From a virus: DNA of 64,000 bases. Shown piece after piece: positions 1 to 64,000 of the stretch. The DNA is taken from positions 1-64,000 of the IMG/VR virus record IMGVR_UViG_3300005826_000069. One strand, 5' to 3'. The notes beneath the pieces were generated by a model that was given only the letters and a program-made list of their open reading frames with translations, was not told the DNA's origin and ran no database searches. The position numbers and the translations under genes are program-made. The number at the start of each line of letters is the position of its first letter. Position 1 is the stretch's first letter.

Positions 1-422
1 GCCTTGATGCGTCTGGCCACGGTGTCTTCGTAGACCCTGCGCCGATCCGCCTCCATCTCTTCGAGCCTTGAGCCAAGCATCCTGCCAGTGCCAGCTTCCA
101 GCGTCTTCTGGTAGTCCTCGGCAGTAACGCCCTGCCCGGTCTCCGCGTTGGTCCATGAATCGAAGTCTTCAGCCGATCCCTGATCCATCGCCGGAGCCTG
201 CGGCATGGCAGGCGTTTGCTGCAGCGCAGGCGCTGGCGGCGGCTCGACGCTTTCAGGCTCCGCCCTGAACGAGCTGCCGAGCTTCGTCGCCTCGATCTCC
301 TCGTCGGTCCACGGCTGCCCGGTCTCCGGGTTTATGGCCTGCTCCTCGGCAGGCGGACTCTGGTAGCGCTCCCACGGCTTACTACCCTGCTGCTGATAGC
401 GCTCCCACGGTTTCGCTGCCAT
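1..422 (-). CDS. N-terminal part of a large internal-virion protein (runs off left edge)
   Basis: Only the first 140 codons are present; the frame is still open at base 1. The start overlaps the previous stop as TAATG. The N-terminus repeats the short motif KPWERYQ twice, then has a Pro/Gln/Glu-rich stretch (residues 20-80) and a charged helical segment. Proline-rich starts with PW-x-x-Y repeats are common on the giant internal-virion/ejection proteins of podoviruses. The giant gene at the right edge is on the same strand and lacks its start, so this is probably its N-terminus on a permuted genome. That join is inference. Confidence 0.7.
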   Translation of the reverse strand, partial: MAAKPWERYQQQGSKPWERYQSPPAEEQAINPETGQPWTDEEIEATKLGSSFRAEPESVEPPPAPALQQTPAMPQAPAMDQGSAEDFDSWTNAETGQGVTAEDYQKTLEAGTGRMLGSRLEEMEADRRRVYEDTVARRIK

Positions 423-1759
423 TACTGTTGTCTCCAACTGGCTGGGTCAGCCGGGTCTCCGCCCAAGAACTCGAATCCATCCTCGACGGTTCCCGGCTGC
501 AATGCGCCAGCACCAGCGCCTCCCGGCATTCCGCCACCCAGTGCGGTGCCGCCTTGGCTGAGCGGCTTCATCGTCTCGATGTACTGCTGCACCAGCTGGT
601 CCCGGTATGCATCACGCTCCGCCTTGGTCCACTTGCTGATGTTCTTCCGCTCTTTTCCTCCGGGAGGTACAGCTCGAAGCTCGCCCCCCTCGATGAGACG
701 ATTCAGCTCTTTGTTGGCCAGATCACCCGCGCGCTGTTGAACTTCCATGGGGGTCATTGCGCCAGCCGTTACCTGAATGGCTTCCTGCGGCGACATGTTG
801 CCCTTGTTGACCAGCATCTCGTACAGCCACTGCTGGGCATACTGTTTGCTCCCGGCTCCGGGCGTTGTTCCCGGAAGAACCGGCTGGCCATCTTTGCCCT
901 TCAGGTACTTGAGCGTCCCGTCGCTGTTCAGGATGGCCGCGCCTTTGTCGGTCCATACCACATCCCGATCCGTCAGGCGGTTCAGCTTCTGCTTCTCGAT
1001 GTCGATCTGAGCGCGAGCAAGCTCGTCCTGAGACTGCGCTCTGCGCATCATGCTTTCCGCTTCAACGCCCTTCATCGCATTGCCAAGCACGCCAGCGTTC
1101 TGCTGATTGATCTGCGCTTCCCGACCACGTAGCTGCTGCAACACTGGAACGCCTGCCGCACCCGCAGCGCCAGCGGCGCTCATGGTCTGAGCGTTGGCCA
1201 TCATCCGCATCCCGAACTCCATCAGGAACAAGCCCTTCTCTTCCTTGGTGAGCTTGGCTTTCGGGTCCTGAAGGCCGCCGAACTTTTCCACCCACTGGTC
1301 GAACGCGGCATTGAAATCGAACCCGCTTTTCGCGATCTCTTTCTTCGCATCTTCTGGTGCGCGCTTGGCACGCTGAACCATCTGGTCCACCTCTTCCTTC
1401 GGAGGTGGCGGAAGATTTGGTGCCGCCGCAGAACCTTCTGGCCCGGTGCCATTCGTCACCGCCTGCGGAGGGGTCGCCGCATTAGGGGTAGGCGCTGAGC
1501 GAGGCTGGCCCTGCGGCGACATAACTGACTGAAGCGCGCCGCCGACCGTCTGGTCAAGCTCTGGTCTTGGACCCATGTACATCGGCTGCTGACCCTGTGG
1601 CCGCAGCAGCGGAGGAGGCTGCGGAGGACCCTCTGCCGCTTGGGCGGTATTCATCAACGCCCCGCCCGACGGGTGTGGGCCATAGATTGCGGACGAAGGA
1701 ATTCTCTTCTGCCGGAGCTTTCCGTCCGGCCCCATTTCATATTGCAACCAATTTGGCAT
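422..1759 (-). CDS. Putative internal-virion / ejection protein, 445 aa
   Basis: I do not recognise a named family. The protein has a Pro/Gln/Ala-rich low-complexity N-terminal third, then a helical region with residues such as EKFGGLQDP and an Ala/Gly-rich segment near residues 190-205 (AAGAAGAAG). The start giving MPNWLQYEMG is preferred because GGGGAGA lies just upstream and the previous gene stops 2 bases before it; a longer reading overlaps that gene. Its place between the gp14-like protein and the giant protein matches where podoviruses keep their ejection proteins. Role inferred from position and composition. Confidence 0.7.
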   Translation of the reverse strand: MPNWLQYEMGPDGKLRQKRIPSSAIYGPHPSGGALMNTAQAAEGPPQPPPLLRPQGQQPMYMGPRPELDQTVGGALQSVMSPQGQPRSAPTPNAATPPQAVTNGTGPEGSAAAPNLPPPPKEEVDQMVQRAKRAPEDAKKEIAKSGFDFNAAFDQWVEKFGGLQDPKAKLTKEEKGLFLMEFGMRMMANAQTMSAAGAAGAAGVPVLQQLRGREAQINQQNAGVLGNAMKGVEAESMMRRAQSQDELARAQIDIEKQKLNRLTDRDVVWTDKGAAILNSDGTLKYLKGKDGQPVLPGTTPGAGSKQYAQQWLYEMLVNKGNMSPQEAIQVTAGAMTPMEVQQRAGDLANKELNRLIEGGELRAVPPGGKERKNISKWTKAERDAYRDQLVQQYIETMKPLSQGGTALGGGMPGGAGAGALQPGTVEDGFEFLGGDPADPASWRQQ

Positions 1760-1760
1760 A

Positions 1761-2768
1761 TCAGTCTCCCCACCCGCGCGCGTAATCGCTGTAGTTCCAG
1801 CCACCGCCGCTGCCCCACAAGGCGCTACCGCCCTCAGCCAGCGCTTTAGACCCGTCGGCTAGTCCGGTGAATGTCGGCGCTGCGCCTGCTGCCCCGCCAG
1901 CGCCAGCTAGCAGTGAAGTACCGCCGCTGAAATACGCACCCGCTGCTGTCGCGGCGAGACCAATGATCTGGCCCAGTTCGCCGCCCGACTGCTTGGTTGT
2001 GGATTTAGTAGTGGTGTCGTATGAGCCACGGATGCCCTGCAAGCCCTGCAGCATCGCGTTGAGATTGCGGATGTCCCAGTCCCTGCCTTCCGCAAATTGA
2101 CCGTAGTCGAAATCTGCCATGGCCTGAGTGACGGAGCGCTGAACGCTGCCAGTGTTCATCAGGCGAGCGATGTCGTCGTTCATCAGCCCATTCTGGCTCG
2201 CCGCCAGATTCAGGTAGTTAGCGCCACCCGCCGCTGCTGCCGCGCGATCTCCGGCCCATCGATTCGCGCCGCTCTCAAATGCCTGCGCGTAACCCTTGCC
2301 GTAGAGATCGCCCAGCGTCTGCTCGGTGTTCCGCGCCTGCTCCATCTCCATCAGCGTGGCCCTGCCGCCGCCGAAGGCACCGCGAGACTGCTGCTGCCCC
2401 ATGAGCTGGTTGCGCTGCATCGCGCCCCGCTGGCGTATCTCTCTGGCCGCAGGGTCTAGCGCCCCTTTGATATAAGGGTTCATGTATGCGCCGATGTCAG
2501 CATCTGTGAACCGCTCAGTGCCGCGCGCGAACAGCTCATTGGCTCGATTAAGGTACGGCTGCGCCGCCCCGGTATTGCCTGCCAGCGCGTACGCGGTCTG
2601 TTCATTCCCGGTCAGGGGGGCGACCCGCTGTCCGGTGTAGGGGGTATAAGCCTGAGAGCCGACCTGTCTGGTCAGGGCACCTGCCTGCTCGGCGGTTTGA
2701 TTGACCCAGCCGGGGAGCTTATTCGTCGTAGTCTGCTTGGTCTTGGGTCCTTTGAATAGGCTGCCCAT
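1761..2768 (-). CDS. Internal-virion protein, gp14-like, 335 aa
   Basis: The N-terminus contains KLPGWVNQTAEQAG, a sequence type typical of podoviral internal-virion proteins. The middle is helical and Gln/Arg/Ala-rich (RQRGAMQRNQLMGQQQ), and the C-terminal third holds a Gly/Ala-rich hydrophobic stretch around residues 265-300 that could enter a membrane. This layout fits proteins packaged in the head and ejected with DNA to form a channel in the cell envelope. A good ribosome site (AGGAG) lies 7 bases before the ATG. Family placement is from pattern recognition. Confidence 0.75.
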   Translation of the reverse strand: MGSLFKGPKTKQTTTNKLPGWVNQTAEQAGALTRQVGSQAYTPYTGQRVAPLTGNEQTAYALAGNTGAAQPYLNRANELFARGTERFTDADIGAYMNPYIKGALDPAAREIRQRGAMQRNQLMGQQQSRGAFGGGRATLMEMEQARNTEQTLGDLYGKGYAQAFESGANRWAGDRAAAAAGGANYLNLAASQNGLMNDDIARLMNTGSVQRSVTQAMADFDYGQFAEGRDWDIRNLNAMLQGLQGIRGSYDTTTKSTTKQSGGELGQIIGLAATAAGAYFSGGTSLLAGAGGAAGAAPTFTGLADGSKALAEGGSALWGSGGGWNYSDYARGWGD

Positions 2769-3222
2769 TGTTTAATCTCCTGATGAAATAACCGCCCATG
2801 TAGCAATACCCCTTGATCTGCATGAGCCTGTCTTTCAAGGCCGCATCCTTGGCAGATGATACCCCACCTACAATGGAAGCGCCCTTGTCGTCTGCAAACG
2901 CATGAGCTGCAACGAGAAGTGCGTCTGCCGATGAATTCCTGCGGAAGCGCTTCTGCACGTAAAACCACTCCATGTTCAGGAGCCATTCTGCGCTCCATGG
3001 GAACTGGAACGGGACCAGCCCTATCGACCCCACGATCCGTCCTGACTTCTCGATCACGACCACGTAGCCGCCTGTGAGCACCGCAGTGATCCACTGCAGC
3101 ATCAGCCGCTCATCGACCGGCGGGTACACCCCGCCATTGTCTTCATGTCCCTCAACCAATAGCCGCAACAAGTTGGTCGCGTCCAGTGGCTTGGCTTGCC
3201 TTGCTTTCAAGGGAGCCGTCAT
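2719..3222 (-). CDS. GNAT-like acetyltransferase fold virion-region protein, 167 aa
   Basis: The protein resembles the acyltransferase-like proteins found beside internal-virion genes in many podoviruses. Residues 50-66 (GGYVVVIEKSGRIVGSI) look like paired GNAT beta strands, followed by helices and a strand with VQKRFRRNSSADALL, where an acetyl-CoA pyrophosphate loop would be expected. A clear R/Q-x-x-G-x-G/A loop is missing, so catalysis is doubtful and a structural role is possible. It overlaps the start of the gp14-like gene by about 50 bases. Strong AAGGAGA site before ATG. Confidence 0.6.
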   Translation of the reverse strand: MTAPLKARQAKPLDATNLLRLLVEGHEDNGGVYPPVDERLMLQWITAVLTGGYVVVIEKSGRIVGSIGLVPFQFPWSAEWLLNMEWFYVQKRFRRNSSADALLVAAHAFADDKGASIVGGVSSAKDAALKDRLMQIKGYCYMGGYFIRRLNNGQPIQRTQDQADYDE

Positions 3223-3233
3223 ATCTGTTCTCC

Positions 3234-3578
3234 TTAAATCATCCGCCGTAATGCCGTGGCCCTGTCTTCCTGAACAAGCGCCGCCACGTTATTGATCGCT
3301 TGCCATAATTCGTGCAATTTCGTCATTGCCGCGCCTGCGTCGGTCACTGTGTCCACCTGCGCTGGTGTTGCTGTATCAGTGATGGGAACTGGATTCCCAT
3401 TGATGTCCTGATAAAGCAGGTCCGCCATTGCCTGCAGCGTCCCTCCGGCATAAGCGTAGATTTCCTGAAACTGCTGGTAGGCTTCCTCTGCCTCGTTCGA
3501 CACCCGCATCATGTCTGCCGCGAAGCGGCTGACTTGCTCGTTGATGTACGGCCATCTCTTTTCGCTTGTGTGACTCAT
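3234..3578 (-). CDS. Hypothetical helical virion-region protein, 114 aa
   Basis: Not recognised. Two helical segments (residues 8-58 and 80-110) flank a short polar stretch. It lies in the tail/internal-virion gene run with AGGAG before its ATG. A chaperone or small structural role would fit the place, but nothing in the sequence proves it. Confidence 0.6.
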   Translation of the reverse strand: MSHTSEKRWPYINEQVSRFAADMMRVSNEAEEAYQQFQEIYAYAGGTLQAMADLLYQDINGNPVPITDTATPAQVDTVTDAGAAMTKLHELWQAINNVAALVQEDRATALRRMI

Positions 3579-3590
3579 TCGCTTCTCCTG

Positions 3591-3992
3591 TTAGGTGTCT
3601 CTCAGGTACATTTCCACTGAAACCCCATCATCGATATTGATGTTCCCAGTGCCAGTAAAAACGTATCTGCTGTAGTTGGCAATCGTGTAGTTCGGGTCGT
3701 ACGTTGATAGCGTTGGGCGATCCAGACCATTGATTGTCAGCCCGGTAATGAACGTCGATCCAAGCGCTGACGTATCCATCAGAATCTCGATGGCCGCCGT
3801 GGCCCCTTCATTAGGATCGTCCCACCTGACTGAGTGGATAGTCTCTGACTTGTAAGCACTTGGTGTCATGTCGGCGGTATCCGCGCCAACCTTCGCATCG
3901 CCTGAATAAAGCTGAGACGTGAACGCAATAAGCGTGCCCGGAGGCTTCGCAGATGCGCCCAGCAAAGGTGCTCCCCACGTTCCTGCGGTCAT
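3591..3992 (-). CDS. Beta-rich tail-fibre-associated protein, 133 aa
   Basis: Begins at MTAGTWGAPL, where the ATG overlaps the tail-fibre gene's stop as ATGA; a longer upstream reading is only a shadow of that gene. The sequence is Thr/Ser/Gly-rich with alternating hydrophobic residues, ending in strands like YSRYVFTGTGNINID, as in short fibre or baseplate-type proteins. Immediate coupling to the large fibre gene suggests a partner, cap or receptor-contact protein. No named family recognised. Confidence 0.65.
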   Translation of the reverse strand: MTAGTWGAPLLGASAKPPGTLIAFTSQLYSGDAKVGADTADMTPSAYKSETIHSVRWDDPNEGATAAIEILMDTSALGSTFITGLTINGLDRPTLSTYDPNYTIANYSRYVFTGTGNINIDDGVSVEMYLRDT

Positions 3993-6964
3993 GTCAGCCC
4001 CGTCCCGACGATCTGCCACGACGTGGTGCTTACCTTCTTCAACATGCACGAGCCGTACTGTGAGAGTGTTCTGCTTCCCGTTGACCCTGATCCGTCCATC
4101 CAAGTCAGCGTGGCCGTTCCTCCGGTCGCGATGGTCACTGCGCCCGTTCCCACATTGTCTACTGACACCACAAACCCGATTTGAAGCTGAGTGGTATCCG
4201 GTATCGTGTATGTGTGCGCGGTTGCCGACGTGTGCCGCAACGTCATTCCTGCTGCGTTGCGCCATGTCGTTGAGTCGCTAAACGTCGCATCTTGTGTAAA
4301 TGACGGGTTTACATTGAACCCGATGTCGTAACTTGTCGTGTTGTAGTGGCGCAGATCGGCTGCCGAAGTAGCTCCCACGCTGGTTCCGGATTTGACCGAC
4401 AAGTAAATTGATCCGTTGTAGTAAAGGTCAACGCCTTGACCCTGCCTGCAAAGAAGGCCCCACGCATTATTGACCTCATCGTAGAGACCGTAAAACGGGG
4501 CGTTCAAATAGAACCCGGCTCCCGTCGCACCGCCGATACCGTAGCCCGCAAGTGTGCGCTGTGCGCCGATAACGTGAATTGAACCATAGGTATTGTTAGG
4601 CGGAGAGGTGATATATCCAACAGTGTTCCCGTCCGGATACAGGTCACCCGAGAAATGAATCGTCGTTACTCCGCTGACAGCCAGATCGGTCTTGCCAGAG
4701 ATGAACAGTCTTGCCGCTGATGCCTGAACATCCATCAGCATGTAGTTTGTATTGCCCGTCTCATTGATGCGGACATAATTCCCGTTTCGAACCTCGATAT
4801 CACCGACCACTGTCATCTGGAGGCCGGTCCAGCTCAGGTTCCCAGCTGTCGGTTGCCACGTCCCGGCGTTGTTGAACAGCAGATCATTGGCGGTAATGCC
4901 TGACGTGTTGACATCACTGAGATCATTCAGGGCACTTACCCCTCCGCCTGCGCTCAACGGGCCGACGGTTGAACCGTTGATTCGTACGTACATGCCAGCC
5001 GTCGTGGTCCATGTATCGCCGTTTACCGGGCTTACTGGTGCGCTTCCGTGTGGCAATGTAATGCTGGCTTCGTCTGATGTGGCTGCACGAAACGTCTGCT
5101 TGGCAGTCCACGTCTTGCCCAGCGTGTTCTGCAGCAGCGGTATCTCGTAGGTGTTCGACTGGATGCGGATGAACACACCCTTGGCCGCGCCCTGAGTCAC
5201 CCAGAAGTCACCTTCCGCTGGCGTTGTTGGCGCTGTGCCGGTGACTGGGAATGTCACCGTTGCCCGAGTCGTCGATGATGGCTGAAAGACCGCCTTGGTG
5301 CCGAAGGTTGGGTAGCTCGTACTCAGCGGACCCTTGGACAACCATGTAGCGTTGTTTTGGTCTATGAATGCAAGCTCTTCGGCACTGGAGAATCTGATCG
5401 TGTGCCTACGGTTTCCGGCAGAGGTGTTGAAGACGTAGAACTCCCAGTTAACCGTCTGGGTGTCTCCCTTGACCCAACGCATGTATCCGCCGTTGGTATC
5501 TCCCGTCGAATCCACTTGAAACAAAGGAGCGAGGCCATTTGTCTTAGCTAGGAATCTGTTGTCGTTGATCCATTCGCCGCCGACGTTATCGTATCTTAGT
5601 AATACACCATCTGCTGGCGATGTGATGGTGACATCGGTCAACCCGGCCAGCGTGCCTCCACCTCCGCCGCCAGTAAACTGCGACCAGTCAACCGCACTGG
5701 TGCCCAGCGTGCCTCCGGCATCTGACGTGCAGGTCCATCCGGTATCTTGCTGCGTGGTGCCTTCAGAAACGAATATCGCCGCAGACACCAGCTCGTCCCA
5801 TGTGTCCGCGTCGGTCGCGCGAGTCCATGCGCCTGCGGCAACTACATAAATGCCGTTCTCTTCTGGCAGCGTCTGGTCCTTCACCAGCACCCGGTCATCA
5901 GCCACCACGCCCACGCCATCGATGGTCTGCGTCCCTGACAGCGTGATGTTCGCGGTCGTTGCCACGAGCGCTGCGGGTTTCCACTTCAGCCCTGCGGCGA
6001 GGTTGTCCACATACAGCTTCGTGACCAGCTCAGACGGAGAGCTTGGGGTCAGACTACTGGTCGGAAGATTCGTGTTGAATGACCATGCCCCGGTAATGGT
6101 CTCCGTCTGATCGACTTCCGCATAGTTCTTCAGGTCGCTTATCTGCGACTCCGTGATCGAGATCGTAAGCTGCAAGTTGGTCCACGTATCTTGAACGTGG
6201 GTCGCGCCATCGTAGAAAGCAAGGAGGTCCGAGGCCGCTATCGTTTGCGACGACAGGCCGCTGAAGTTAAGCGCCACATCGTCTGCATTGACAGCAATGC
6301 CAGTTCCAGCGCCAACAGCGAAAGAACGATTGGCAGTAATATCGCCACCGCCGGTAAGACCAGCGCCAGCAGTAAGGCTGACCCCGCTGTGCGCGATATG
6401 CTGGTCAGCAACGTAGTTGTTGAGCGCGTCATGGTCGATCTGGTCGTTGTTGATGGTGAGAAGAAGATTGTCCCCGAAGGTCGCGTTGTCGTTCTCCACC
6501 AGAAGGCTGAGCATCGTATTCGCGGAACGAAAGCGAAAGTATTCATCGCTGGACAGGCTGGTGCTGTTGCCGCTCGTGTCTCTGAAGCCGATGTAGCGGA
6601 AGCCTCCGCCTCCACCGCCGCCGCCGGATTCGGCCTGCGGGGTCCACACGCCGCTGTTGTACTTCAGGACATAGCCGTTCTGGACCCCGGTCAGGTCCAC
6701 ATCTGACAGGTCTCCAATAGACTGTCCGGTAATATCCAGCAGGTACGGCTGCAGATCGGTGATGTCTGCTTCGACGTGGGTGTGATTGATCGGGGCGAAA
6801 GTGCCGCCCTGACCGATGGTCAGCTCGACTTGCTGCTCAAGCTCAAGGAGCGAGTTGTTGATGGCACGGAGACGACGCTCAACGATTTCCGTGAGCGAAC
6901 GCTGCCTGAAAGCATCGTACTCATTATTCGGAAAATCAGGTAGGCGTTCTCCAGTGTCTGCCAT
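3989..6964 (-). CDS. Large tail fibre protein, 991 aa
   Basis: A modular receptor-binding type protein. Near the N-terminus is a helical coil (residues 20-50). Three copies of a fibre repeat of the type L-x-(D/G)-L-(S/T)-D-V followed by an exposed-strand Y-N-x-G-x-W-x-P occur near residues 85-110, 440-475 and 680-715. Around residues 325-430 is the known fibre domain with DDRVLVKDQT and NGIYVVAAG. A poly-Gly stretch precedes FRYIGFRDTS. The C-terminal 120 residues are Thr/Ser-rich strands. It probably forms trimers at the tail tip. It overlaps its neighbours by 1-4 bases on both sides. Confidence 0.85.
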   Translation of the reverse strand: MADTGERLPDFPNNEYDAFRQRSLTEIVERRLRAINNSLLELEQQVELTIGQGGTFAPINHTHVEADITDLQPYLLDITGQSIGDLSDVDLTGVQNGYVLKYNSGVWTPQAESGGGGGGGGFRYIGFRDTSGNSTSLSSDEYFRFRSANTMLSLLVENDNATFGDNLLLTINNDQIDHDALNNYVADQHIAHSGVSLTAGAGLTGGGDITANRSFAVGAGTGIAVNADDVALNFSGLSSQTIAASDLLAFYDGATHVQDTWTNLQLTISITESQISDLKNYAEVDQTETITGAWSFNTNLPTSSLTPSSPSELVTKLYVDNLAAGLKWKPAALVATTANITLSGTQTIDGVGVVADDRVLVKDQTLPEENGIYVVAAGAWTRATDADTWDELVSAAIFVSEGTTQQDTGWTCTSDAGGTLGTSAVDWSQFTGGGGGGTLAGLTDVTITSPADGVLLRYDNVGGEWINDNRFLAKTNGLAPLFQVDSTGDTNGGYMRWVKGDTQTVNWEFYVFNTSAGNRRHTIRFSSAEELAFIDQNNATWLSKGPLSTSYPTFGTKAVFQPSSTTRATVTFPVTGTAPTTPAEGDFWVTQGAAKGVFIRIQSNTYEIPLLQNTLGKTWTAKQTFRAATSDEASITLPHGSAPVSPVNGDTWTTTAGMYVRINGSTVGPLSAGGGVSALNDLSDVNTSGITANDLLFNNAGTWQPTAGNLSWTGLQMTVVGDIEVRNGNYVRINETGNTNYMLMDVQASAARLFISGKTDLAVSGVTTIHFSGDLYPDGNTVGYITSPPNNTYGSIHVIGAQRTLAGYGIGGATGAGFYLNAPFYGLYDEVNNAWGLLCRQGQGVDLYYNGSIYLSVKSGTSVGATSAADLRHYNTTSYDIGFNVNPSFTQDATFSDSTTWRNAAGMTLRHTSATAHTYTIPDTTQLQIGFVVSVDNVGTGAVTIATGGTATLTWMDGSGSTGSRTLSQYGSCMLKKVSTTSWQIVGTGLT

Positions 6965-8781
6965 TACCGCTTACCATGCGCTCCTGCCCTTGCGCGCCAC
7001 TTACCCATCCGCCACTCATCGCCCAGCTGATCCGACTCGACTTCGATAGATACCTGCCTGCCACGGAATCTCAGGCTGATCTTCCGGGTCGTACTGTCAA
7101 CCGGGAACGGACCCTTGGTAATCAGCGTCGGGTCCTGTGGATACTGCCGCCCGTTCATCGTCACGTTGCATTGGCCCGTGAGATTCAGGAAGTCCGGGAT
7201 CAGCTGATCGATATGAACCAGATACTCTCCGGCATCCGGAAGCTCCATGTCATACGATTCGATCCTCGCCACCAGCGGAGCCGCGTCGTCGTCAGTGCCG
7301 GTCTCGTGCTGATACAGGTAGCCATCGGTACTCGCCGCGTACGGTTTGTTCAGAACGGGGCTTCGATCCTGCCATGCTGTCCGGACAATGGCACCATAGG
7401 ACCAAGTGTTCTCCTCGTAATTCAGCATGACGTAGCGGTTGATCTCTTCAGAGAATGGGTTCGCCGGGTTTCTCTGGTCTCCCACGCGACCGGGATAGAA
7501 CCACCATATCTCGTTGAACTCACGGTTGAGTCCAGCGAATATCTTCTCCGACTGGTCGTTGTTCAGCGCTTCGTACACGAAGTTACGGACATCGCTGGGC
7601 ATCACCCTGAGCACACCGTCGTACATGAAGAAGTCACCCTCTCCCATGAAGTAAACCCGGTAGTCCGTGGCCACTGCCGCATTTGGCCCGAGGATGGTGA
7701 CGTTCTCGCCAACTACGTTGATGCCGTAGATATCGTTGCCGCCTATGAAGTCCAGCGAATGCACCGATTGATTGGTGAACGCCAGTATCTGTCCGCGCGT
7801 TTTCACTGCCGCCACGATGCGTGAGCCGCGATAAAGGCGCAGAAGCCCGGAGGTGTTGAACGTCGTGGGTATCCAGTCATTCAGGTCCTCTGTCGAGCAC
7901 CAGCGAATCAGCAGCGGATCAAACCTGTTGGTGAACTGATCTGTCGCGCCCAGTGCGAACAAGTGCCGGTCACGCTGCGAGATGATCGCGATGTTCGTGC
8001 GCTGCGGAGCTTCCTCCAGCAGCACGGCCCTGCTTTGTGGGCCGAAGGTCCGGTCCCACCAATACATCGATCCGCCGAATGGCGCGGCAATCAGGTCCTC
8101 ACCCCAGTTGTCGAGGCTCCATGTGCGCGCACCGATCACCGTGCCAGAGGTTGTTCTGGGCGTGCCCCACGTCTCCTGACTCCAGTAGCCAGTGCCCCAG
8201 CCTGTTCCGGTGCCGGTCGAGGATCGCCCGGTGTTGATCTGGTAGGCCGCCGTAACAGTGCCGCCGCCGTTGGCCGTGCCTGACGCGGCAGAACCAGCAT
8301 CGAATTCGTAGGTGTCGTACGCGGTGACAGCAGTCACCTGATACTCCCCGTTGAGAGTCAGCCCACCGACCGCTGTAGCCCCGGAGAAGGTCACGAAGTC
8401 GTTGACCCGGCAGCCGTGGCTGGGATCGGTCACCACGACCGTCTGTGAGCCGATTGTCGTGTCGAACGGATCAACCAGCACCACAGTCCTTCTGATGGGC
8501 GTGATGTCGCTCAGGGTGCCGTCTGACTGCCACAGATAGAGCTTCCAGTCAGTACCGATGGCGGTCCACAGCGCGCCATCGAGAGAGGCCCAGTCGATAA
8601 TGTTTCTGGCCGTCCCGAGAAACTGTGGTTGCAGCTGGGTCCAGCCGCCGATCTTCTCCGGCAGCCCATACCTGAAGCGGACGTTGTTACCGTCCTTCCA
8701 GCGTCCCGTGGCACCGCGATCCGTCTCCTCGGTGTAGATGCCGGGAGCGAAGGGTAGGTCGATGATCTTTTTCGTGGTCAT
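6964..8781 (-). CDS. Tail/DNA stabilisation protein, P22 gp10-like, 605 aa
   Basis: The N-terminus (DLPFAPGIYTEETDRGATG then WKDGNNVRFR and GLPEKIGGW) matches the packaged-DNA stabilisation / tail hub proteins of P22-like phages, which close the portal channel after DNA packaging. The rest is beta-propeller-like, with repeated W-G and D-R-x-(F/L)-A-x-G segments around residues 255-360. Length is in the range of the family. It is coupled to the genes on both sides by short overlaps, in the adaptor-to-fibre part of the late region. Confidence 0.8.
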   Translation of the reverse strand: MTTKKIIDLPFAPGIYTEETDRGATGRWKDGNNVRFRYGLPEKIGGWTQLQPQFLGTARNIIDWASLDGALWTAIGTDWKLYLWQSDGTLSDITPIRRTVVLVDPFDTTIGSQTVVVTDPSHGCRVNDFVTFSGATAVGGLTLNGEYQVTAVTAYDTYEFDAGSAASGTANGGGTVTAAYQINTGRSSTGTGTGWGTGYWSQETWGTPRTTSGTVIGARTWSLDNWGEDLIAAPFGGSMYWWDRTFGPQSRAVLLEEAPQRTNIAIISQRDRHLFALGATDQFTNRFDPLLIRWCSTEDLNDWIPTTFNTSGLLRLYRGSRIVAAVKTRGQILAFTNQSVHSLDFIGGNDIYGINVVGENVTILGPNAAVATDYRVYFMGEGDFFMYDGVLRVMPSDVRNFVYEALNNDQSEKIFAGLNREFNEIWWFYPGRVGDQRNPANPFSEEINRYVMLNYEENTWSYGAIVRTAWQDRSPVLNKPYAASTDGYLYQHETGTDDDAAPLVARIESYDMELPDAGEYLVHIDQLIPDFLNLTGQCNVTMNGRQYPQDPTLITKGPFPVDSTTRKISLRFRGRQVSIEVESDQLGDEWRMGKWRARAGAHGKR

Positions 8782-9614
8782 GCTATCGCCGTGGTTCCAC
8801 CGAGTAATCTGCTTTCAGAGATCAGGGTCGCCTTGTTCTTGGCTCCGACCAGCGTGGTTGTCGCTGCCGCCCCGCTGACCGCCGCACCTGCAGCACCGCC
8901 ACTGCCGCCAGCGCAATTCACAATCTGGCCACTACCGCTGACACCAGCTGAGCCGTTATCACCATAATTGCTCGCGCCATTGCCGCCGTCCCCGCCGAAG
9001 TCGGTCGCGCCGGTAGGTTGCCCGTCACCGCCCGTTCCGCCTGCTGACGGGCCGCCCGTGGTCCCGTCGTCTGCCTTGAAGGGCGAGAATGAACCAGCGC
9101 CACCCGTGCCGCCTGCCGAGACGTTCCAGCCACGACCGCCACCGCCACCGCCACCGCCGTATCCTCCGCCAGCGCCCGAGGCTGATCCGCCGCCACCGCC
9201 GCCACCGCCGCCGCCCCAGATGTAGCCGTTGTCATTGTCCAGCTGGATATCGATGTTGTAGAAATTGGTCAGGGCATTCCCGCCGGAACCCCCTGAGTCT
9301 GCCGAAGCGCCGGGGAAACCGCAGGTATATCCGGGGACATCCGTCGTTGACTCGCCTGCGCCACCATCACCACCAGAACCACCACGCCCAAGGATGGTGC
9401 CGTTGTTTGTCAGGTTGATGATGCTGCTCGATTCCCACTGTCCGATCAGCATGGTGCTGATCGTCACCCCGCCGTTGATCGTGACGAACACGTCAGCAGG
9501 CTGGGTCGGGTTTCCGCAGTCATCCCACAGGTTGTAATCCTGTTGGTTTGTGCTGATGACTTTCACGATGGTGATCCGGTCTGACAGCATCGGGATAGGG
9601 ACAGTCCAAGGCAT
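8778..9614 (-). CDS. Glycine-rich tail protein, 278 aa
   Basis: The first 60 residues are beta-like (VTINGGVTISTMLIG). From about residue 75 to 245 the protein is very Gly-rich with runs of 8-9 Gly separated by Ser, Ala and Tyr, like the polyglycine II helix bundles seen in some phage tail-tip adhesins. It lies between the gp10-like gene and another fibre gene with a TGATG start overlap. Adhesin or fibre-tip role is inferred from composition and place. Confidence 0.7.
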   Translation of the reverse strand: MPWTVPIPMLSDRITIVKVISTNQQDYNLWDDCGNPTQPADVFVTINGGVTISTMLIGQWESSSIINLTNNGTILGRGGSGGDGGAGESTTDVPGYTCGFPGASADSGGSGGNALTNFYNIDIQLDNDNGYIWGGGGGGGGGGSASGAGGGYGGGGGGGGRGWNVSAGGTGGAGSFSPFKADDGTTGGPSAGGTGGDGQPTGATDFGGDGGNGASNYGDNGSAGVSGSGQIVNCAGGSGGAAGAAVSGAAATTTLVGAKNKATLISESRLLGGTTAIA

Positions 9615-10507
9615 CAGCTTACATCCGTGATCAGGTTTCCAATCCAGCGTCCGCCGCCGGGATACGCGGAGACATACTCGAACGCGGCATAGTCAACGGC
9701 GTTGGCTGCCGTCGAAAGCGGCGGTCTCGTCCCGGCAGGGAAGTAATAGTTTGTTCCCCATGTGATCGTATAAGGGCCACCCGCAGCAGGCTGGATGAAA
9801 GCGATGCGAATGACCTGCCCATCCGCGCCAGCGGTGACAGTCGGATTGGACAGCGTGATATTCCCGGACAAGGTGCAGACAAACGCATTTGATGCGCCGT
9901 TGTCCACGGTGACTGCGCCCGATCCGGACAGCACCACCCGCGTCACGTTCTGTGCCTTGGTGAACAGCTGCGTCTTGGTTGTCGAGATGCCAAGGTCCTT
10001 GCGCACGAAGCTCTCGCCAGTGACGTACACACCAGACCCGCCTGACTCAAGGTTCTTGGCGTTGGTGGAGTTGACAGCCTGCGAGACGGTTCCCGCGTTG
10101 ACGAACTGGACATTCACCCCGTCACACATCACCCAGCGAATCTCTCCGTTGGGCACGTTGACCCCGGTGCCGGATGTCGTCTTGATAGTGACTTCATTAC
10201 CGTCCGAGATCGAGTTCCGAACAAGATAGAAGCGGGTGATCCCCGCTCCCTCTGGTACGTTCACGTTGCGCACCGTTCCCGGCGAGCCGGTCACATCCAG
10301 AATGCCTGCCCTCGCATCATTCGAGTTTGTGCTCCCGTTGTCATAGATCAGCGTGACATCGCCTACCGTGACGAGAACGGTCTCCATCTTCGCGACTGCG
10401 TTTTCCAGCAGCTGGAACACGCCTTGATTTGCAACATCGCCCCACGTTTCGTCGTTCTCGCCAACGTCCTGCAGAGTGATCTTGAGGATCGGTGAATAAG
10501 TTGTCAT
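9614..10507 (-). CDS. Tail fibre / appendage protein, 297 aa
   Basis: Residues 10-35 (KITLQDVGENDETWGDVANQ) carry the L-x-x-x-G-x-N-x-x-T-W-G pattern common at the N-terminus of phage tail-fibre proteins. The rest is Thr/Val/Asn-rich beta sequence with a C-terminal part ending in YVSAYPGGGRWIG, resembling fibre tips. It is coupled to the adaptor-like gene before it by an ATGA overlap. Confidence 0.7.
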   Translation of the reverse strand: MTTYSPILKITLQDVGENDETWGDVANQGVFQLLENAVAKMETVLVTVGDVTLIYDNGSTNSNDARAGILDVTGSPGTVRNVNVPEGAGITRFYLVRNSISDGNEVTIKTTSGTGVNVPNGEIRWVMCDGVNVQFVNAGTVSQAVNSTNAKNLESGGSGVYVTGESFVRKDLGISTTKTQLFTKAQNVTRVVLSGSGAVTVDNGASNAFVCTLSGNITLSNPTVTAGADGQVIRIAFIQPAAGGPYTITWGTNYYFPAGTRPPLSTAANAVDYAAFEYVSAYPGGGRWIGNLITDVS

Positions 10508-11169
10508 TGGCCTGCTCCAAGCGGGAAGGCGCGTATCTCTGGATACCGCGCCGCCATCAAGTCATAAAGTTCACGTTTGCTTGCAGGGATCAACGAGGCG
10601 TAGTCCTGCTCCCATATCGGAATCCTGTCATCACTCTTCAGGAACTTCTCTGCCTCGGCAAGACATGCTTTGAACAGGAGGTCGCCTACATTGTCCGACA
10701 GCCAGTTGGTCTCGTTCGTCGTCACCACCAGAGCTGCTGGGCGAATGATGTAACGAACCGTCAGCGTGTAAACCGTATCCGGAAGTGGTGCGACGATGAA
10801 ATTTGTCTCGTCAGGCTCTGCGTAATACTGAGGCGCACCTTCCGCCGTCGTCAGGTAATCCTCAATCCATTCGTACGAACGAAGCTCAAGGAACGTCCTC
10901 GCGCTGCTGGCCCCGCTCTCGAATGAGATTGACTGAGCGCCCAGTTGGTTTGCGGCATATCCCGCTGGCTTCACCACTGCGGAAACACCCTGCACGGTAG
11001 GTGTCGTTTCCGTTGCACGGAAGATCGACAGGTCGAGGTCTCTGGCAAGGCGCAGCTCACCAAGGTTGATGACCTCCGGAATGCTGCCAGCGAATTCCGT
11101 TCCATCGTCCTCCATCCATGCTTGAAGGTCCGCTGTAAGTTGCGTTGCGCTTGTTTGATATCCGGGCAT
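10504..11169 (-). CDS. Head-to-tail adaptor-like protein, 221 aa
   Basis: A helix-rich N-terminus (LTADLQAWMEDDG, then IPEVINLGELRLARDLDL), a beta middle (residues 50-140) and a helical C-terminus (LFKACLAEAEKFLKSDDR) match the adaptor / tail accessory proteins that sit under the portal in podoviruses. The layout parallels the 232-aa protein encoded about 1.8 kb upstream, suggesting two adaptor-type rings or a duplicated gene. Function inferred from architecture and position. Confidence 0.65.
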   Translation of the reverse strand: MPGYQTSATQLTADLQAWMEDDGTEFAGSIPEVINLGELRLARDLDLSIFRATETTPTVQGVSAVVKPAGYAANQLGAQSISFESGASSARTFLELRSYEWIEDYLTTAEGAPQYYAEPDETNFIVAPLPDTVYTLTVRYIIRPAALVVTTNETNWLSDNVGDLLFKACLAEAEKFLKSDDRIPIWEQDYASLIPASKRELYDLMAARYPEIRAFPLGAGQ

Positions 11170-11170
11170 G

Positions 11171-12985
11171 TCAGAATCCCTGTGTGTTGTTGTTCAGGCC
11201 AAGAAATTCCGCATTGATAGCGCCCGGTATGTTTGCCGCGTCACTGGTCCACGTCAGACCGTCCGCGCTCTTGAGCACGTAGGGGTCGTACTGGTTTATC
11301 GCGCCGACCGCAACCCATCCATCCGTTACCGAATACGAAACCGCAGCCAAGCCGCCGAAGTTCAGATTGGCTTCATCGCCTGTTCCGAATCTCTGTGTCC
11401 ACCCGTTGGTGACCGGATCGTCGCTGGTCCATATCCGCCCGGTGCCTGCGCCGCCCAGACTGTTACCGACGGCGACCCACAGGCCATCGAAGAACTGGAT
11501 ATCGCGGACACGAACGCCTGTCGAGCTGGGCAACGCCTGCACCGCCAGCGCCCACGGGCTTGCCGTGATCGACTCCGTTCCACGGACCACGCCGCTGTTC
11601 CCGCCTATTAGCCAGCGGTCGTTGCCTGACGCATCATTGCCGAAGCCGCAAGCCGATAGGTCCTGCGCAGTGCCAGAGGTCCGCGCAGTCCACGTTGTGC
11701 CATCCGGGCTGGTGTATAGCGTGCCGCCGTTACCGACAAGAACCCAGAGGCTGGCTCCGGCAAAGTACCGAACCTTGATCCATTGACCTACAGGCGAACC
11801 GCCGATTACGGTCCACGTCGTCCCGCCGTTTACCGACTGGATCAACCCCTCAACCCACGTCGTAGCGATGAACTTCGATCCGTCAGTGCTAACCGAATAG
11901 ATAGGATTGGAAAACGACTGCACAGGTGCGGTCTGTTCCGCCCAAGAAATCCCGTCCGTGCTGCGCTGTATGGTGTTTGCAGACTCGCCGCCAACGGCTA
12001 TCCACTGCGTTTGATCGTAGGCAATACCACGGATTCCGTACTCGGTGAAGTTGAAAACGACCTTTGTCCATGGCTCTGATGTTCCTGATCGGTAGGCAAT
12101 GCCATTGTTGGAGCCGCTGTACTCAATGCCAGCGACCCAGAAGTCTCCAGCCTGTTCAACGTTGATGGTGACAGGCACCTCGACGGTCGCGTTCTGCGGA
12201 GACTGTCCGGTATCCGTGACCGTCACTGCCAGCGTCCCCGTGTAAACGCCGACGGCAAGTGGGCCGATGGTCAGCGTTGAGGACGGCGCAGAGGCACTGG
12301 TAATCGTGATCGCAGGATCGGGCTGATCAATCCACGCCCATGAGTATAGATACGGCGGACATCCGCCCACCGCATTGATCACGATAGGCGCGGTGACCCC
12401 GCCTGCCGGTGCCACTGTTTCAGACACACTGGGAGGCACTGCCGCCGCTGCGAGCACGAGCGTGCTCTGATTCCCGGCAACGACCTTGTTCCCCGCCGAC
12501 GCTGTGCCCTCGAACGGATAGGAGATCGATATCGAATAGGTGGGCGTGCATTTGATCGGCACGGTAATCGGGCTGCAATACCACGTCGTGTCATCACGCT
12601 GGATATACACGAAAGAGCTTGGCCCTGAGCTGTCATCGAAGCGCAGGGCATCTTCCAGCCCGATCAGCGTCTCGCCGCCCACCAGATCGCCTGCCAACGT
12701 GGTGTTGGCCGGAATGCTCGGATCGAGGGCGCAGCATCCCGCTCGTGGGTCATCGCCCTCTCCGGGAGGCTTTGAGATTTCAGGAGCTGGTCGCCACAAA
12801 GCGACCGGATCAACGACGGTGACAGGCGTTTCCTGCGGATGCTTAGGCTCCCACCAGTCCGGATGAACCAGCAGGCCGGAGATGTGACCGTCTTCGACCA
12901 GATCGCGGTACAGCATCTTCTGCCCGGAACGCTGGCACTCTGCTAATGCATGACGGCCTTTTGCATACTCTTTGCGTCCGCTCAC
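11171..12985 (-). CDS. Virion protein with zinc-finger-derived N-terminus and beta-propeller, 604 aa
   Basis: The GTG start overlaps the preceding stop as GTGA. Residues 10-55 resemble a small phage domain with the pattern ALAECQRSGQKMLYRDLV...GLLVHPDWWEPKHPQE, usually a four-Cys knuckle; here only one Cys of the pairs remains. An Ig/PKD-like domain follows (about residues 175-280) and then a propeller of BNR-like repeats (W-x-x-V-G-G, S-x-D-G-x-x-W, at least five copies, residues 280-590), as in sialidase-like or photosystem-II-stability-like folds. Probably a tail-surface protein that binds glycans; the binding role is inference. Confidence 0.7.
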   Translation of the reverse strand: MSGRKEYAKGRHALAECQRSGQKMLYRDLVEDGHISGLLVHPDWWEPKHPQETPVTVVDPVALWRPAPEISKPPGEGDDPRAGCCALDPSIPANTTLAGDLVGGETLIGLEDALRFDDSSGPSSFVYIQRDDTTWYCSPITVPIKCTPTYSISISYPFEGTASAGNKVVAGNQSTLVLAAAAVPPSVSETVAPAGGVTAPIVINAVGGCPPYLYSWAWIDQPDPAITITSASAPSSTLTIGPLAVGVYTGTLAVTVTDTGQSPQNATVEVPVTINVEQAGDFWVAGIEYSGSNNGIAYRSGTSEPWTKVVFNFTEYGIRGIAYDQTQWIAVGGESANTIQRSTDGISWAEQTAPVQSFSNPIYSVSTDGSKFIATTWVEGLIQSVNGGTTWTVIGGSPVGQWIKVRYFAGASLWVLVGNGGTLYTSPDGTTWTARTSGTAQDLSACGFGNDASGNDRWLIGGNSGVVRGTESITASPWALAVQALPSSTGVRVRDIQFFDGLWVAVGNSLGGAGTGRIWTSDDPVTNGWTQRFGTGDEANLNFGGLAAVSYSVTDGWVAVGAINQYDPYVLKSADGLTWTSDAANIPGAINAEFLGLNNNTQGF

Positions 12986-13680
12986 CTGTAATTCCTACCA
13001 GACCCCCGCCGATACTTGAAGTTGCTTCCCGGCACGATTCGCAGGTCAGCTCCTTCGTTGGTTGCGCCAAGACCCTCTCTGAGTTTCTTGTCCGCTTTTG
13101 CAAACAGGCCCTGTTCGAGCTGCGGTGCCCACTTCTCTGCGAGCTTCGCTGCCAACCCAGACGCAAACGCTTCGCGCATGTAGTACGGAATGTCCGCAGT
13201 CTGGGCTGCCTGATCTGCGTCCTCGTAACGCAGCAGCGCGTTGTAGATGATCTGATCAGTCGAGTTTTCGGGCACCGTCCAGAAATACAGCGTGACATCA
13301 TCACGCTGTTTGTCTGCAAAGAACCTGTCCGGCCTTCCCTGAGTGTCTTTGTCAGGGATGTTCAGCCACTCCGCGCGACTCATGATCTCGACAGGAGTGT
13401 CCGTTCCGTCACGCCTGAGCACCATATCAACGATGTCGATGACCTGAGCAGGCAGTGCGTAGCTCTGCGTGCCCTGAACCAGCGGCAGGGTGATCTCGGT
13501 GATCTTGAACTGGGCGTAACCTTTGGTTGCCCACTCGACCATCATGTAGGAAATTGATCTGCGAGCAGAGCGAATGTGCCTTGCAGTAAGCGATGCCGGG
13601 TCTACCAGACAACGCTCAAACGACTCACTCACAATGCTCGCGAGATCAGGGTTCCAGAGGTACGTACCACTGGTTGCCAT
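12982..13680 (-). CDS. Adaptor / portal-adjacent connector protein, 232 aa
   Basis: Helical start (DLASIVSESFERCLVDP, then ARHIRSARRSISYMMVEWA), central strands with LPLVQGTQSYALP, then C-terminal helices (MREAFASGLAAKLAEKWAP) and a basic tail. This is the pattern of P22 gp4-like tail accessory factors and related connector proteins. It follows the capsid genes directly. The family call comes from pattern similarity only. Confidence 0.7.
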   Translation of the reverse strand: MATSGTYLWNPDLASIVSESFERCLVDPASLTARHIRSARRSISYMMVEWATKGYAQFKITEITLPLVQGTQSYALPAQVIDIVDMVLRRDGTDTPVEIMSRAEWLNIPDKDTQGRPDRFFADKQRDDVTLYFWTVPENSTDQIIYNALLRYEDADQAAQTADIPYYMREAFASGLAAKLAEKWAPQLEQGLFAKADKKLREGLGATNEGADLRIVPGSNFKYRRGSGRNYR

Positions 13681-13683
13681 TGC

Positions 13684-14025
13684 TTAACTCCTCTCGCTAG
13701 AGAGGATGTCCTGAACGATGGTAATTACCGACGTACCAGTCGCTCCGCCCAGAATTACCCGGATGGAATCGATTGGATGCGTCCACTGGTAAGTCCCGTC
13801 TGCTTCAGCTGTCTTGGCAATCCAGTTGGCCGAGGCCGCAGGAACCGCGTTGGCCACGGCATTGACCGCCTGACTTTCTGCGCGGATGTTATCCAAGGTC
13901 CACGACACTGACGTGACCGTCAGCCCCGTGAGTCCCGAGATCGCCAGCACAGTCGCATCGGTGTACCGATTTACCGGGTAGTAATACGTACCCGGCTCAG
14001 TTGGCGTACTCCTGATAGGACGCAT
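13684..14025 (-). CDS. Hypothetical head-region structural protein, 113 aa
   Basis: Beta-rich with PGTYYYPVNRYTDATV at the N-terminus and TVTSVSWTLDNIRAES in the middle. Not recognised. It sits between capsid-region and connector genes, so a head completion or decoration role is possible. Confidence 0.6.
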   Translation of the reverse strand: MRPIRSTPTEPGTYYYPVNRYTDATVLAISGLTGLTVTSVSWTLDNIRAESQAVNAVANAVPAASANWIAKTAEADGTYQWTHPIDSIRVILGGATGTSVITIVQDILSSERS

Positions 14026-14039
14026 AGGTCACCTCCCTA

Positions 14040-14471
14040 TCAGTCGTTGATCACGCCATTGTCACTGATGATGTAGCTGACAAGGAACGTGGTCGTGCCA
14101 CCCGTTGCCGCAGACGCACCGACACCCGCTTCGATTTCGGTGTCTGCCGTCAGGGCTACACCAAGATCAGCGCCAGTCTGCACCTCCACGACCGATGCCG
14201 TATCGGCAGACAGCTCATTCGCCAGACCGGCTGTGGTGCCGCCTGCGAGCTGCACGTCGATAGTCGGGGCCGTGCCGCCCGTACCGCCGCCAAGAGTCGT
14301 CACGCCCAGCGGGATTGCTCCAGCCGGAAGATACGCCCCGGTCCCGGCGACTGCCGCCGTTGGATCGACCGCTACTTTGACATATGCCCGGAATACCGCA
14401 GGGGTTCCCAGACTTTCACTGCCGGAGCCACGCTGCCGCCAGTAACCTGTAATCGTTGAACGCTTACCCAT
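14040..14471 (-). CDS. Putative capsid-region structural protein, 143 aa
   Basis: Ala/Gly/Thr-rich with little helix; residues 50-80 are AIPLGVTTLGGGTGGTAP and the C-terminus is TTFLVSYIISDNGVIND. Composition suits a small decoration or spike protein. It is the first gene after the major capsid protein, behind a stable hairpin that could tune its expression. No family recognised. Confidence 0.55.
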   Translation of the reverse strand: MGKRSTITGYWRQRGSGSESLGTPAVFRAYVKVAVDPTAAVAGTGAYLPAGAIPLGVTTLGGGTGGTAPTIDVQLAGGTTAGLANELSADTASVVEVQTGADLGVALTADTEIEAGVGASAATGGTTTFLVSYIISDNGVIND

Positions 14472-14514
14472 CTGTCTTCTCCAGTCCCATTAAAGGGTCT
14501 TCAGGGTAGGAATG

Positions 14515-14542
14515 GTGGGTGCCCACCGAAGCAGGCACCCAC
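14515..14542 (-). terminator. Hairpin after the major capsid gene
   Basis: GTGGGTGCC pairs perfectly with GGCACCCAC across a 10-base loop, right after the capsid gene stop. No U-run follows on the minus strand, so it may be an attenuator or an RNA-stabilising hairpin rather than a full terminator. Confidence 0.5.
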
Positions 14543-14564
14543 ACACTACTTGGATCAGCCGTGC

Positions 14565-15479
14565 TTAGGCGTTACCGGAAGAGCCGAATGCTCCCCGATA
14601 GTCCGACCAGCCAAAGCTGTACCGCTCGCGCGCCTTGTAGCGCATGTTGCCCGTCTCGAAGTCGCCCTCGATACCGCGCTGGATGTTCTTCCGCACCATG
14701 TGCTTCAGGCCGTCCATGCAATCGGTGATCAGGAACCACGCATTCGGGTCAGTCAGACGATGGTTCTGGAAAGCCCCACCCGGCACCTTGCCAAGATTTT
14801 TCATGGCATTGATGTCGTTGTCTGCAGTTCCCGGACGATACGGGGACATGAGAATGCGCTCTGCAACGAACTCAAGATCGGGCGGCACGATCAGCTTCAT
14901 TGGCCGAACCGCGATGTTGATACCGCGCTCGTCAACGAACTTGCTGATCTGGATGCACGCTTCTTCCAGAGACGTTTCGGACAGGTCTGCCTGCGTGGCA
15001 AACGTGTTCGACTGCACACCGCCGCCGTAAAGCGGGTGAGACGGGCTGAACAGGGGAACGCCATCGCCGCCCGGATAGGCAGCGTTGAAGCCGTTGTTCA
15101 GGATACCCGCACCCTTTACTTCCTTGGTGTGCTGCATTGAGCGCGCCAGCGCCCTCGCGTACTTGGAGCCGATGGAGCCGTAGAGGTTGTCCTCTTCAGC
15201 TTCCTCGGTGAGCGCGAATGCCAGAGCAATCGTCTCATGCACGTACCGGCTCGTGAACGCTTCGCCGCCACTGTCGTAGCTTACCGGAGCGCCCTCTGGC
15301 TTGACGGGCGCACCCGCGAGGCCAGCCAGCAGTACATCTTCTTCGTACGCTTTGTTGGATGTGTTGATTTCGAAAATGGGCCGCCACTCTTCCGGGTAGC
15401 GCTTGTATTCCATTCCGAAGACGGTGTTGAGACCTTCCTGAAGTTCTTTTCGGAAGGCAGCACGATTCATAACGCTCAT
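14565..15479 (-). CDS. Major capsid protein, Mu gpT-like HK97 fold, 304 aa
   Basis: Length and motifs fit the Mu gpT-type major head subunit family: IFEINTSNKAYEEDV near residue 35, then GLAGAPVKPEGAPV, an AFALTEEAEEDN helix, PLFSPSHPL in the central part and a conserved VPPDLEFVAERIL stretch near residue 200. The C-terminus has MRYKARERYSFGWSDYRGAFG. It assembles the icosahedral shell. A separate upstream gene supplies a scaffold-like protein, so no internal protease or scaffold domain is needed. A strong AGGAGGA site precedes the ATG. Confidence 0.85.
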   Translation of the reverse strand: MSVMNRAAFRKELQEGLNTVFGMEYKRYPEEWRPIFEINTSNKAYEEDVLLAGLAGAPVKPEGAPVSYDSGGEAFTSRYVHETIALAFALTEEAEEDNLYGSIGSKYARALARSMQHTKEVKGAGILNNGFNAAYPGGDGVPLFSPSHPLYGGGVQSNTFATQADLSETSLEEACIQISKFVDERGINIAVRPMKLIVPPDLEFVAERILMSPYRPGTADNDINAMKNLGKVPGGAFQNHRLTDPNAWFLITDCMDGLKHMVRKNIQRGIEGDFETGNMRYKARERYSFGWSDYRGAFGSSGNA

Positions 15480-15493
15480 CGTATGTGTCCTCC

Positions 15494-16084
15494 TTAGACT
15501 TCAGTCAGCGATGCTGCGAAATAGTGGTTCTGGATGGTGAAACGCACCTTCGCAAAAGCACCATACTCAGACAGGGCGATGCCGTCAGGTCCCTCGTAGA
15601 GACCCTCGACACGGGCTACGGTGTTGGCCGCAGTGGCTTCTGCCTGATTCAGCTGAGCGCCGGAAATGCCGTTCGTGACATTGCCAGTACCAACTGTCCA
15701 GCCGAAAGCCTGCCCGAGATCGACGGCAGCGATTGTGGAAATCTGGCCAACGCATTCCAGATTCGGATCGTCGTACACGAACGCTTTGGCATTGACCGCC
15801 CCAAGGGTGGCAGTGCCGGTAGGCCAGTACGGTGACCACTTCACATCGCCGTTCGCAGCTACATACTGGCATCCCGCAAAGATACCAAGAACCCGAGCCG
15901 TCGCCGCCGCAGTGGCGGGAGTCAGGTTGATGGTGCGGTCTGTGCCAGCGAGGCTAACGAAATCGCCTGTGAAGATGTTCTCCGTGAGACCTGAAGCAAT
16001 CGCGTACTCACGCATCCGAGCCGGAGTGCCGCCAGACTGATGGACGTTTGGCGCGAAACCGCGCTTTGCGTCTAGGTTAGCCAT
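15494..16084 (-). CDS. Probable capsid decoration / head structural protein, 196 aa
   Basis: Begins MANLDAKRGFAP, a start seen on structural head proteins of several phages, and continues with beta-rich sequence including TGDFVSLAGTDRTINL, ILGIFAGCQYV and a C-terminal YGAFAKVRFTIQNHYFA. Its place just upstream of the capsid gene suggests a decoration or minor capsid protein made in large amount. Family not named with certainty. Confidence 0.65.
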   Translation of the reverse strand: MANLDAKRGFAPNVHQSGGTPARMREYAIASGLTENIFTGDFVSLAGTDRTINLTPATAAATARVLGIFAGCQYVAANGDVKWSPYWPTGTATLGAVNAKAFVYDDPNLECVGQISTIAAVDLGQAFGWTVGTGNVTNGISGAQLNQAEATAANTVARVEGLYEGPDGIALSEYGAFAKVRFTIQNHYFAASLTEV

Positions 16085-16095
16085 GGTGGATACCT

Positions 16096-16647
16096 CTACT
16101 CGTTATCGGCAGCCTCCACCCTACGACCGACTACACGGGCAGGATGGGTCACCGATGTCTTGTGATGGACATGAATTGGATGACCTGTGACCTGCGCGTT
16201 TGAGAGATCGTGCTGAACGGCTTCTTCTTGCTGCTTGGTAAGCCCATCGTAATAGGCGCTTCGCTGCTTGAATCGGCTCTCCGGCATCTCACACAGGACG
16301 AGATCATCCGCGACGATGATCCCTGCGCTGGAATCCGCGACTGCGAAATGCTGCCACTCAACGCCTGCCGTATCAGCAGGTCTGGGTCGCCAGCCTTCGC
16401 GCATTGCGCTACTCCAGTTTCTGGGATCGGCCTCACCCTTCACCTGCTTTCGAATCCAGCGCTGCACCATGCCGGGTCTCGGCTCTGGCGCATCAAGGCT
16501 CGATGGACGGACCCAAGGTCCCTCCGCATGTTCGAGGTGGGTGGCACGTTCATCCGACATCTCGTCCACACGAGACTCGTGCCCACGCTCTGGAACGTGG
16601 GTAGCTGCGGCTTTCGCGGCATCTTTCTTGGTGCTTCTGGCAGTCAT
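16096..16647 (-). CDS. Hypothetical head-region protein, 183 aa
   Basis: Basic N-terminus (MTARSTKKDAAKAAATH) followed by a polar region with WVRPSSLDAPEPRPGM, then a more ordered part containing DDLVLCEMPESRFKQRSAYYDGLTKQQEEAV. Proteins with this kind of middle motif occur between scaffold and capsid genes in other phages, role unknown. ATGA overlap with the scaffold-like gene. Confidence 0.6.
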   Translation of the reverse strand: MTARSTKKDAAKAAATHVPERGHESRVDEMSDERATHLEHAEGPWVRPSSLDAPEPRPGMVQRWIRKQVKGEADPRNWSSAMREGWRPRPADTAGVEWQHFAVADSSAGIIVADDLVLCEMPESRFKQRSAYYDGLTKQQEEAVQHDLSNAQVTGHPIHVHHKTSVTHPARVVGRRVEAADNE

Positions 16648-17645
16648 CTTGCATCCCTCTCTGCTTTCTCATTGAGCAAAGTCTGGCGGCGCTCTGCCGC
16701 AAAACTTTTCAGATGCTCGGGGTTCTTTGGGTCGAGGCCGAATCTGCGCATTACCGCAAAGTCTTCAGGCCCCAACGTGACCTTCCCGGACTGCACTGCT
16801 CTTACTGCCCCCCGATCATCTCCGTCCACGCCTGCGACAGTGTTGCCGGGGCGCGTACGCTTTCTCGGGGGAGTGTCACGATCAGAAGACTCATGGTCCT
16901 CCTGATCATCGAAGAAACCCGGAAGCCGTTTGCGAAGACGCTTGTCCATCTCCTCAAAGTATTCCGGGGAGGTCTGGTCATAGCCCTCTGAAGCGAGCTT
17001 GGCATCGACCTCGTTTGCAACACGGGTCTGCCTCTCGAAGCCGCTTCGGCTGTACCACGAGTTGTTCGCGGCCATCCATTTCTCGGCTTCAGCATTCACC
17101 GTGCGCGCGGGTGCTGCACTCCCGCCATCTGCATCGTCGTCATCCGACGCTGCCGCAGCCAGATCAGCCGCTTTGCGATCCGCTCTCAGCTCAGCGAGAC
17201 GGTCATACAATTTGACCTGTTCTTCAGTCTCGCCCGTCTCGACGGCTTTGGTGAGTTGAGACCGCGTAGCTTCGATCTGATCATCCAGCGATTTCAGTTC
17301 CGCCTTCGATAGCGATTTGAGCTGCGCCGCTGAACGCGCTTCGACGGCCTTTAATCTGGCCTCAGCGGCTTCCGCTCGCTGGCGCTCTTTCAGCTTGGCC
17401 CGACGCTCACGCTCAAGCCGCTTCTCGAAGGAGTTCTTGGAGTCGCCGCCCTCGTCGTCATCGTCGGCCCCAGTTTTGGGGGCGGCAACAACATCAGAGT
17501 CTCCGTCAGATTCTTTCGATTCCGCTGCCTTTTGCAGGGGTCCTCGACTGATCCCGTCGGAGTCGGTATCGAGGTCCACTTCAACGGACGACATGTCGGG
17601 CGTGCCGTGAAGGTCCTCGAAGATGATGTCTTGATTACCTGTCAT
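16644..17645 (-). CDS. Scaffold-like protein, 333 aa
   Basis: Highly charged and helical: an acidic N-terminal third, a long coiled-coil segment (about residues 85-170, rich in KLKERQRAEAAEARLKA), an acidic linker and a basic C-terminal region ending QTLLNEKAERDAR. A helical, charged protein with a basic end that can touch the capsid is typical of phage scaffolds, and the gene lies just before the capsid gene. The start at MTGNQDIIFE is chosen because TAAGGA lies 9 bases upstream. Confidence 0.75.
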   Translation of the reverse strand: MTGNQDIIFEDLHGTPDMSSVEVDLDTDSDGISRGPLQKAAESKESDGDSDVVAAPKTGADDDDEGGDSKNSFEKRLERERRAKLKERQRAEAAEARLKAVEARSAAQLKSLSKAELKSLDDQIEATRSQLTKAVETGETEEQVKLYDRLAELRADRKAADLAAAASDDDDADGGSAAPARTVNAEAEKWMAANNSWYSRSGFERQTRVANEVDAKLASEGYDQTSPEYFEEMDKRLRKRLPGFFDDQEDHESSDRDTPPRKRTRPGNTVAGVDGDDRGAVRAVQSGKVTLGPEDFAVMRRFGLDPKNPEHLKSFAAERRQTLLNEKAERDAR

Positions 17646-17698
17646 TGATAATTTCCTTAACTCAGATTGTAGCGTCACTTCCAGAGGAAGGACAAGGG

Positions 17699-18106
17699 TT
17701 ATAGCCAGAACCGATAGTCTGTCGGTGATTCGATGACCCCAAGGATGTTGTCATCGTTCACGATCAGGTAGTTACGCCCGGATTTTGTCCGGATTTTCTG
17801 GCCCCCATAGACCCCGAAAACTACCCAGTCTCCGACCTTCGGCACCTCTCCCTCGCCCATGCTCAGCCCGGAACTCGTCTTTCCCGCATAGCACAATGGC
17901 CCCATGTGGATGACTTTGCCGACGTTTGTCAGCATTCGCTCCGTCTCCTGAGCTTCGTCTGGCAGGTGAATGCTGCCAATCTGGCTGGGCGGGGAGTACG
18001 GCTCAATGACCATGCGCCAGAGGATCGCTCTGGGCGGCTTAAACTCCAGCTCCACTTCCTTTGTCGGCGGCACGAACTTTTTCTCGCCCATGCTGATGTC
18101 GCTCAT
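17699..18106 (-). CDS. GroES-like co-chaperonin, 135 aa
   Basis: The order of motifs matches the GroES/Cpn10 fold: an early strand with ILWRMVIEPY, then GSIHLPDEAQ, GKVIHMGP, a turn with GEGEVPKVGDWVVFG-x-YGGQ, and a final NDDNILGVIES strand. In GroES the corresponding motifs are R-x-(L/V)-x-(K/E)-x-x, G-I-x-L-P, V-K-V-G-D-x-V and D-I-L-A-x-(V/I). It would cap the host GroEL ring, as T4 gp31 does, to help fold the capsid protein. The usual mobile-loop GG-(I/V)-x-L pattern is present only loosely as IGSIHL. It lies in the head module between portal and scaffold-like genes. Confidence 0.8.
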   Translation of the reverse strand: MSDISMGEKKFVPPTKEVELEFKPPRAILWRMVIEPYSPPSQIGSIHLPDEAQETERMLTNVGKVIHMGPLCYAGKTSSGLSMGEGEVPKVGDWVVFGVYGGQKIRTKSGRNYLIVNDDNILGVIESPTDYRFWL

Positions 18107-18372
18107 TTCGCACCCCGCTTGCGCGTCTGAGCGCCTTCCGGTGTGTCTTCGTCATCGTCCGCCGCCAGCTCCGCGCGGTTGACCAGCGTATTGATCGTGG
18201 CCACCGCCAGCTCCAGCCCCTCAACCTTGCCGGAGAGCTTCTTGTACTCCTTGAAGTCCCGGCACCCGCCCTTGCCCATCTTGCGCTCACACTCGCGCTG
18301 CTCCGCGTAAAGAGCCTGCGAGACGTGATTGGCAAACTGCTGCAACAGCGTCTGTGGTATTACTCTAGCCAT
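18103..18372 (-). CDS. Small helical protein, 89 aa
   Basis: Long amphipathic helix with two Cys (residues 26 and 36: EQRECERKM, KGGCRDF) and an acidic then basic tail. ATGA overlap with the co-chaperonin gene. Not recognised; a head-assembly helper is possible from its place. Confidence 0.6.
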   Translation of the reverse strand: MARVIPQTLLQQFANHVSQALYAEQRECERKMGKGGCRDFKEYKKLSGKVEGLELAVATINTLVNRAELAADDDEDTPEGAQTRKRGAK

Positions 18373-18565
18373 ACTTCTTTTTCACCCCTTGTAGAAACGC
18401 CAACATCTGGCGGAAATTTTTGCCGGTCTCGATTGCCGAGAGGGCAAACTTGCGCGGAGATACGCCACGGATTCCCCGCTTGCGCAGGAACTCCCGTGCC
18501 GCACGGACATCCTCAGCTTTAACGCTTCGTTCCGTCACTGTCCTTTTTCTGCTTTGCTCTGGCAT
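18365..18565 (-). CDS. Small basic DNA-binding-like protein, 66 aa
   Basis: Very basic, with a motif VSPRKFALSAIETGKNFRQMLAFLQG that looks like a compact helical domain. It overlaps the end of the portal gene by 47 bases and the next gene by 8. The ATG has only a weak ribosome site; an inner GTG giving 57 aa is an alternative. Function unknown. Confidence 0.55.
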   Translation of the reverse strand: MPEQSRKRTVTERSVKAEDVRAAREFLRKRGIRGVSPRKFALSAIETGKNFRQMLAFLQGVKKKYG

Positions 18566-20900
18566 TGTTCAGTTCCGCTTCGTTTGCTGCCTTGGTGACT
18601 GCAAGGGCATCCAAGCGGTCCTGTTCACGCTGATTGGCTTCGTCTGCTCTCGCCTGATCTGCCTCAAACGCCGCCTGCTTACGCGCCTCCTCGGCCTCGT
18701 ATTCGGCTTGCTTGCGTGCCTGTTCCGCCTCGAACTCCGCCTGCTCCTGATCTGGCCCCTGCTCGTCTGGCGGCATGATCTGCACTGGGGGCACCTGTGC
18801 CGCCAGCTGCGAGATTTGCGCGTCCATTTCTGGCGGCAGCTCTTCCTCCGAGTTCTCGTCGTAGAACTCCAGAGGCGGCAGCACTCCGCCCATTGCCCGA
18901 TTCATTTCGTTCAGATACTTCAGCGCATAGTGCTCCGCAAGGTGCGCCTGCATCGATGGCCCGATCAGCTGCAGCGCCTCCTCGTTGATGCCTTGCATGA
19001 AAGCCATATGGACCGCGATGTGTGCATCGTGATCCTGCTCGGCAAACGCGCGGACTGGCTCACCACGCAGTATCTTCGCGCCTTCGGTAACCGGATCGCA
19101 CCGCTTGGTCTCTCCGCCTTTGAGCACGCCTTCGAAGTCCGGGACACGCAGCGCCCGTAGGAACCTGCGCTCGACCTCGGCCCGGTCATACAAATCTGGG
19201 GCTTCCATGCTGCGCTGTACAAGCGCCTGAGCAATGGCGATACGCTGGGCGCTGGAGAAGATGTTTGGGTCAGAGACTGGCACCACATCCACGCGCCCGT
19301 CGTAGTCCTCACGGAACACGACGTTATCGCCGCCCTCGACCTCGTACGGATACTTGTCTTCGAGGAAATCGTAGTTCAGCTCGGCACGCAGCTTGAACTC
19401 TTCACCCGCAGCACGGTGAAGCCTGCGATGGATGCCAGAGAAGACCTTGCTGCCCTGCTCGATCAGCGCGACCGTGGTGCCGACAGGCCCGGTGTTTGAC
19501 GCTTCCCCGGTCATCGCCTCCGTGGTTGAGCTGAACGACTTGCCTGCATCGACCAGAATCTCGAACAGCTTGGCCAGCGCTTGTGACGGCTCCTTCCATG
19601 ACGGCGTGTAGATGCCGCGCGCAATATCCTCGGCGCTGCCCTTGACGTTCTTGTACACCCCCGGAGAGATGTGGATGTCGCCCTTGGTCAGGCCGATCAC
19701 GTCTTCCGATACGAAGCCGCCCTGCAGGTTCGCAAACGCTGCCGAATCCAGCAGCGCGCGCAACGTACCTGACGAAGACTCCGCTACCGATCCAATGAGA
19801 TGCAGCAGGCCAAATCCGTAGAAGCCAAGCCCCGGAAGATAGCGGTAGTGCGTGAACCAGACGCGCTTGCGACAGCGCTCATCGTCTTCCTTCCAGTTGC
19901 GCCGGATTGACAGGACCTCGCGAGAGTTCTTATCCACTGTCACCACGTACGGCAGCGGGTAATCCTTCTTGAATTTCTTCTGGTCCTTTTCAATCTCCAG
20001 ATCGATATGACATTCGAACAGCGTATAGACGTAATCCTTCTCGCTGGTGGACATCACCCGGTCGTCGGCCTCGTCCTCGTAGACGCGATGATCGTCCTCG
20101 ATGTTCGCCTCGACGTTGACCTTCATCAGCTTCACGTCCCGATAGAACCCGGAACTCTGCAGCTTCTTGATGTCGGTCTCGTTCTTGGTCAGGCGATGGG
20201 TGTACCGGGTCGCGCTGATCAGGTCCGTCGCCGTGTAAGGCACGATGAAGTCTTCAGGCTGCACAAAGCGGCTGACCACCATGCCCTGAACCGGGTCGTA
20301 GTACGACTTCTTGAATGCCGATCCGCCCAGCGGGAGATAGAACAGCATCCTGTCGGTATGCCAGAAATATGACGGGTCTTCTTCCGTCATCTGGTAGTTC
20401 ATGTGGTCAGCGATGCGCTGCCCCTGATCCTCGCGCTGCTGGTCGATCTTGCCGATGATCTTGGTCTTGACCGGGCCATCGGACGGGAACGCCTCCTCGA
20501 TGGCGCGCGCCTGAAACTGGACCACCGCCTCACCGATCAGCGGATAGGTGACTGCACTGGCCCCATCGAACGGCAGGGATTCGAGCGGTCGGTTGCGCAG
20601 GCCAAGCAGTTCCATCGCCTGATCCATGCGCAGCTTCCAGTCCTTGCGGCTGCCGAGATCGATATCTACGTAATCGATGATATCGTTGGCCAGATCGGAC
20701 AGCTCTTTCTGCTCCAAGTCTTCCGCGAGATTCGAGGAGAACTCCTGACTGGCAGAGCGTGAGATGGATGACATGCCCGGCTGGAAGTCCACCACCGCGC
20801 TGTCGCCTCGTTGGATAACCCTCGCGCCGCCGACATCGACCGTCTGGTCCATGATGTCCTGCGGCATCTCGGGTACTCGTGGTGCGTCTTTCAGTGCCAT
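18519..20900 (-). CDS. Portal protein, 793 aa
   Basis: Long portal of the podovirus type. The N-terminal 150 residues have ELSDLANDIIDYVDIDLGSRKDWKLR, a helical clip pattern; the central wing region contains ESLPFDGASAVTYPLIGEAV, HTDRMLFYLPLGGSAFKKSYYDP and FTHYRYLPGLGFYGFGLLH. Motifs like TGEASNTGPVGTTVALIEQG near residue 470 belong to the helical crown/stem seen in portals of this size. The C-terminal 90 residues are a Gln/Glu/Ala coiled coil that could line the capsid interior. It forms the dodecameric DNA entry ring and lies 4 bases after the large terminase gene. Confidence 0.9.
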   Translation of the reverse strand: MALKDAPRVPEMPQDIMDQTVDVGGARVIQRGDSAVVDFQPGMSSISRSASQEFSSNLAEDLEQKELSDLANDIIDYVDIDLGSRKDWKLRMDQAMELLGLRNRPLESLPFDGASAVTYPLIGEAVVQFQARAIEEAFPSDGPVKTKIIGKIDQQREDQGQRIADHMNYQMTEEDPSYFWHTDRMLFYLPLGGSAFKKSYYDPVQGMVVSRFVQPEDFIVPYTATDLISATRYTHRLTKNETDIKKLQSSGFYRDVKLMKVNVEANIEDDHRVYEDEADDRVMSTSEKDYVYTLFECHIDLEIEKDQKKFKKDYPLPYVVTVDKNSREVLSIRRNWKEDDERCRKRVWFTHYRYLPGLGFYGFGLLHLIGSVAESSSGTLRALLDSAAFANLQGGFVSEDVIGLTKGDIHISPGVYKNVKGSAEDIARGIYTPSWKEPSQALAKLFEILVDAGKSFSSTTEAMTGEASNTGPVGTTVALIEQGSKVFSGIHRRLHRAAGEEFKLRAELNYDFLEDKYPYEVEGGDNVVFREDYDGRVDVVPVSDPNIFSSAQRIAIAQALVQRSMEAPDLYDRAEVERRFLRALRVPDFEGVLKGGETKRCDPVTEGAKILRGEPVRAFAEQDHDAHIAVHMAFMQGINEEALQLIGPSMQAHLAEHYALKYLNEMNRAMGGVLPPLEFYDENSEEELPPEMDAQISQLAAQVPPVQIMPPDEQGPDQEQAEFEAEQARKQAEYEAEEARKQAAFEADQARADEANQREQDRLDALAVTKAANEAELNNARAKQKKDSDGTKR

Positions 20901-20904
20901 TTAT

Positions 20905-22551
20905 TCACCCGTATATCGCGCGCTTTTTCTGCTCGGATTCCCACACGCTTCTCAAATAATCAACATCGTCATCGTCGTCGTCCAAGAACTCCGCATTCCA
21001 CTTCCTCCGGAGCCAGAGACACGCCATAGTAACCGTATCTACCAAGTCATCGTTATCCGCCGCCGGAAATTCTGCGCACTGGGTGATGACTTCCTTCGCC
21101 CAGTTGCGGTCCACGTACCAGACGCAGCCGCGCTCAAAGACCAGAGAGGCCGCATTGGCGCGTGCCCACTTCGAGTCCTGAATCCTGACCCGTGCGATGG
21201 GCAGCCGTGAGCGCTTCAGCTCCTGAGCCAGCGCGTGTCCGGACGATTTCTTCTCGATCAGAATCTTGTCTGGCTTCCACTTGTCATTGGAATCCAGCGC
21301 CTCTTTGCGCAGATCGGGGTACTGCATCCGCTCGTTCATGCGCTCCAGCAGGATCAGGCATAGGCGCTTCTGTCCAATGTACCGCGCTGACCATGGCTGG
21401 GTCGTGTTCACTTCCTCTTCCCACTCGAATACGCCCCACGTCGTGCGCGCGGAGAAGTCGTTCTCCTCCTCCTCCTCGTATGCAGTGTCATACGACTGGA
21501 TGATTGCGACACACGGCGGCAGCTCCGAGTCTTCCCACTTGCGCCAGTGCTCGGCCTTGATGATATTGCCGCCCTCAATGGACGGGTTCTGCTGAATCTG
21601 CGCAGCGAAGGCCCTGTCCGTCAGCAGGCTGGAGAGCTTCGACATCGATTGCTCATCGAAGCGTCCCTTGTTCAGCAGCTCTCCCTCTTGAGTCCGGGGG
21701 TCCTCGAATATCTTGTCGCCCTTCTTCAGCAGCGGCACGTCAGGGCCGATGTAGCGCCCCCGCTCGCTATACAGATCGTCAGGTCGCTGCACTGAGTCCT
21801 TCTTCGCGAAGGTCATGCATTTCTTCGCCGGGATGTAGTACCCCGGCAGGTTCAGATGAATGACCGACTTGTCCTCAAGCCAGTAGCCGGGAAGGTCCCT
21901 ATGGTGTCCTCTCTGGGCGATGACCACGCGACCGCAGCGCTTTGGATTATTGGCGCGAGTGGACATGACATCGCGCCACCACGAGATCACGCCCTCTCTG
22001 GTCGTGTCTGAGTTGATCTCGTTCATGTTGTGCGCGTCATCGACCACGAGGCGGTCACCGCCCTCACCCGTCGCTGTACCGCCGACAGAGGTCGCCAGAC
22101 GGTAACCATTATGGTTGTTCTCGAAGCGCCCCTTCTGGTTCTGGTCTGAAGTGATATGGAACCGCTGGCCGAATCGTGCCTGATACCACGGTGACAGGAT
22201 CAGGCGACGACATTTCACGGAGTCGCGCAAGGTCAGCGGCGCGGCATAGGTCGCGAACATCCACTGGCTTGATGGCATCCACGTCCATTCCCATGCAGGC
22301 CAGAACACGGCGCAGGTCAACGACTTGGTGTGCCGGGGAGGGATGTTGATCACCAGATCATCGATGTCGCCCAGAGAGACGTACATCAGGTGCTCGGCAA
22401 TCGCATCGATGTGCCAGTTGGGCGCGTACTCTTTCCCCGGCTCCACGACGTGCCACGCGCCAGCGATGAACTGCCGGAAGTCCCGCGTCATGATCTCCGC
22501 ATCGACCGTGATGTAGTCGGAGTATTCTGCGCTTTTGGCGACGGCTACCAT
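20905..22551 (-). CDS. terL: Terminase large subunit, 548 aa
   Basis: ATP-driven DNA packaging motor with nuclease. Residues 69-77 (NIPPRHTKS) form the deviant P-loop typical of large terminases; 168-174 (LVVDDAH) form Walker B. The nuclease domain shows SYDTAYEEEEENDFSA near residue 355, DKILIEKKSSG near 450 and DDLVDTVTMA near 515, giving acidic residues at the usual RNase H-like positions. Full family length. The gene directly follows a block of tail-type genes, with a TAATG overlap, and precedes the portal gene. Its small-subunit partner is about 15 kb away at 37.5-38.2 kb. Confidence 0.95.
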   Translation of the reverse strand: MVAVAKSAEYSDYITVDAEIMTRDFRQFIAGAWHVVEPGKEYAPNWHIDAIAEHLMYVSLGDIDDLVINIPPRHTKSLTCAVFWPAWEWTWMPSSQWMFATYAAPLTLRDSVKCRRLILSPWYQARFGQRFHITSDQNQKGRFENNHNGYRLATSVGGTATGEGGDRLVVDDAHNMNEINSDTTREGVISWWRDVMSTRANNPKRCGRVVIAQRGHHRDLPGYWLEDKSVIHLNLPGYYIPAKKCMTFAKKDSVQRPDDLYSERGRYIGPDVPLLKKGDKIFEDPRTQEGELLNKGRFDEQSMSKLSSLLTDRAFAAQIQQNPSIEGGNIIKAEHWRKWEDSELPPCVAIIQSYDTAYEEEEENDFSARTTWGVFEWEEEVNTTQPWSARYIGQKRLCLILLERMNERMQYPDLRKEALDSNDKWKPDKILIEKKSSGHALAQELKRSRLPIARVRIQDSKWARANAASLVFERGCVWYVDRNWAKEVITQCAEFPAADNDDLVDTVTMACLWLRRKWNAEFLDDDDDDVDYLRSVWESEQKKRAIYG

Positions 22552-23936
22552 TACAGGTCCTTCGTCCCGAGGAAGAAGCCCTTGGTCAGCAGGGTCGAGG
22601 GCTGCAACAGGCCGCTCGTGTCCACCACTGTGGTTCCGGTCGCGTTGTTGGTCAGCTTGCCCTCACCGTATAGAACGATGGTTCCGTCCGTCACAGTGCT
22701 GTCGATAATGATCTGCCCACCATCCAGCTCAACGGAAACGTCGTCGGCACCAGTCTTGTTGATGATCTGGATGCCGCCCGAATAGTTGCGCATGATCAGG
22801 CTGCGACCTGACCCGTTGTAATCGATGATCGGTGTTGATGTCCCGGCCACGCCAGACCAGCAATCCAAAAAGTTGATATCACTGGTGCCGGACAGGGTAA
22901 TCGTTCCGGCCTCAATCAGGCACTGATAGAGCGTTCCTGAGACCATGTTGAGCGGCGGCAGGATATGCGCTGACCGCACCTCTACCTCGCCATCCAGAGT
23001 TCCCGTCAGGCCGCACTCCGTAAACCTGCAGTTTGTGACATCCGCCCCCGGATTGAGTGTTACCGTGGTCGTGCCGGGGTCCTGCCCGATGATGGTGAAT
23101 CCGGGCGCGTCATCGCCCGTGTCGAATGTGACATCACCCAGAATCTGGATCGTGGTGAAGCCTAGCGCATTCGCTACCGCCACGCAGTCCGGGATGTTGT
23201 TCAGCGGAGCCTGTGGCGTACCGTTCGGATACGAGACTCCGGAATTGCCGCTGCTTGCCTGATACCACACCTTGTTCTGGTAACTGGCATACCTGATCTC
23301 TGTCAGCTCCTGCAGTGTCGCGGATGACGATGTAGTCTGGATAACCTGCGTGAATGCCGTCGGCAGGATCGCGTTTGTCAGCGCACCCAGCTCATCGAAT
23401 CCGACGAGGTTGCCGCCGGTTGATGTGCATTGGATGGTCGGCATGACCTTATAGGCATCCGCGATATCGTATTGATTGTCCGTGCCATTCGTTGGCACCT
23501 TCGTGATCAGCTCGGTCTCTGACACTACCTCGGTCACATCTGACGAAGAGCCATCAGTGTTATTGATAACGGTATCGCCCCGCATCACTCCGTTCGTGAT
23601 GAAGGTCGCCGCCGCATCGATCAGGCTGATCTCGTTGTTGACGGGTGCCGAGCTTCCGGTAGTCACAGTGCCGGTCTGGGCAGGCGTATAGCGCGCCTCG
23701 AATGCGAGCTTCAGGTTGAGCTGGCTGACAGTGATGCCGACGAAAACACCGCCACCCAGAGGCTGCTTGCCCGACGCATCAATCAGGTATGGGAATGACA
23801 TTGCCTGAAACGAGGATTCAATCGTTCTGATCGTGTCCACGTAATCCTGCATGGTGACCTCTACGGACGGCGCTGCAACCGTCGCCACGCGCGGTGAGCG
23901 CGAGAAGTCTACGGTGATGTCATTGCGTACGGCCAT
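22551..23936 (-). CDS. Beta-helix-like virion / tail protein, 461 aa
   Basis: Residues 1-90 look like a globular attachment domain (VTMQDYVDTIRTIESSF). Residues 105-165 carry a module SLIDAAATFITNGV...GDTVIN...ADAYKV that reappears in the 841-aa protein nearby. From residue 250 on, repeated short strands (GEVEVRSAHI, GTITLSGTSDINFLD, GRSLIMRNYSGGIQI) suggest a right-handed beta-helix, as in receptor-binding or glycan-degrading tail proteins. No catalytic motif found. Confidence 0.7.
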   Translation of the reverse strand: MAVRNDITVDFSRSPRVATVAAPSVEVTMQDYVDTIRTIESSFQAMSFPYLIDASGKQPLGGGVFVGITVSQLNLKLAFEARYTPAQTGTVTTGSSAPVNNEISLIDAAATFITNGVMRGDTVINNTDGSSSDVTEVVSETELITKVPTNGTDNQYDIADAYKVMPTIQCTSTGGNLVGFDELGALTNAILPTAFTQVIQTTSSSATLQELTEIRYASYQNKVWYQASSGNSGVSYPNGTPQAPLNNIPDCVAVANALGFTTIQILGDVTFDTGDDAPGFTIIGQDPGTTTVTLNPGADVTNCRFTECGLTGTLDGEVEVRSAHILPPLNMVSGTLYQCLIEAGTITLSGTSDINFLDCWSGVAGTSTPIIDYNGSGRSLIMRNYSGGIQIINKTGADDVSVELDGGQIIIDSTVTDGTIVLYGEGKLTNNATGTTVVDTSGLLQPSTLLTKGFFLGTKDL

Positions 23937-24511
23937 CAGCTGCCTTCAGCTTTCGCCGCCAGCTTGCCTAGCTCAACATCCCGCTCCTTCACTCTGGAGA
24001 CCAATACCTGCAGCTCGTTGATCGATGCGTGCTCAGTCGCGATTACCTTCTCGCAGCGCAGAATCGCCTCCTTGCACTGGGCGATCTGTTGCTCCATGGC
24101 CGCCACGTCATACGGAGGGAACCGCCGCTTTATGCTTTTGATCAGCTCCTGCTTGGCTTCGTAGCCGATGCCGTCGTCCGCTTTGATCCGCGCCATCTCC
24201 TCGTCACGGTGCTTGCACATGGAGATATGGCCCCGGTACTCACCGATCATCTGGTTCTGTTCGTCACGGGTATTGCTGACCTTCTCGATGTTGCCACGGC
24301 ATTCCCTGATTCTGGCCAGCAGGTAGTCGAGCCTGTGCTTCGGATACCTGCGGCAAATATCTTCGATCCTGTTCTTGCGCTCGGTTTCGATGGATACCGG
24401 AAGCTCCAGCTTCGCTCGCGCTCCCTCTGCAATAGGCAGGTCCTCGATCCTGCGCCCAGCCAGACGTATGGATTCGATTCCCATCTGGCCCACGTTGCTA
24501 TGGTCTTTCAT
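23936..24511 (-). CDS. Coiled-coil virion-region protein, 191 aa
   Basis: Almost entirely charged helix with heptads; pattern such as IEKVSNTRDEQNQMIGEYRGH and AKQELIKSIKRRF. Four Cys are scattered (ICRRY, IRECRG, MCKHRD, AQCKEA). It overlaps its downstream neighbour by one base. Role unknown; could be an assembly chaperone or a virion scaffold for the fibres encoded on both sides. Confidence 0.65.
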   Translation of the reverse strand: MKDHSNVGQMGIESIRLAGRRIEDLPIAEGARAKLELPVSIETERKNRIEDICRRYPKHRLDYLLARIRECRGNIEKVSNTRDEQNQMIGEYRGHISMCKHRDEEMARIKADDGIGYEAKQELIKSIKRRFPPYDVAAMEQQIAQCKEAILRCEKVIATEHASINELQVLVSRVKERDVELGKLAAKAEGS

Positions 24512-24711
24512 TCCCCTAACCTCTCGATGTCGTCAGCAATAGCATTCAGCCTTGCCCTGCCCTTAGCGAACCATCTCTGCACAGCATCTCTCACGGCCTG
24601 CGGTGCCCCTTCGGTGTCGCAGACGGTGAGCATTCCGCGCTCACCGCCTGCGTACCATTTTCTTAATCTCTCAGCGAGATCAGACGGCGATTGTGTCTGG
24701 CTGTCTGACAA
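24508..24711 (-). CDS. Small helical protein, 67 aa
   Basis: Helical with RKWYAGGERG and a C-terminal RLNAIADDIERLGE. The only upstream start in frame is a TTG that overlaps the end of the 841-aa gene by 32 bases. Overlap of 4 bases with the coiled-coil gene supports translation, but the exact start is uncertain. Confidence 0.45.
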   Translation of the reverse strand: MSDSQTQSPSDLAERLRKWYAGGERGMLTVCDTEGAPQAVRDAVQRWFAKGRARLNAIADDIERLGE

Positions 24712-27205
24712 CGGTCACAGTCGCCCCTGAATCACCTACGGTCTGGTTCTGCGTGAATGGCAGGATCACCTTGCCCTGACGGACATTGATCACCGTACCG
24801 AACGGGCTGGATACCGTCTTCACGAATGTGTTCGACTCTGAGGTCGCATCCGCTTCCAGATCGAGGATCAGGTCGTAGATGTTGTCGTTCACGGTGTACG
24901 CCTGAATCGTCTCGTTGATGTTGTAAGCATCGCCAGAAGCAATCAGGTCTGCGCCGTAGAGATGGAACATCGTGATCGACGTTTCAGAATCAACGCTCAC
25001 CACCTCGTAGGTGCCAGTGTTGGTCGTGTCCTGAATCAGCATCCCAACCTCAACACCCTCCGTCACGAACGATGCGGTGCTGTCCACCAGTGTGGTGCTG
25101 TTCGTTCCTGCCGTGGCGGTTGATGCCGTGATATCCACCAGCGTGAACACCCCAGTAGACGTGTTCCTGCTTGCATACACGTACTTGTGCTCCTGCTGCA
25201 GGGTCGTCTCTACTACTCGCAGATAGCCTGCCTGCGCGACCTCACTGTCAATCGTACCGGCGACGGTGATCGACTTGGCTGAGGCCGCTGTCGCGGTCAT
25301 ACCGCCGAACTGATCCTTGTCGATAACACCCGCCACACCAGTATCGCGTGCCACCAGCACGCGGTCTCCCGCAACCGTATTCGCTACGGTAAAGGTGACG
25401 GTGTTCGGGCTGGTCCGCAGCACGCCGTTGTCGTCGGTCAGGGTGTATGCCTGAGTGTCGGTATCCGCCTGCCCGGTGAACAACACGCCTCTGGCTCCGA
25501 AAATCTGCGAGCCGGTGAAGGTGCCGAACGGAGATGCTTTCGGAGACGTGAAGAAGTCCGGCGCGCCCATGACCGTCACGGTGTCCAGCGCCTCGTCTCT
25601 CAGCACGTCGTTGTCCGCAAGCGTTGCCAGCGAGGTCTGCTGATCCGTCAGCATCACATACGTATCGGTCGTGTTGACCGAGATCACCCGTGAGGAGTAA
25701 TTCGGCTTGGCCGAGATATCGACATCATCACCCTCGGTGAACGTGCCGACCGCGCCGTCATACTGCACCTGAGCATCGAGACCGCGATACGTTTCACCCG
25801 GTACGTTCACCCCGGCACCGAACAGGTCAGAGGTCGTCGCGCCACGCCGAGTGATGAACTTCATCCGCTCATAAACTTTGGCGATGACCACACCATTGCC
25901 TCCCGGCCCCTGTGCATCCACGGTGATCGAGTAAGGCTCTAGCGTACCGTCACCGTCGTGATCTGCCGTGGTTGTGCCGAAGGCGACAGTCACCGTGCCG
26001 CCCTCTCCCGCCGTGGTGTCCGTCGGGCCGCCGGGGTTCACAATCGGAGCGCCTGCCGTGCAGGTCGCATCTCCGACTCCTGCCGCCACGTAGTCGTATT
26101 CCTTGATGGCATCCGATGCTACGAAATCGGTCAGGTCTCCCACGAGGTAATACTCGATGACCGGGGCACCTGTCGTGCCACCCACCGCCGTGATTACACC
26201 CTTCTTGGTGGCAGTCGCCCATGTCGCACCAACGAAGATCGCATTGCCCACGTTAAACGTGTTCGAGCCAGCCGAACCAGTGAGCTGCCTGTATCCGGTC
26301 GTGTTGTTGATGTCTGGCGCAGAGGCCAGCGGCAGCGCCGAGAATCCACCTGCCGCCACGTTCAGGCGGAAGTTGTCATACAGCGACGTGTACCGGCGCG
26401 CGAAGACCTCAAGGTCACCATCGGCTACCTGTGTGCCCTGATACTGGGTTCGCACCAGAACCGAAATGATGCCCAGTGAAGCGGTTGGATCGGTCGCCCA
26501 CCACTGGAACCCGCCCGTTGAGCTGGTCAGCTTGAAGCGATCCTGCACCACATAGACCTCAGTTGCCGTCGGAACGCTACCGATGGCCTGAATGGCCGTG
26601 TACTGCGTCGTACCTGCTACACCTGCCGTACTGGAGGTCGATGCGCCGGTTCCGCCGTCAGCGGTCACTGAGAGCGCCCCGGTGCCATCAAAGACATCTC
26701 CCGTGCTGGGAGTCGAATCGTCTGGCCTGATCCATGCAATCAGCGAGCCATCTGGCGCGACCTCGAAGTCAAGTAGCGTGCCGCTGTCCGTCGTGTCCGC
26801 CTGAATCACCTGCCTGCCAATATCGCCAGTCACGAAGTTCGTGCCGCCGGTATATCCGACCGCGATCACTCCGTTGCCATTGCTGTCCGGAGATGCCGTC
26901 AGGCTCCAGTTCGCCGTGATCGTGCCTTCCTTCAGGTACTCGGTTGACGAACGCGGGATGAAATACTTGTTCTCCATCGTGTATGCGTTCGGAGTCGTGG
27001 GAAGCATGGGATTGGTGAAGCCCATGGCCTGAAACGCATCTGCTTCATCAGCTACCGCCGAGTAAAGCGCGTTCGTGGTGTAGATCGTGTCCGATGCGCC
27101 TGCTGTTCTCCTGACCATTCTCATGCCAGCGACAGCGTTCGATCCCACCGTTTCGTCGTCGAAGAGGATTTCGAAGTCCCCGCCGAGGATGGTAATGGTC
27201 GTCAT
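24680..27205 (-). CDS. Large beta-structured virion protein, 841 aa
   Basis: Thr/Ser/Gly/Asp-rich with few helices. N-terminus (ILGGDFEILFDDETVG) is followed by successive beta modules; around residues 735-800 is the module TLVDSTASFVTEGVEVG...GDAYNI, homologous to one in the 461-aa protein. Sequences like NGNGVIAVGYTGGTNF and VAGTTQYTAIQAIG suggest tandem Ig-like or jelly-roll folds. Probably an extended tail appendage or a capsid-surface fibre. AGGAGA precedes the ATG. Confidence 0.65.
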   Translation of the reverse strand: MTTITILGGDFEILFDDETVGSNAVAGMRMVRRTAGASDTIYTTNALYSAVADEADAFQAMGFTNPMLPTTPNAYTMENKYFIPRSSTEYLKEGTITANWSLTASPDSNGNGVIAVGYTGGTNFVTGDIGRQVIQADTTDSGTLLDFEVAPDGSLIAWIRPDDSTPSTGDVFDGTGALSVTADGGTGASTSSTAGVAGTTQYTAIQAIGSVPTATEVYVVQDRFKLTSSTGGFQWWATDPTASLGIISVLVRTQYQGTQVADGDLEVFARRYTSLYDNFRLNVAAGGFSALPLASAPDINNTTGYRQLTGSAGSNTFNVGNAIFVGATWATATKKGVITAVGGTTGAPVIEYYLVGDLTDFVASDAIKEYDYVAAGVGDATCTAGAPIVNPGGPTDTTAGEGGTVTVAFGTTTADHDGDGTLEPYSITVDAQGPGGNGVVIAKVYERMKFITRRGATTSDLFGAGVNVPGETYRGLDAQVQYDGAVGTFTEGDDVDISAKPNYSSRVISVNTTDTYVMLTDQQTSLATLADNDVLRDEALDTVTVMGAPDFFTSPKASPFGTFTGSQIFGARGVLFTGQADTDTQAYTLTDDNGVLRTSPNTVTFTVANTVAGDRVLVARDTGVAGVIDKDQFGGMTATAASAKSITVAGTIDSEVAQAGYLRVVETTLQQEHKYVYASRNTSTGVFTLVDITASTATAGTNSTTLVDSTASFVTEGVEVGMLIQDTTNTGTYEVVSVDSETSITMFHLYGADLIASGDAYNINETIQAYTVNDNIYDLILDLEADATSESNTFVKTVSSPFGTVINVRQGKVILPFTQNQTVGDSGATVTVVRQPDTIAV

Positions 27206-27220
27206 ACTTGTCTCCTGATC

Positions 27221-29404
27221 CTAAAAGGTTGATATCGAGTCCACGGTCCAATTAGCGAAGACGGTGAGACCAGTCGAAGTGATTATTCTGTCTTGAGTAA
27301 ACGGCAAGTAACGAGTCACGTCACAACTCGCCTTGCGGCCTAATGGGTTTGTCGTCACGGTGCCACTGGCATATCGCCAGCGCACAAAATAGCTTGGCCC
27401 GTAAACCGAATTGATCGTCGTCTTTGACCATAAGGTGCTAAGGCCGCCAAGCTCAATATAATTCAGTCCAGAATTCTTGAAGTTGTTGGTGCCATCCACT
27501 GTTCCTGAGAAGTCAATCCATACTGAGCCGGTCCAGTATTGCCACGACCCGGTATATGTTCCAACACCCGCTTGCGATACATCGATCTTCATCCTGAAGA
27601 ACTGCTCAGACATGCCGAAGTAATACTCACCGGCTGACGCTGGCGCTCCGTTGAGAAACGTCATGTCGTCTACAGTCGAAGAGTTTGCCGCTGTTGTCTG
27701 ATCAGCGTATGAGCCATCCTTGAAGAAGATGGCGTAATTGGGTAAGCCCTGTTGCCGCGCCCTGACAATAACGTCGAGACCCGAAGGATTGAATGCGGAC
27801 TCGTAGTTGATCGTTGTGCTGATATCTCCACTCGCGTCTGCAAGCCCCTCAAAGATCACGTCGCCTTTCGTGACCGTGCCTACCGTCTCATCTGCGATAA
27901 CCTTGACTGCCGCGCCTTCGGTCAAGCCGGATACGACGATTGGTTGTGCGTTGTTGAGAGTTGTGCTGGTTCCTACCCCGGTCGTCCGAACCGTCGGGAT
28001 GTCTCCGCCATCAGTAATGTTGAACGTGACGGCTTTGCCCCCTTGGTTCCATAGCGCCGCCGTTGTTGTGCCGTCTGCTCCGAATCCGTTGAATGTATTT
28101 CCCTTTAGCTCCTGCGTGGCAGGAATTGCTGCGCTTCCGTAACCCGATGCGTCCACGTTGATGGCGTGCCCCGTCCCAAAAACGAAGCTGCAATATTTGA
28201 ATTGCGTAGTGTCGTTTGTGTACACATCATAAGTGGTAGTGCCATTAACGAACGTGCAACGAATGACCTCAAGGTTGACGACGCTGGCATTGAAACTTTC
28301 GTCGCCCCCATAGAAAACGTCGCATGAGCTGACTAGTGAGCTAATCCACGTTGTGTTGACCGTGATATCAGCATCGTTTTGAACCAGAACGCCGCCCACA
28401 TACATCTCTTGCGCGCCGACGAAAGTCGATCCGTAAATGTTCTGGTTGTACGCTTGCGCTGCAGTCGGAGCTGCGGTTGGCCCCTGCACTCTCCATGCCC
28501 AGTCGCCAAGGTCTGCAGCACTTGCGGAGATGGTCACACCCTGAGAGCCTGTTCGATCATCGCCAGTACCGGAAACCACGCCGAACGTCACGTTCACCGT
28601 CGCCGCTGTGGTTAGTGTTGCGTCCAGCACAAAGCCAAAAGATTGTGGATTCACGAACTCCATCGAGTCGATCAGGATGAGCGCATTGCTATCACTAAAG
28701 TCGCAGGTCGAGTACGTCGATGTCGCCCGGAAATGAATGCGCCCAGCAAGCACATATGACCCTCCCGGACCGAGCCTGAACGTGCCGTTGGCTATGCCGA
28801 GCTGGGTGTAGATGTCCGCGAAAGACCAGTCTGACGTTCCGGCGTTATCGCCCTCGATGATGATCGATGCCCCGGTCTGGGCCACGTAATAGATCGCGTC
28901 TATCCATGTATTGTCTGCATTTCGCGGCATCGTGCCGCCAGTAACAGAGCTGTACCCTACATGCTGAATCTGCGCAGCTGTTGGCGGGGTTCCGCCCGTT
29001 GCGTCCGCATTGGTCAGAATGTCTCCGATATTGATCACGAACAGCGTCCAGCCGCCTGCGATTGACTGGGGCCATGCGTCACTGCCTGCCACGTAGCGCT
29101 CTGCGAAATTCGCGACATTGGCCCCGGCTACACGTATCGCCATGCCTCCGTTCGCCTTGGTCGCTAACAGGCCGACGATACCGCTGTTGATCCAGATATA
29201 GAGATTGTCACTGGTCGTCAGGCCAATCGCAGAAGTGTTGTTGTACATCACATAGCGCCGTGAGCTGGTGATGTTCTCTGCAATAGAGCCTGTGCCCTCG
29301 ATGAATATCTCGGTGTCAAGCGTTGCGGACGACGTAGCCACCCAGTTGGTTGCTGAGTCGGCGGCTGTAAGCAGCGTCCTGCCGTCAGTTATCTGGCCAG
29401 CCAT
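27221..29404 (-). CDS. Large beta-rich tail-type protein, 727 aa
   Basis: Residues 1-150 resemble a carbohydrate-binding-like jelly roll (DNLYIWINSGIVGLLATKANGG, FVINIGD); residues 230-450 show short repeated strands as in a beta-helix (RFRLGPGG, FHFRATSTYSTCDFSD, LEVIRCTFVNG, FKYCSFVFG). C-terminal part contains FFRMKIDVSQAGVGTYTG. A tail spike or glycan-binding fibre is the likeliest role. The first 20 bases overlap the upstream gene. Confidence 0.65.
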   Translation of the reverse strand: MAGQITDGRTLLTAADSATNWVATSSATLDTEIFIEGTGSIAENITSSRRYVMYNNTSAIGLTTSDNLYIWINSGIVGLLATKANGGMAIRVAGANVANFAERYVAGSDAWPQSIAGGWTLFVINIGDILTNADATGGTPPTAAQIQHVGYSSVTGGTMPRNADNTWIDAIYYVAQTGASIIIEGDNAGTSDWSFADIYTQLGIANGTFRLGPGGSYVLAGRIHFRATSTYSTCDFSDSNALILIDSMEFVNPQSFGFVLDATLTTAATVNVTFGVVSGTGDDRTGSQGVTISASAADLGDWAWRVQGPTAAPTAAQAYNQNIYGSTFVGAQEMYVGGVLVQNDADITVNTTWISSLVSSCDVFYGGDESFNASVVNLEVIRCTFVNGTTTYDVYTNDTTQFKYCSFVFGTGHAINVDASGYGSAAIPATQELKGNTFNGFGADGTTTAALWNQGGKAVTFNITDGGDIPTVRTTGVGTSTTLNNAQPIVVSGLTEGAAVKVIADETVGTVTKGDVIFEGLADASGDISTTINYESAFNPSGLDVIVRARQQGLPNYAIFFKDGSYADQTTAANSSTVDDMTFLNGAPASAGEYYFGMSEQFFRMKIDVSQAGVGTYTGSWQYWTGSVWIDFSGTVDGTNNFKNSGLNYIELGGLSTLWSKTTINSVYGPSYFVRWRYASGTVTTNPLGRKASCDVTRYLPFTQDRIITSTGLTVFANWTVDSISTF

Positions 29405-29816
29405 GCTGCCTCCTATACTCGTACAGGAAGACAGCCCCTGCGTTCACGCTGTCCAGCTGGCAGGTCGGCATCGATTCGATGAATACCAAAGAGGCCCTAT
29501 CGAAGTTGGGCACCAGCTCTATCATCTGGTCGGTCATATGCTTGTGCGTGGGACCGAACACAAGCAGCGTATCGGCCCCGAAGGAGTAGTCTGACAGGGA
29601 GGCTTGGCCTTGGATGAACACGGCATCCTCTGGCTGAGCGATGACCACGTTGGCGCACTCCGGGGGGTTCCCGTCACTGCACCATCTCATCCTCCGCTTG
29701 TTTGCCCATGGGAAGTAGGAGTTCTCCTTCTTCACCCCGAACGCTGGCAGCACGTAACCCCATTGGTCGATGATCGCGTCATCGTCTTCGAGCACCAGCA
29801 CGCAGAGGTTCGTCAT
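29385..29816 (-). CDS. Hypothetical protein, 143 aa
   Basis: Alternating strands and helices in a Rossmann-like order: LCVLVLEDDDAIIDQWG, NVVIAQPEDAVFIQG, TLLVFGPTHKHMTDQMIEL, SLVFIESMPTCQLD. It could be a small alpha/beta enzyme or a chaperone for the neighbouring fibre. Not recognised. TGATG overlap with the collagen-like gene. Confidence 0.55.
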   Translation of the reverse strand: MTNLCVLVLEDDDAIIDQWGYVLPAFGVKKENSYFPWANKRRMRWCSDGNPPECANVVIAQPEDAVFIQGQASLSDYSFGADTLLVFGPTHKHMTDQMIELVPNFDRASLVFIESMPTCQLDSVNAGAVFLYEYRRQHGWPDN

Positions 29817-30412
29817 CAGGAATAGCTCAACGACGCGCGGTCGTCCCAGATGTTGTCGTATGCATCGTCTCCGTCAGCCCACTGAACGGACACGTCGTCA
29901 TCGCTCTGCAGGATCGTCCTGCTGATCCGCCACGATGCGGCAGAGGTTACGGTGCCGGGGTTTGCTTTCCCCGTGTAGATGATCTGCGGTGTCCCCGGAA
30001 GGAAGTCCACCTGAGTCGCCTGCGCCACGTTCCCGAATCCTCCTTGGTTCACCCAGACCCCGCCGATCTTGTCCCATACGTCGCCGTCGTCTGCAGAGAT
30101 CGCGATGTCCCCGTCAATGCCCAGTCCGCTCGATGGCGTTCCGGTAACCGTGTAAGTGCGGTTGCCGTTGGTGCCGTTCGAGCCGGGTGCGCCCGGAGGA
30201 CCAGAAGGACCAATCGGCCCCGGCGGACCCGGATCGCCAGTCGCGCCTTTTGGCGGAGCTGTGCTGTTCGAGCCGTCGTAGTAGCCCTCCTCGTACGCCT
30301 GCCAGCTTCCGGGGACAGTGGCTTGATTGTACGGGTTTTCCTTCGGCCTGCCATAGAGGGCATCGTAATACCCAGTGTCATAGGCCGTGCGGTTCTGCCC
30401 ACGGTAAGCCAT
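29816..30412 (-). CDS. Collagen-like fibre protein, 198 aa
   Basis: A Tyr-rich N-terminus (YDTGYYDALYG, then YEEGYYDG) is followed by about ten Gly-X-Y triplets (GDPGPPGPIGPSGPPGAPG), then a beta-rich C-terminal head (YTVTGTPSSGLGIDGDI, IYTGKANPGTVTSAASW). Short collagen-like stalks are common trimerisation elements in phage fibres. Overlaps neighbours as TGATG and TAATG. Confidence 0.75.
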   Translation of the reverse strand: MAYRGQNRTAYDTGYYDALYGRPKENPYNQATVPGSWQAYEEGYYDGSNSTAPPKGATGDPGPPGPIGPSGPPGAPGSNGTNGNRTYTVTGTPSSGLGIDGDIAISADDGDVWDKIGGVWVNQGGFGNVAQATQVDFLPGTPQIIYTGKANPGTVTSAASWRISRTILQSDDDVSVQWADGDDAYDNIWDDRASLSYS

Positions 30413-30735
30413 TAGTCAGTCTCGCCCTGCCTGTGACGGTGCGGAGGAATGCACCCAGAGGCCAGTGCCCGAGCCATGTCTTCGTCAGCGGTTGCGCTTT
30501 TTTCCATGGCCCGAGTGATCGCCATCTGCCCCTGATTGATCTTGATCAGCGTCTCCGCCACGATCTGATTTGATTTGGCCAACGCGCTGATCGCCTCGCT
30601 GTAGTTTTGCAGCTGCGTTGTCGCCAAGTTGTAGAGGCCGATCAGGATCAGCGCCGCGAGCGCCAGCCCTCCAACCCTGTCTAGCTCCCTCAGCCTCTGG
30701 CTCCACACGTCTTTTGATTGTTCCTCTGTTACCAC
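30412..30735 (-). CDS. Membrane protein with coiled coil, 107 aa
   Basis: A GTG start is chosen because GGAG lies 8 bases upstream; a longer frame reads through a terminator hairpin. One strong transmembrane segment (GGLALAALILIGLYNLA, residues 20-37) is followed by a helical polar domain (YSEAISALAKSNQIVAETLIKI). It is the first gene after a terminator, at the head of the late structural block. It could be a holin-like or superinfection protein; no proof. Confidence 0.6.
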   Translation of the reverse strand: MVTEEQSKDVWSQRLRELDRVGGLALAALILIGLYNLATTQLQNYSEAISALAKSNQIVAETLIKINQGQMAITRAMEKSATADEDMARALASGCIPPHRHRQGETD

Positions 30736-30747
30736 TTCCGTGACTCC

Positions 30748-30781
30748 AATAAAAAGGGGACAGCCGTTAAGCAGTCCCCTT
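30748..30781 (-). terminator. Rho-independent terminator
   Basis: AAGGGGAC pairs with GTCCCCTT around a 12-base loop, and on the minus strand the stem is followed by TTTTTATT. It ends minus-strand transcription coming from the 31-38 kb accessory genes just before the late structural block, so that block likely has its own control or uses antitermination. Confidence 0.75.
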
Positions 30782-30822
30782 GTTTCGGAGCGCCAGCGCG
30801 AGCCGGGGCTTCCCATCCAGAT

Positions 30823-30981
30823 TCAGTCTATAACCAGCCCAGCGCGCAGGCAACCTGCCATCCAAGCAAGCCAAGCAAGATTGTCCACCAAAGTATTCTG
30901 TAAGCACGCTGCGCCCTCTGGGGACACAAGCGCAACAGTGGTGGGAAGTCCGGTATGGGTATCACTGGGCGCAAACGTCAT
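30823..30981 (-). CDS. Micropeptide, 52 aa
   Basis: The ATG overlaps the upstream stop as ATGA and has GGAGG in front, so initiation is well supported. The peptide ends with WLAWMAGCLRAGLVID. Over the same bases a second frame encodes a more hydrophobic stretch (ILWWTILLGLLGWQVACALG), a better membrane segment, but without a clear start. Either a small membrane-associated peptide or a site with two overlapping frames. Confidence 0.45.
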   Translation of the reverse strand: MTFAPSDTHTGLPTTVALVSPEGAACLQNTLVDNLAWLAWMAGCLRAGLVID

Positions 30982-31382
30982 CCCTCCATTACGAGTTTAG
31001 CACTTCCATGGTCAGGTTCCGCAAGCCTCTTCCAGTGTTCCAGCTCATCGATCAGGTTCTTGTGCGGTGCAGTTGGAGGCCTCCTCCATCCATACCGCTT
31101 CACCATCGCCTCCACCCGGTCCCAAGACGGCTCCGTTAAGGCTCCTCCCTCGATCTGGGAGCGCGACCGCCCACGCAGGAAACCGTACGCCAAGTGGGTA
31201 GCACGAGCTTCCTCCCTGACGTTCTGGGTTCGGTGACTGTGCAGTCCGCTCAAGGTGCCCTCCCACCCCGCTGGTCGTTTTGGGACGGGTCGGCTCTTGA
31301 GGCGGCACTCTTCTCTCCTGATGATTCTGGCCTCTTCAGCCAGCGACTTCACTTTGACTTTGAGATATGTGATTCCGTACAT
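30978..31382 (-). CDS. Basic hypothetical protein, 134 aa
   Basis: Arg/Lys-rich, starting MYGITYLKVKVKSLAEEARI with GGAG 6 bases upstream. Later parts contain RATHLAYGFLRGRSRSQIE and VEAMVKRYGWRRPP, which looks like a folded nucleic-acid-binding type domain. Family not known to me. The 160 bases upstream hold no gene I can support; one open frame there (NWRRIDRAVKTGLRC) lacks a start codon. Confidence 0.6.
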   Translation of the reverse strand: MYGITYLKVKVKSLAEEARIIRREECRLKSRPVPKRPAGWEGTLSGLHSHRTQNVREEARATHLAYGFLRGRSRSQIEGGALTEPSWDRVEAMVKRYGWRRPPTAPHKNLIDELEHWKRLAEPDHGSAKLVMEG

Positions 31383-31544
31383 GATGCTCTCCAACTACTG
31401 GATTCAAATGGTTTGGTATTTGACTAGCAGTTGGGTACGGGCGGGTCTCTACACGATTCAGCTCATCGTCCTGTCCTCCGTGTTGATCAAGGCACCTAAG
31501 CCCAGTCTTGACAGCACGGTCAATCCTGCGCCAGTTGGGCGACC

Positions 31545-31892
31545 TCAGTCAAGCCGCAGCCTGACCTCGGTGAAGTCTTCGGTGTACGTCAGGGTTCCGC
31601 TGTCTCCCACGCACAGATTGTGCCCTCGATTTGGCTCTATCTGGTCCAAGCCTATCCATGCGTAGAACGGCGGCTCGTTGTCCCCGTAATCGACGTATGC
31701 GCCGAACTTCCACATCTCTCGCCCAGTGTTATTGAAGTTCGGCACGCACACCGTCAGGCATCCGCGCTTTGAGAAAGTGGAGAGCGCTGAGGGAGTCGAA
31801 CCCTCGCGGGACTGGGATTGAAAGCCCTCCCGCTCGCCTGAAGCGCCCTTGTGTTGCAGCCATTCGCTGTATGTGAATTCTGCCTTGTGCAT
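31545..31892 (-). CDS. Hypothetical protein read through a tRNA-like sequence, 115 aa
   Basis: The start ATG has GGAGG 7 bases upstream and a TGATG overlap with the preceding frame, so translation from here is plausible. Residues 15-38 (KGASGEREGFQSQSREGSTPSA) are the translation of a tRNA-like sequence, while residues 50-115 (VPNFNNTGREMWKFGAYVDYG) look like a normal small beta domain. Either the reading frame absorbed a tRNA-like element, or the real protein starts at the ATG for MWKFGAYVDYG (base 31715). Function unknown. Confidence 0.5.
   Translation of the reverse strand: MHKAEFTYSEWLQHKGASGEREGFQSQSREGSTPSALSTFSKRGCLTVCVPNFNNTGREMWKFGAYVDYGDNEPPFYAWIGLDQIEPNRGHNLCVGDSGTLTYTEDFTEVRLRLD
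31778..31848 (-). tRNA. tRNA-like sequence with CCA end and no normal D arm
   Basis: On the minus strand the 7-base ends GGGCGCT and AGCGCTC pair fully (one G-U), followed by T and CCA. The T arm is canonical: GAGGG, loop TTCGACT, CCCTC. The 36 bases between do not give a normal D arm; instead GCGGGA-GGG pairs with CCC-AG-TCCCGC around CTTTCAAT, which holds a possible UUC (Glu) anticodon. At 71 bases it is short. It could be a degenerate tRNA, a tRNA mimic or a broken insertion. A covariance-model search would decide. Confidence 0.4.
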
Positions 31893-32028
31893 CACTCTGC
31901 CTCCAAGGCTTTGCGGTTCGCATTCTGTACGTCACGCTGTTTCTGGCAGTCCAACTTGAAAATGATCTGATTTATAAATTTCGCTGGAACCGTGCCTTGC
32001 GGGTGTGTTCGCGGTAGTCGTCGTTCAT
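31892..32028 (-). pseudogene. Small gene apparently split by a one-base shift
   Basis: An ATG overlapping the upstream stop (ATGA) opens MNDDYREHTRKARFQRNL and then hits TAA at 31972. A second frame continues at the same place as FINQIIFKLDCQKQRDVQ and ends in a TGATG overlap with the next gene. Joined, the two halves read as one sensible 45-residue protein, so a one-base indel (real or from sequencing) is likely. Confidence 0.4.
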
Positions 32029-32222
32029 GATCCTGCCTCCTCTATCATTGTGTCCAATATTGACTGCGCCCTGTCGATGCACAGGCGCGCCGCCGCAACC
32101 CGATGCCGCGCGGCAACCAGACTATCTCTGTCGATGCTGCGCTCGATGCATGCGCGTGTCAGGCCTATCTCATCCTCGGCATGTTGCAGCTCTGGGTATA
32201 ACTTTCGTGTCTGCGTTGTCAC
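32025..32222 (-). CDS. Small helical protein, 65 aa
   Basis: Fully helical, with QHAEDEIGLTRACIERSID and RVAAARLCIDRAQSILDTM; likely a three-helix bundle or coil. Overlaps its neighbours by 4 bases on each side. Not recognised. Confidence 0.6.
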   Translation of the reverse strand: MTTQTRKLYPELQHAEDEIGLTRACIERSIDRDSLVAARHRVAAARLCIDRAQSILDTMIEEAGS

Positions 32223-32452
32223 AGGTTCTCTCCTTTCCAGTGCTTTTCTGGCGATGATGGTTGTTCTTCTAGGCAGGGGAAAGCGTTGGCAATGCTTGCT
32301 ATTTCCTCAAGCGCCTCACGCAGCCGTTTGTTTTCGGCCTCCAGTTCTTCGATGCGGCAGACACGACACTCACTACCTTCTGTGCATAGATGTTTATCGC
32401 AGTTTGAATAGCTGACCCACTGTTTACCGTTTGCTTGTTTACCAGTGCTCAT
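32219..32452 (-). CDS. Cys-rich plus coiled-coil protein, 77 aa
   Basis: Starts at MSTGKQANGKQW, preceded by GGGGAG. A short Cys/His cluster (NCDKHLCTEGSECRVCR) that could bind zinc is followed by a leucine-zipper coil IEELEAENKRLREALEEIA. The same coil sequence occurs in the next upstream protein, so the two may pair. Function unknown. Confidence 0.6.
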   Translation of the reverse strand: MSTGKQANGKQWVSYSNCDKHLCTEGSECRVCRIEELEAENKRLREALEEIASIANAFPCLEEQPSSPEKHWKGENL

Positions 32453-32801
32453 CACTCCCCTCCAAGGCTTTGCGCGCAGTAGCCTGACAACACGAAACGG
32501 TATGCCCTTCACAACTGGCTATCTGCTCCAGCGCCTCACGCAGCCGCTTGATTATTTTGAATCGTTCATCAGCGGCAGCCCTTGCTAATTTCAGTGCATC
32601 CCGCCTCGCATCACACGCCTCACGCAGCCGCTTGTTTTCGGCTTCCAGTTCTCCGATGCGCCGAACCAGATATGTGTCGTAGTTATCCTGATCGCGGCAC
32701 AGGTATGCGATCCGCGCTTCCAGTTCTGCGATGCGATTGTCTTTCCGGTTCAGTATCCTTTCAACGTCGGTAATGAACTCTATGCTGTCCTCATACATCA
32801 C
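32439..32801 (-). CDS. Coiled-coil protein, 120 aa
   Basis: Nearly continuous heptads: RIAELEARIAYLCRDQ, then IGELEAENKRLREACDA, then IKRLREALEQIASCEGH. Shares ELEAENKRLREA with its downstream neighbour. The C-terminal Cys/His group (CEGHTVSCCQA) may bind metal. Starts with ATGATG and overlaps the 91-aa gene by 4 bases. Confidence 0.6.
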   Translation of the reverse strand: MMYEDSIEFITDVERILNRKDNRIAELEARIAYLCRDQDNYDTYLVRRIGELEAENKRLREACDARRDALKLARAAADERFKIIKRLREALEQIASCEGHTVSCCQATARKALEGSDEHW

Positions 32802-33073
32802 GCCCCCTCCAGCATTGCATAAGCCGCATCACGCACTGCGGTGCAGAAGTCGGCGGTTGCTGGTTGTTCTCCAAGCTCATCATTGAAAAGCGCCCACTCG
32901 AATACACCGAAGCAATTAAAATTATCAACGACTGCTTTGGCTCCTGCTTTCGTAAAAGCGTTTTCTGTGGCCATGATTTTCTCATTAAGATGACTTCGCC
33001 ATGAGCCGTCGAATAAGTACCAGTTCCCCATCCACTCCGCGACGCGGGTGATCTTGTCTGCGTTGTCAATCAT
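32798..33073 (-). CDS. Hypothetical protein, 91 aa
   Basis: Start at MIDNADKITRVAEWMG is supported by GGGAG 6 bases upstream and a short overlap with the zinc-knuckle gene. Motifs include WYLFDGSWRSH and FTKAGAKAVVDNFNCFGVFEWALF. Its layout (start with an acronym-like locus test on field capacity) is that of small globular accessory proteins. Not recognised. Confidence 0.55.
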   Translation of the reverse strand: MIDNADKITRVAEWMGNWYLFDGSWRSHLNEKIMATENAFTKAGAKAVVDNFNCFGVFEWALFNDELGEQPATADFCTAVRDAAYAMLEGA

Positions 33074-33260
33074 TTGGTGCTCCCGGAGCATAGTGTTCAC
33101 CCCAGCTACCATCATAATCAGGGTCACCCCCCCTCGCCAAATAAGCGTAACGCCCACGAGGGTTGTGCCTGTTGTGGTATCTGTCTTTGTGTTTGTTACA
33201 ACAGAACCGGCGACGCGCTGACTTGTTGCAGCCCTCAAGTTCACATATCTTGTCACTCAT
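33066..33260 (-). CDS. Small zinc-finger-like protein, 64 aa
   Basis: Begins MSDKICELEGC, overlapping the upstream stop as ATGA. The Cys/His pattern C-x4-C-x7-C-C-x2-H (CELEGCNKSARRRFCCNKH) is a compact zinc-binding finger seen in phage accessory proteins, followed by a basic then Gly/Asp-rich tail. Probable nucleic-acid or protein binder. Confidence 0.6.
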   Translation of the reverse strand: MSDKICELEGCNKSARRRFCCNKHKDRYHNRHNPRGRYAYLARGGDPDYDGSWGEHYAPGAPND

Positions 33261-33973
33261 CACTTTCTCCCTGATTGCCTTAATCCATGCGCAAGCATGG
33301 CGACTAACCGCATATTTTGCTTTTCCCGTGCCGCAGCCATTGCCGCATCCCATGCCGCAGCCCATGCCGCAGCCCGCGCATCCCGTGCCGCAGCCCGTGC
33401 CGAAGCCTCTGCCGAAGCCATTGCCGAAGCCATTGCCGCATTCCATGCCGCAGCCCGTGCCGAAGCCTCTGCCGAAGCCTCTGCCGAAGCCATTGCCGCA
33501 GCCCGTGCCGCAGCCCGCTCAGCCCGTGCCGCAGCCCGTGCCGCAGCCCGTGCCGCAGCCCGTGCCGCATCCCATGCCGAAGCCCGTGCCGCATCGCGGA
33601 TAGATGCATCACCGGTTTTCAGGTAGCGCACGACAATATCGGGCGCATCCCATAGGTGGATAACATCAAGAGCGCAAAGCCGGGAAAATCTGTACAGCGT
33701 ATCAGTGGCGTCGAATCCGACAAGGTAGGTTCTTTCGGTGGCGCATGATTTGTCATCATCATGGATTACCTGCCCACCTAGCGTGACTTTCCAGAGATAA
33801 GGGCCGGGAGCATATCTAAGCGCATCAATAGCCCGCTTGGATGCGTGTAGGCCATTCGCACACATGACTGGATCGCCTTCTACTTTGTGCGTGATACCGG
33901 CTTTTATGATTCGACCGTCGCCATAGCTCAACCGCTTATCTTCGCGGCTGAAATAGTAATATGTTTGCATCAC
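33260..33973 (-). CDS. Accessory protein with Ala-rich repeat tail, 237 aa
   Basis: Residues 1-125 form a globular domain with YYFSREDKRLSYGDGR, MCANGLHASKRAIDALRYAPG and a strand pair LYRFSRLCALDVIHLW, similar to a phage domain I recall as DUF7666. Residues 130-225 are a helix of Ala with regularly spaced Arg, Trp, Glu and Asp (AARAAAWDAARAAARAAARA). This tail follows a repeat at DNA level and could vary in length. Function unknown. Confidence 0.65.
   Translation of the reverse strand: MMQTYYYFSREDKRLSYGDGRIIKAGITHKVEGDPVMCANGLHASKRAIDALRYAPGPYLWKVTLGGQVIHDDDKSCATERTYLVGFDATDTLYRFSRLCALDVIHLWDAPDIVVRYLKTGDASIRDAARASAWDAARAAARAAARAAARAERAAARAAAMASAEASAEASARAAAWNAAMASAMASAEASARAAARDARAAAWAAAWDAAMAAAREKQNMRLVAMLAHGLRQSGRK
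33331..33600. repeat. GCC-rich short tandem repeat (hexamer/12-mer units)
   Basis: About 270 bases made of units such as GCCGCAGCCCGT, GCCGAAGCC and GCCGCATCCCATGCC. The minus strand reads it as an Ala-rich helix; the same repeats leave most of the other frames open, producing artificial Pro- or Arg-rich readings. Slippage could change its length between relatives. Confidence 0.85.
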
Positions 33974-34221
33974 TTATCCCTCGGGACAGCAAATATTTTC
34001 AGACTGTCCCCTGAAAACTTGGCCACAAGGGCGCAGCCGAGCCGGATTGCAGTCGAAAAACTACCCTTTGCCTCTGGGCCTACACAGGGAAACTTAACGA
34101 TGAATACACCGCCGGGATAGTCTTGCGCATACACGCGATGCCGGACGCGCTCACGATCTTCCAGTTCACGCACCCGCTTGCGAAGTCGCCGTGCTTCGGC
34201 CTGTGATATTGGCTTACTCAT
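33970..34221 (-). CDS. Hypothetical protein, 83 aa
   Basis: A basic helical N-terminus (QAEARRLRKRVRELEDRER) is followed by a beta domain (GGVFIVKFPCVGPEAKGSFS, LVAKFSGDSLKIFAV). Could bind nucleic acid; not recognised. Overlaps the Ala-rich gene by 4 bases. Confidence 0.55.
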   Translation of the reverse strand: MSKPISQAEARRLRKRVRELEDRERVRHRVYAQDYPGGVFIVKFPCVGPEAKGSFSTAIRLGCALVAKFSGDSLKIFAVPRDK

Positions 34222-34223
34222 TA

Positions 34224-34496
34224 CTAACCCCCCAATAGTACTGCGTCTATTTCTTCAAGCAGCGCGTTGAGCGTTGGGTCTTCCAATGGACAGCCATATT
34301 CACCAAGTACATTGCTTATTCGTTCTAGCGTCGCTTCCAGTTCTTCGATGCGGCCCTTTAGCTTAATGGCCCCCTCGCTGGCGTAGAGAAGCGCCTGCTG
34401 CTCGCTGGTGCGCTCTTTCTGCGGGGTTTCCTCTGCCGCCTTTACCAGCTTCTCCTGAACGGATTGGTCGAACTTATGTCCAAAATCTATAGCCAT
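34224..34496 (-). CDS. Hypothetical helical protein, 90 aa
   Basis: Start at MAIDFGHKFDQS, with GGGAGG 7 bases upstream. Helical with LKGRIEELEATLERISNVLG, another short coil of the type found in the nearby small proteins, and an acidic C-terminus. Confidence 0.55.
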   Translation of the reverse strand: MAIDFGHKFDQSVQEKLVKAAEETPQKERTSEQQALLYASEGAIKLKGRIEELEATLERISNVLGEYGCPLEDPTLNALLEEIDAVLLGG

Positions 34497-34577
34497 AACG
34501 ATGCCTCCCTGAGTGGTCAATCAAGGATATCAAATAGTGATAAAAAAGATAGCACTTCCTGTGGATGTCAGGGTGCT

Positions 34578-34826
34578 TTACTTGATGTTCATGCCGCCGT
34601 GGTAATGCGCCATGCGCTTCATGTCGGCCAGAGCATCGGCCAGCTGCTTGACCGTGTTCTCCAGCGCGCCTAGCCGCATCTCCATGCTCGCTATGGCAGA
34701 GTTCCTGAACGGATTGAACTCCAGAGACTCAGCGAAAGACGCTTCCCCAGCCATGCCCTGCGCATGAGCACACAGCGAGCATGACTGGGGATTGTTCCCG
34801 TGACGACATGGGTCGATGGTCGGCAC
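34578..34826 (-). CDS. Small protein with Cys/His motif and coil, 82 aa
   Basis: A GTG start one base after the previous stop. CRHGNNPQSCSLCAHAQ gives a possible zinc site, then a coil MEMRLGALENTVKQLADAL. Together with its zinc-ribbon neighbour it may be a small complex. Not recognised. Confidence 0.55.
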   Translation of the reverse strand: MPTIDPCRHGNNPQSCSLCAHAQGMAGEASFAESLEFNPFRNSAIASMEMRLGALENTVKQLADALADMKRMAHYHGGMNIK

Positions 34827-34827
34827 G

Positions 34828-34983
34828 TTAGTCTTCGTGCTTCACCCAGCCACAGACGGAGCACGCGCCGCCGTCCATCGAGTTCACCGCGCCACAGGCC
34901 GGACAGTCTTCGCCAGCCGGGGCCTCTTCTGCTGCCGGGGCCTCTGGGGCCTCGTCAACAACCGCTTCTTCTTCGATGCTCAT
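34828..34983 (-). CDS. Acidic zinc-ribbon protein, 51 aa
   Basis: The first 25 residues are acidic and Ala/Pro-rich; the rest has CPACGAVNSMDGGACSVCG, a clean C-x2-C...C-x2-C ribbon. GGAGACAGAG lies before the ATG. Such proteins often act as protein-contact adaptors in phage transcription control, but that is inference. Confidence 0.65.
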   Translation of the reverse strand: MSIEEEAVVDEAPEAPAAEEAPAGEDCPACGAVNSMDGGACSVCGWVKHED

Positions 34984-35045
34984 CTCTGTCTCCTTGATTA
35001 AAAAATCGCCATAAACCCCCGGAGAGGTGATGACTTATTGCGCAC

Positions 35046-35141
35046 TCAGAACCAGAAGAAGCGGTTCCGAAGGTGATCGATGACCAACAATAGCAAGGCA
35101 ATGATGCCCAGTATTGCCAAGCCACCGCATATCCAGATCAT
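35046..35141 (-). CDS. Membrane micropeptide, 31 aa
   Basis: Single hydrophobic helix (ICGGLAILGIIALLLLVIDH) with an aromatic basic end. TGATG overlap with the gene before it and GGAAGG upstream support translation. Likely an inner-membrane peptide; role unknown. Confidence 0.5.
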   Translation of the reverse strand: MIWICGGLAILGIIALLLLVIDHLRNRFFWF

Positions 35142-35275
35142 CACCCGAGCGCCTTCCCCAAAATGTCTGCGGCTACCCGCTCTCTAGTGACCGCCATGGA
35201 GCGAGCTAACGCATCCGCATAAATCCTACCGATATCGCCATACTGCAGCTCGTCGATCTCCTCGTCTGTGATCAT
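35141..35275 (-). CDS. Small hypothetical protein, 44 aa
   Basis: Starts MITDEEIDELQYGDIG, with an ATGA overlap with the upstream frame. Helical and acidic, ending ERVAADILGKALG. Part of a chain of five coupled tiny genes. Confidence 0.5.
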   Translation of the reverse strand: MITDEEIDELQYGDIGRIYADALARSMAVTRERVAADILGKALG

Positions 35276-35331
35276 GTATCCAAGGCCGTATGTCTCTCGC
35301 GCCTCTGCAGCAGCTTGCGCTTCGTGTTCAT
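35272..35331 (-). CDS. Tiny basic peptide, 19 aa
   Basis: MNTKRKLLQRRERHTALDT, coupled by ATGA overlaps on both sides. It could be a real peptide or only a translation-coupling relay between its neighbours. Confidence 0.3.
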   Translation of the reverse strand: MNTKRKLLQRRERHTALDT

Positions 35332-35555
35332 TCGATCATCCTGCACGTCCAGAGCGGTGGTTGTTCGGCAGGACGATTCCAGCGGACGCCCGCTAACAGT
35401 CTCCGGCCTCGCAGCCATGGCACTGTCAGGAATACGCCGGACACGCCGCGAGATTTGCGCCTCCGCGCCTCGTCATCGTAAAGGTGTGGCGGGTGATACT
35501 TGAACACGGACAGCCCGTTCGGGAAGCGCTCGCCTTCATGTCGTACCGGGATCAC
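35328..35555 (-). CDS. Hypothetical protein, 75 aa
   Basis: GTG start overlapping the preceding stop (GTGA). Contains HPPHLYDDEARRRKS and a tail WLRGRRLLAGVRWNRP. Basic with aromatic residues; not recognised. Confidence 0.45.
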   Translation of the reverse strand: MIPVRHEGERFPNGLSVFKYHPPHLYDDEARRRKSRGVSGVFLTVPWLRGRRLLAGVRWNRPAEQPPLWTCRMIE

Positions 35556-35626
35556 GGCTTCACCCGGAGGTAAGCCACGAACAGCCAGCAGACGGCTGCC
35601 AACGCGATGATCTCGAACAGCGACAC
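35552..35626 (-). CDS. Membrane micropeptide, 24 aa
   Basis: GTG start behind a strong GGAGGGGG site. One transmembrane helix (LFEIIALAAVCWLFVAYL) with a Lys/Arg end. Leads the run of small coupled genes. Confidence 0.5.
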   Translation of the reverse strand: MSLFEIIALAAVCWLFVAYLRVKP

Positions 35627-35657
35627 CGATCCCCCTCCGCTCTTCTCGCCGCCGCCT

Positions 35658-36149
35658 CTACTGGGCGGCGGCTTCGGGTCGCCCCGGAGGACCACCGACA
35701 AGCACCCAAGGCTGGGCAGACAGCGAGCCGCACCCGAACTGGTTACATGCCTGCGTGGCGTAGTAGACCCGCTTCGTCTTATCTGCTGTGCCTGAGTCTT
35801 GAACCGTTAGCTCGATACTGGTGTCACTGGCTGGCACCTCGATAGGCGGCAGGGCTGCGGTCACTGGGGTATTGATCGATACGTAGACGTTGACTGAAGT
35901 AATGGCGAATGAAGGGTCGTCGCTGATTGGCGTACAGTCCGACAGGAACGTCGGTAGCACCCAGCTCAGGGTCGCCGTGTCCCCGATCTTCTTCACTGCC
36001 GACTTCTGCTGGTCTACAGGGCCGTTGCCTTCATCAGGTACGCACTCCTGAGCGCTCGCTGTCTGACACAGGATGCCGCCCAGAATGAACGCCGCAAGCC
36101 CCACGATGATTGCGACCTTGTGCTTGTCCCAGAATGCTTGGATATCCAT
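35658..36149 (-). CDS. Exported protein with one fibronectin-III-like domain, 163 aa
   Basis: Start at MDIQAFWDKHKV, with GGAGA 9 bases upstream. Residues 13-33 (AIIVGLAAFILGGILCQTAS) are a signal peptide or anchor. The rest has a beta sandwich pattern (DTATLSWVLPTF, SVNVYVSINT, RVYYATQACNQFGCGSLSA) as in fibronectin type III. Two Cys pairs suggest a periplasmic disulphide protein. Possible superinfection or envelope protein. Confidence 0.6.
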   Translation of the reverse strand: MDIQAFWDKHKVAIIVGLAAFILGGILCQTASAQECVPDEGNGPVDQQKSAVKKIGDTATLSWVLPTFLSDCTPISDDPSFAITSVNVYVSINTPVTAALPPIEVPASDTSIELTVQDSGTADKTKRVYYATQACNQFGCGSLSAQPWVLVGGPPGRPEAAAQ

Positions 36150-36232
36150 TGATGCTGTCTCCGTTAGCACGTTGTGTGCTGCTCTTTATCACATTGCCTC
36201 AGTATGGTTCGCACTTATCGCAAGCCACACGC

Positions 36233-36658
36233 CTAATGTATTGTTTCGTAAAGGGTTTCCATGACCAGACGGGTAGCACCAGAGTTTTCGTCTGCCATCA
36301 CGATCACAGTGCCCTCTACATCCTGTGACATGGCAGCCGCTGGTATCACTACATCATCCCCTACCTTGTGCAGGAGATAGCGCAGGAACTTGGCCATCTG
36401 GTTCAGCTCTTCCTGAGCCTTCTTCTCTCTCAGTCTGAACATGGTTGCGTCATCTACGATGGAGTGTCGCAGGGCTGCGTTCTCTGCCACGAGCTTGGCT
36501 TGCTCTCCCAGTGCAGCGGCCAGCTTGTTCAGCGCCGTGGTCTCGCTCTTGACGGTCTGCTCGTACTTCCTCGCAATCTGGCGTGCGAACACCACGGCAC
36601 ACGTCGCTGCCAGTACCGCGCACAGCGTCAGGCTGGCTGTAAGGAGTGATTCACTCAT
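36233..36658 (-). CDS. Membrane-anchored coiled-coil protein, 141 aa
   Basis: N-terminal transmembrane helix (LLTASLTLCAVLAATCAVVFA) followed by a long coil (YEQTVKSETTALNKLAAALG) and a beta-like tail (GTVIVMADENSGATR). ATGA overlap with the small basic gene. Could act at the envelope; not recognised. Confidence 0.6.
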   Translation of the reverse strand: MSESLLTASLTLCAVLAATCAVVFARQIARKYEQTVKSETTALNKLAAALGEQAKLVAENAALRHSIVDDATMFRLREKKAQEELNQMAKFLRYLLHKVGDDVVIPAAAMSQDVEGTVIVMADENSGATRLVMETLYETIH

Positions 36659-36801
36659 CCGAGCGCACTGTAACGCTTGAGCATGACGAAGCGCGCCAGC
36701 TTAGGCGGCCTTTTACCGCGCGCCGTGATCTTTCTCACCGAGCGCGCGAACTTCCGCTCACGGCGTGCCTTCTGCTTCTTGTTGGCGACCCTCTTGCTCA
36801 T
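36655..36801 (-). CDS. Very basic small protein, 48 aa
   Basis: About 40 percent Lys/Arg (MSKRVANKKQKARRERKF), ending LKRYSALG. Likely binds nucleic acid. Coupled by ATGA overlaps on both sides. Confidence 0.5.
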   Translation of the reverse strand: MSKRVANKKQKARRERKFARSVRKITARGKRPPKLARFVMLKRYSALG

Positions 36802-36887
36802 ATCATCAGGTACGTAATCAAAACAAACAAAGGGATGACCAGTAATCCGGCCAAGAACGAAAGCGTGTTCTTTAGGTTGCGGCTCAC
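36798..36887 (-). CDS. Membrane micropeptide, 29 aa
   Basis: GTG start overlapping the previous stop (GTGA). Hydrophobic helix LSFLAGLLVIPLFVLITYLM after a short basic start. Third membrane micropeptide in this block. Confidence 0.5.
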   Translation of the reverse strand: MSRNLKNTLSFLAGLLVIPLFVLITYLMI

Positions 36888-37033
36888 TTGCCCCGGCGTT
36901 CGTGCTTTCGGCTTGTGACCGGGTTCTTCGGATGCTTGGAGTTGTAGATCGCTGCCGCCTTTGCTTTCGCCTTCTTCGATGGCAGCCCTTCCTTCTTGAA
37001 CTTGTCTCGCATCTTTTCGTAGGCTTTTGGCAT
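36884..37033 (-). CDS. Conserved small basic phage protein, 49 aa
   Basis: MPKAYEKMRDKFKKEGLPSK followed by AKAKAAAIYNSKHPKN. Small proteins with this sequence pattern occur in many phages of proteobacteria; function not known. The Lys-rich helix and the NSKHP motif suggest nucleic-acid contact. Confidence 0.65.
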   Translation of the reverse strand: MPKAYEKMRDKFKKEGLPSKKAKAKAAAIYNSKHPKNPVTSRKHERRGK

Positions 37034-37035
37034 GG

Positions 37036-37281
37036 CTACTTGATCTTCCGTGCTTTGCCTTCAGGTCCCTGCATCGGAACTCCGAAGACGAGAGAGGTTG
37101 GCCGCTCCCCGGACGGTGCGTAGGACGATGGTTGTGAAGGTTGTCTCCTCGCTCGCGCCGGGGGCGACCCGCCGTCTGGTAATCCTTTGTTCGGACCTAC
37201 AGTCGCGGTCACCAGATCATCGATGGCGTAGGCGCGCTGTTTGCCGCCTTTGCCGCCGGGATGGATTTTTCTGTCAGGCAT
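37036..37281 (-). CDS. Basic low-complexity protein, 81 aa
   Basis: Starts MPDRKIHPGGKGGKQRAYAI, then DDLVTATVGPNKGLPDGG and a Pro/Ser/Arg-rich middle. Disordered by composition. No known family. Confidence 0.5.
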   Translation of the reverse strand: MPDRKIHPGGKGGKQRAYAIDDLVTATVGPNKGLPDGGSPPARARRQPSQPSSYAPSGERPTSLVFGVPMQGPEGKARKIK

Positions 37282-37318
37282 CAGGGTTCTCCATTGGTGT
37301 GTTCTGACGATAGCAAAA

Positions 37319-37573
37319 TTATGCCATCTTGTCCGGCACCAGTATGCCGCTAACCCCTTCCTTCACTTCCTGCTGCGCCGCAGCTTTGGCATCCTTGTCA
37401 GCCATGCCGCGCAGGACAGCGCAAAACTTGTGAGCTGTGTACTGGGCAAGCGTCAGATCATGCACGTCCTCCGGCAGCTCTTCACCCTCTCCCAGCCCCC
37501 AGTCTACGCCGAAATCCAGACCCTCCTTCCCGTTATGAGTCCAGTCTTCGATCATCAGATAGACTTTTGCCAC
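37319..37573 (-). CDS. Hypothetical acidic protein, 84 aa
   Basis: Begins MAKVYLMIEDWTHNGKEGLD with beta strands, then an acidic loop and a helix (TAHKFCAVLRGMADKDAKAA). Overlaps the end of the small terminase gene by 41 bases. Proteins of this type with one small domain are common phage accessories; role unknown. Confidence 0.55.
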   Translation of the reverse strand: MAKVYLMIEDWTHNGKEGLDFGVDWGLGEGEELPEDVHDLTLAQYTAHKFCAVLRGMADKDAKAAAQQEVKEGVSGILVPDKMA

Positions 37574-38210
37574 TGATCGTCTCCCCCTCTATGGTATTGG
37601 TCGGCTTCGCCAGCTCTGATCGGATGGTGTCACGCACGCGCATCAGGGTTTCCATCGGCAAGTCCGCAAATCTGCGCGCCTCGCCCGTGATGTTGATGCT
37701 ATCCTCGAACAGGCCGAAGTGGCGGCCCATCTGGGTCAGCGCGGTCATCTTGTCGTGGAACGAATACTGATAGCGCTCAGGGTCCATCTTGCCGGTCTCT
37801 TTGTTCAACCTCGCAGCATAGACGCGAACACTTCGAATGCAGGAGCGCTGCGCCGGGGTCAGCTCGTCTGGAGACTTCCACACCCAGCGCTCTGGCTCGC
37901 CGTCTTTCGCATCGTTCTTCATGAAGCTGATCGGGTCCTGAAACGCGATGTCAGACAGCTCCTGAATGACATCCGCGTCAGTGCGCTCGATGCGCCGCAG
38001 GAGGTGCTTGCTGCGGTTGCGTACCGCCTTCTCGATATGGGGCTTCTTCAGGAAGCTGGACGCTTTGCTGACCTGCCCCTTGCAGTAGCCTGCGAGAGTG
38101 GCGGCCTTGGTCGCTGACTTGGTGAGGCAATAGTGGCGCACGAACGCCTCTTCCTTGGCCGTCAGCTTTCTTTCTCTGGACCTGCTGTATTTGGATTGCA
38201 CTTTCGACAT
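37533..38210 (-). CDS. terS: Terminase small subunit, Terminase_2-like, 225 aa
   Basis: Residues 15-50 (KLTAKEEAFVRHYCLTKSAT then AATLAGYC) match the N-terminal DNA-binding helices of the Terminase_2 family: LT-x-K-(Q/E)-E-x-F, A-x-x-A-G-Y. A helical middle and a C-terminal part follow (FADLPMETLMRVRDTIRSEL). It selects phage DNA for packaging and hands it to the large subunit. It is 15 kb from the large subunit gene, with about 25 small genes and the tail block between. Confidence 0.8.
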   Translation of the reverse strand: MSKVQSKYSRSRERKLTAKEEAFVRHYCLTKSATKAATLAGYCKGQVSKASSFLKKPHIEKAVRNRSKHLLRRIERTDADVIQELSDIAFQDPISFMKNDAKDGEPERWVWKSPDELTPAQRSCIRSVRVYAARLNKETGKMDPERYQYSFHDKMTALTQMGRHFGLFEDSINITGEARRFADLPMETLMRVRDTIRSELAKPTNTIEGETISGKSLSDDRRLDS

Positions 38211-38464
38211 GATTCGTGTTTCGTCATTCCCAATAACAGTCGATGATAATCTGAATCACACCTTAGCGCATATGTGGCTGACAGGCCATCCTCCACCGGC
38301 TCGTACGGATAAGGGGTATGCGAGTCGAGCAAATAGGTGCCGGGAATATACGCTGCCAGATCGCGCCCCATGATCTTCCCCGGCGGCGGCCAGTCCAGCG
38401 ACTCCATGACGTACTGCCTGCCGTGTAGCAGGCCGCCTTTCATGGTGAGCGTGAAGCGGTACAT
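38162..38464 (-). CDS. Hypothetical protein, 100 aa
   Basis: Beta-rich start (YRFTLTMKGGLLHGRQYVME), then YPYEPVEDGLSATYALRCD and a Cys/His end (HESCRKCN) that could bind metal. First gene of the minus-strand accessory block, facing away from the plus-strand block. Confidence 0.55.
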   Translation of the reverse strand: MYRFTLTMKGGLLHGRQYVMESLDWPPPGKIMGRDLAAYIPGTYLLDSHTPYPYEPVEDGLSATYALRCDSDYHRLLLGMTKHESCRKCNPNTAGPEKES

Positions 38465-38500
38465 GAGCTGATCGTACCCTTAACCTGCCTTATCACTCAA

Positions 38501-38553
38501 TGTGAATCTCGTTATCACAAAGTGTTGACACACATCCCGTGGAAGTGTAAGCT
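38501..38553 (+). promoter_or_regulatory. Promoter with inverted-repeat operator
   Basis: TTGACA, 17 bases, TAAGCT form a sigma70-type promoter. Directly upstream TGTGA and TCACA (bases 38501-38505 and 38515-38519) are an inverted repeat with 9 bases between. The block AAGTGTTGAC with a matching inverted repeat recurs at 41.8 kb, so a shared regulator is likely. Confidence 0.7.
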
Positions 38554-38585
38554 CAAGAGTGCAATTAACCGAAGGAGGCATCGCC

Positions 38586-39203
38586 ATGACACGCTCAACT
38601 ACTGAAGAGGGTTACGTCACGCTTGCTACTCAAGCTCTGAAACAAGCTGGGTTCAAAACCGAGAAAGCGGCGCGGACTATGGGCCGCTATTCGATCATCA
38701 AGAATGGTCAGGTCGTCGGTCAGTTCCAAGTCGCCTTGATGCGCGGATGGAACGCCAACAACCCGACAGGATGGAAGCTCTGGGCCAACCGCTTGGAAGC
38801 CAGAAACTGGCGCGCCCACGACATGAACTACCCATTTACGTGGGGCACCCGGCGCTATCAGAAACTCGACTCTTTCGTGAAGGGCGTAGTCGAGCATTGC
38901 GTACCGATCAGCGACATCGAATCGCGCAGGGATGCGGCTGAGAAGGCGCTCGAAGATGCTCGCAAAGATTCGCGTGCGGCCCATGCCGAGCTGAAGCACT
39001 GGCAACAGCAGTTTGGCAATACGTACGGATCGCTGTTGGCCGACTACTTTATCGACAGGAATCCGATGACCGTGCTCGAACGCGAAGAGCTGGAATCTGC
39101 TCTGCGAAAACTGCGGGATTGCCAAGCCGACGTGGATCGCTGTACGGCTTTGATCGAAGAGCGGAACAACGAACGCCTTGATCTCTACAAAGAGGAGAAA
39201 TAG
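38586..39203 (+). CDS. Early protein with coiled-coil tail, 205 aa
   Basis: Start at MTRSTTEEGYVTLATQ, with GAAGGAGGC upstream. Residues 25-110 form a globular domain (MGRYSIIKNGQVVGQFQV, NPTGWKLWANRLEARNW), then a long coil (RRDAAEKALEDARKDSRA) reaches the C-terminus. First gene behind the 38.5 kb promoter; typical place for host-takeover genes. Not recognised. Confidence 0.65.
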   Translation: MTRSTTEEGYVTLATQALKQAGFKTEKAARTMGRYSIIKNGQVVGQFQVALMRGWNANNPTGWKLWANRLEARNWRAHDMNYPFTWGTRRYQKLDSFVKGVVEHCVPISDIESRRDAAEKALEDARKDSRAAHAELKHWQQQFGNTYGSLLADYFIDRNPMTVLEREELESALRKLRDCQADVDRCTALIEERNNERLDLYKEEK

Positions 39204-39205
39204 TC

Positions 39206-39676
39206 ATGAAGTCCGATTATGTGTTCGAGCGCGCTGAAGGGGGGAAGGTGCCCACGCGCGCCAAGGTCCGCCGCGACTTCCCTGAGCTGACCAAGGCGGA
39301 AGCGCAGGGCGTAGTGGATCACCTGCGGCGCTGCGAGCATTGGCTCAGCCCCATCTATCACGTCCAGATCGACAAAGAGTGTCAGCACGGGTTTGCTGGT
39401 CTGACCGTATGGCACTTATCGATCAAGCGTATCGACAAGCAACCGATCCGCGACTGGCGCGTGATGCAGGCTATCAAGAGCGGAGTGGTCGGGGCTGAGG
39501 TCGAGGCCATCGAGCTATATCCGGCTGAGTCAAGAGTAGTCGATACATCTAACCAGTATCACTTGTTTTGCTTTCCTAATGGTGAGCGCGTGCCTTGCGG
39601 ATACACCGCAGGCATGAGAACCGATAACCCCGGAGTCGAAGGCGCTGTGCAACGACCCGGTTCAGGAGGTGCGTGA
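39206..39676 (+). CDS. Conserved phage protein, DUF7694-like, 156 aa
   Basis: Contains WHLSIKRIDKQPIRDWR, then VEAIELYPAESRVVDTSNQY, the hallmark of a phage family I recall as DUF7694. Function unknown in that family. Follows the first early gene by 2 bases. Confidence 0.65.
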   Translation: MKSDYVFERAEGGKVPTRAKVRRDFPELTKAEAQGVVDHLRRCEHWLSPIYHVQIDKECQHGFAGLTVWHLSIKRIDKQPIRDWRVMQAIKSGVVGAEVEAIELYPAESRVVDTSNQYHLFCFPNGERVPCGYTAGMRTDNPGVEGAVQRPGSGGA

Positions 39677-39792
39677 TGCCCCGAGTCAATTTTGTGAAGG
39701 CAGCCCGGAAAGACAACCCGGTCGCGAAGAAAGGTGAGAGCTACAGCCTGATCGAGAACTTGCCCACGAGTCTTGAAGTGGAGATGTACTGA
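39676..39792 (+). CDS. Truncated member of a phage zinc-binding family, 38 aa
   Basis: Starts MPRVNFVKAARKDNPVAKKG, a beginning I recall from much longer (over 130 aa) phage proteins that continue into a YYWWKF-type domain. Here it diverges after GESY and stops at residue 38, overlapping the next start as TGATG. GGAGG lies upstream. Either a real short form or a remnant still translated. Confidence 0.5.
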   Translation: MPRVNFVKAARKDNPVAKKGESYSLIENLPTSLEVEMY

Positions 39793-40493
39793 TGGAATAC
39801 CCAAAGATGGAAGAGCTGTTGTCGCGCAAAGAGCCGCTGCATGAAGCCCTCGTGCCTTACCTGCAGCAAAGCGAGACGAGCGGCATGATGTTCCTGCGGC
39901 ATCCTCTGGTATTCGATGTGCCGTACAGCCCGATCAAGAACGCGCTGAACAATCATCGCTACCTGATGCTGAAGGAGCATACGCAGCACTGTCTGGATAC
40001 TGGTAAGTACGACCAATATGTGTGGGCGCACGAGCGACCATACAGGTTCGAGGCTTACATGAATGTCCGTGAGCTGGTGAGCGACAACCTGCGCGCCGAG
40101 TTACTGGCCTCGGTCTGGGGCGACTCGGAGAACATCTGGCAGAACCTCGCCAGCTGGCAGGAAGAGTGGCAATGGATGCGAGACGCTGGACGCACACCGT
40201 ACCTTGGCTCCCCGGAGACCACTGCGCGCCTGATGCGGATGCCGCGCGAGGTACAGATATGGCGCGGTCAGTCTGGAGACAGAAACTGGGTCGGGCTGAG
40301 CTGGACTACGGATAAAGACAAGGCAGTCTGGTTCGCGCGTCGATTCTCTCGGGCTTCGGAGCCATCTCGGTTGATTGCCGGGATGGTGCGTAAGGAGCAC
40401 ATCCTCGCGCTGTTCGACGACCGCAATGAGTCTGAAGTCGTCGCGTTTCCGGATGATGTGACGGTTCTGATCTCAACGGAGGTGACGAAATGA
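39792..40493 (+). CDS. ADP-ribosyltransferase-like protein, 233 aa
   Basis: The C-terminal half shows the R-S-E pattern of ART enzymes: VQIWRGQSG (Arg158), then GLSWTTD (Ser170-Trp-Thr-Thr), then VWFARRFS, and finally RNESEVVAF (Glu213-Ser-Glu215). This order matches the NAD-binding Arg, the STS-like strand and the E-x-E catalytic motif. The N-terminal 130 residues are helical (NLRAELLASVWG). T4-type phages use ARTs to modify host RNA polymerase or ribosomal proteins; the target here is unknown. Early position suits such a role. Confidence 0.6.
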   Translation: MEYPKMEELLSRKEPLHEALVPYLQQSETSGMMFLRHPLVFDVPYSPIKNALNNHRYLMLKEHTQHCLDTGKYDQYVWAHERPYRFEAYMNVRELVSDNLRAELLASVWGDSENIWQNLASWQEEWQWMRDAGRTPYLGSPETTARLMRMPREVQIWRGQSGDRNWVGLSWTTDKDKAVWFARRFSRASEPSRLIAGMVRKEHILALFDDRNESEVVAFPDDVTVLISTEVTK

Positions 40494-40672
40494 TTTACTA
40501 CTGCAATGACTGCAAGCTGACGTTCGACTCTGACAGGGCCGGACTTATCGCGGATCGTTCCGATGACATGTATGACCGTGGAACGGTCCCCATGATGACC
40601 TATGTTTGCCCATGCTGCGGCGGGGAAGACATCGAGGAAGCAACGGAGAAGCAGATATGTTCAAGCGGCTGA
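40490..40672 (+). CDS. Zinc-ribbon protein, 60 aa
   Basis: C-x2-C at CNDC and a second knuckle CPCCGGED make a small zinc ribbon. Overlaps the ART-like gene by 4 bases (ATGA). Possible transcription accessory. Confidence 0.6.
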   Translation: MIYYCNDCKLTFDSDRAGLIADRSDDMYDRGTVPMMTYVCPCCGGEDIEEATEKQICSSG

Positions 40673-41274
40673 TGAATTTCATCCGCCCAGCCAAGCGCAG
40701 TGACGTGCGTAATATCTGGGTACTGGTGCCGACGTACATCGACGAGCCGCCAGCGGCGTATGACAGCGCTGAACAGCTCTGGGAGGTGCTGACGGAGCAG
40801 GGGCAGGTCGAAGGGCTGTCAGTGGACGATCTGACGAGCCTGAATGCCTACGAGCACCTGACGTGGACAGTGGACCCAGATGACGAGGATTCGAGCGTCA
40901 CCGTGTACCGGGTGCCATTAACACTTGTTGATAAAACTTCCACAGTCAGGTATAATGTACTTTCGGTTATTGATGAAGGAGGCAACACCAATGGCTATCC
41001 AAGTAATGCGATACCAGACGACCAATGGGGTCAAGCCGGTACTGGTCAAAGATGGTGGCAGGAAGTACCTGCACGTCCTTACGCTGGACTACCCGATGCG
41101 GCTGATCAGAGTCCCCAAGGCGGAGGCAAGATACATGGCTCCGCTGAAGTTCCGCCAACGCAATGGGACCTTGGTGGACTATCCATTGAAGAGAGCCGTC
41201 CGTCGTTTCAAGAGCTTTGGGAAGAGTTCGTCACCGACGAAGCAAGCAAAGAGTTTCCTGAAGGAAGCAGCTGA
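40657..41274 (+). CDS. Hypothetical protein with doubtful C-terminal part, 205 aa
   Basis: Starts MFKRLMNFIRPAKRSD. Residues 1-90 (WVLVPTYIDEPPAAYDS, LTSLNAYEHLTWTVDPDDED) look like a real acidic alpha/beta domain. From about residue 112 on it overlaps the next gene for 284 bases in another frame and becomes Gly/Gln/Pro-rich, and a promoter lies at that junction. The gene may have lost its stop and now runs into its neighbour. Confidence 0.5.
   Translation: MFKRLMNFIRPAKRSDVRNIWVLVPTYIDEPPAAYDSAEQLWEVLTEQGQVEGLSVDDLTSLNAYEHLTWTVDPDDEDSSVTVYRVPLTLVDKTSTVRYNVLSVIDEGGNTNGYPSNAIPDDQWGQAGTGQRWWQEVPARPYAGLPDAADQSPQGGGKIHGSAEVPPTQWDLGGLSIEESRPSFQELWEEFVTDEASKEFPEGSS
40928..40956 (+). promoter_or_regulatory. 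Near-consensus sigma70 promoter inside a reading frame
   Basis: TTGATA, 17 bases, TATAAT, 35 bases before the start of the 104-aa gene. It is the best match to the bacterial consensus in the window. Confidence 0.75.
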
Positions 41275-41305
41275 CGAGGCGCGGACCACGCCCCTCAGCT
41301 TTTAA
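40991..41305 (+). CDS. Basic hypothetical protein, 104 aa
   Basis: Start at MAIQVMRYQTTNGVKP, supported by GAAGGAGGC and the promoter upstream. Lys/Arg-rich with LHVLTLDYPMRLIRVPKAEAR and RAVRRFKSFGKSSSPTK. Probably binds nucleic acid. A separate transcript from its own promoter suggests it is needed at high level. Confidence 0.65.
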   Translation: MAIQVMRYQTTNGVKPVLVKDGGRKYLHVLTLDYPMRLIRVPKAEARYMAPLKFRQRNGTLVDYPLKRAVRRFKSFGKSSSPTKQAKSFLKEAADEARTTPLSF

Positions 41306-41329
41306 TCAACGGTCCATAGGAGAAACGCC

Positions 41330-41557
41330 ATGAGTAATTTGAATTCGATCCTGACCTCCGCTCTTGCGGACGTAGCAACGCAGCTCTACAGCGCCGACGA
41401 GCTGACCCGCCAGTACCAGCTGCTGGGTGAGTGCCTCGGCATCAAGCCGGAGAAGGCCGAGCTGCCGGACAACGCGATAGTCGCCGCTGAGATCAGCGAA
41501 GAGGACGTTGCGGCACTCCGCAGGGTCCGCGACCTGCTGAACAAGTTCCCTGTCTGA
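41330..41557 (+). CDS. Hypothetical helical protein, 75 aa
   Basis: Helical with SALADVATQLYSADELTRQY and a C-terminal VAALRRVRDLLNKF. GGAGAAACGCC leader before ATG. Not recognised. Confidence 0.6.
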   Translation: MSNLNSILTSALADVATQLYSADELTRQYQLLGECLGIKPEKAELPDNAIVAAEISEEDVAALRRVRDLLNKFPV

Positions 41558-41563
41558 CTGTAT

Positions 41564-41593
41564 GCGGGGGCGTTCCACCCGGAGCGCCCCCGC
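41564..41593 (+). terminator. GC-rich hairpin, possible terminator or attenuator
   Basis: GCGGGGGCGTTCC pairs with GGAGCGCCCCCGC (one G-U) around ACCC. No U-run follows, and the ribosome site of the next gene begins right after it, so control of that gene's translation is also possible. Confidence 0.5.
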
Positions 41594-41607
41594 CAAGGAG
41601 CAACGCC

Positions 41608-41817
41608 ATGACAACCACGAACGAAGAGCTGCGCAAGATCATCAAGCGCCATCATCTGACCCGGCCACAGGTCCGGGATGCAACCTGCAGCGCCACGACC
41701 GCGACAGTAGATCGCTGGCTGGTGCCGCCGAAGAAGGACGGCAAGCCTAACCCGACATATCGGACAATGCCGCTGTCGAAGCTGCAGCTGCTGAAGATCA
41801 AAGTCATTAACACCTAG
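41608..41817 (+). CDS. Cro/CI-like HTH protein, 69 aa
   Basis: Residues 5-40 (EELRKIIKRHHLTRPQVRDA, then SATTATVDRWLVPP) fit a helix-turn-helix with the second helix TATVDRWL. Its stop codon touches the inverted-repeat operator in front of the DUF932 gene, as expected for a repressor that controls an adjacent promoter. Binding there is inference. Confidence 0.6.
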   Translation: MTTTNEELRKIIKRHHLTRPQVRDATCSATTATVDRWLVPPKKDGKPNPTYRTMPLSKLQLLKIKVINT

Positions 41818-41870
41818 TGTGAATTTAATTATCACAAAGTGTTGACTTCCAGAGTCAGTGTCTGTAGAGT
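41818..41870 (+). promoter_or_regulatory. Promoter with inverted-repeat operator (second copy)
   Basis: TGTGA-N9-TCACA at 41818-41836, followed by AAGTGTTGACT, 17 bases, TAGAGT. Nearly the same arrangement as at 38.5 kb. Drives the DUF932 gene. Confidence 0.7.
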
Positions 41871-41918
41871 TCGAACCATGGCCAGAGAGGCTGGCCACTA
41901 ACCCAAAGGAGATTCGCC

Positions 41919-42977
41919 ATGAAATCCGGACTTACCCTTCAAGAGATGGCTGCCGAAATCCAGCGCCGCGAAGAAGCCAAGCGCGACTTTGTTTCGGACA
42001 CCCGCAACCTGACCGTCGTGCCTACTGGCAACAAGTCGGTCGCCCTTGAGCTGAACGAAGAGCAGTTCCCGATCACGCAGCACGCGCTGCGCCAGATGGG
42101 TTCCCGCGTCAAGCTCCCGGCCCAGTATGCTGATCGCCTGCTGGAAGCCGGTCACGCCGACCTGCTGGCCGACAACCTATCTCAGTTGTTTGCCCGTGAG
42201 CCTGAGCAGCGCATGGTCCGCGTTCTGGACAACAAGGCTCGCGCTTTCCTGTCCAACCGCTACCGTCCGCTGGATAACTTCGACCTGTCCCACGCTGTGC
42301 TGCCTATCCTGATGGAACAGCCGCAGCTGGAGATCGTCTCCACCCAGTTCACCGAGACCCGGTTCTACATCAAGGCCGTGTTCCCCCGCGTGACTGGCGA
42401 CGTGTCTGTCGGTGACCCCGTGCAGTCCGGCGTTGTGATCTCGAACTCAGAGGTCGGCGCTGGTTCCCTGACGGTCTCCCCGCTGGTCTACCGTCTGGTC
42501 TGCCTGAACGGCATGATCTCTTCGTACGGCGGCCAGAAGAAGTACCACGTCGGTCGGGCTACGAATGGCAACGGCGAAGAGGCGCTGGAAATCTTCCGCG
42601 ACGAGACTGTCGAGGCTGATGACCGCGCGTTCTGGATGAAGGTGCAGGACACTGTTCGCGCCTCCACCAATCCGGAGCACTTCGAGCGCATCCTTGACGA
42701 GATGCGCAAGGCCAAGGGGATGGAGATCACTGGTCGCCCGGTCGCTGCAGTCGAAGAGCTGGCGAAGAAGTTCACCTACACCGAGAATCAGAAGGACTCC
42801 GTGCTGGAGCACCTGATGCGCGGCGGCGACTTCTCCCAGTACGGCCTGCTGAATGCGGTGACCCGTGCCTCGCAGGATCAGGACGACTACGAGACGGCCA
42901 CCCAGATGGAGCGCGATGGCGGACGCATCATCGAGCTACCGAAGGCAGAGTGGACCCGCATCGCGGAAGCCGCTTAA
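41919..42977 (+). CDS. DUF932 family phage/plasmid protein, 352 aa
   Basis: Matches the DUF932 family of phage and plasmid proteins: PITQHALRQMGSRVKLP, then RAFLSNRYRPLDNFDL, a beta centre with SEVGAGSLTVSPLVYRLVC and ending with a helical tail. The biochemical role of the family is unknown; members are often highly expressed early or middle proteins. It has its own promoter and a terminator behind it. Confidence 0.8.
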   Translation: MKSGLTLQEMAAEIQRREEAKRDFVSDTRNLTVVPTGNKSVALELNEEQFPITQHALRQMGSRVKLPAQYADRLLEAGHADLLADNLSQLFAREPEQRMVRVLDNKARAFLSNRYRPLDNFDLSHAVLPILMEQPQLEIVSTQFTETRFYIKAVFPRVTGDVSVGDPVQSGVVISNSEVGAGSLTVSPLVYRLVCLNGMISSYGGQKKYHVGRATNGNGEEALEIFRDETVEADDRAFWMKVQDTVRASTNPEHFERILDEMRKAKGMEITGRPVAAVEELAKKFTYTENQKDSVLEHLMRGGDFSQYGLLNAVTRASQDQDDYETATQMERDGGRIIELPKAEWTRIAEAA

Positions 42978-42985
42978 CCACCACA

Positions 42986-43006
42986 GGGGGGCGCAAGCCC
43001 CCCTTT
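42986..43006 (+). terminator. Terminator after the DUF932 gene
   Basis: GGGGGGC, loop GCAA, GCCCCCC, then TTT: a short strong hairpin with a tetraloop. The U-run is short, so partial read-through to the next gene is likely. Confidence 0.65.
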
Positions 43007-43023
43007 CCTATGGAGACAAAGCC

Positions 43024-43596
43024 ATGAGTGCTGACAAGAACCTAGCGTACGCACGCAAGCTCCTAGACCGGCTGATCGAGATCGATCAGACAGTCGTGGG
43101 GCATTACTACGAGATGGGCCGCATCCTGTCGTCCATCAACCACGGCAAGCTGACCGAGCTGCTGGGCTACGAATCGTTGGCCCATCTCATCGAAGAGGAG
43201 CTGAGCTTCGGCACCGGAACCGGCTACAAGTACATGAACGTGTACCGGCACCTGCGCCGCCTGAAGTACAACAAGACAGAGGCGCTGGAGCTGCTGGACG
43301 AGTTCGGGATCACGCAGCTGTATGCGTGGCTGACTCGCGCCACCACCAAGGCCAGCAAGCGCACGATCTACAGCGACCTCAAGTCTATCGGTGTGCCGGT
43401 CACTATTGGCTTCTGCCTGAAGCCTGACGACCGCAAGCGGGTCACCGTGTTGATGGACACCATGGGCGCGGAGTGGTCAGAGCATGGACGGCTCAACAAC
43501 TCATCCAAGCTGTTCATGGAGATGGTCGCTGTCTGCGAGGAGGCTTACGGCATCGCAGAGCCAGCGCCTAAGTCCAAGCTCACCATTGTGAAGTAG
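43024..43596 (+). CDS. Hypothetical protein, 190 aa
   Basis: N-terminal half is helical (ARKLLDRLIEIDQTVVG, YYEMGRILSSINHGKLTEL) with GYESLAHLIEEELSFGTGTG, similar in feel to DUF3102-type or ParB-linked helical domains; the C-terminal half has TIGFCLKPDDRKRVTVLMD. Possibly a DNA-linked regulator. Ends 2 bases before the A-run of the terminator. Confidence 0.6.
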   Translation: MSADKNLAYARKLLDRLIEIDQTVVGHYYEMGRILSSINHGKLTELLGYESLAHLIEEELSFGTGTGYKYMNVYRHLRRLKYNKTEALELLDEFGITQLYAWLTRATTKASKRTIYSDLKSIGVPVTIGFCLKPDDRKRVTVLMDTMGAEWSEHGRLNNSSKLFMEMVAVCEEAYGIAEPAPKSKLTIVK

Positions 43597-43598
43597 GC

Positions 43599-43633
43599 AA
43601 AAAAAGGCCGGGTTGGATTTCTCCGACCCGGCC
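43599..43633 (-). terminator. Strong minus-strand terminator at the convergent junction
   Basis: GGCCGGGTCGGA pairs with TCCAACCCGGCC (one G-U) around a 4-base loop, and on the minus strand a run of seven T follows. It ends the 48-43.7 kb replication transcripts. Confidence 0.85.
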
Positions 43634-43712
43634 TCCGAGCTTCGCCATGAAGTTCTAAGGACGTACCCGACATCCCCTGCAAGAACAAGAAGGGCCTTGC
43701 AAAGCAAGCGTC

Positions 43713-44099
43713 TCATTTTATCCGCTGCACGTCAATCCCGTACTGAGCCTCCACGATGGCACGCCTGAGCCGCGACTCGCTGGTGTCCATGCCCTTGGTG
43801 TCTTCCACAACCAGCTCGTCTCCACGCAGGTACGAGAAGTCTGCGGTGTAAGTGGCACGCCTTCCGTTTGGGTAGCCCTTCGACTTCACGAGGATCGGCT
43901 TGTCTCCGCAGCTCAGCTTGAACTTCGGATGAACCTTCAGGTCGGTGATCGCGCCTGCTCGCTCCATCAGCTTCAGCTCTTCGTACCGCCGAGCCTCCAG
44001 TTTCGAATCGAACTTGAGGCCATCGACGACGGTCTTCTTGTTTTTGTACTTCGGAACCTGCCATCCGGCTACGGCCCTTGTCGGTGCTTTCGTTCCCAC
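43713..44099 (-). CDS. DUF1064-type PD-(D/E)XK nuclease, 128 aa
   Basis: Typical DUF1064 start: KYKNKKTVVDGLKFDSKLEA, with Glu35 in the E-A-R-R motif. Then YTADFSYLRG (Asp87) and ELVVEDTKG (Asp100-Thr-Lys102) give the nuclease D...(D/E)-x-K core. The family is thought to be a phage Holliday-junction or recombination endonuclease. GTG start behind GGAGG; last gene of the replication block. Confidence 0.75.
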   Translation of the reverse strand: MGTKAPTRAVAGWQVPKYKNKKTVVDGLKFDSKLEARRYEELKLMERAGAITDLKVHPKFKLSCGDKPILVKSKGYPNGRRATYTADFSYLRGDELVVEDTKGMDTSESRLRRAIVEAQYGIDVQRIK

Positions 44100-44407
44100 A
44101 TTCGTGCCTCCAGAAAAATATCGTAGTCAAGCTGTTCGTCCACCCAGATCAGATGGGCGAGCTGCGTTCCGAATGCTGCCTCCCAAGTTTCCACGCCCAT
44201 GCCAGAATCGATCCCCCGGATGCCGACGTGATACTCGGCGTGCAAAGGTATCTGCAGGAACGGGTTCTGCTTCTGCCCCATGCCGACATGCCATCCAGCC
44301 TCCTTGATCGATGCTCCATGGGTATGGTGCAGCGTAACTGGGCGCATCCGGGAGACGGCGCATGGCAGTTCTCGCAGGTTCTGCTCGTGCCTACTTACCG
44401 GGATCAA
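44069..44407 (-). CDS. HNH-like recombination nuclease (DUF968-like), 112 aa
   Basis: The pattern PCAVSR, VTLHHTHGAS, HVGMGQKQNPFLQIPLHAEY, HVGIRGIDSG resembles the HNH-type core of DUF968 phage proteins (C-x-x..., HH, G-M-G-x-K, P-L-H-x-x-H). TTG is the only start in frame upstream of the core; TTG overlaps the upstream gene's end. Likely acts with the DUF1064 nuclease on recombination or packaging intermediates. Confidence 0.55.
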   Translation of the reverse strand: MIPVSRHEQNLRELPCAVSRMRPVTLHHTHGASIKEAGWHVGMGQKQNPFLQIPLHAEYHVGIRGIDSGMGVETWEAAFGTQLAHLIWVDEQLDYDIFLEARMWERKHRQGP

Positions 44408-44840
44408 TGCTCTTCACCGGCTTCATGTCCTTGAGTGGCAGCATAATGACAGGCTCCTTGTCTCCGTTCTGGCCGCGATCATTGCCGCCCCAAAGCACTT
44501 TCAGCTCTTTGACGTGCAGGTAGCTTACGGCATCGAAGTACATCATGCTGCCGTCTTCGAACTGGTAGATCATCAGCGCCGGAACACGAGCGGTCCAGCC
44601 AAGCTGCCTGAGCTTTGCCCACTTGGCTAGACTCAGCATCATTTCTGGGTACTGCCTGTCACGATACTTGTACTCTGCAAAAGCACAGATTCGATCATCC
44701 CTCCGCAGGCACCAGTCAATCTCGTACAGGAAGGGCGACAGGTCTTCGACCACGCAGTGCCATCGCCTTTCAATGAACAGCGCCGCTGTCGCTTGACGCT
44801 GCCTGTCTTCCTCGCTTTCATTGCATTCACGCCATTTCAA
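44391..44840 (-). CDS. Putative PD-(D/E)XK nuclease-fold protein, 149 aa
   Basis: TTG start chosen: AAGGGGA lies 8 bases upstream and it overlaps the upstream stop as TTGA. YEIDWCLRRDDRICAFAEYKYR gives an Asp followed by E-Y-K, the core of restriction-like folds used by phage resolvases. ALMIYQFEDGSMMYFDA follows as an outer strand. Function inferred from the motif only. Confidence 0.5.
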   Translation of the reverse strand: MKWRECNESEEDRQRQATAALFIERRWHCVVEDLSPFLYEIDWCLRRDDRICAFAEYKYRDRQYPEMMLSLAKWAKLRQLGWTARVPALMIYQFEDGSMMYFDAVSYLHVKELKVLWGGNDRGQNGDKEPVIMLPLKDMKPVKSIDPGK

Positions 44841-45508
44841 AACGGTGTCCCCTTGCGCTCTGACAGCCATGCTGCAAATGGCTTGCGGACCTGATCGTGA
44901 AACGACTGAGCGATAGACTCATGCTGGTCCAGCAGACTGCGTGAATCGATCCCAAGGCGGTCCCGAATGAACTCCGCTGCCTCCTGCTCGTTCCTGACCC
45001 GCCACTCACCCTGCAGCTCGGCCCAGCTCCAGAAGTCTGGGTTGTTACCCATCATGGCCGCCACCTGAGACAGCCTCTGTGGCCTTTTACCGGGCTTCTG
45101 GTGATTCTCGACCGTCTCCCTTGCCTTCTGGTCAATCACGGTGTCATCGTCGTCCAGCTCGACCAGAGCGGCCATAAAGGAATCCTTGCCGCGCTCGAAG
45201 CCCTCGAACACATGCATCCCGTTGTCCGGGGGAGGACACCAGAACTCCACGCTGTGCCCCGTGGCTGAGCTGTCCTGCCAGTTCGCCAGCATCAGCTCCA
45301 CCACGACGCTGGCCTTATCCTGTACGTGAACCAGCGACACGCTGAATCGTGTCCCGGCCTTTCCCTTGCGGCGCTTGGTGAAATACTTGAACGGATTCGG
45401 CCCGTCGCTCCCGCCCACGATCTTGAACTTGACCTTGTGCCCAGCGTTGTCGGACCACGTAGCGGCTGACAGGATCAGCTCGCCCCTCCATGCAATGTTC
45501 TGTTCCAT
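44837..45508 (-). CDS. Hypothetical replication-region protein, 223 aa
   Basis: Starts MEQNIAWRGELILSAATW with GAAGGGGG upstream. A beta-rich first half (VKFKIVGGSD, FSVSLVHVQDKASVVVELML) and helical second half (EQEAAEFIRDRLGIDSRSLL). It may be an ssDNA- or DNA-binding protein judged from its neighbours, but no family is recognised. Confidence 0.6.
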   Translation of the reverse strand: MEQNIAWRGELILSAATWSDNAGHKVKFKIVGGSDGPNPFKYFTKRRKGKAGTRFSVSLVHVQDKASVVVELMLANWQDSSATGHSVEFWCPPPDNGMHVFEGFERGKDSFMAALVELDDDDTVIDQKARETVENHQKPGKRPQRLSQVAAMMGNNPDFWSWAELQGEWRVRNEQEAAEFIRDRLGIDSRSLLDQHESIAQSFHDQVRKPFAAWLSERKGTPF

Positions 45509-45562
45509 GTTGCCCCCTTCAATGCGCGACGGCACGAGTCTCCCCGTGCCGCCGCATCATCG

Positions 45563-45763
45563 TTACTTCTTGGCCTTTGCTTTCGGCGGGGAGCGCTTGA
45601 CTCCCTCCGTGCGCAGCGTCAGGCCGCCATTGTCCAGCGACCAGCCGACAACAGGCTTGCCTGCCTTGCCGTCGCCAGCAGCCACGACCAGCTGGTCGGT
45701 TTCCTTGACCAGACCTGCCGCAATCAGGCTGGCGATTTTTTCACTTACTTCTTTCAGGTTCAT
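45563..45763 (-). CDS. Small protein with basic tail, 66 aa
   Basis: Starts MNLKEVSEKIASLIAAG; AAAGGGG lies before it. Folded core followed by a Lys-rich end (RSPPKAKAKK), suggesting nucleic-acid contact. Not recognised. Confidence 0.55.
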   Translation of the reverse strand: MNLKEVSEKIASLIAAGLVKETDQLVVAAGDGKAGKPVVGWSLDNGGLTLRTEGVKRSPPKAKAKK

Positions 45764-45798
45764 CTTCGTACCCCTTTGGTTGATGCGCGTCAGCGCGG

Positions 45799-46761
45799 TT
45801 AAAAATACGCTCTCATGTCTACGTGGAAATTTTTGTCTTGCGTGTCGCTGCAATCCGACTCGTTGAAAACATCAAGCGGGTCGTGACCCTGAACCGTCGG
45901 TAGGAACACGCGGATATTGCAATCCCTGTTGACGTTCCAGTACGAGTTAGCAAGCTGGTAAGCAGCCGCCTGACCAGTGAAGCTCTCGTCACAGTCTGCA
46001 TAGATGTTAAGCACCCTCAGTTCCTTTGGCAGGCTCATCTGCGCCATCATGTTAGCCGAGATGCCGCACCACGTTGGCTGGTTTCTCATTGCGCGCGCAG
46101 CGAATCCCGACTCGACTCCCTCAGCCACGCACAGGCACCCACCCTCTTCCGGATCGCCGAGGCGAATGGCTCCGCCTGCGATTGTGGTAACCGGCGGCAT
46201 GACCTTCTTCCATCGCCTTCCATTGCCGATATAAATCCTGTGCAGGCTTACAGGGTGTCCCGTTGGCGACTGAATCAGCGAGACAACGCCATGGTATCGA
46301 GCGTTTGTTGTCGCGTCATAGAGACAGTCGGACCCCCTTACCGTGACTGGCAGCTCATCTTCAGAGTCGATCTTCAGTCCTCTCGACCGCAGATAATCCA
46401 CGGCGATATCCGGGCGCTGCGCGGCCTTCCAGACGGTGTTCAGAATCCTGCGCTTTGCTGCTTCACTCAACTCGTCCTTGAATGGCTCCGCGCTGGACTG
46501 TCCAGCGACCTCTTCGACACGCTTTAGCACGGTCTTGAAGTCCGTCATCAGGTGATGCATCAGCAGTGTGAAGCCATCACCAGCGCCACACTGGTTGCAG
46601 AACCATGTGCCTTCTCCGTTTTTGTCGTCGAATCGAAACCTGTCCTTGCCCTGACAGATCGGGCATGGACCATGAATGTTGCGCAGGAACTTCTCGTCCA
46701 CACCCAGTGCGATCAGGATCGATCTCCACTTTCCTCTGAACTTGTTTGCTGCCTCAGACAC
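45799..46761 (-). CDS. DNA primase with zinc finger and Toprim domain, 320 aa
   Basis: A GTG start is chosen, with GGGGAG upstream and an 8-base overlap with the helicase gene. Zinc knuckle Cys33-x2-Cys36 (CPIC) and Cys55-x2-Cys58 (CNQC) with the RFRFDD strand is the primase zinc finger of the P4-alpha/DnaG type. A Toprim domain near residues 160-295 shows CVAEGVESGFA (Glu) and YADCDES (Asp-x-Asp), then HDPLD. No helicase domain is attached; the separate SSL2 helicase gene sits directly upstream. Makes RNA primers for phage replication. Confidence 0.85.
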   Translation of the reverse strand: MSEAANKFRGKWRSILIALGVDEKFLRNIHGPCPICQGKDRFRFDDKNGEGTWFCNQCGAGDGFTLLMHHLMTDFKTVLKRVEEVAGQSSAEPFKDELSEAAKRRILNTVWKAAQRPDIAVDYLRSRGLKIDSEDELPVTVRGSDCLYDATTNARYHGVVSLIQSPTGHPVSLHRIYIGNGRRWKKVMPPVTTIAGGAIRLGDPEEGGCLCVAEGVESGFAARAMRNQPTWCGISANMMAQMSLPKELRVLNIYADCDESFTGQAAAYQLANSYWNVNRDCNIRVFLPTVQGHDPLDVFNESDCSDTQDKNFHVDMRAYF

Positions 46762-48286
46762 GCTGCTCCCCCCTTTCCTTTGCCTTGGCTTTGCCCTTAG
46801 CGTATGCGATGCCCATGCTCCTGATGTATGACTTGCACTCAGGAGTGGGGGTCTCGATGTAAGTCTGGTCGGTCCACGTTCGTGGCGGCCACTCTTTGAA
46901 CTTGCGCTTGTATGCGTGTGCTGCCCAGCCGATCTTCTTTCCCTTGTCCTCGGCATGGAACCGGAACATCCTATACCAGCGCTGCTTGTCCGTCAGTGAG
47001 TACGTGACCTTCTTTGCCGCGACTCGCTGCCTCTTGTCCAGCTTGTTCAGTTCGCCGTTGCGGGTCTCGTACCACTTGCCTTGTCTCTCGGGCTTGTGGC
47101 CGCAGCCCGGACACACGACCTGCCCTTCGTACACCATTGCACAGTTCACACAAGTGATCGTTTTGGCCGCGCGCTCGCGCTGCTTCTTCTCCCTCTCCAT
47201 GTGCAGCGTCTTGCTCTCTTCGAGCGCCCACTCTCGCGGGTCCTCGATCAGGCCGTGCTGGTAGACGTTGCCGGAGTGATCAATGATGAGCGTGTCCTGC
47301 TTGCCTATCTCCGGCCTGAGCGTCCGCCCTGCCATCTGTAGATACAGGCCGAGCGATTTGGTTGGCCTTGCCAGCACACACGCTGACAGCTTTGGCAGGT
47401 CAAACCCTTCTGTCAGCACCATGCAGTTGGTCACCACCTGATACTGCCCTGACTTCAGCCCTCGAATCGCATCGTCACGCTCTGGCTTTCCCATCGTGCC
47501 ATCGATATGGATTGCTCGTGCCCCGGACTTCCTGAACTCTTCGCAAAGATGGATAGAGTGGTCAACGCCAGACGCGAACACGATGGTCGGCCTATCTGCC
47601 GCGAGCCTGTGCCAGTGTGACACGATGTCGCCCACCAGCTCACGATGGTTCATCGCTTCCTCAAGCTGCTTGGAGTTGTAGTCTCCCGCTGTGATTTTCA
47701 CGCCCGTGAGATCAGGGATCGTCGGCGCGTAGTATTCCGGTTGCACTAGATAGCCCAGCTTGATCAGCTTCGCTACGGATGGGCACCTGACCATATGCGT
47801 GTAGACATCGCCAAGCCCCCTGCCATCTGTGCGCACCGGGGTCGCCGTCATGCCGATCACAATGGCATCCGGATACGCTTCAATCATCTTGAGGTAAGTC
47901 GGAGACAGGGAGCGATGTGCTTCATCGATGAATACGATGTCCGCCTTCGGCAGCGGAATCCTGCCAGAAGAAAGCGACCACTCTCGCAGCGAATCAATCG
48001 ATGCCACCTGCACTTCGAACTCCATCTGCAGGAACTCGCCGGACATGATGACCCCGTGATCCACGCCGAACTTGTACAGCTTGCTGGCGCACTGCTTCAC
48101 CAGCTCCCTACGATGAGCAAGGAACAAGATGCGTGAACCTTTCTCTTCAGCCTGCCGAATGATGTGTGATGCGATGACGGTTTTCCCTGCGCCTGTCGGT
48201 GCCTGTAGGATCACCCGCCTGCCACCCACGCGGAACACTTCGCGCAGAGCATCTACTGCTTCGTATTGAAATTGGCGAAGTTCCAT
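46754..48286 (-). CDS. SSL2-type DEAH helicase with zinc ribbon, 510 aa
   Basis: Superfamily 2 motifs in order: Walker A APTGAGKT (29-36), FIDEAHRS (DEAH 121-124), GMTATP (145-150), and the C-terminal QMAGRTLRP. After the helicase core comes a Cys-rich ribbon CVNC...CPGC near residue 390-405 and a basic tail. Similar helicases pair with primase in phages that lack their own polymerase; they can open DNA or rescue forks. Start MELRQFQYEA; the upstream non-coding stretch carries a possible promoter. Confidence 0.85.
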   Translation of the reverse strand: MELRQFQYEAVDALREVFRVGGRRVILQAPTGAGKTVIASHIIRQAEEKGSRILFLAHRRELVKQCASKLYKFGVDHGVIMSGEFLQMEFEVQVASIDSLREWSLSSGRIPLPKADIVFIDEAHRSLSPTYLKMIEAYPDAIVIGMTATPVRTDGRGLGDVYTHMVRCPSVAKLIKLGYLVQPEYYAPTIPDLTGVKITAGDYNSKQLEEAMNHRELVGDIVSHWHRLAADRPTIVFASGVDHSIHLCEEFRKSGARAIHIDGTMGKPERDDAIRGLKSGQYQVVTNCMVLTEGFDLPKLSACVLARPTKSLGLYLQMAGRTLRPEIGKQDTLIIDHSGNVYQHGLIEDPREWALEESKTLHMEREKKQRERAAKTITCVNCAMVYEGQVVCPGCGHKPERQGKWYETRNGELNKLDKRQRVAAKKVTYSLTDKQRWYRMFRFHAEDKGKKIGWAAHAYKRKFKEWPPRTWTDQTYIETPTPECKSYIRSMGIAYAKGKAKAKERGEQRV

Positions 48287-48300
48287 GGTCGGTACAGTTT

Positions 48301-48467
48301 ATCAATCAGTGCTAATTACTTCAACAAAAAATGATAACGAGATTTTTTGTTTCGGGTGCAGACCTCCCCTTTCCGGGAGAACGCCACTACTGGGCTTCGT
48401 CCCGTACTTCGGCTTCCGGTCGGACCTCCTACGAGGCTTCTCCCGTGCGGCAGGAAGGGGTCACCTG
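48301..48467 (-). promoter_or_regulatory. Non-coding region with possible helicase promoter
   Basis: On the minus strand TTGTTG, 17 bases, TGATAA could be a promoter for the helicase-primase genes; just upstream is CTCGTTATCA, a piece shared with the 38.5 kb operator. The rest of the region (GC-rich, several short inverted repeats around TCCGG) has no reading frame I can support. Confidence 0.4.
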
Positions 48468-48662
48468 TTATTCCGCAGAATGGCTTTTCTGGTAGGCAGG
48501 CACCAAGCGGACCTCGCGAACTCTCAGCGTACCGGGCTGGATCGGAGGGAATTTGTTTGCGCTGTCCGCGACGGGGAGGTAGACTTTCCGCGTCGGGAAA
48601 TGTTCAGGCGGCAAACCTTTCCACTTCTTCCCGATCACGGCCCGGTTGAGTTCTTCGCTCAC
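48468..48662 (-). CDS. Small hypothetical protein, about 64 aa
   Basis: A GTG start (SEELNRAVIGKKWKG) is preferred over a TTG further upstream that overlaps the HTH gene. Basic, with LPPEHFPTRKVYLPV and LRVREVRLVPAYQKS. Start and function uncertain. Confidence 0.4.
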   Translation of the reverse strand: MSEELNRAVIGKKWKGLPPEHFPTRKVYLPVADSANKFPPIQPGTLRVREVRLVPAYQKSHSAE

Positions 48663-48678
48663 CGGGCCGAATCTTTTT

Positions 48679-48996
48679 CTACGCCCGTTTCTTTTTCTTG
48701 TCAATCTTGGGTGAGCTGGTCTTGACCTGCTGCACGTCTGAGTACAGGTCGATAGGATCGAGCGGGTAATTATTTTCTTCTGCGAGTTGAAGCAAGCGCA
48801 TCAGTGTGCGCCCACCGGGTCGGCTCCTGTTCGCTGTTTCCCAAACACGAAGCGTTGCCGGACACACGCCGACGAGTTCTGAGAATTCTGTTCTATTGAG
48901 GCGAAGCTCTTCGCGAAACCTGCGCACGGCGTTTGGATGTAATGGCGCTGAGTTGGTCCTGAGTATCGGGCGGAATCGCTTCTGGCTTTTGCTCAT
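48679..48996 (-). CDS. HTH transcription regulator, 105 aa
   Basis: Starts MSKSQKRFRP, 9 bases after GGAG. Residues 24-56 (VRRFREELRLNRTEFSELVG, then PATLRVWETANRSRP) form a helix-turn-helix of the xre/HigA-like type with recognition helix PATLRVWE. The C-terminal 30 residues are Lys-rich. Being divergent from the 49.1 kb plus-strand promoter, it is the best candidate for the regulator that binds the shared operator pieces. That link is inference. Confidence 0.7.
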   Translation of the reverse strand: MSKSQKRFRPILRTNSAPLHPNAVRRFREELRLNRTEFSELVGVCPATLRVWETANRSRPGGRTLMRLLQLAEENNYPLDPIDLYSDVQQVKTSSPKIDKKKKRA

Positions 48997-49090
48997 AACG
49001 GATGTCTCCATGTCCATGATCTGCTCTCTGACGTGTGTTTAAGGTTGATAAAATACTTGGGGTTCGAGTGAACGAGTTTAGCATCAAGTG

Positions 49091-49119
49091 TTGACTCTGT
49101 TCCACACTGGGCGTAATCT
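49091..49119 (+). promoter_or_regulatory. Promoter for the 49-55 kb plus-strand block
   Basis: TTGACT, 17 bases, TAATCT, preceded by AAGTG as in the two operator-linked promoters. Upstream there is no full TGTGA-N9-TCACA, only AACGAG and TCAAGTG pieces. The 165 bases after it, up to the first gene, hold no gene I can see. Confidence 0.65.
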
Positions 49120-49285
49120 TCGTTTCGTGCCCGAGGTCGGAGTCAAAGGGTTATCCTCCTAAGATGCTTCCCTTAGACGTTCATTGAAGACGAGGTTGGT
49201 CACCGGAGGCTTGCTAAGGCCGCTCGCACGTTGCTGAAATACATGTCGGTTCCCGGCGCGAAGATTCAGAAACTGAGGAGGCGCG

Positions 49286-49483
49286 ATGACTGACAACCTG
49301 ATAGGGAAACGCGCCTTAGTACGGCTCTCTAGTGCGCCTGATGACATGCTTAATGGTACAGTCCTGTATAGACCGCAAACAATCGGGGATTGCTGGATCA
49401 TTCGTGACGATGCTGGATGCACGTTTTACGTCCAATCATACCAATGGGTTATGTTTCGTCTAGGGGATGATTTAAATGACTGA
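49286..49483 (+). CDS. Small beta-barrel-like protein, 65 aa
   Basis: Strand pattern LIGKRALVRLSSA, GTVLYRPQTIGDCWIIRDD, CTFYVQSYQWVMF suggests an SH3-like small barrel. GAGGAGG before the ATG. Not recognised. Confidence 0.6.
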   Translation: MTDNLIGKRALVRLSSAPDDMLNGTVLYRPQTIGDCWIIRDDAGCTFYVQSYQWVMFRLGDDLND

Positions 49484-49655
49484 CCAAGCGAGCAACTTAG
49501 TATTAAGGGCGATGGCATGGGAGCGAGCAAAGGGAGAGCTTCGGTCTATCACTGCCGCCTATATGCACGAAGAAGAAAAATTTAATCAGTGGCTTGAGAA
49601 GGTTGAGCAGTTTATTCAGGAAGTTGAGGATTACGCGATTGGCGGGCTTGGATAA
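49476..49655 (+). CDS. Small helical protein, 59 aa
   Basis: Starts MTDQASNLVLRAMAWERAKG, in a frame that overlaps the previous stop by 8 bases. A single long helix (EEKFNQWLEKVEQFIQEVE). Function unknown. Confidence 0.55.
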   Translation: MTDQASNLVLRAMAWERAKGELRSITAAYMHEEEKFNQWLEKVEQFIQEVEDYAIGGLG

Positions 49656-49675
49656 ATTTCATTAGGAGAACAGCC

Positions 49676-49915
49676 ATGACTGACGTGTTCGTGGTAATCA
49701 CCGATAACGAGACTTGGGCTGGCAACATCAAGCCGCATCAGGCGCTGGCGAAGTACCGTGAGGCGACTGGTATTCCAGCCAAGCTGATCGTAATGGGCGT
49801 GACCGCGACCCCGTTCACCATCGCTGATCCGAATGATGCGGGGATGCTCGACATCGCCGGGTTCGATTCTGCGGTGCCTGCGCTGGTGGCTGACTTCATT
49901 CGGGAGGGCTTGTGA
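49676..49915 (+). CDS. C-terminal vWA piece of a Ro60/TROVE protein, 79 aa
   Basis: The whole length matches the end of Ro60/Rsr proteins: VFVVITDNETWAG (residues 4-16), ALAKYREATGIPAKLIVMG, FTIADPNDAGMLD and AGFDSAVP. These are the last strands and helices of the von Willebrand A domain. The TROVE ring that binds Y RNAs and the D-x-S-x-S metal site are absent. It has its own GGAGAAC ribosome site, so it may be expressed. Either a remnant of a full gene or a stand-alone fragment. Confidence 0.8.
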   Translation: MTDVFVVITDNETWAGNIKPHQALAKYREATGIPAKLIVMGVTATPFTIADPNDAGMLDIAGFDSAVPALVADFIREGL

Positions 49916-50457
49916 TGAAACAGTTGATCATCCATCCCGAAGACAGGAGCACGATCTTTTTGTCGCGACTGTACAGGGACCTGCCGGACGCAACTATTGT
50001 GACCGGCGGGGTTCCCCGTGCGCACCTGCGCAAAATGATCGACCAGCATGATCAGGTCATTATGATGGGGCACGGGTCTCCCTACGGGCTTCTGTCCGTG
50101 GGGAGATTCAATGGCCATGGCTATGTCATCGACGACAGCTTTGCTGGACAGCTGTCTGAGCGCGATAACTCGGTGTTTATCTGGTGCAACGCTGATGCTT
50201 TCGTGAAGTGGCACCGTCTGCGCGGGTTCTATACCGGGATGTTCATCAGCGAGAGCGCCGAAGCCCATATGTGCGGCATCCCTGTGGCCCGTGAGGACGA
50301 GATCGAGGAGTCCAACGATACCTTCATGGATGTTGTCGGGCGGTTCATCAGGCACGAGCCACGGCTGATCTGGGCGGCAGCTCGCCATGAATATGGAAAG
50401 CTCGCCCAGAGGAACCCGGTTGCCGCCTATAATCACAGGCGTTTGTATCTCAGCTGA
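49915..50457 (+). CDS. Possible caspase-fold protein, 180 aa
   Basis: TGATG overlap with the Ro60 piece. A strand VIMMGHGSPYGLL has His53-Gly54 and a later strand VFIWCNADAF has Cys91, in the order and spacing of the His/Cys dyad of clan CD (caspase-like) peptidases. FMDVVGRFIRHEPRL follows near the end. The substrate-side Asp pattern cannot be judged. It could also be an inactive relative. Pairing with a Ro60 fragment is unusual. Confidence 0.45.
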   Translation: MKQLIIHPEDRSTIFLSRLYRDLPDATIVTGGVPRAHLRKMIDQHDQVIMMGHGSPYGLLSVGRFNGHGYVIDDSFAGQLSERDNSVFIWCNADAFVKWHRLRGFYTGMFISESAEAHMCGIPVAREDEIEESNDTFMDVVGRFIRHEPRLIWAAARHEYGKLAQRNPVAAYNHRRLYLS

Positions 50458-50468
50458 CCCCGCCCTGA

Positions 50469-50616
50469 TATAGCAATTTGTGTTGCTTTCGTTAGCACAA
50501 CCTGCTATATATGAATTGCCACTGGAGACAGCTGCGTATAAGGCAGCGCCGACTCCTCCCGTGTTGGTTCTTGGGTTCGACCCAAGGAGAGCAGGTAACC
50601 ACCCCTGCCCAGTGGC
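50469..50616 (+). ncRNA. Structured RNA candidate upstream of the exonuclease gene
   Basis: First hairpin: TATAGCAATTTGTG pairs with CACAACCTGCTATA (12 of 14). Then an 8-bp closing stem GCCACTGG (50518-50525) with CCAGTGGC (50609-50616) encloses four small hairpins: GCTGC/GCAGC, CCGAC/GTTGG, TTCTTGGG/CCCAAGGA with a TTCGA loop, and GCAGG/CCTGC. Such a multi-branch RNA may be a leader switch for the recombination genes or a small RNA linked to the Ro60 piece. Confidence 0.45.
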
Positions 50617-50640
50617 ACTATTCATTGAAGGAGGCACACC

Positions 50641-51579
50641 ATGTCATTGACCAAAGAGCAGGTCGAGTTCCGGAAGTCCGGACTCGGAGGTTCGGATGCC
50701 GGGATTGTTCTTGGCGTTTCCAGTTACAAAGACCCGCTGACGCTGTATCTGGAGAAGCGCGGCGAAGTTGAAATCCCTTACGTGGAGACGCGCTTCCAGC
50801 GCTGGGGACATCTGCACGAAGAGTCTATCGCGCAGGCATACATGGAGGACACCGGATACAAGGTCGTCCGCTCGAATATCTCCCACCGATCCAAAACCCA
50901 TCCGTTCATGATCGCCCATCTGGACCGAAAGGTGCGGAAGGCCCCGAACAAGCGCCTGCTTGAATGTAAATCCAGCGCGCTGATATGGGAGTGGGGCGAG
51001 GCTGGCACCGAGGACATCCCCCCTTCCTACATGGCTCAGTGTCAGCACTATCTGCATGTCACCGAGTCCGATCAGATCGATGTTGCTGCCCTGCTTGGCG
51101 GTAACGACTTCCGCATCTACCCGATCATGCGCAACGAGAACTTCATCAAGCTGCTCGTGGAGGCGGAGGAGGAGTTCTGGGATCGCGTGCTGGCGGGGGT
51201 CAAGCCTGCCGCAGACTGGGAGTCAGCGTCCACCACGCGGCTCCTGACGCACCTGTATCCCGGCACCAACGGCAGTGTCGTGCGCCTGCCCCCGGTCGCC
51301 CAGAAGTATCACGAGGTGTGCGCTGACGCGAACACGCAGAAACTGATGTACGAGAAGGTCGTCACCGGGTGCCAGAACCGGATCAAGATGATGATGGGCG
51401 AAGCGTCTGTCGGCATCCTCCCTGATGGCACGATCTATACTCGAAAGGAAGTCCAGAGAAAGGGCTTCACTGTCGAGCCTACCTCGTACATGTCATTCAC
51501 GCACACAACCAGAATTCCGAAAGACGTGCAGACCGCTATCGCTGATGGCACTGCACCACTTGTTACTGTAGACGATTAA
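50641..51579 (+). CDS. YqaJ-type recombination exonuclease, 312 aa
   Basis: Lambda-exonuclease-like fold: GLGGSDAG (residues 14-21), GHLHEE (Glu60), AHLDRK (Asp95), LLECKSS (Glu108-Cys-Lys110), and QCQHYLHV (Gln133-x3-Tyr137). These are the five motifs of the YqaJ viral recombinase family. It digests one strand of DNA ends so that RecT, encoded about 1 kb downstream, can bind. GAAGGAGGC precedes the ATG. Confidence 0.9.
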   Translation: MSLTKEQVEFRKSGLGGSDAGIVLGVSSYKDPLTLYLEKRGEVEIPYVETRFQRWGHLHEESIAQAYMEDTGYKVVRSNISHRSKTHPFMIAHLDRKVRKAPNKRLLECKSSALIWEWGEAGTEDIPPSYMAQCQHYLHVTESDQIDVAALLGGNDFRIYPIMRNENFIKLLVEAEEEFWDRVLAGVKPAADWESASTTRLLTHLYPGTNGSVVRLPPVAQKYHEVCADANTQKLMYEKVVTGCQNRIKMMMGEASVGILPDGTIYTRKEVQRKGFTVEPTSYMSFTHTTRIPKDVQTAIADGTAPLVTVDD

Positions 51580-51589
51580 GGAAACCGCC

Positions 51590-52027
51590 ATGACACTGAA
51601 CCTGTGGAGTTGGAACAAGGAGCGGCAAGCCAGTTTCCTGCGCAAAGAAATCGCAGAGCTGGAGACCCGCCTGAGTGCCCTGCAAAACGAGCGCGTGGAT
51701 TTGCTTGAGCAGCGCGATGAGCTGCAGTCGGAGGTGCGCCAGCTCAAGGAGAGCCTTGCTGACATGAAGCGCACCAAGAAGCTGGAAGACGATGAGATCA
51801 AGCACCGGATGAAGTGCTTCGAAGAGACCGTGCAGCTGGAGAAGAAAGCCGCACTCATGGACAAGGACATCGACTGCGCAAAGAAAATCTCCGAAGCCGA
51901 GCGCAAGTACCAGTCCAAGGTCACCGATAGCTTGGAGAAGCGTGGCAGCGAGATCAAGGATATGTACGAACAGATTCTGACTCGCCTGCCAAACGTGAAC
52001 TGGGAGGTCAGTGAGCGCAGAAAGTAA
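51590..52027 (+). CDS. Coiled-coil protein between exonuclease and recombinase, 145 aa
   Basis: Nearly all helix with heptads: LRKEIAELETRLSALQNER, EQRDELQSEVRQLKESL, EKKAALMDKDIDCAKKI. Likely a dimer. Its place suggests a recombination helper or a host-protein binder; not recognised. Confidence 0.65.
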   Translation: MTLNLWSWNKERQASFLRKEIAELETRLSALQNERVDLLEQRDELQSEVRQLKESLADMKRTKKLEDDEIKHRMKCFEETVQLEKKAALMDKDIDCAKKISEAERKYQSKVTDSLEKRGSEIKDMYEQILTRLPNVNWEVSERRK

Positions 52028-52033
52028 CCGCTG

Positions 52034-52633
52034 ATGACCTACGAGGCTTTCAGACATTTGATGCGCTCGCTGGGGGCGTCACCGACCAGCGCAGAGGGGA
52101 TGTTGTATCGTGGGTGCGTAGTCACCGCAACGTATGATTGTTTAACCGCAACCACTGTTGTAAAGGTCGCCAAGCAATGGAATGACGCACTGGTTTATCG
52201 GTACATTTCCATCGAAGACCGAACCGATGGGTCGGCGGAAAAACTTCTTGGTGGTCTGGGAAAGGCGGTTGCAGAGATAAATTGTGAAATTAACATGATG
52301 ATGGATAAGCGGGACCATGCGCTGCAGCAGCTCAAAATGTGCTCAGACCGATTGGAACATCAGAAGGCCGCTCCTCCAGAGGTGACAAGAAAGGCAGCAG
52401 AGATGGCAAGCGTCTACGACAAGCAGGCATATTTTTATGGTGCAGGCTGGGCAACTAGCTCGACGACAAGCTCCAGCAACATCGTGATTACCACTCCGGA
52501 GGTATTCATAACTGCTGGGACACCAGCACCGTCAGTTACCGCGCGACGCAAGTCTCGGTTTAGTGAACATGGAAGTGTGCTTGAAATCCTCAGACGAGCA
52601 CACAATGAATGGGTACGTGATCTGAGATTCTGA
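52034..52633 (+). CDS. Hypothetical protein, 199 aa
   Basis: Residues 1-75 (MTYEAFRHLMRSLGAS, VVKVAKQWNDALVYRYISIED) look like a small alpha/beta domain; residues 85-125 form a coil (MMDKRDHALQQLKMC); the rest is Thr/Ser-rich and disordered. Follows the coiled-coil gene by 6 bases. Not recognised. Confidence 0.55.
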   Translation: MTYEAFRHLMRSLGASPTSAEGMLYRGCVVTATYDCLTATTVVKVAKQWNDALVYRYISIEDRTDGSAEKLLGGLGKAVAEINCEINMMMDKRDHALQQLKMCSDRLEHQKAAPPEVTRKAAEMASVYDKQAYFYGAGWATSSTTSSSNIVITTPEVFITAGTPAPSVTARRKSRFSEHGSVLEILRRAHNEWVRDLRF

Positions 52634-52644
52634 AGGAGGCAATC

Positions 52645-53448
52645 ATGAATAACGAAACATCAGTTCCGGCGAGGCTGCCGGAGAACACCCTGTCAAACGC
52701 AGAACATCGCTTCGAGATGGCGCAGAAGATCGCGGCCAAGCTCGCAGCGTCATCGCTGGTTCCTGACGCATATCGTAACAGGCCGGAGGATGTGTTCGTC
52801 GCCATCCAGATGGGACACGAGGTAGGGCTGGGTCCATTCCAAGCCGTCCAGTCCATCGCTGTGATCGACAACAAGCCGTGCCTGTGGGGCGACGGCATGA
52901 TCGGTTTGGTGCGTGGCTCCGGGAAGTGTGAGTACATTCAGGAGACGTGGGACGACGCGACCAAGACCGCGACCTGCGCAACGCTGCGCAAGGGAGAGAA
53001 AGAGCCGCAGGTTCGCAGCTTCTCCCTGCAGGACGCTGCACTCGCCCAGCTGACCAACAAAAACAACTGGAAGAAATACCCGGCCCGGATGTGCCAGATG
53101 CGCGCTCGCGCATGGGCGTTGCGTGACACCTATGCTGACGTGCTGCGTGGTCTGGCCTCAGCGGAAGAGGTCCGTGATATCCAGCAGGTCGAGGTCGAGG
53201 AGGAGCTTCCGGAGATTCAGGTTGAGGCTGAACTGGCCAAGGATGCGCCGCTGATCGATGACGTTATAGACGACATCGCAGAGGCCCAGACCATGGCCGA
53301 TCTCATCAAGGCTGGAGATAAGGCCAAGTCCCTGTGGCACGTTGATGATCAGGAGGCCGCTCGCAAAGCCTACAAGGCCCGTCGCGAAACGCTGATAAAG
53401 GAGGCCAAGGATGCGGAAGAGAGCGCCGATAAAGCACCGGGGAAGTAG
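52645..53448 (+). CDS. recT: RecT-family annealing protein, 267 aa
   Basis: Matches RecT: FVAIQMGHEVGLGPFQAV, then IDNKPCLWGDGMIGLVRGSG and a basic/aromatic stretch NWKKYPARMCQMRARAW. The last 80 residues are acidic then helical. It anneals ssDNA made by the YqaJ exonuclease, giving phage recombination and repair of concatemers. CTGAAGGAGGCAA leader. Confidence 0.85.
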   Translation: MNNETSVPARLPENTLSNAEHRFEMAQKIAAKLAASSLVPDAYRNRPEDVFVAIQMGHEVGLGPFQAVQSIAVIDNKPCLWGDGMIGLVRGSGKCEYIQETWDDATKTATCATLRKGEKEPQVRSFSLQDAALAQLTNKNNWKKYPARMCQMRARAWALRDTYADVLRGLASAEEVRDIQQVEVEEELPEIQVEAELAKDAPLIDDVIDDIAEAQTMADLIKAGDKAKSLWHVDDQEAARKAYKARRETLIKEAKDAEESADKAPGK

Positions 53449-53662
53449 CTTTGTTTATGGCGCACGGTACGTGAAGAAGCCGGACTCGAAGTCCGATATC
53501 TATCACATCATTGCCGTGCGCCAGCCGAAGGATTCCACTGGGCCGAACGCGCGCGGGTATCTGGCCTGTGGGGCTATCTATCAGCGCTACTACTTTGATC
53601 AAGAGCACAAGACCCCGCCATCGGGAATGCGGTGCTGCAAGAATTGCGACAGGAGACGATGA
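53411..53662 (+). CDS. Small Cys-rich protein, 83 aa
   Basis: Starts in the end of the recT gene (38-base overlap). Contains YGARYVKKPDSKSDIYHI, ACGAIYQRYYFDQ and CCKNCDRRR. Possible zinc site. Stop overlaps the SSB start. Confidence 0.5.
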   Translation: MRKRAPIKHRGSSFVYGARYVKKPDSKSDIYHIIAVRQPKDSTGPNARGYLACGAIYQRYYFDQEHKTPPSGMRCCKNCDRRR

Positions 53663-54072
53663 TGCCAAGCCTGAACAGAATCATGATTATGGGACATCTG
53701 GGTGGCGATCCGGACGTGCGTTATTTGCCGTCCGGCGCTCAGATCACGACGTTCTCTGTTGCCACCACAGAGAAGTGGACGGATCGGGACACTAACGAGA
53801 AGCGAGAGCGAACCACATGGCACAAGGTGGATTGCTTCGGCGGTACTGCGGAGTTCGCAAGCAAGCACCTGTACAAGGGGCAGCTTGTCTATGTCGAAGG
53901 CAAGCAGTACCACGAGCGGATCGAGCGCGATGGCGTCGTCCGCTACTTCGCGTCCATCAAATGCGATGAGCTGAAGCCTCTGCAGTGGCGCGATGACAAC
54001 TCGCCCCGCCCAACGAAGCAGCAACCAGAGGGTCGTCCACAGCCAGCGCTGGATGACGACATACCATTCTGA
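53662..54072 (+). CDS. ssb: Single-stranded DNA-binding protein, 136 aa
   Basis: OB-fold SSB: LNRIMIMGHLGGDPDVRYL, TFSVATTEKWTDRDT, then TTWHKVDCFGGTAEFASKHL and YVEGKQYHER. It ends in DDDIPF, the acidic tip that binds partner proteins in bacterial SSBs. Of two adjacent ATGs the second has the better spacing (GGAG then 6 bases). Covers ssDNA in replication and RecT recombination. Confidence 0.9.
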   Translation: MPSLNRIMIMGHLGGDPDVRYLPSGAQITTFSVATTEKWTDRDTNEKRERTTWHKVDCFGGTAEFASKHLYKGQLVYVEGKQYHERIERDGVVRYFASIKCDELKPLQWRDDNSPRPTKQQPEGRPQPALDDDIPF

Positions 54073-54236
54073 TGGGTAAGCAAAAGAGCGACCGCCCAGT
54101 GATGCTCCCGGCCTACCTCAACTGGGGGATAGAGGACACATGTCTGAAGAAAACAGAGCAAGCGAGAAGGTGGATGAAGCAGCACGGGATCACGCCGCTT
54201 TTACAAAGGTACGGGAAAGCGCAGCAGAAAAGCTGA
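54072..54236 (+). CDS. Small protein, 54 aa
   Basis: Its ATG overlaps the SSB stop (TGATG). MGKQKSDRPVMLPAYLNWG followed by LKKTEQARRWMKQHGITPLL. Overlaps the next gene by 97 bases in another frame. Both frames have normal-looking starts. Confidence 0.5.
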   Translation: MGKQKSDRPVMLPAYLNWGIEDTCLKKTEQARRWMKQHGITPLLQRYGKAQQKS

Positions 54237-54568
54237 CCGCATCTTGGAAGTGCGTGGTTGCTGAGGCGGACGAGTATCCGTTCGATTGGATATTCGTCCG
54301 CAACGACATCCCAGCGACTTTGGCCTCGTACCATCAGCATAAGACCAAGGGCAACGTCCTGATACCTGCTCACCGCTGGTACAACCTGAGAACGTGGTCG
54401 GTGAATTTCATGCTGCCACACATCTGGATCGTAGACATGTTCGCCAGCGGATTGCGCTACAAGCTCTATCCGCAGCACTCTGGATTCAGGCCACCGACGA
54501 TGTTCAAGGACGGCGTGCTTTACATCACCCTTGGTCAGAACGACTTCGATATATTGCGAGACCAGTGA
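54140..54568 (+). CDS. Hypothetical protein, 142 aa
   Basis: GAGGACAC precedes the ATG. Residues 1-40 are charged; residues 45-140 (DEYPFDWIFVRNDIP, IPAHRWYNLRTWSVNF, HIWIVDMFASGLRYKL) look like a beta-rich domain. Not recognised. Confidence 0.6.
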   Translation: MSEENRASEKVDEAARDHAAFTKVRESAAEKLTASWKCVVAEADEYPFDWIFVRNDIPATLASYHQHKTKGNVLIPAHRWYNLRTWSVNFMLPHIWIVDMFASGLRYKLYPQHSGFRPPTMFKDGVLYITLGQNDFDILRDQ

Positions 54569-54861
54569 TGTCAGTGAAATGCAGAAAATGCGGAGGGCCA
54601 ATCACGTTTGTCGAGATCACCGAAGGCGCAGGCAAAGGCAAGCTGTGCCCGAAGAACCTCGATGGCTCAGATCACTGGGACGACTGCAGTGAAAATCAGC
54701 ATACCGGGCGCTACGGAGATCAGTACAAATCATTCAAGGCCACTTATCGCGGACCAAGCGCGAAGCGGTCAGCAGAAGACCGGGCTGTTTTCGAGGAGTC
54801 TGTAACCGTGGGCAAGGACTATAGAGCGACAGAAGATGACGGCAGCTTGCCGTGGGATTGA
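54568..54861 (+). CDS. Zinc-binding protein, 97 aa
   Basis: Starts MSVKCRKCGGPITFVEI with C-x2-C, and CPKNLDGSDHWDDC supplies further Cys/His. TGATG overlap with the previous gene. The acidic tail resembles many phage accessory proteins. Not recognised. Confidence 0.6.
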   Translation: MSVKCRKCGGPITFVEITEGAGKGKLCPKNLDGSDHWDDCSENQHTGRYGDQYKSFKATYRGPSAKRSAEDRAVFEESVTVGKDYRATEDDGSLPWD

Positions 54862-54873
54862 AGGAGGAACGCC

Positions 54874-55083
54874 ATGAACATTCTATTTGCACTGGTCACG
54901 ATCCTTGGTCAACAGCCATGGTGTATGACCGACGGTGACAGCTACGACTGTTACTACTACAACCCCGCCCAGTGTCAGCAGGTCGTATCCAGATACGGTA
55001 GCTACTATTGGTGCGAAAGGAACCCCGGCGTGTACAGCATCGAGGACGATGACGAAGACGACCCGTGGGATCGACGTTATTGA
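54874..55083 (+). CDS. Small exported Cys-rich protein, 69 aa
   Basis: N-terminal MNILFALVTILGQQPW could be a signal peptide; then WCMTDGDSYDCYYYNPAQC and YWCERNPG give four Cys for disulphides, similar in style to DUF3551 proteins. Acidic C-terminus. GGAGGAACGCC leader. Possibly a periplasmic phage protein. Confidence 0.6.
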   Translation: MNILFALVTILGQQPWCMTDGDSYDCYYYNPAQCQQVVSRYGSYYWCERNPGVYSIEDDDEDDPWDRRY

Positions 55084-55143
55084 TATTGCGCAAGTCCGAG
55101 GCTTTATCTCGACAATGCGCTGGAATCTGGTAGTGTTTTTCTA

Positions 55144-55216
55144 GGCGGGGCGACGACTCCCCCAAATGGTCAGGGCTGTCAAAGGTTGCCTCCTTCAGCA
55201 GCCCAGTCGCCCCGCC
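55144..55216. other. Long hairpin with loop complementary to phage ribosome leaders
   Basis: GGCGGGGCGAC pairs with GTCGCCCCGCC, and inside GGGCTG pairs with CAGCCC, exposing the loop TCAAAGGTTGCCTCCTTCAG. Read on the plus strand the loop is complementary to GAAGGAGGC leaders of several genes; read on the minus strand it is itself a ribosome site followed by a 13-codon TTG frame. It lies between convergent genes and may also stop transcription. Confidence 0.5.
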
Positions 55217-55220
55217 GCCT

Positions 55221-55403
55221 TTACCAGCCTGTGAATGCCACCAGCATTCCCGAAGCCGCGCCGTAGAACAAAATCATCTCGGCAATATCCCCCAGCGGAT
55301 CGGTCATCCGGAACCAGATAAACGCGAAAACCATCATCACCACGGCGAGCATGGGCGCGACCGGCAGGAAAAGCATTGCCACCATCATGAAAAAAGTTGT
55401 CAT
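55221..55403 (-). CDS. Small membrane protein, 60 aa
   Basis: Two hydrophobic helices (FFMMVAMLFLPVAPMLAVVM; AEMILFYGAASGMLVAF) with a short polar turn (FRMTDPLGD). Last gene of the minus-strand lysis side. Could be an antiholin or another envelope protein. Confidence 0.55.
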   Translation of the reverse strand: MTTFFMMVAMLFLPVAPMLAVVMMVFAFIWFRMTDPLGDIAEMILFYGAASGMLVAFTGW

Positions 55404-55431
55404 TGAATTGCTAACCTGCTTATCAGATAAT
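55403..55431 (+). promoter_or_regulatory. Promoter for a leaderless plus-strand gene
   Basis: TTGAAT, 17 bases, GATAAT; the expected start point falls on or next to the ATG at 55439. Confidence 0.6.
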
Positions 55432-55438
55432 GTTAACC

Positions 55439-55636
55439 ATGATCACTCAGCTGCTCACCAAACTGTCCGAACCTGTGGTACTGCGTCACGTCGCGTACCG
55501 CTGTGGTTGCGTGCGCACCTTCGATGGCAAGGAGGCGACTCCCGGAATGTGCCCCGAGCACAAGGCTGGAATGACCTCGCACACCGAAGAGCTGGTGCAG
55601 ATTACTGCCCAGCCAAGTGAAGCAGTACGGCCTTGA
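55439..55636 (+). CDS. Small protein with Cys/His motif, 65 aa
   Basis: Starts MITQLLTKLSEPVV; CGCVRTF and CPEHKAGM could bind metal. Has its own promoter so close that the transcript may lack a leader. Its end overlaps a convergent gene by 35 bases. Isolated on the plus strand between minus-strand genes. Confidence 0.5.
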   Translation: MITQLLTKLSEPVVLRHVAYRCGCVRTFDGKEATPGMCPEHKAGMTSHTEELVQITAQPSEAVRP

Positions 55637-55919
55637 CATCCTGATTCAGCTCTTTAACGCTGTCGTCGAGGCTGTCTACCGATCCTTCGAGGTCTTCAAC
55701 GTCGTTGCGGAGTAGCGCGATGTCCTTCGGGACATCCGCTCCCGTGGCGGCCTTGACCCCCTCTGCGATCTTCTTGTCGATCCAGAGTTCCGAGTAACCG
55801 AACAGGAACACGGCCATCGCCGCGTAGACGGGCCAGCCATCGAGAAGGCGCTTCCACCAGACGCGGATGTCCCAGCGCCTCTCCTCGCTGACGGTGATGG
55901 TGTGGGTGGAGTCAGTCAT
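55602..55919 (-). CDS. Membrane protein with coiled coil, 105 aa
   Basis: A basic N-terminus, one transmembrane helix (PVYAAMAVFLFGYSELWI), then a coil (IALLRNDVEDLEGSVDSL) and a short tail. The layout is common in phage lysis-region accessory or spanin-like proteins. 8-base overlap with the Gly-rich gene. Confidence 0.55.
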   Translation of the reverse strand: MTDSTHTITVSEERRWDIRVWWKRLLDGWPVYAAMAVFLFGYSELWIDKKIAEGVKAATGADVPKDIALLRNDVEDLEGSVDSLDDSVKELNQDVKAVLLHLAGQ

Positions 55920-56859
55920 TCTTGTAGCCTCTCTTCTCGACTAGGGCTTTGAACTTGGCTTTGGCCTCCGCCTCTTGCGCCGCCTCTTCAGCCTGCTTTT
56001 GCTTCAGCCGCTCGGTCTCCCGGCGCAGCCGCTCGATCTCTGCCTGCTGCATCTGGATCAACGTCTGCTGCTGCGCCTGCTTCTCGATCACCAGCTCCTG
56101 TTGCTCGGCCAGCTCCATCTGTTCCAGCTGCGAGTCGGCTGTCTCCACGAAAACCTCTTCCTCGTCCGCCATCAGGTAAGCGCTCGCAGCGCTCTCCTGC
56201 GCCGCCAGCACGCCTTGGTAGCCTGCGTATTTGCGGTCGATACAAATCTGCCGCTGGTCATCCCCGGACACATCGTAGGCAATGGCCTTGCGGTTGAACT
56301 TGCTGGCGCAGAACAGACGCGCCTTGTCGATCAGGACCTGCTCCGCTTCCGCCATGCGAGTCGCCCAGCAGTCTTTGTTCAGCCGATGAATGCCGAGGAA
56401 GCCACCGCCGCCGCCGCCGCTCCCGCCGCCCTGAAGGCCGACAAAGCATTCGCTGGCCTGCGGGAACCCGGTAGAGAAGCTGAAGACCTCGGTCTTGTTG
56501 TTGGTGGAGACCTTGGTATCACCGCCTGAGACAGTGCCGCTGTTCACCGAGGCGGTCGATCCGGCCTCGGCTCCGGCTTGGGAGCTGGCATTCGAGGCCG
56601 CCGAGCTGTCTCCGGCTTCGCCGCCAAGCCCTCCAGCGCCGCCAGCGCCGCCAGAACCGCCATGACCCCCGGCACCCCCAGCGCCCCCAGCGCCTCCGTG
56701 CCCTCCACGGCCTCCTGAGCCGCCGTCGCCGCCCTCCATAATGATGATCGGCTGGTCGTTATGGCCGCCCCTGTCGTAACCTCCGCCGTTATGATCTTCC
56801 CCCGCCATGATCGGGCCGCAGACGGCAATCAATGCCGTCAGAATCCAGATTCTCCACAT
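55912..56859 (-). CDS. Exported Gly-rich protein with coiled-coil end, 315 aa
   Basis: Signal peptide (MWRIWILTALIAVCGPIMAG), then a Gly/Ala/Ser repeat (about residues 45-85, GGxGGAGGAGG), a small domain with four Cys (ECFVG, DCWAT, LFCAS, QICID), and a long coil rich in Gln/Glu (residues 230-300). Located among lysis genes. It might act in the envelope like a spanin, but lacks a second membrane anchor or lipobox. Confidence 0.6.
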   Translation of the reverse strand: MWRIWILTALIAVCGPIMAGEDHNGGGYDRGGHNDQPIIIMEGGDGGSGGRGGHGGAGGAGGAGGHGGSGGAGGAGGLGGEAGDSSAASNASSQAGAEAGSTASVNSGTVSGGDTKVSTNNKTEVFSFSTGFPQASECFVGLQGGGSGGGGGGFLGIHRLNKDCWATRMAEAEQVLIDKARLFCASKFNRKAIAYDVSGDDQRQICIDRKYAGYQGVLAAQESAASAYLMADEEEVFVETADSQLEQMELAEQQELVIEKQAQQQTLIQMQQAEIERLRRETERLKQKQAEEAAQEAEAKAKFKALVEKRGYKND

Positions 56860-56865
56860 GCTCTC

Positions 56866-57369
56866 TTACCCCTTCGCTAGAATCATTTCCCGAATGCTGG
56901 CCATTGGGGCTTGCATGTCGGGCACATTTCCCTTCCAGTACGCAGCGGTTTTCTCGATCCCGCGCATCCCCATGTACCACAGGGCAGGCCCCGCAATCGT
57001 ACCAAAGATCACCGGGTCGAAGCTCAGCACGGCATCAGCGCCACGGACTACCTGCTCACCAAAGCTCAGCAGCGCATAGCCGATGGCCAGCCGCCATGAC
57101 TCGATAGCAATCTTGGGTCTCGCGCGCTTGGTGTAGATATCCGACTGGTTGAGCGCCGCCTGATGGGTTCGCTCCGTCTCCTGTGCGGTCATCTCCTGCT
57201 GCAGCCTGACCTGAGTCGTCGAGTCGATCAGTGTCTTCTCGATGTCATGCTTGAGCTTGTTCGCGAGGTCCTTGTCCGTCACAGCCTGATCGATCACGTC
57301 ACCGATCTTTCCGCCGAGACTCCCAAGGATCGCCTTCACGCCAGCGCCGAGTATTGCGGGGATTGGCAT
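56866..57369 (-). CDS. Holin, GTA_holin_3TM-like, 167 aa
   Basis: Basic/helical N-terminus (IGDVIDQAVTDKDLANKLK), a polar middle coil (QQEMTAQETERTHQAAL), and two to three hydrophobic segments (LAIGYALLSFGEQVV, FGTIAGPALWYMGM), matching the layout of the three-TM holin of gene-transfer-agent type: ...R-x-x-I-x-x-W-R-x-x-x-G-Y. Lets the endolysin reach the cell wall. Confidence 0.7.
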   Translation of the reverse strand: MPIPAILGAGVKAILGSLGGKIGDVIDQAVTDKDLANKLKHDIEKTLIDSTTQVRLQQEMTAQETERTHQAALNQSDIYTKRARPKIAIESWRLAIGYALLSFGEQVVRGADAVLSFDPVIFGTIAGPALWYMGMRGIEKTAAYWKGNVPDMQAPMASIREMILAKG

Positions 57370-57374
57370 AACGG

Positions 57375-57674
57375 TTACCTCGGTCCTTTGCTGGCGAGCT
57401 TGGCCCTGTCGCCAAGAATATCGCCAGCTGAATTGGCCATGTACCCGGCCATGAATGCGGTAAGCATGGACAGCTCACCCATCTCGTGAAGAGAGACGAA
57501 CAGTACAATCGCGCCGATCACCATAAGTCCCATCTGGTATGGGTACTTCAGGAGATAATCCTTCAACCCGATTGAGTGCTCTGTCTTGCGCGCGGTCACC
57601 AACTCCTTCAGGACGTGAAACGCCACGCCGCACAGCGTCATCGCCGCAGCGATACCAATATCCAACGGGGTCAT
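57375..57674 (-). CDS. Second holin-like membrane protein, 99 aa
   Basis: Starts MTPLDIGIAAAMTLCG, overlapping the endolysin stop (ATGA). Three hydrophobic stretches (residues 5-22, 47-63, 68-85: LMVIGAIVLFVSLHEMG, LTAFMAGYMANSAGDILG). Between endolysin and the 3TM holin, so a partner holin or antiholin is likely. Confidence 0.6.
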   Translation of the reverse strand: MTPLDIGIAAAMTLCGVAFHVLKELVTARKTEHSIGLKDYLLKYPYQMGLMVIGAIVLFVSLHEMGELSMLTAFMAGYMANSAGDILGDRAKLASKGPR

Positions 57675-58177
57675 GAGTACGCCCTCCGTAACCATCCCTT
57701 GATGAATGCTTCGTTGCTGGGCTTCTTCATCACCAGCCCACGGTAGAACCCGGCCTGCGTTGCGCGTATTGCGGCCAGCATGGTATCGACCTCTGCGCTG
57801 TTGATCGCCTGCAAGGTCTTCTGGCCGATGACTCCATCGTCCTCGATGTTCTTTCCGCACGCTTGGCACGCACGCTGCACTAGCTTGACCGCCTGCCTCT
57901 CGCCCATGTTGACGGCCATGTCGAATACCTTCGCCGCCACGTCCTTCTCATGGATCAAGTCGTACTCTGGCTTCCAGAAATACTTCTCATACAGGTCGAG
58001 CACGCGCTCCTTGGTCAGGCCAATGATCGTAGATGCCGTGGCCTCCGGGTCCACGTGCTCCTTGTACCACCGAAGACTGATGCCCATCTGCGTTGCGCCA
58101 CCGGGATCAGCTGGATGATCGATATAGCCGCCCTCGTGCTGCAGCGTCTTCTCGATAGCGTATTCGAACTTAGTCAT
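57671..58177 (-). CDS. Endolysin, GH108 muramidase with peptidoglycan-binding end, 168 aa
   Basis: EGGYIDHPADPGGATQMGIS (residues 15-34) is the GH108 signature with catalytic Glu15; ALQ-like DGVIGQKTLQAINSA near residue 115 is the PG_binding_3 core. Cuts the glycan backbone of the cell wall. No signal peptide, so release needs the holins. Directly downstream of the giant gene. Confidence 0.9.
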   Translation of the reverse strand: MTKFEYAIEKTLQHEGGYIDHPADPGGATQMGISLRWYKEHVDPEATASTIIGLTKERVLDLYEKYFWKPEYDLIHEKDVAAKVFDMAVNMGERQAVKLVQRACQACGKNIEDDGVIGQKTLQAINSAEVDTMLAAIRATQAGFYRGLVMKKPSNEAFIKGWLRRAYS

Positions 58178-61100
58178 TGATCAGGACCTCTGCGGACTTT
58201 CCTTTCAGCCCGATGATGTCGTTGACGAGGCTGGCTGTCGCAGGCTTCCCGGACATGTGAATCTGTGCCGTGATCTCTTCGACCCCAAACTCGTTTAGCA
58301 GAAAGTCGATATCCTCTGCGGTCACTGGGTCTGGGTTATCTCTACCGCCCGGACGCAAACCCCACGCCTCACGATAAATCTCGTTCTTCTCGCGCTGTAT
58401 CTCATCGATCTCCGTGCGCTTCTGCTTGGGAGTCATCGCCGGGTCTGTGTAGATTTGCATGATCTCCCGGTTCAGCTTCTGTGCCCTCTGACTGACGTTC
58501 TGCAGCTCCTTCGCCACGTTGATGTATGGCTCGTACTTCTGCTCCAGCATCTCCATGCGCTTGTCTTCTTCGATCTTGTTCAGGAAGCTGATGCTGTTCT
58601 TCACCTGCATCGTTTTTTCGAACAGCTCGTAGAACTGGTTCTCGTACTTGGTCCGACGTGGCTCCTCGCCTCTCAGGAACGACCCGATCACCGGGTAATC
58701 CGCTATTTGCCTTGACGGCGGAACCGGATAGCTGAACGCCTGCCTTGTCACGGAGTCCGCAGCCAGCAGGAAATACTTACCCAGCGTCCCGAAGTAGCCC
58801 GAGAACAGATGCTGCAGGTGGCGCGGAGAGCGCAGCTTTCCGGGTGGATCGCTGAATTTGTCCAGCCAGTCCGGAAGGTTCCGGGCCAGCTCGATCATGG
58901 TCGGTGAGTTGTAGTACCGATACTGCTCAGGCCCCATCTTCTGCTGCTCGAAGCTCGAAGTGATCTGGCCACCCGTGAAGAACGAGTAGTTGAAGATCGA
59001 TTCGACAGCTGGCATCACCGCTTGCGGAATCGGATTGAAGTTGAACGTCTCGCCCAGCATGAACCCGAAGCGCTTCATCAGCAGCTTGCCTGCATCGTTC
59101 TCCTTCGAGTAAGCCGCCTCCATGGCACGCTCCGGGATCGTGTTGAATATCGCCCCGACCTCGAACGGCTTGGGCAGGCGGTAATGCTGATCACCGATCC
59201 ACCAGTGGAAGTAGACATCCTTCTCCCACTCTTCAAGCTCCTTGTAGCGCTCGTCGTCCCTGAACTGGAACCACAAGGCAAGGCCAGCCAACCCGATGAT
59301 CGTGCCCTTGAGAGTGAACGCGACCGGGTGCTCCATCGCTCCTCGACCAAGACGCTGTAGGCCCTGCAGCCTCGCGCCCATGAACGGCACGGTCTGGATC
59401 AGCACCTGAATCGGTGCCCAGCTTCCGCCCATGGAGAAGTCCATCAGGTCTTTCGACTCGTAGACCGCCTGTGCTTTCGACTTGCCAGCGCGGATCGCCG
59501 CGTTATACACCGCGATGCGGTTGGCATTTTCTGTCGCTGCGCCAACTGCCTTCCATGCCTCGAAGAGTTTCTTCGGTGTGTTCAGGACCGTGGATGAATC
59601 AATCCCTCTGGTCTTCATCCGCGCCCTGATCTGCCTCTGGGTGGAGGTTGGATCGAACGCATTGATATATCCGTTCTCGAATGCCCCGCCTGCCGACATC
59701 ATGGTTCGCAGGGACTCGTCCTTCATCATCGCCTGCTTCAGTCCCTTCATCGATTCCGTGAACGGGAAATACGTGTCACGCGACAAGGTGAACGCAGAGA
59801 GAAGATCGCGAATATAGTTGCGCAGCATGAACCCCGGATCGAGCGTGACCATCGTGGTCAGCAGGCGCTTCGGTGCGCGCAGCATCTGCATCCACATGCC
59901 CCACTGCTTCTGATTGATCATGGTCATGGATTCATACAGAAGCTGGTCGTCCGTGAAATAGAATTCTTTCTTGCCGTCACGCATGATGGAAATCACGCCG
60001 TCGCCTTTCGGCGGCTGCAGCGCGAACATCTTTTGGAAGCCCTTGAGCGCTTCTTCCGGAATCGCGTCTGGGTCCATGCCGTGCTGAACCAGCGCCTTCT
60101 TCACCTGCGCCATCGGGATCAGCTGCGCAGTGAACTGGTACGGCATCTTGGTAACGATGCCACTACCCAACAGGGTATCGACCGCCATCTTTGACGCATG
60201 GTTCTTCATCGACGCATCGACCAGCTGGGTCACGTTCATCAGGATGTTGTGGGTGATATCTCCAATAGGAGACTCGCCGCCCTTCAGTCGCTTGACTGGA
60301 GACCGCTGATTGGCAATGCCGGAGGACTTGCCCATCGGGCCGACGAGCCGGTCATCCTGCACACGGTAGAACGGCACGTAGTCTGCGTTCTCCCACATCG
60401 GACGAGTGTCGGCATCGATGATTCCCGCTTCTTGCGCAAAGTCGAGGACCTTGCTATTGAACTCGGCATAGCGAGCGGCAACGTCCTTGAATACTGGGTA
60501 CGTCTCGCCCAACTGAACCATCTTGTCGATCATCTCCGGCGTGAAGTTCTTCTCGCGCCCTTCGGCCAGCAGCCGCTTCGCTCGCACGCCTGCCATGTAC
60601 ATGCCCCAGAGATCGAGGTTGTTTGCGACTGGCTGCAGGATATCCAGCAAACCCGTGCCCTCGGCCTGCACGATGCCTTCTTTCCATACCGGATGCCCAT
60701 ACTCCATGACAGAGCGCATGACGGAATCAAGGCTCGTGGTCAGGCGCGCCTGTACGTACGGGTCGTTCTCGGCTGACAGGTTGCCTACGCCTGAGCGGCG
60801 TACAGCCGCTCTGATGCCATGCAAGCGGTCGAACATGCCTTGATTGAACTTGTCCTGCCACCGATAGCGCATGTCCGCGAAGCGCTCTACCAGCGGCCTG
60901 TTGCGCGCACCGATGCGCTCGGCAGCCGCCTTGATAAGCGGATCATCATACGGAGTCTTCGACAGCAGGGGCCAGCCCTTCTCCGCGTCTGCTGCCATCT
61001 CATCAGTGATGACGAACCCCCGGCCTGATATAGACTGCGGATTCATTATTCCACGGAGCATCGCTGCGTTGTTTTGCATCGCCTCGATCTCACGCTCAAC

Positions 61101-64000
61101 AGCCTCGATGCTGTGAAATACCTGCTGGCTGATGATGCCCCTTCCCCTAGATTCGATCATATAGGGACCACCCGACCCAAGCGTGGCGATCCCCAACTTG
61201 CCGAGCTTCTCCTCTACTGTGGCAGATGCCGGGTCTGTATCCAGCAGCCTGCTTCCCTCTTGATCCGCCGCCTTCCTTGCCACGCGTATGCTAGTCAGTC
61301 GAGACATATCCTCAACTTCTACCCCGTACTGCTTAAGGAATTTATTGAATCGACTCTCAAGTTTCACATCGTACGAGTAACGGGCACCAAACATCTTTAC
61401 CTGATTGAAGGAAGTATGAACGAACTGCTCGTTGAAACCGTTTGGAATGACTGCTAACTCACCGCCTAGCATTTCTGCCGTAATGCGAAATTCATTATTG
61501 ATCCGTCTGGATTCTGCCACTTCCTCTTCAGGAGTTAGCGGCTTCTCTGATTCTGACAGCCAATACCCGCGCTCCTGCGCTTGCTTAACTATTTCTTCAA
61601 GTTTGCGATCCAGCGCAGCTTTTCCTATCGCAGTGAATAGCGCCTGCTCTGGACGCGACGGATGCATCACAACGTACATACGCTGGGCGACAGGGACATT
61701 TGGGTCTGCGCCAACCCGGCGGATGATAAGGTCATCCAGACTTGGAGCCATGTACTCGCGATCCGCCGGACCGCGCTTCTCGCCGGTCTTCGCTAACCGA
61801 GTTACCGGACCGCCTGACATCTGCTGGTCCATCATGCGCCGAACGTCTGCGCCGAGCATTAAGCCGATATCAGAGTCGCGCACATAGTAAGTTTCTTTTC
61901 TGAGTCCTCCGTCTGACAGGGTTAGCCGGAAGGCTTTTACCTTGTTGCCAACGGAGTCAATGTATGTCATCGGAGCGTAATCCAGCTCCGTCATTTTTCT
62001 CCATGACGTGCCTAACCCCCCGCGCGACGTGTTCGCATCGCCGGGACTCCAGATCACTTTGCGAACACCTCGGCGCACCGCGTCACTTATCAAGTATTGA
62101 ACCGCCGCCTTGTAAACGGTCGCTTCGTCCAGCGGCGGATTATTGACAGACGCAACAGAGGTTTTCATCATTTTTCTGACCGAGGCGACCATGCTTTCGT
62201 AAGCCTTCTTCCCGGTCGTCGGCGTCCCCTCTGTGAACACCAAGCTCTCGCGAATTTTGTTTTCAAGCTCCTTCCATTGGGCGCTACTTTTTGGTTCCGG
62301 CTTTTCTGGAATGAGCACTGAGTCAGGATCAGGAATCCTTCCCTGTGAAGGCTCACTCAACTCTGTCATGCCGTTGGCCATGTAATACTCAGAAGGAAGC
62401 TGCTTGTCGTTTTCAAGAAGGTACGAGCGAATTTGGTTTGGCACCCAGTCCGTATTGTTTATTTCAGTCCAGCTATAGCTTTCGCTTACATGCGAGCCAT
62501 CGATAAAAAGCGACCAACTGGTTTCGTCTGGGTCCTCCTGCCGAATGATTACCTCGAATACTTCTGGGTCGTCGTCAGAATCGAACGCTTGAAATTCCAG
62601 CCTGTAAACAAATGGAGGATCGTTATCGTACCGATCCGCTAAAATGCTCCGCGCTTCAGCGTCTGCCTCTTCAGGGTTGTTGTCCCGATAATCCTGTCGC
62701 GCCTGCTCTAGCCACTCATCTGCTGCCTGCCGACCCTGAACCTCTGCAATAGCCGTATAAGCCGAATGGTCGTCATTGATCTGCTCACCTTGAACTTCTG
62801 CGGGACCATCATCCCAGTCGTAATTATCCCAGTACGAATCGATTTCGTCGGAAAGGTGATCTTCGATATAGGTCTCTCTATAAGTGGCGTAAGTGCTGAA
62901 GTCACTATCGTCTTCATCCAGCTGCTCCCATGTCTCACGCCAGTCGTGCAGCCCTGCGCCTACGTAGGCGTTCGGCTCGTTCGGATCGACCGATCTTCTG
63001 GTGTCCGCGAAACTTCCTTCCCCATCTTCGATCCACTTGATCGCAGCTGCTTCCAACTCCTCGCCTTCAGGAACGGCGCGACTTGAAATCATCGGAGCCG
63101 CTTCGCCATAACTTGCCAGAACTTCCTGCTTGGCCTTGGCGATCATCGTCTCTCGCTCTTCTTTCAGCCTCATCCTTCTGCTTTCGGCCTGAGAGATTTC
63201 CTCCATTATTCGCTTGTGCTTCGCCTCCTCCAGCTCGGCCTCTTGCTCTACTATCGCAGCTACGCGATCTGTAATGGCGGTTTTTAGCTCCTCTACAACG
63301 TCTGATGTTCCGCTGTATTTGAGCACTGATGTACGCATGTCCGCGCTCAGCGGCACTTCCTGAACCGTAGTGAAGTCCGGATAGTCTTGCTCCAGAAGAT
63401 TGTGCAACTTGCTGAGGAAATTCTGCGGATTAGGGTATCCAAGCGCGGCAATCGCTTCATACGATTGCTTATCCAAAATCGCGGATGCCTCGCGGTATTC
63501 GGTGTCGATAGTATTCAGAAAGCCTGACACTCTCTCCCCAAACGACTTAATTGCATCGTCCTTCAGTGGATTGGCGGCGTTGGCGTTGTAAGGATTATTG
63601 ACCAGTCCATTTACGAAAGCCGCCATCATGTCTTTGAATGCCGCCTGCTCATACGGAACTCTCAGCAACGGGGTGGGCGTACCGTCTGCCTCTTCCCTCG
63701 CAGAGCTTTCCCGCATTCTTTGATCAAGCGTTATCGCAAGCCTCCCGACCATTTCGGATTGGACAAGATTAGCGATATACCGAAGCGCTTCTCCGCGCGT
63801 CATGTCCGCTATTGCCGTGCTAGATTCCCAGAGCCTTGCCTCCACCTTGGTCGCGACTGCATCGATCATGTCAGCCATTCTTTTCGCGAATGCATTCATC
63901 GACGCAATTGATGCGCGATCCATAATTCGAATGTCAGTGTTGCCGAGCGTTACATTCATCATCGTACTCAGCAAGCCCATGCCGCTACCATTCTCGGCAT
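58170..64000 (-). CDS. Giant internal-virion / ejection protein (start outside window), >1940 aa
   Basis: The frame is open to the right edge; the first ATG seen (base 63980) is probably internal. Residues 1-400 are helical and acidic with coil (EEAKHKRIMEEISQAESRR); 450-850 has a domain with VIWSPGDANTSRGGLGTSW and SDGGLRKETYYVRDSD; later comes MLRNYIRDLLSAFTLSRDT, typical of the large polyvalent protein-associated domain LPD38, then FTLKGTIIGLAGLALWFQ and PIPQAVMPAVESIFNYSFF. Such giants form the DNA ejection channel. The last 8 bases overlap the endolysin gene. Confidence 0.85.
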   Translation of the reverse strand, partial: AENGSGMGLLSTMMNVTLGNTDIRIMDRASIASMNAFAKRMADMIDAVATKVEARLWESSTAIADMTRGEALRYIANLVQSEMVGRLAITLDQRMRESSAREEADGTPTPLLRVPYEQAAFKDMMAAFVNGLVNNPYNANAANPLKDDAIKSFGERVSGFLNTIDTEYREASAILDKQSYEAIAALGYPNPQNFLSKLHNLLEQDYPDFTTVQEVPLSADMRTSVLKYSGTSDVVEELKTAITDRVAAIVEQEAELEEAKHKRIMEEISQAESRRMRLKEERETMIAKAKQEVLASYGEAAPMISSRAVPEGEELEAAAIKWIEDGEGSFADTRRSVDPNEPNAYVGAGLHDWRETWEQLDEDDSDFSTYATYRETYIEDHLSDEIDSYWDNYDWDDGPAEVQGEQINDDHSAYTAIAEVQGRQAADEWLEQARQDYRDNNPEEADAEARSILADRYDNDPPFVYRLEFQAFDSDDDPEVFEVIIRQEDPDETSWSLFIDGSHVSESYSWTEINNTDWVPNQIRSYLLENDKQLPSEYYMANGMTELSEPSQGRIPDPDSVLIPEKPEPKSSAQWKELENKIRESLVFTEGTPTTGKKAYESMVASVRKMMKTSVASVNNPPLDEATVYKAAVQYLISDAVRRGVRKVIWSPGDANTSRGGLGTSWRKMTELDYAPMTYIDSVGNKVKAFRLTLSDGGLRKETYYVRDSDIGLMLGADVRRMMDQQMSGGPVTRLAKTGEKRGPADREYMAPSLDDLIIRRVGADPNVPVAQRMYVVMHPSRPEQALFTAIGKAALDRKLEEIVKQAQERGYWLSESEKPLTPEEEVAESRRINNEFRITAEMLGGELAVIPNGFNEQFVHTSFNQVKMFGARYSYDVKLESRFNKFLKQYGVEVEDMSRLTSIRVARKAADQEGSRLLDTDPASATVEEKLGKLGIATLGSGGPYMIESRGRGIISQQVFHSIEAVEREIEAMQNNAAMLRGIMNPQSISGRGFVITDEMAADAEKGWPLLSKTPYDDPLIKAAAERIGARNRPLVERFADMRYRWQDKFNQGMFDRLHGIRAAVRRSGVGNLSAENDPYVQARLTTSLDSVMRSVMEYGHPVWKEGIVQAEGTGLLDILQPVANNLDLWGMYMAGVRAKRLLAEGREKNFTPEMIDKMVQLGETYPVFKDVAARYAEFNSKVLDFAQEAGIIDADTRPMWENADYVPFYRVQDDRLVGPMGKSSGIANQRSPVKRLKGGESPIGDITHNILMNVTQLVDASMKNHASKMAVDTLLGSGIVTKMPYQFTAQLIPMAQVKKALVQHGMDPDAIPEEALKGFQKMFALQPPKGDGVISIMRDGKKEFYFTDDQLLYESMTMINQKQWGMWMQMLRAPKRLLTTMVTLDPGFMLRNYIRDLLSAFTLSRDTYFPFTESMKGLKQAMMKDESLRTMMSAGGAFENGYINAFDPTSTQRQIRARMKTRGIDSSTVLNTPKKLFEAWKAVGAATENANRIAVYNAAIRAGKSKAQAVYESKDLMDFSMGGSWAPIQVLIQTVPFMGARLQGLQRLGRGAMEHPVAFTLKGTIIGLAGLALWFQFRDDERYKELEEWEKDVYFHWWIGDQHYRLPKPFEVGAIFNTIPERAMEAAYSKENDAGKLLMKRFGFMLGETFNFNPIPQAVMPAVESIFNYSFFTGGQITSSFEQQKMGPEQYRYYNSPTMIELARNLPDWLDKFSDPPGKLRSPRHLQHLFSGYFGTLGKYFLLAADSVTRQAFSYPVPPSRQIADYPVIGSFLRGEEPRRTKYENQFYELFEKTMQVKNSISFLNKIEEDKRMEMLEQKYEPYINVAKELQNVSQRAQKLNREIMQIYTDPAMTPKQKRTEIDEIQREKNEIYREAWGLRPGGRDNPDPVTAEDIDFLLNEFGVEEITAQIHMSGKPATASLVNDIIGLKGKSAEVLIND

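Follow-up and report, generated by a model that had tools for sequence, protein, structure and literature searches.

A structured, probably tRNA-like RNA directly ahead of the recombination exonuclease gene in a group of phages

What is the structured, non-coding stretch of DNA that lies between a piece of a Ro60 gene and a recombination exonuclease gene in an uncultured virus? A preliminary description of this locus, drawn from the window (the whole 64,000-nucleotide stretch of DNA analysed, part of a 68.6-kb uncultured virus record), had noted at 50469-50616 a hairpin followed by a stem around further hairpins, and had offered two options, a Y-like RNA or a leader of the exonuclease gene. 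The interval is non-coding, lying between the stop of an ORF at 49912-50457 and the exonuclease ATG at 50641, and the features that concern us here are as follows.

49676..49915, + strand: 79-aa ORF holding the C-terminal half only of a Ro60 vWA domain (Pfam vWA_Ro60 E 4.9e-33, positions 92-165 of 165)
50469..50511, + strand: imperfect inverted repeat over a promoter-like site (position and motif common to relatives)
50518..50617, + strand: probable tRNA-like RNA (fold z -4.8; compensatory changes over 11 sequences; best match of covariance model R1)
50628..50634, + strand: Shine-Dalgarno-like AAGGAGG for the exonuclease gene, its first base 11 nt past the last base of the RNA
50641..51579, + strand: RecE/YqaJ-type recombination exonuclease gene (Pfam YqaJ 5.9e-30; PHROG 434 7.9e-71)
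52645-53448: RecT-like annealing protein (PHROG 561 2.1e-41)
53632-54072: SSB (Pfam 3.6e-25)

We find that 50469-50616 folds with a minimum free energy of -62.8 kcal/mol against a mean of -41.6 kcal/mol for dinucleotide shuffles (sd 3.65; z -5.8), an energy equalled by 0/200 of them, and that the minimum free energy and centroid structures of this interval are the same. The second element by itself (50517-50617) still stands at z -4.8 against shuffles, and the closing stem of 8 bp described earlier is borne out, enclosing exactly four hairpins in non-coding DNA. The structured RNA at 50518-50617 is real, and in the window its parts are these.

50518-50525 with 50609-50616: closing (acceptor-like) stem, 8 bp, with a possible extra pair U50517-A50617
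50531-50547: D-like arm
50548-50568: middle hairpin, at the anticodon position
50569-50587: variable-arm-like hairpin, CUUGGG-UUCGA-CCCAAG
50591-50608: T-like arm, the fourth hairpin
50617: discriminator-like A, the base after the closing stem

Relatives were sought in viral and genome contigs using the exonuclease and a phage Ro60 as queries, and ten further distinct sequences were found with an RNA in the corresponding place, preceded by a promoter palindrome and followed by the YqaJ exonuclease gene (L004, L005, L006, L007, L009, L030, L034, L037, L043 and L146, whose contig is binned as a Desulfuromonadales MAG). Each of these has a closing stem of 7-8 bp, several inner hairpins and a T-arm-like last hairpin (5 bp in most) that adjoins the 3' strand of the closing stem, while the middle hairpins are free to vary in length and sequence; in L146 and L030 the inner arms rest on comparison, because single-sequence folding prefers another inner fold. 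For the 11 sequences together we assembled by hand, from chosen arms, a core alignment of the closing stem, D-like arm and T arm, in which the closing stem and T arm are fixed by position. For 16 of its 18 pairs at least one sequence has both partners changed, and compensatory cells number 48, compared with 13.8 on average in shuffles and no more than 9 when partners are slid by 1-3 columns; 91.9% of the cells are paired, a percentage that is inflated because the arms were hand-chosen (by eye for the D arms of L006 and L009). Where the preliminary description had allowed for uncompensated breaks in the stems of relatives we observe the opposite, stems kept by compensatory change. The RNA family itself is well supported, and the homology of the window copy, like the membership of L006 and L009, is likely from position and anatomy together. 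Other routes to relatives gave less: the phage collection searched held no DNA-level homolog and just 26-bp chance matches, a T-arm pattern scan of viral contigs returned, beyond the known loci, unrelated sequence only, the 181-aa upstream ORF (49912-50457) as query found no relatives, and the 79-aa Ro60 piece found four distant loci and no close relative of the window phage.

Covariance model R1, built from four sequences, detects the unseen L004, L030, L034 and L037 at E 2e-8 to 1e-5 (339 kb), and a search of 1.06 Mb of other DNA yields a single match with E up to 5, to a related phage's class II tRNA-Tyr. Its best match in the 2-kb locus of the window is exactly 50518-50617 (E 0.025), and in larger searches the window copy has no significant R1 score. 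A second-round model, R2, gives the window copy 13.5 bits and rank 3 in 34 kb, which is not significant without position, and it did not lift the window copy, L006 or L009 to significance. An extra R1 match in the related 70-kb phage record G010 was considered as a second copy of the RNA and rejected, as it is one of two real tRNA-Tyr genes; these lie adjacent to each other in that record, with encoded CCA (L244, G010:C1:50600-50950).

Judged from sequence, the RNA is built like a class II tRNA that lacks an anticodon. The arms run in the order acceptor, D-like arm, middle hairpin, variable-arm-like hairpin, T arm and acceptor, and similar to class II tRNAs (Tyr, Leu, Ser, and Sec with its 8-bp acceptor) the RNA has an acceptor-like stem of 7-8 bp, a D arm, a long variable arm, an A after the stem, and a 5-bp T arm that directly or almost directly adjoins the acceptor 3' strand, the T loop being 7 nt in relatives (TTGGATT, TTAAAAC, CGCGATA). 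In the window the T stem is present with a loop of 8 nt, UAACCACC. The A directly 3' of the closing stem is found in 11/11 sequences; the next base is T in nine of them and C in two, and U-rich sequence lies 3' of the A in most relatives. The hairpin with the TTCGA loop, which had been likened to a T arm, is indeed present but occupies the variable-arm position. Unlike class II tRNAs, the RNA lacks an anticodon arm with its 7-nt loop, both in the window and in the folds of relatives, encodes no 3' CCA, and carries a putative C19-G56-like swap. The hairpin at the anticodon position varies, with a GUAA tetraloop in L146, GCGA in L006 and a 9-nt loop in the window, and the RNA should therefore not decode. 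A TTGGATT T loop and a GGCA D loop occur together in 8 of the eleven sequences, a pairing consistent with a tRNA elbow in which C19-G56 would replace the usual G19-C56 (tRNA numbering); this elbow is not proven, because both motifs are invariant within the eight. L009 has the T loop CGCGATA, with C at the elbow position, and the D loop AAGGGA, and the D and T loops of the window copy are without GGCA and TTGGATT.

Comparison with known RNA classes placed the RNA in none of them. The covariance check with YrlA and tRNA models that had been proposed earlier gave no Rfam match for it: searched to E 10, Rfam 15 matches none of ten such RNAs, the window copy among them, and the Rfam tRNA and tRNA-Sec models do not match. 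Three candidate identities were rejected. As a plain tRNA the RNA is not reported by ARAGORN in the window or in relatives, and is drawn as one only with relaxed scores and false introns; as a tmRNA it is not reported at normal settings, with one implausible relaxed match in L005; and the sole Rfam match to the window region, a glycine riboswitch (RF00504) aligned over the closing stem and first hairpin, scores 12.4 bits (E 8) where the cut-off is 32 and is due to chance. We also weighed an explanation in which the tRNA likeness is meaningless: either a tRNA gene has degenerated, or a plain structured stabiliser of the 5' UTR blocks 5'-end-dependent decay with its +1 stem. The freely varying middle hairpins and the window copy without elbow motifs would suit this explanation, and the true class II tRNA-Tyr genes of related phages are a possible origin, but we hold it to be improbable: a T arm of 5 bp and 7 nt beside the acceptor strand, GGCA/TTGGATT in 8/8 and the A in 11/11 exceed what a plain stem needs, and the compensatory change argues against decay.

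The proximity of Ro60 makes a Y RNA the natural alternative. That a Ro60 piece adjoins the RNA holds true: the 79-aa ORF shares 59% identity over 76 aa with the full-length phage Ro60 of L006, and it is either a remnant or a stand-alone mini-protein, with no TROVE domain in the 68.6-kb record. The ORF has its own AGGAG site, similar to the one that precedes the exonuclease in relatives. That phages can carry Ro60 genes is already known: TROVE proteins have been noted in jumbo phages (PMC7824862), and actinophage records annotate Ro60 genes. Several relatives carry a full Ro60 gene, and in seven of them Y RNAs lie upstream of it, about 4-6 stem-bulge modules in tandem with a YrlA-like one at the end. 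The Rfam YrlA matches just upstream of Ro60 have E 9e-6 to 0.05, under the curated cut-off, and are preceded by stem-bulge modules (GAGCCGGAUG..GUUAUC..AACAUGCUCG). R3, a model of the phage group's own Y modules built from 14 modules, detects about 4-6 in most Ro60 phages and three in L146, of which only the matches other than those 14 are independent because the 14 served to build it. The arrays upstream of phage Ro60 are these.

L021, 4323-4980: Y-module array
L023, 4212-4760: Y-module array
L025, 4497-4960: Y-module array
L026, 4409-4960: Y-module array
L027, 4025-4560: Y-module array
L030, 4212-4980: Y-module array
L146, 3114-3700: Y-module array

The inner arms of these modules differ, and some are tRNA-derived (GTTCGATTC..CTCCA). 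One module in L005 (E 0.004) and in L009 (E 0.1) also matches RF01656, a nematode sRNA family (possibly a stem-bulge RNA). The window has one doubtful counterpart of such a module.

49091..49178, + strand: possible decayed remnant of the relatives' first Y module (TTGACT-17-TAATCT at 49091-49119, then GCCCGAGGTCGGAGTCAAAGGGTTATC)

The best R3 match in 48600-50700 falls here (49136-49178, 10.1 bits, E 0.052 in 2.1 kb), and the fold of 49091-49178 is unsupported, with z about +1. The putative remnant sits behind a promoter-like site, GTGTTGACT.

Similar to YrlA (RF02553) and other bacterial Y RNAs, the RNA ahead of the exonuclease is a probable tRNA mimic near a Ro60 gene. YrlA, in contrast, is a permuted tRNA-like domain on a Ro60-binding stem, and the RNA at 50518-50617 has no such stem: the Ro60-binding stem-bulge motif (CCGGAUG..GUUAUC / AACAUG) is absent from its base, R3 reports no match to it, and its arms follow the tRNA order rather than the permuted one (T arm, acceptor, D arm). 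True YrlA-like RNAs sit elsewhere in the same phages, in the separate arrays upstream of Ro60. The RNA and Ro60 occur together in seven loci; the RNA occurs without Ro60 at the site in L004, L034 (no Ro60 in 70 kb) and L037, and beside a fragment only in the window; and it is absent from L042, which has Ro60, and from L002, L003, L038 and L041/L223, which do not, counts that give no clear link. On this evidence, together with the lack of any YrlA match, the Y-like option of the preliminary description did not hold up, and we consider it likely that this is a tRNA-like RNA and not a Y RNA. That the RNA is a second Y RNA, a divergent one bound by the phage Ro60, would fit its position right after Ro60 in 7/8 Ro60-bearing loci, and two Y RNA genes are possible near one bacterial Ro60 gene, as in Salmonella rsr-yrlBA (PMC7790460), but the missing stem-bulge motif, the silence of R3 and Rfam, the unpermuted arms, and the occurrence of the RNA without Ro60 and of Ro60 without the RNA make it very improbable.

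The first hairpin asks for a separate explanation. The 12-of-14 bp hairpin at 50469-50509 is present as had been described, but its membership of the RNA is not upheld, as the repeat of relatives coincides with a promoter. The window and its relatives share the inverted repeat motif TAGCA..GTGTTG..TTTC..AGCAC..TGCTATA, and in relatives this palindrome bears sigma70-like hexamers, TTGAAA/TTGATT/TTGACT-16 nt-TATAAT/TATACT/TAAACT (e.g. TTGAAA-16-TATAAT). The corresponding sites in the window are weak, with 7/12 promoter consensus positions, and a consensus scan does not list them.

50483-50488: promoter-like hexamer TTGCTT
50506-50511: promoter-like hexamer TATATA, 17 nt after the first

Because the repeat of relatives coincides with a clear promoter, we read the first hairpin as regulatory DNA sequence, and the inverted repeat at 50469-50509 is, on this comparison, most likely operator/promoter DNA and not part of the RNA. 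A terminator was rejected here, there being no T run after the hairpin and the promoter hexamers coinciding with it in relatives. An HTH gene upstream on the opposite strand (48679-49017) is a candidate regulator. The first paired base of the RNA lies 6-10 nt past the -10 box in most loci (6 in the window), the exceptions being L030, with a distance of 20 nt, and L004, with a promoter about 190 nt upstream of the RNA; in L007 the scan chose another hexamer pair, and a TATACT box lies 6 nt before the RNA. Elsewhere in the window a repeated promoter/operator-like motif, ATCAC-AAA-GTGTTGAC, is found at 38522, 41839 and 49088 (TAGCATCAAGTGTTGAC at 49088), the first two copies shortly before ORF starts. 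In addition, L004 (about 3668-3853) and L042 (upstream of its promoter) share a stretch near the promoter, ..GGGAAGKTGAGGCTCTGRCGATYCG..CGAAAAGC.., which has no Rfam match (L004) and is possibly another RNA.

The other option raised at the outset, a leader for the exonuclease gene, stays viable, with the RNA directly upstream of that gene. The distance from the RNA to the exonuclease ATG is 23 nt in the window, and in every locus the RNA lies within about 25-60 nt of the exonuclease start. The best reading, which we put forward tentatively, is that the RNA is a tRNA-mimicking 5' leader of the recombination operon. Transcription would probably begin 6-7 nt past the -10 box, at the first paired base of the acceptor-like stem, so that a non-decoding tRNA-like RNA would form the 5' end of the transcript for exonuclease, RecT-like annealing protein and SSB, with the operator palindrome at the promoter controlling the operon. 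In the folded leader the acceptor and D-like arm would be followed by a variable hairpin that stands in for the anticodon arm, then by the variable-arm-like hairpin and the T arm; this 5'-terminal clamp and tRNA mimic could protect the 5' end of the operon mRNA, and might recruit a tRNA-handling host factor, e.g. a tRNA-processing nuclease, to cut off or hold the leader, or alternatively serve to evade such a factor. The start site, elbow, cotranscription and function of the leader are what we infer here. tRNA mimics are already known as a kind, and the E. coli thrS operator is a tRNA-like mRNA leader. Similar to it, the phage RNA would place tRNA mimicry in a 5' UTR near a start codon; unlike it, the phage RNA has a whole tRNA outline, starts at the predicted +1 and is followed by no synthetase gene.

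The main rival to the leader reading is a small RNA that acts in trans: the tRNA mimic would be freed from the leader, or end at a terminator, and the exonuclease would be just its neighbour. Such an RNA would be a decoy or scaffold for a tRNA-binding host factor, e.g. RNase P/Z, an enzyme that modifies tRNAs or a defence nuclease that targets them; with no anticodon loop, it is unlikely to lure anticodon nucleases. The tRNA-like architecture kept by compensatory change speaks for it, as does the A followed by a U-rich 3' flank in most relatives, which resembles the 3' ends of CCA-less pre-tRNAs. Its optional presence also fits an accessory gene: the exonuclease operon occurs without the RNA in L002, L003, L038, L041/L223 and L042, where the RNA is thus dispensable. 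This dispensability counts against the leader reading, as do the weak promoter hexamers, the D and T loops and the model scores of the window copy. On the other hand, the stretch from the RNA to the exonuclease showed no terminator-like site in the window or in L023, and the short distance to the exonuclease start is kept in every locus, so that we consider the trans-acting RNA possible yet somewhat unlikely. A small hairpin of the type CACTGG-TTGT-CAGTG lies just 5' of the exonuclease Shine-Dalgarno in relatives (e.g. L007 3960-3985); it is also kept in loci without the tRNA-like RNA and is absent from the window. A wider proposal joins the tentatively favoured leader to its neighbourhood: anticodon-less tRNA mimics with a swapped elbow pair, set in an operator-promoter/operon cassette, would cooperate with or descend from the neighbouring Ro60 system, whose one transcript would carry 4-6 tandem Y-RNA modules with different, partly tRNA-derived arms. 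As a whole we regard this as unlikely.

Taken together, the locus holds a structured RNA family with strong compensatory evidence and no Rfam 15 match, in phages that have no DNA-level relative in the collection searched. The tandem Y-module arrays before phage Ro60 make the role of Y RNA side arms directly testable, with one protein facing several arms. If the RNA is a true tRNA mimic at the start of the recombination mRNA, it would be a testable case of a phage using the tRNA-handling machinery on an early mRNA, for its processing or protection.
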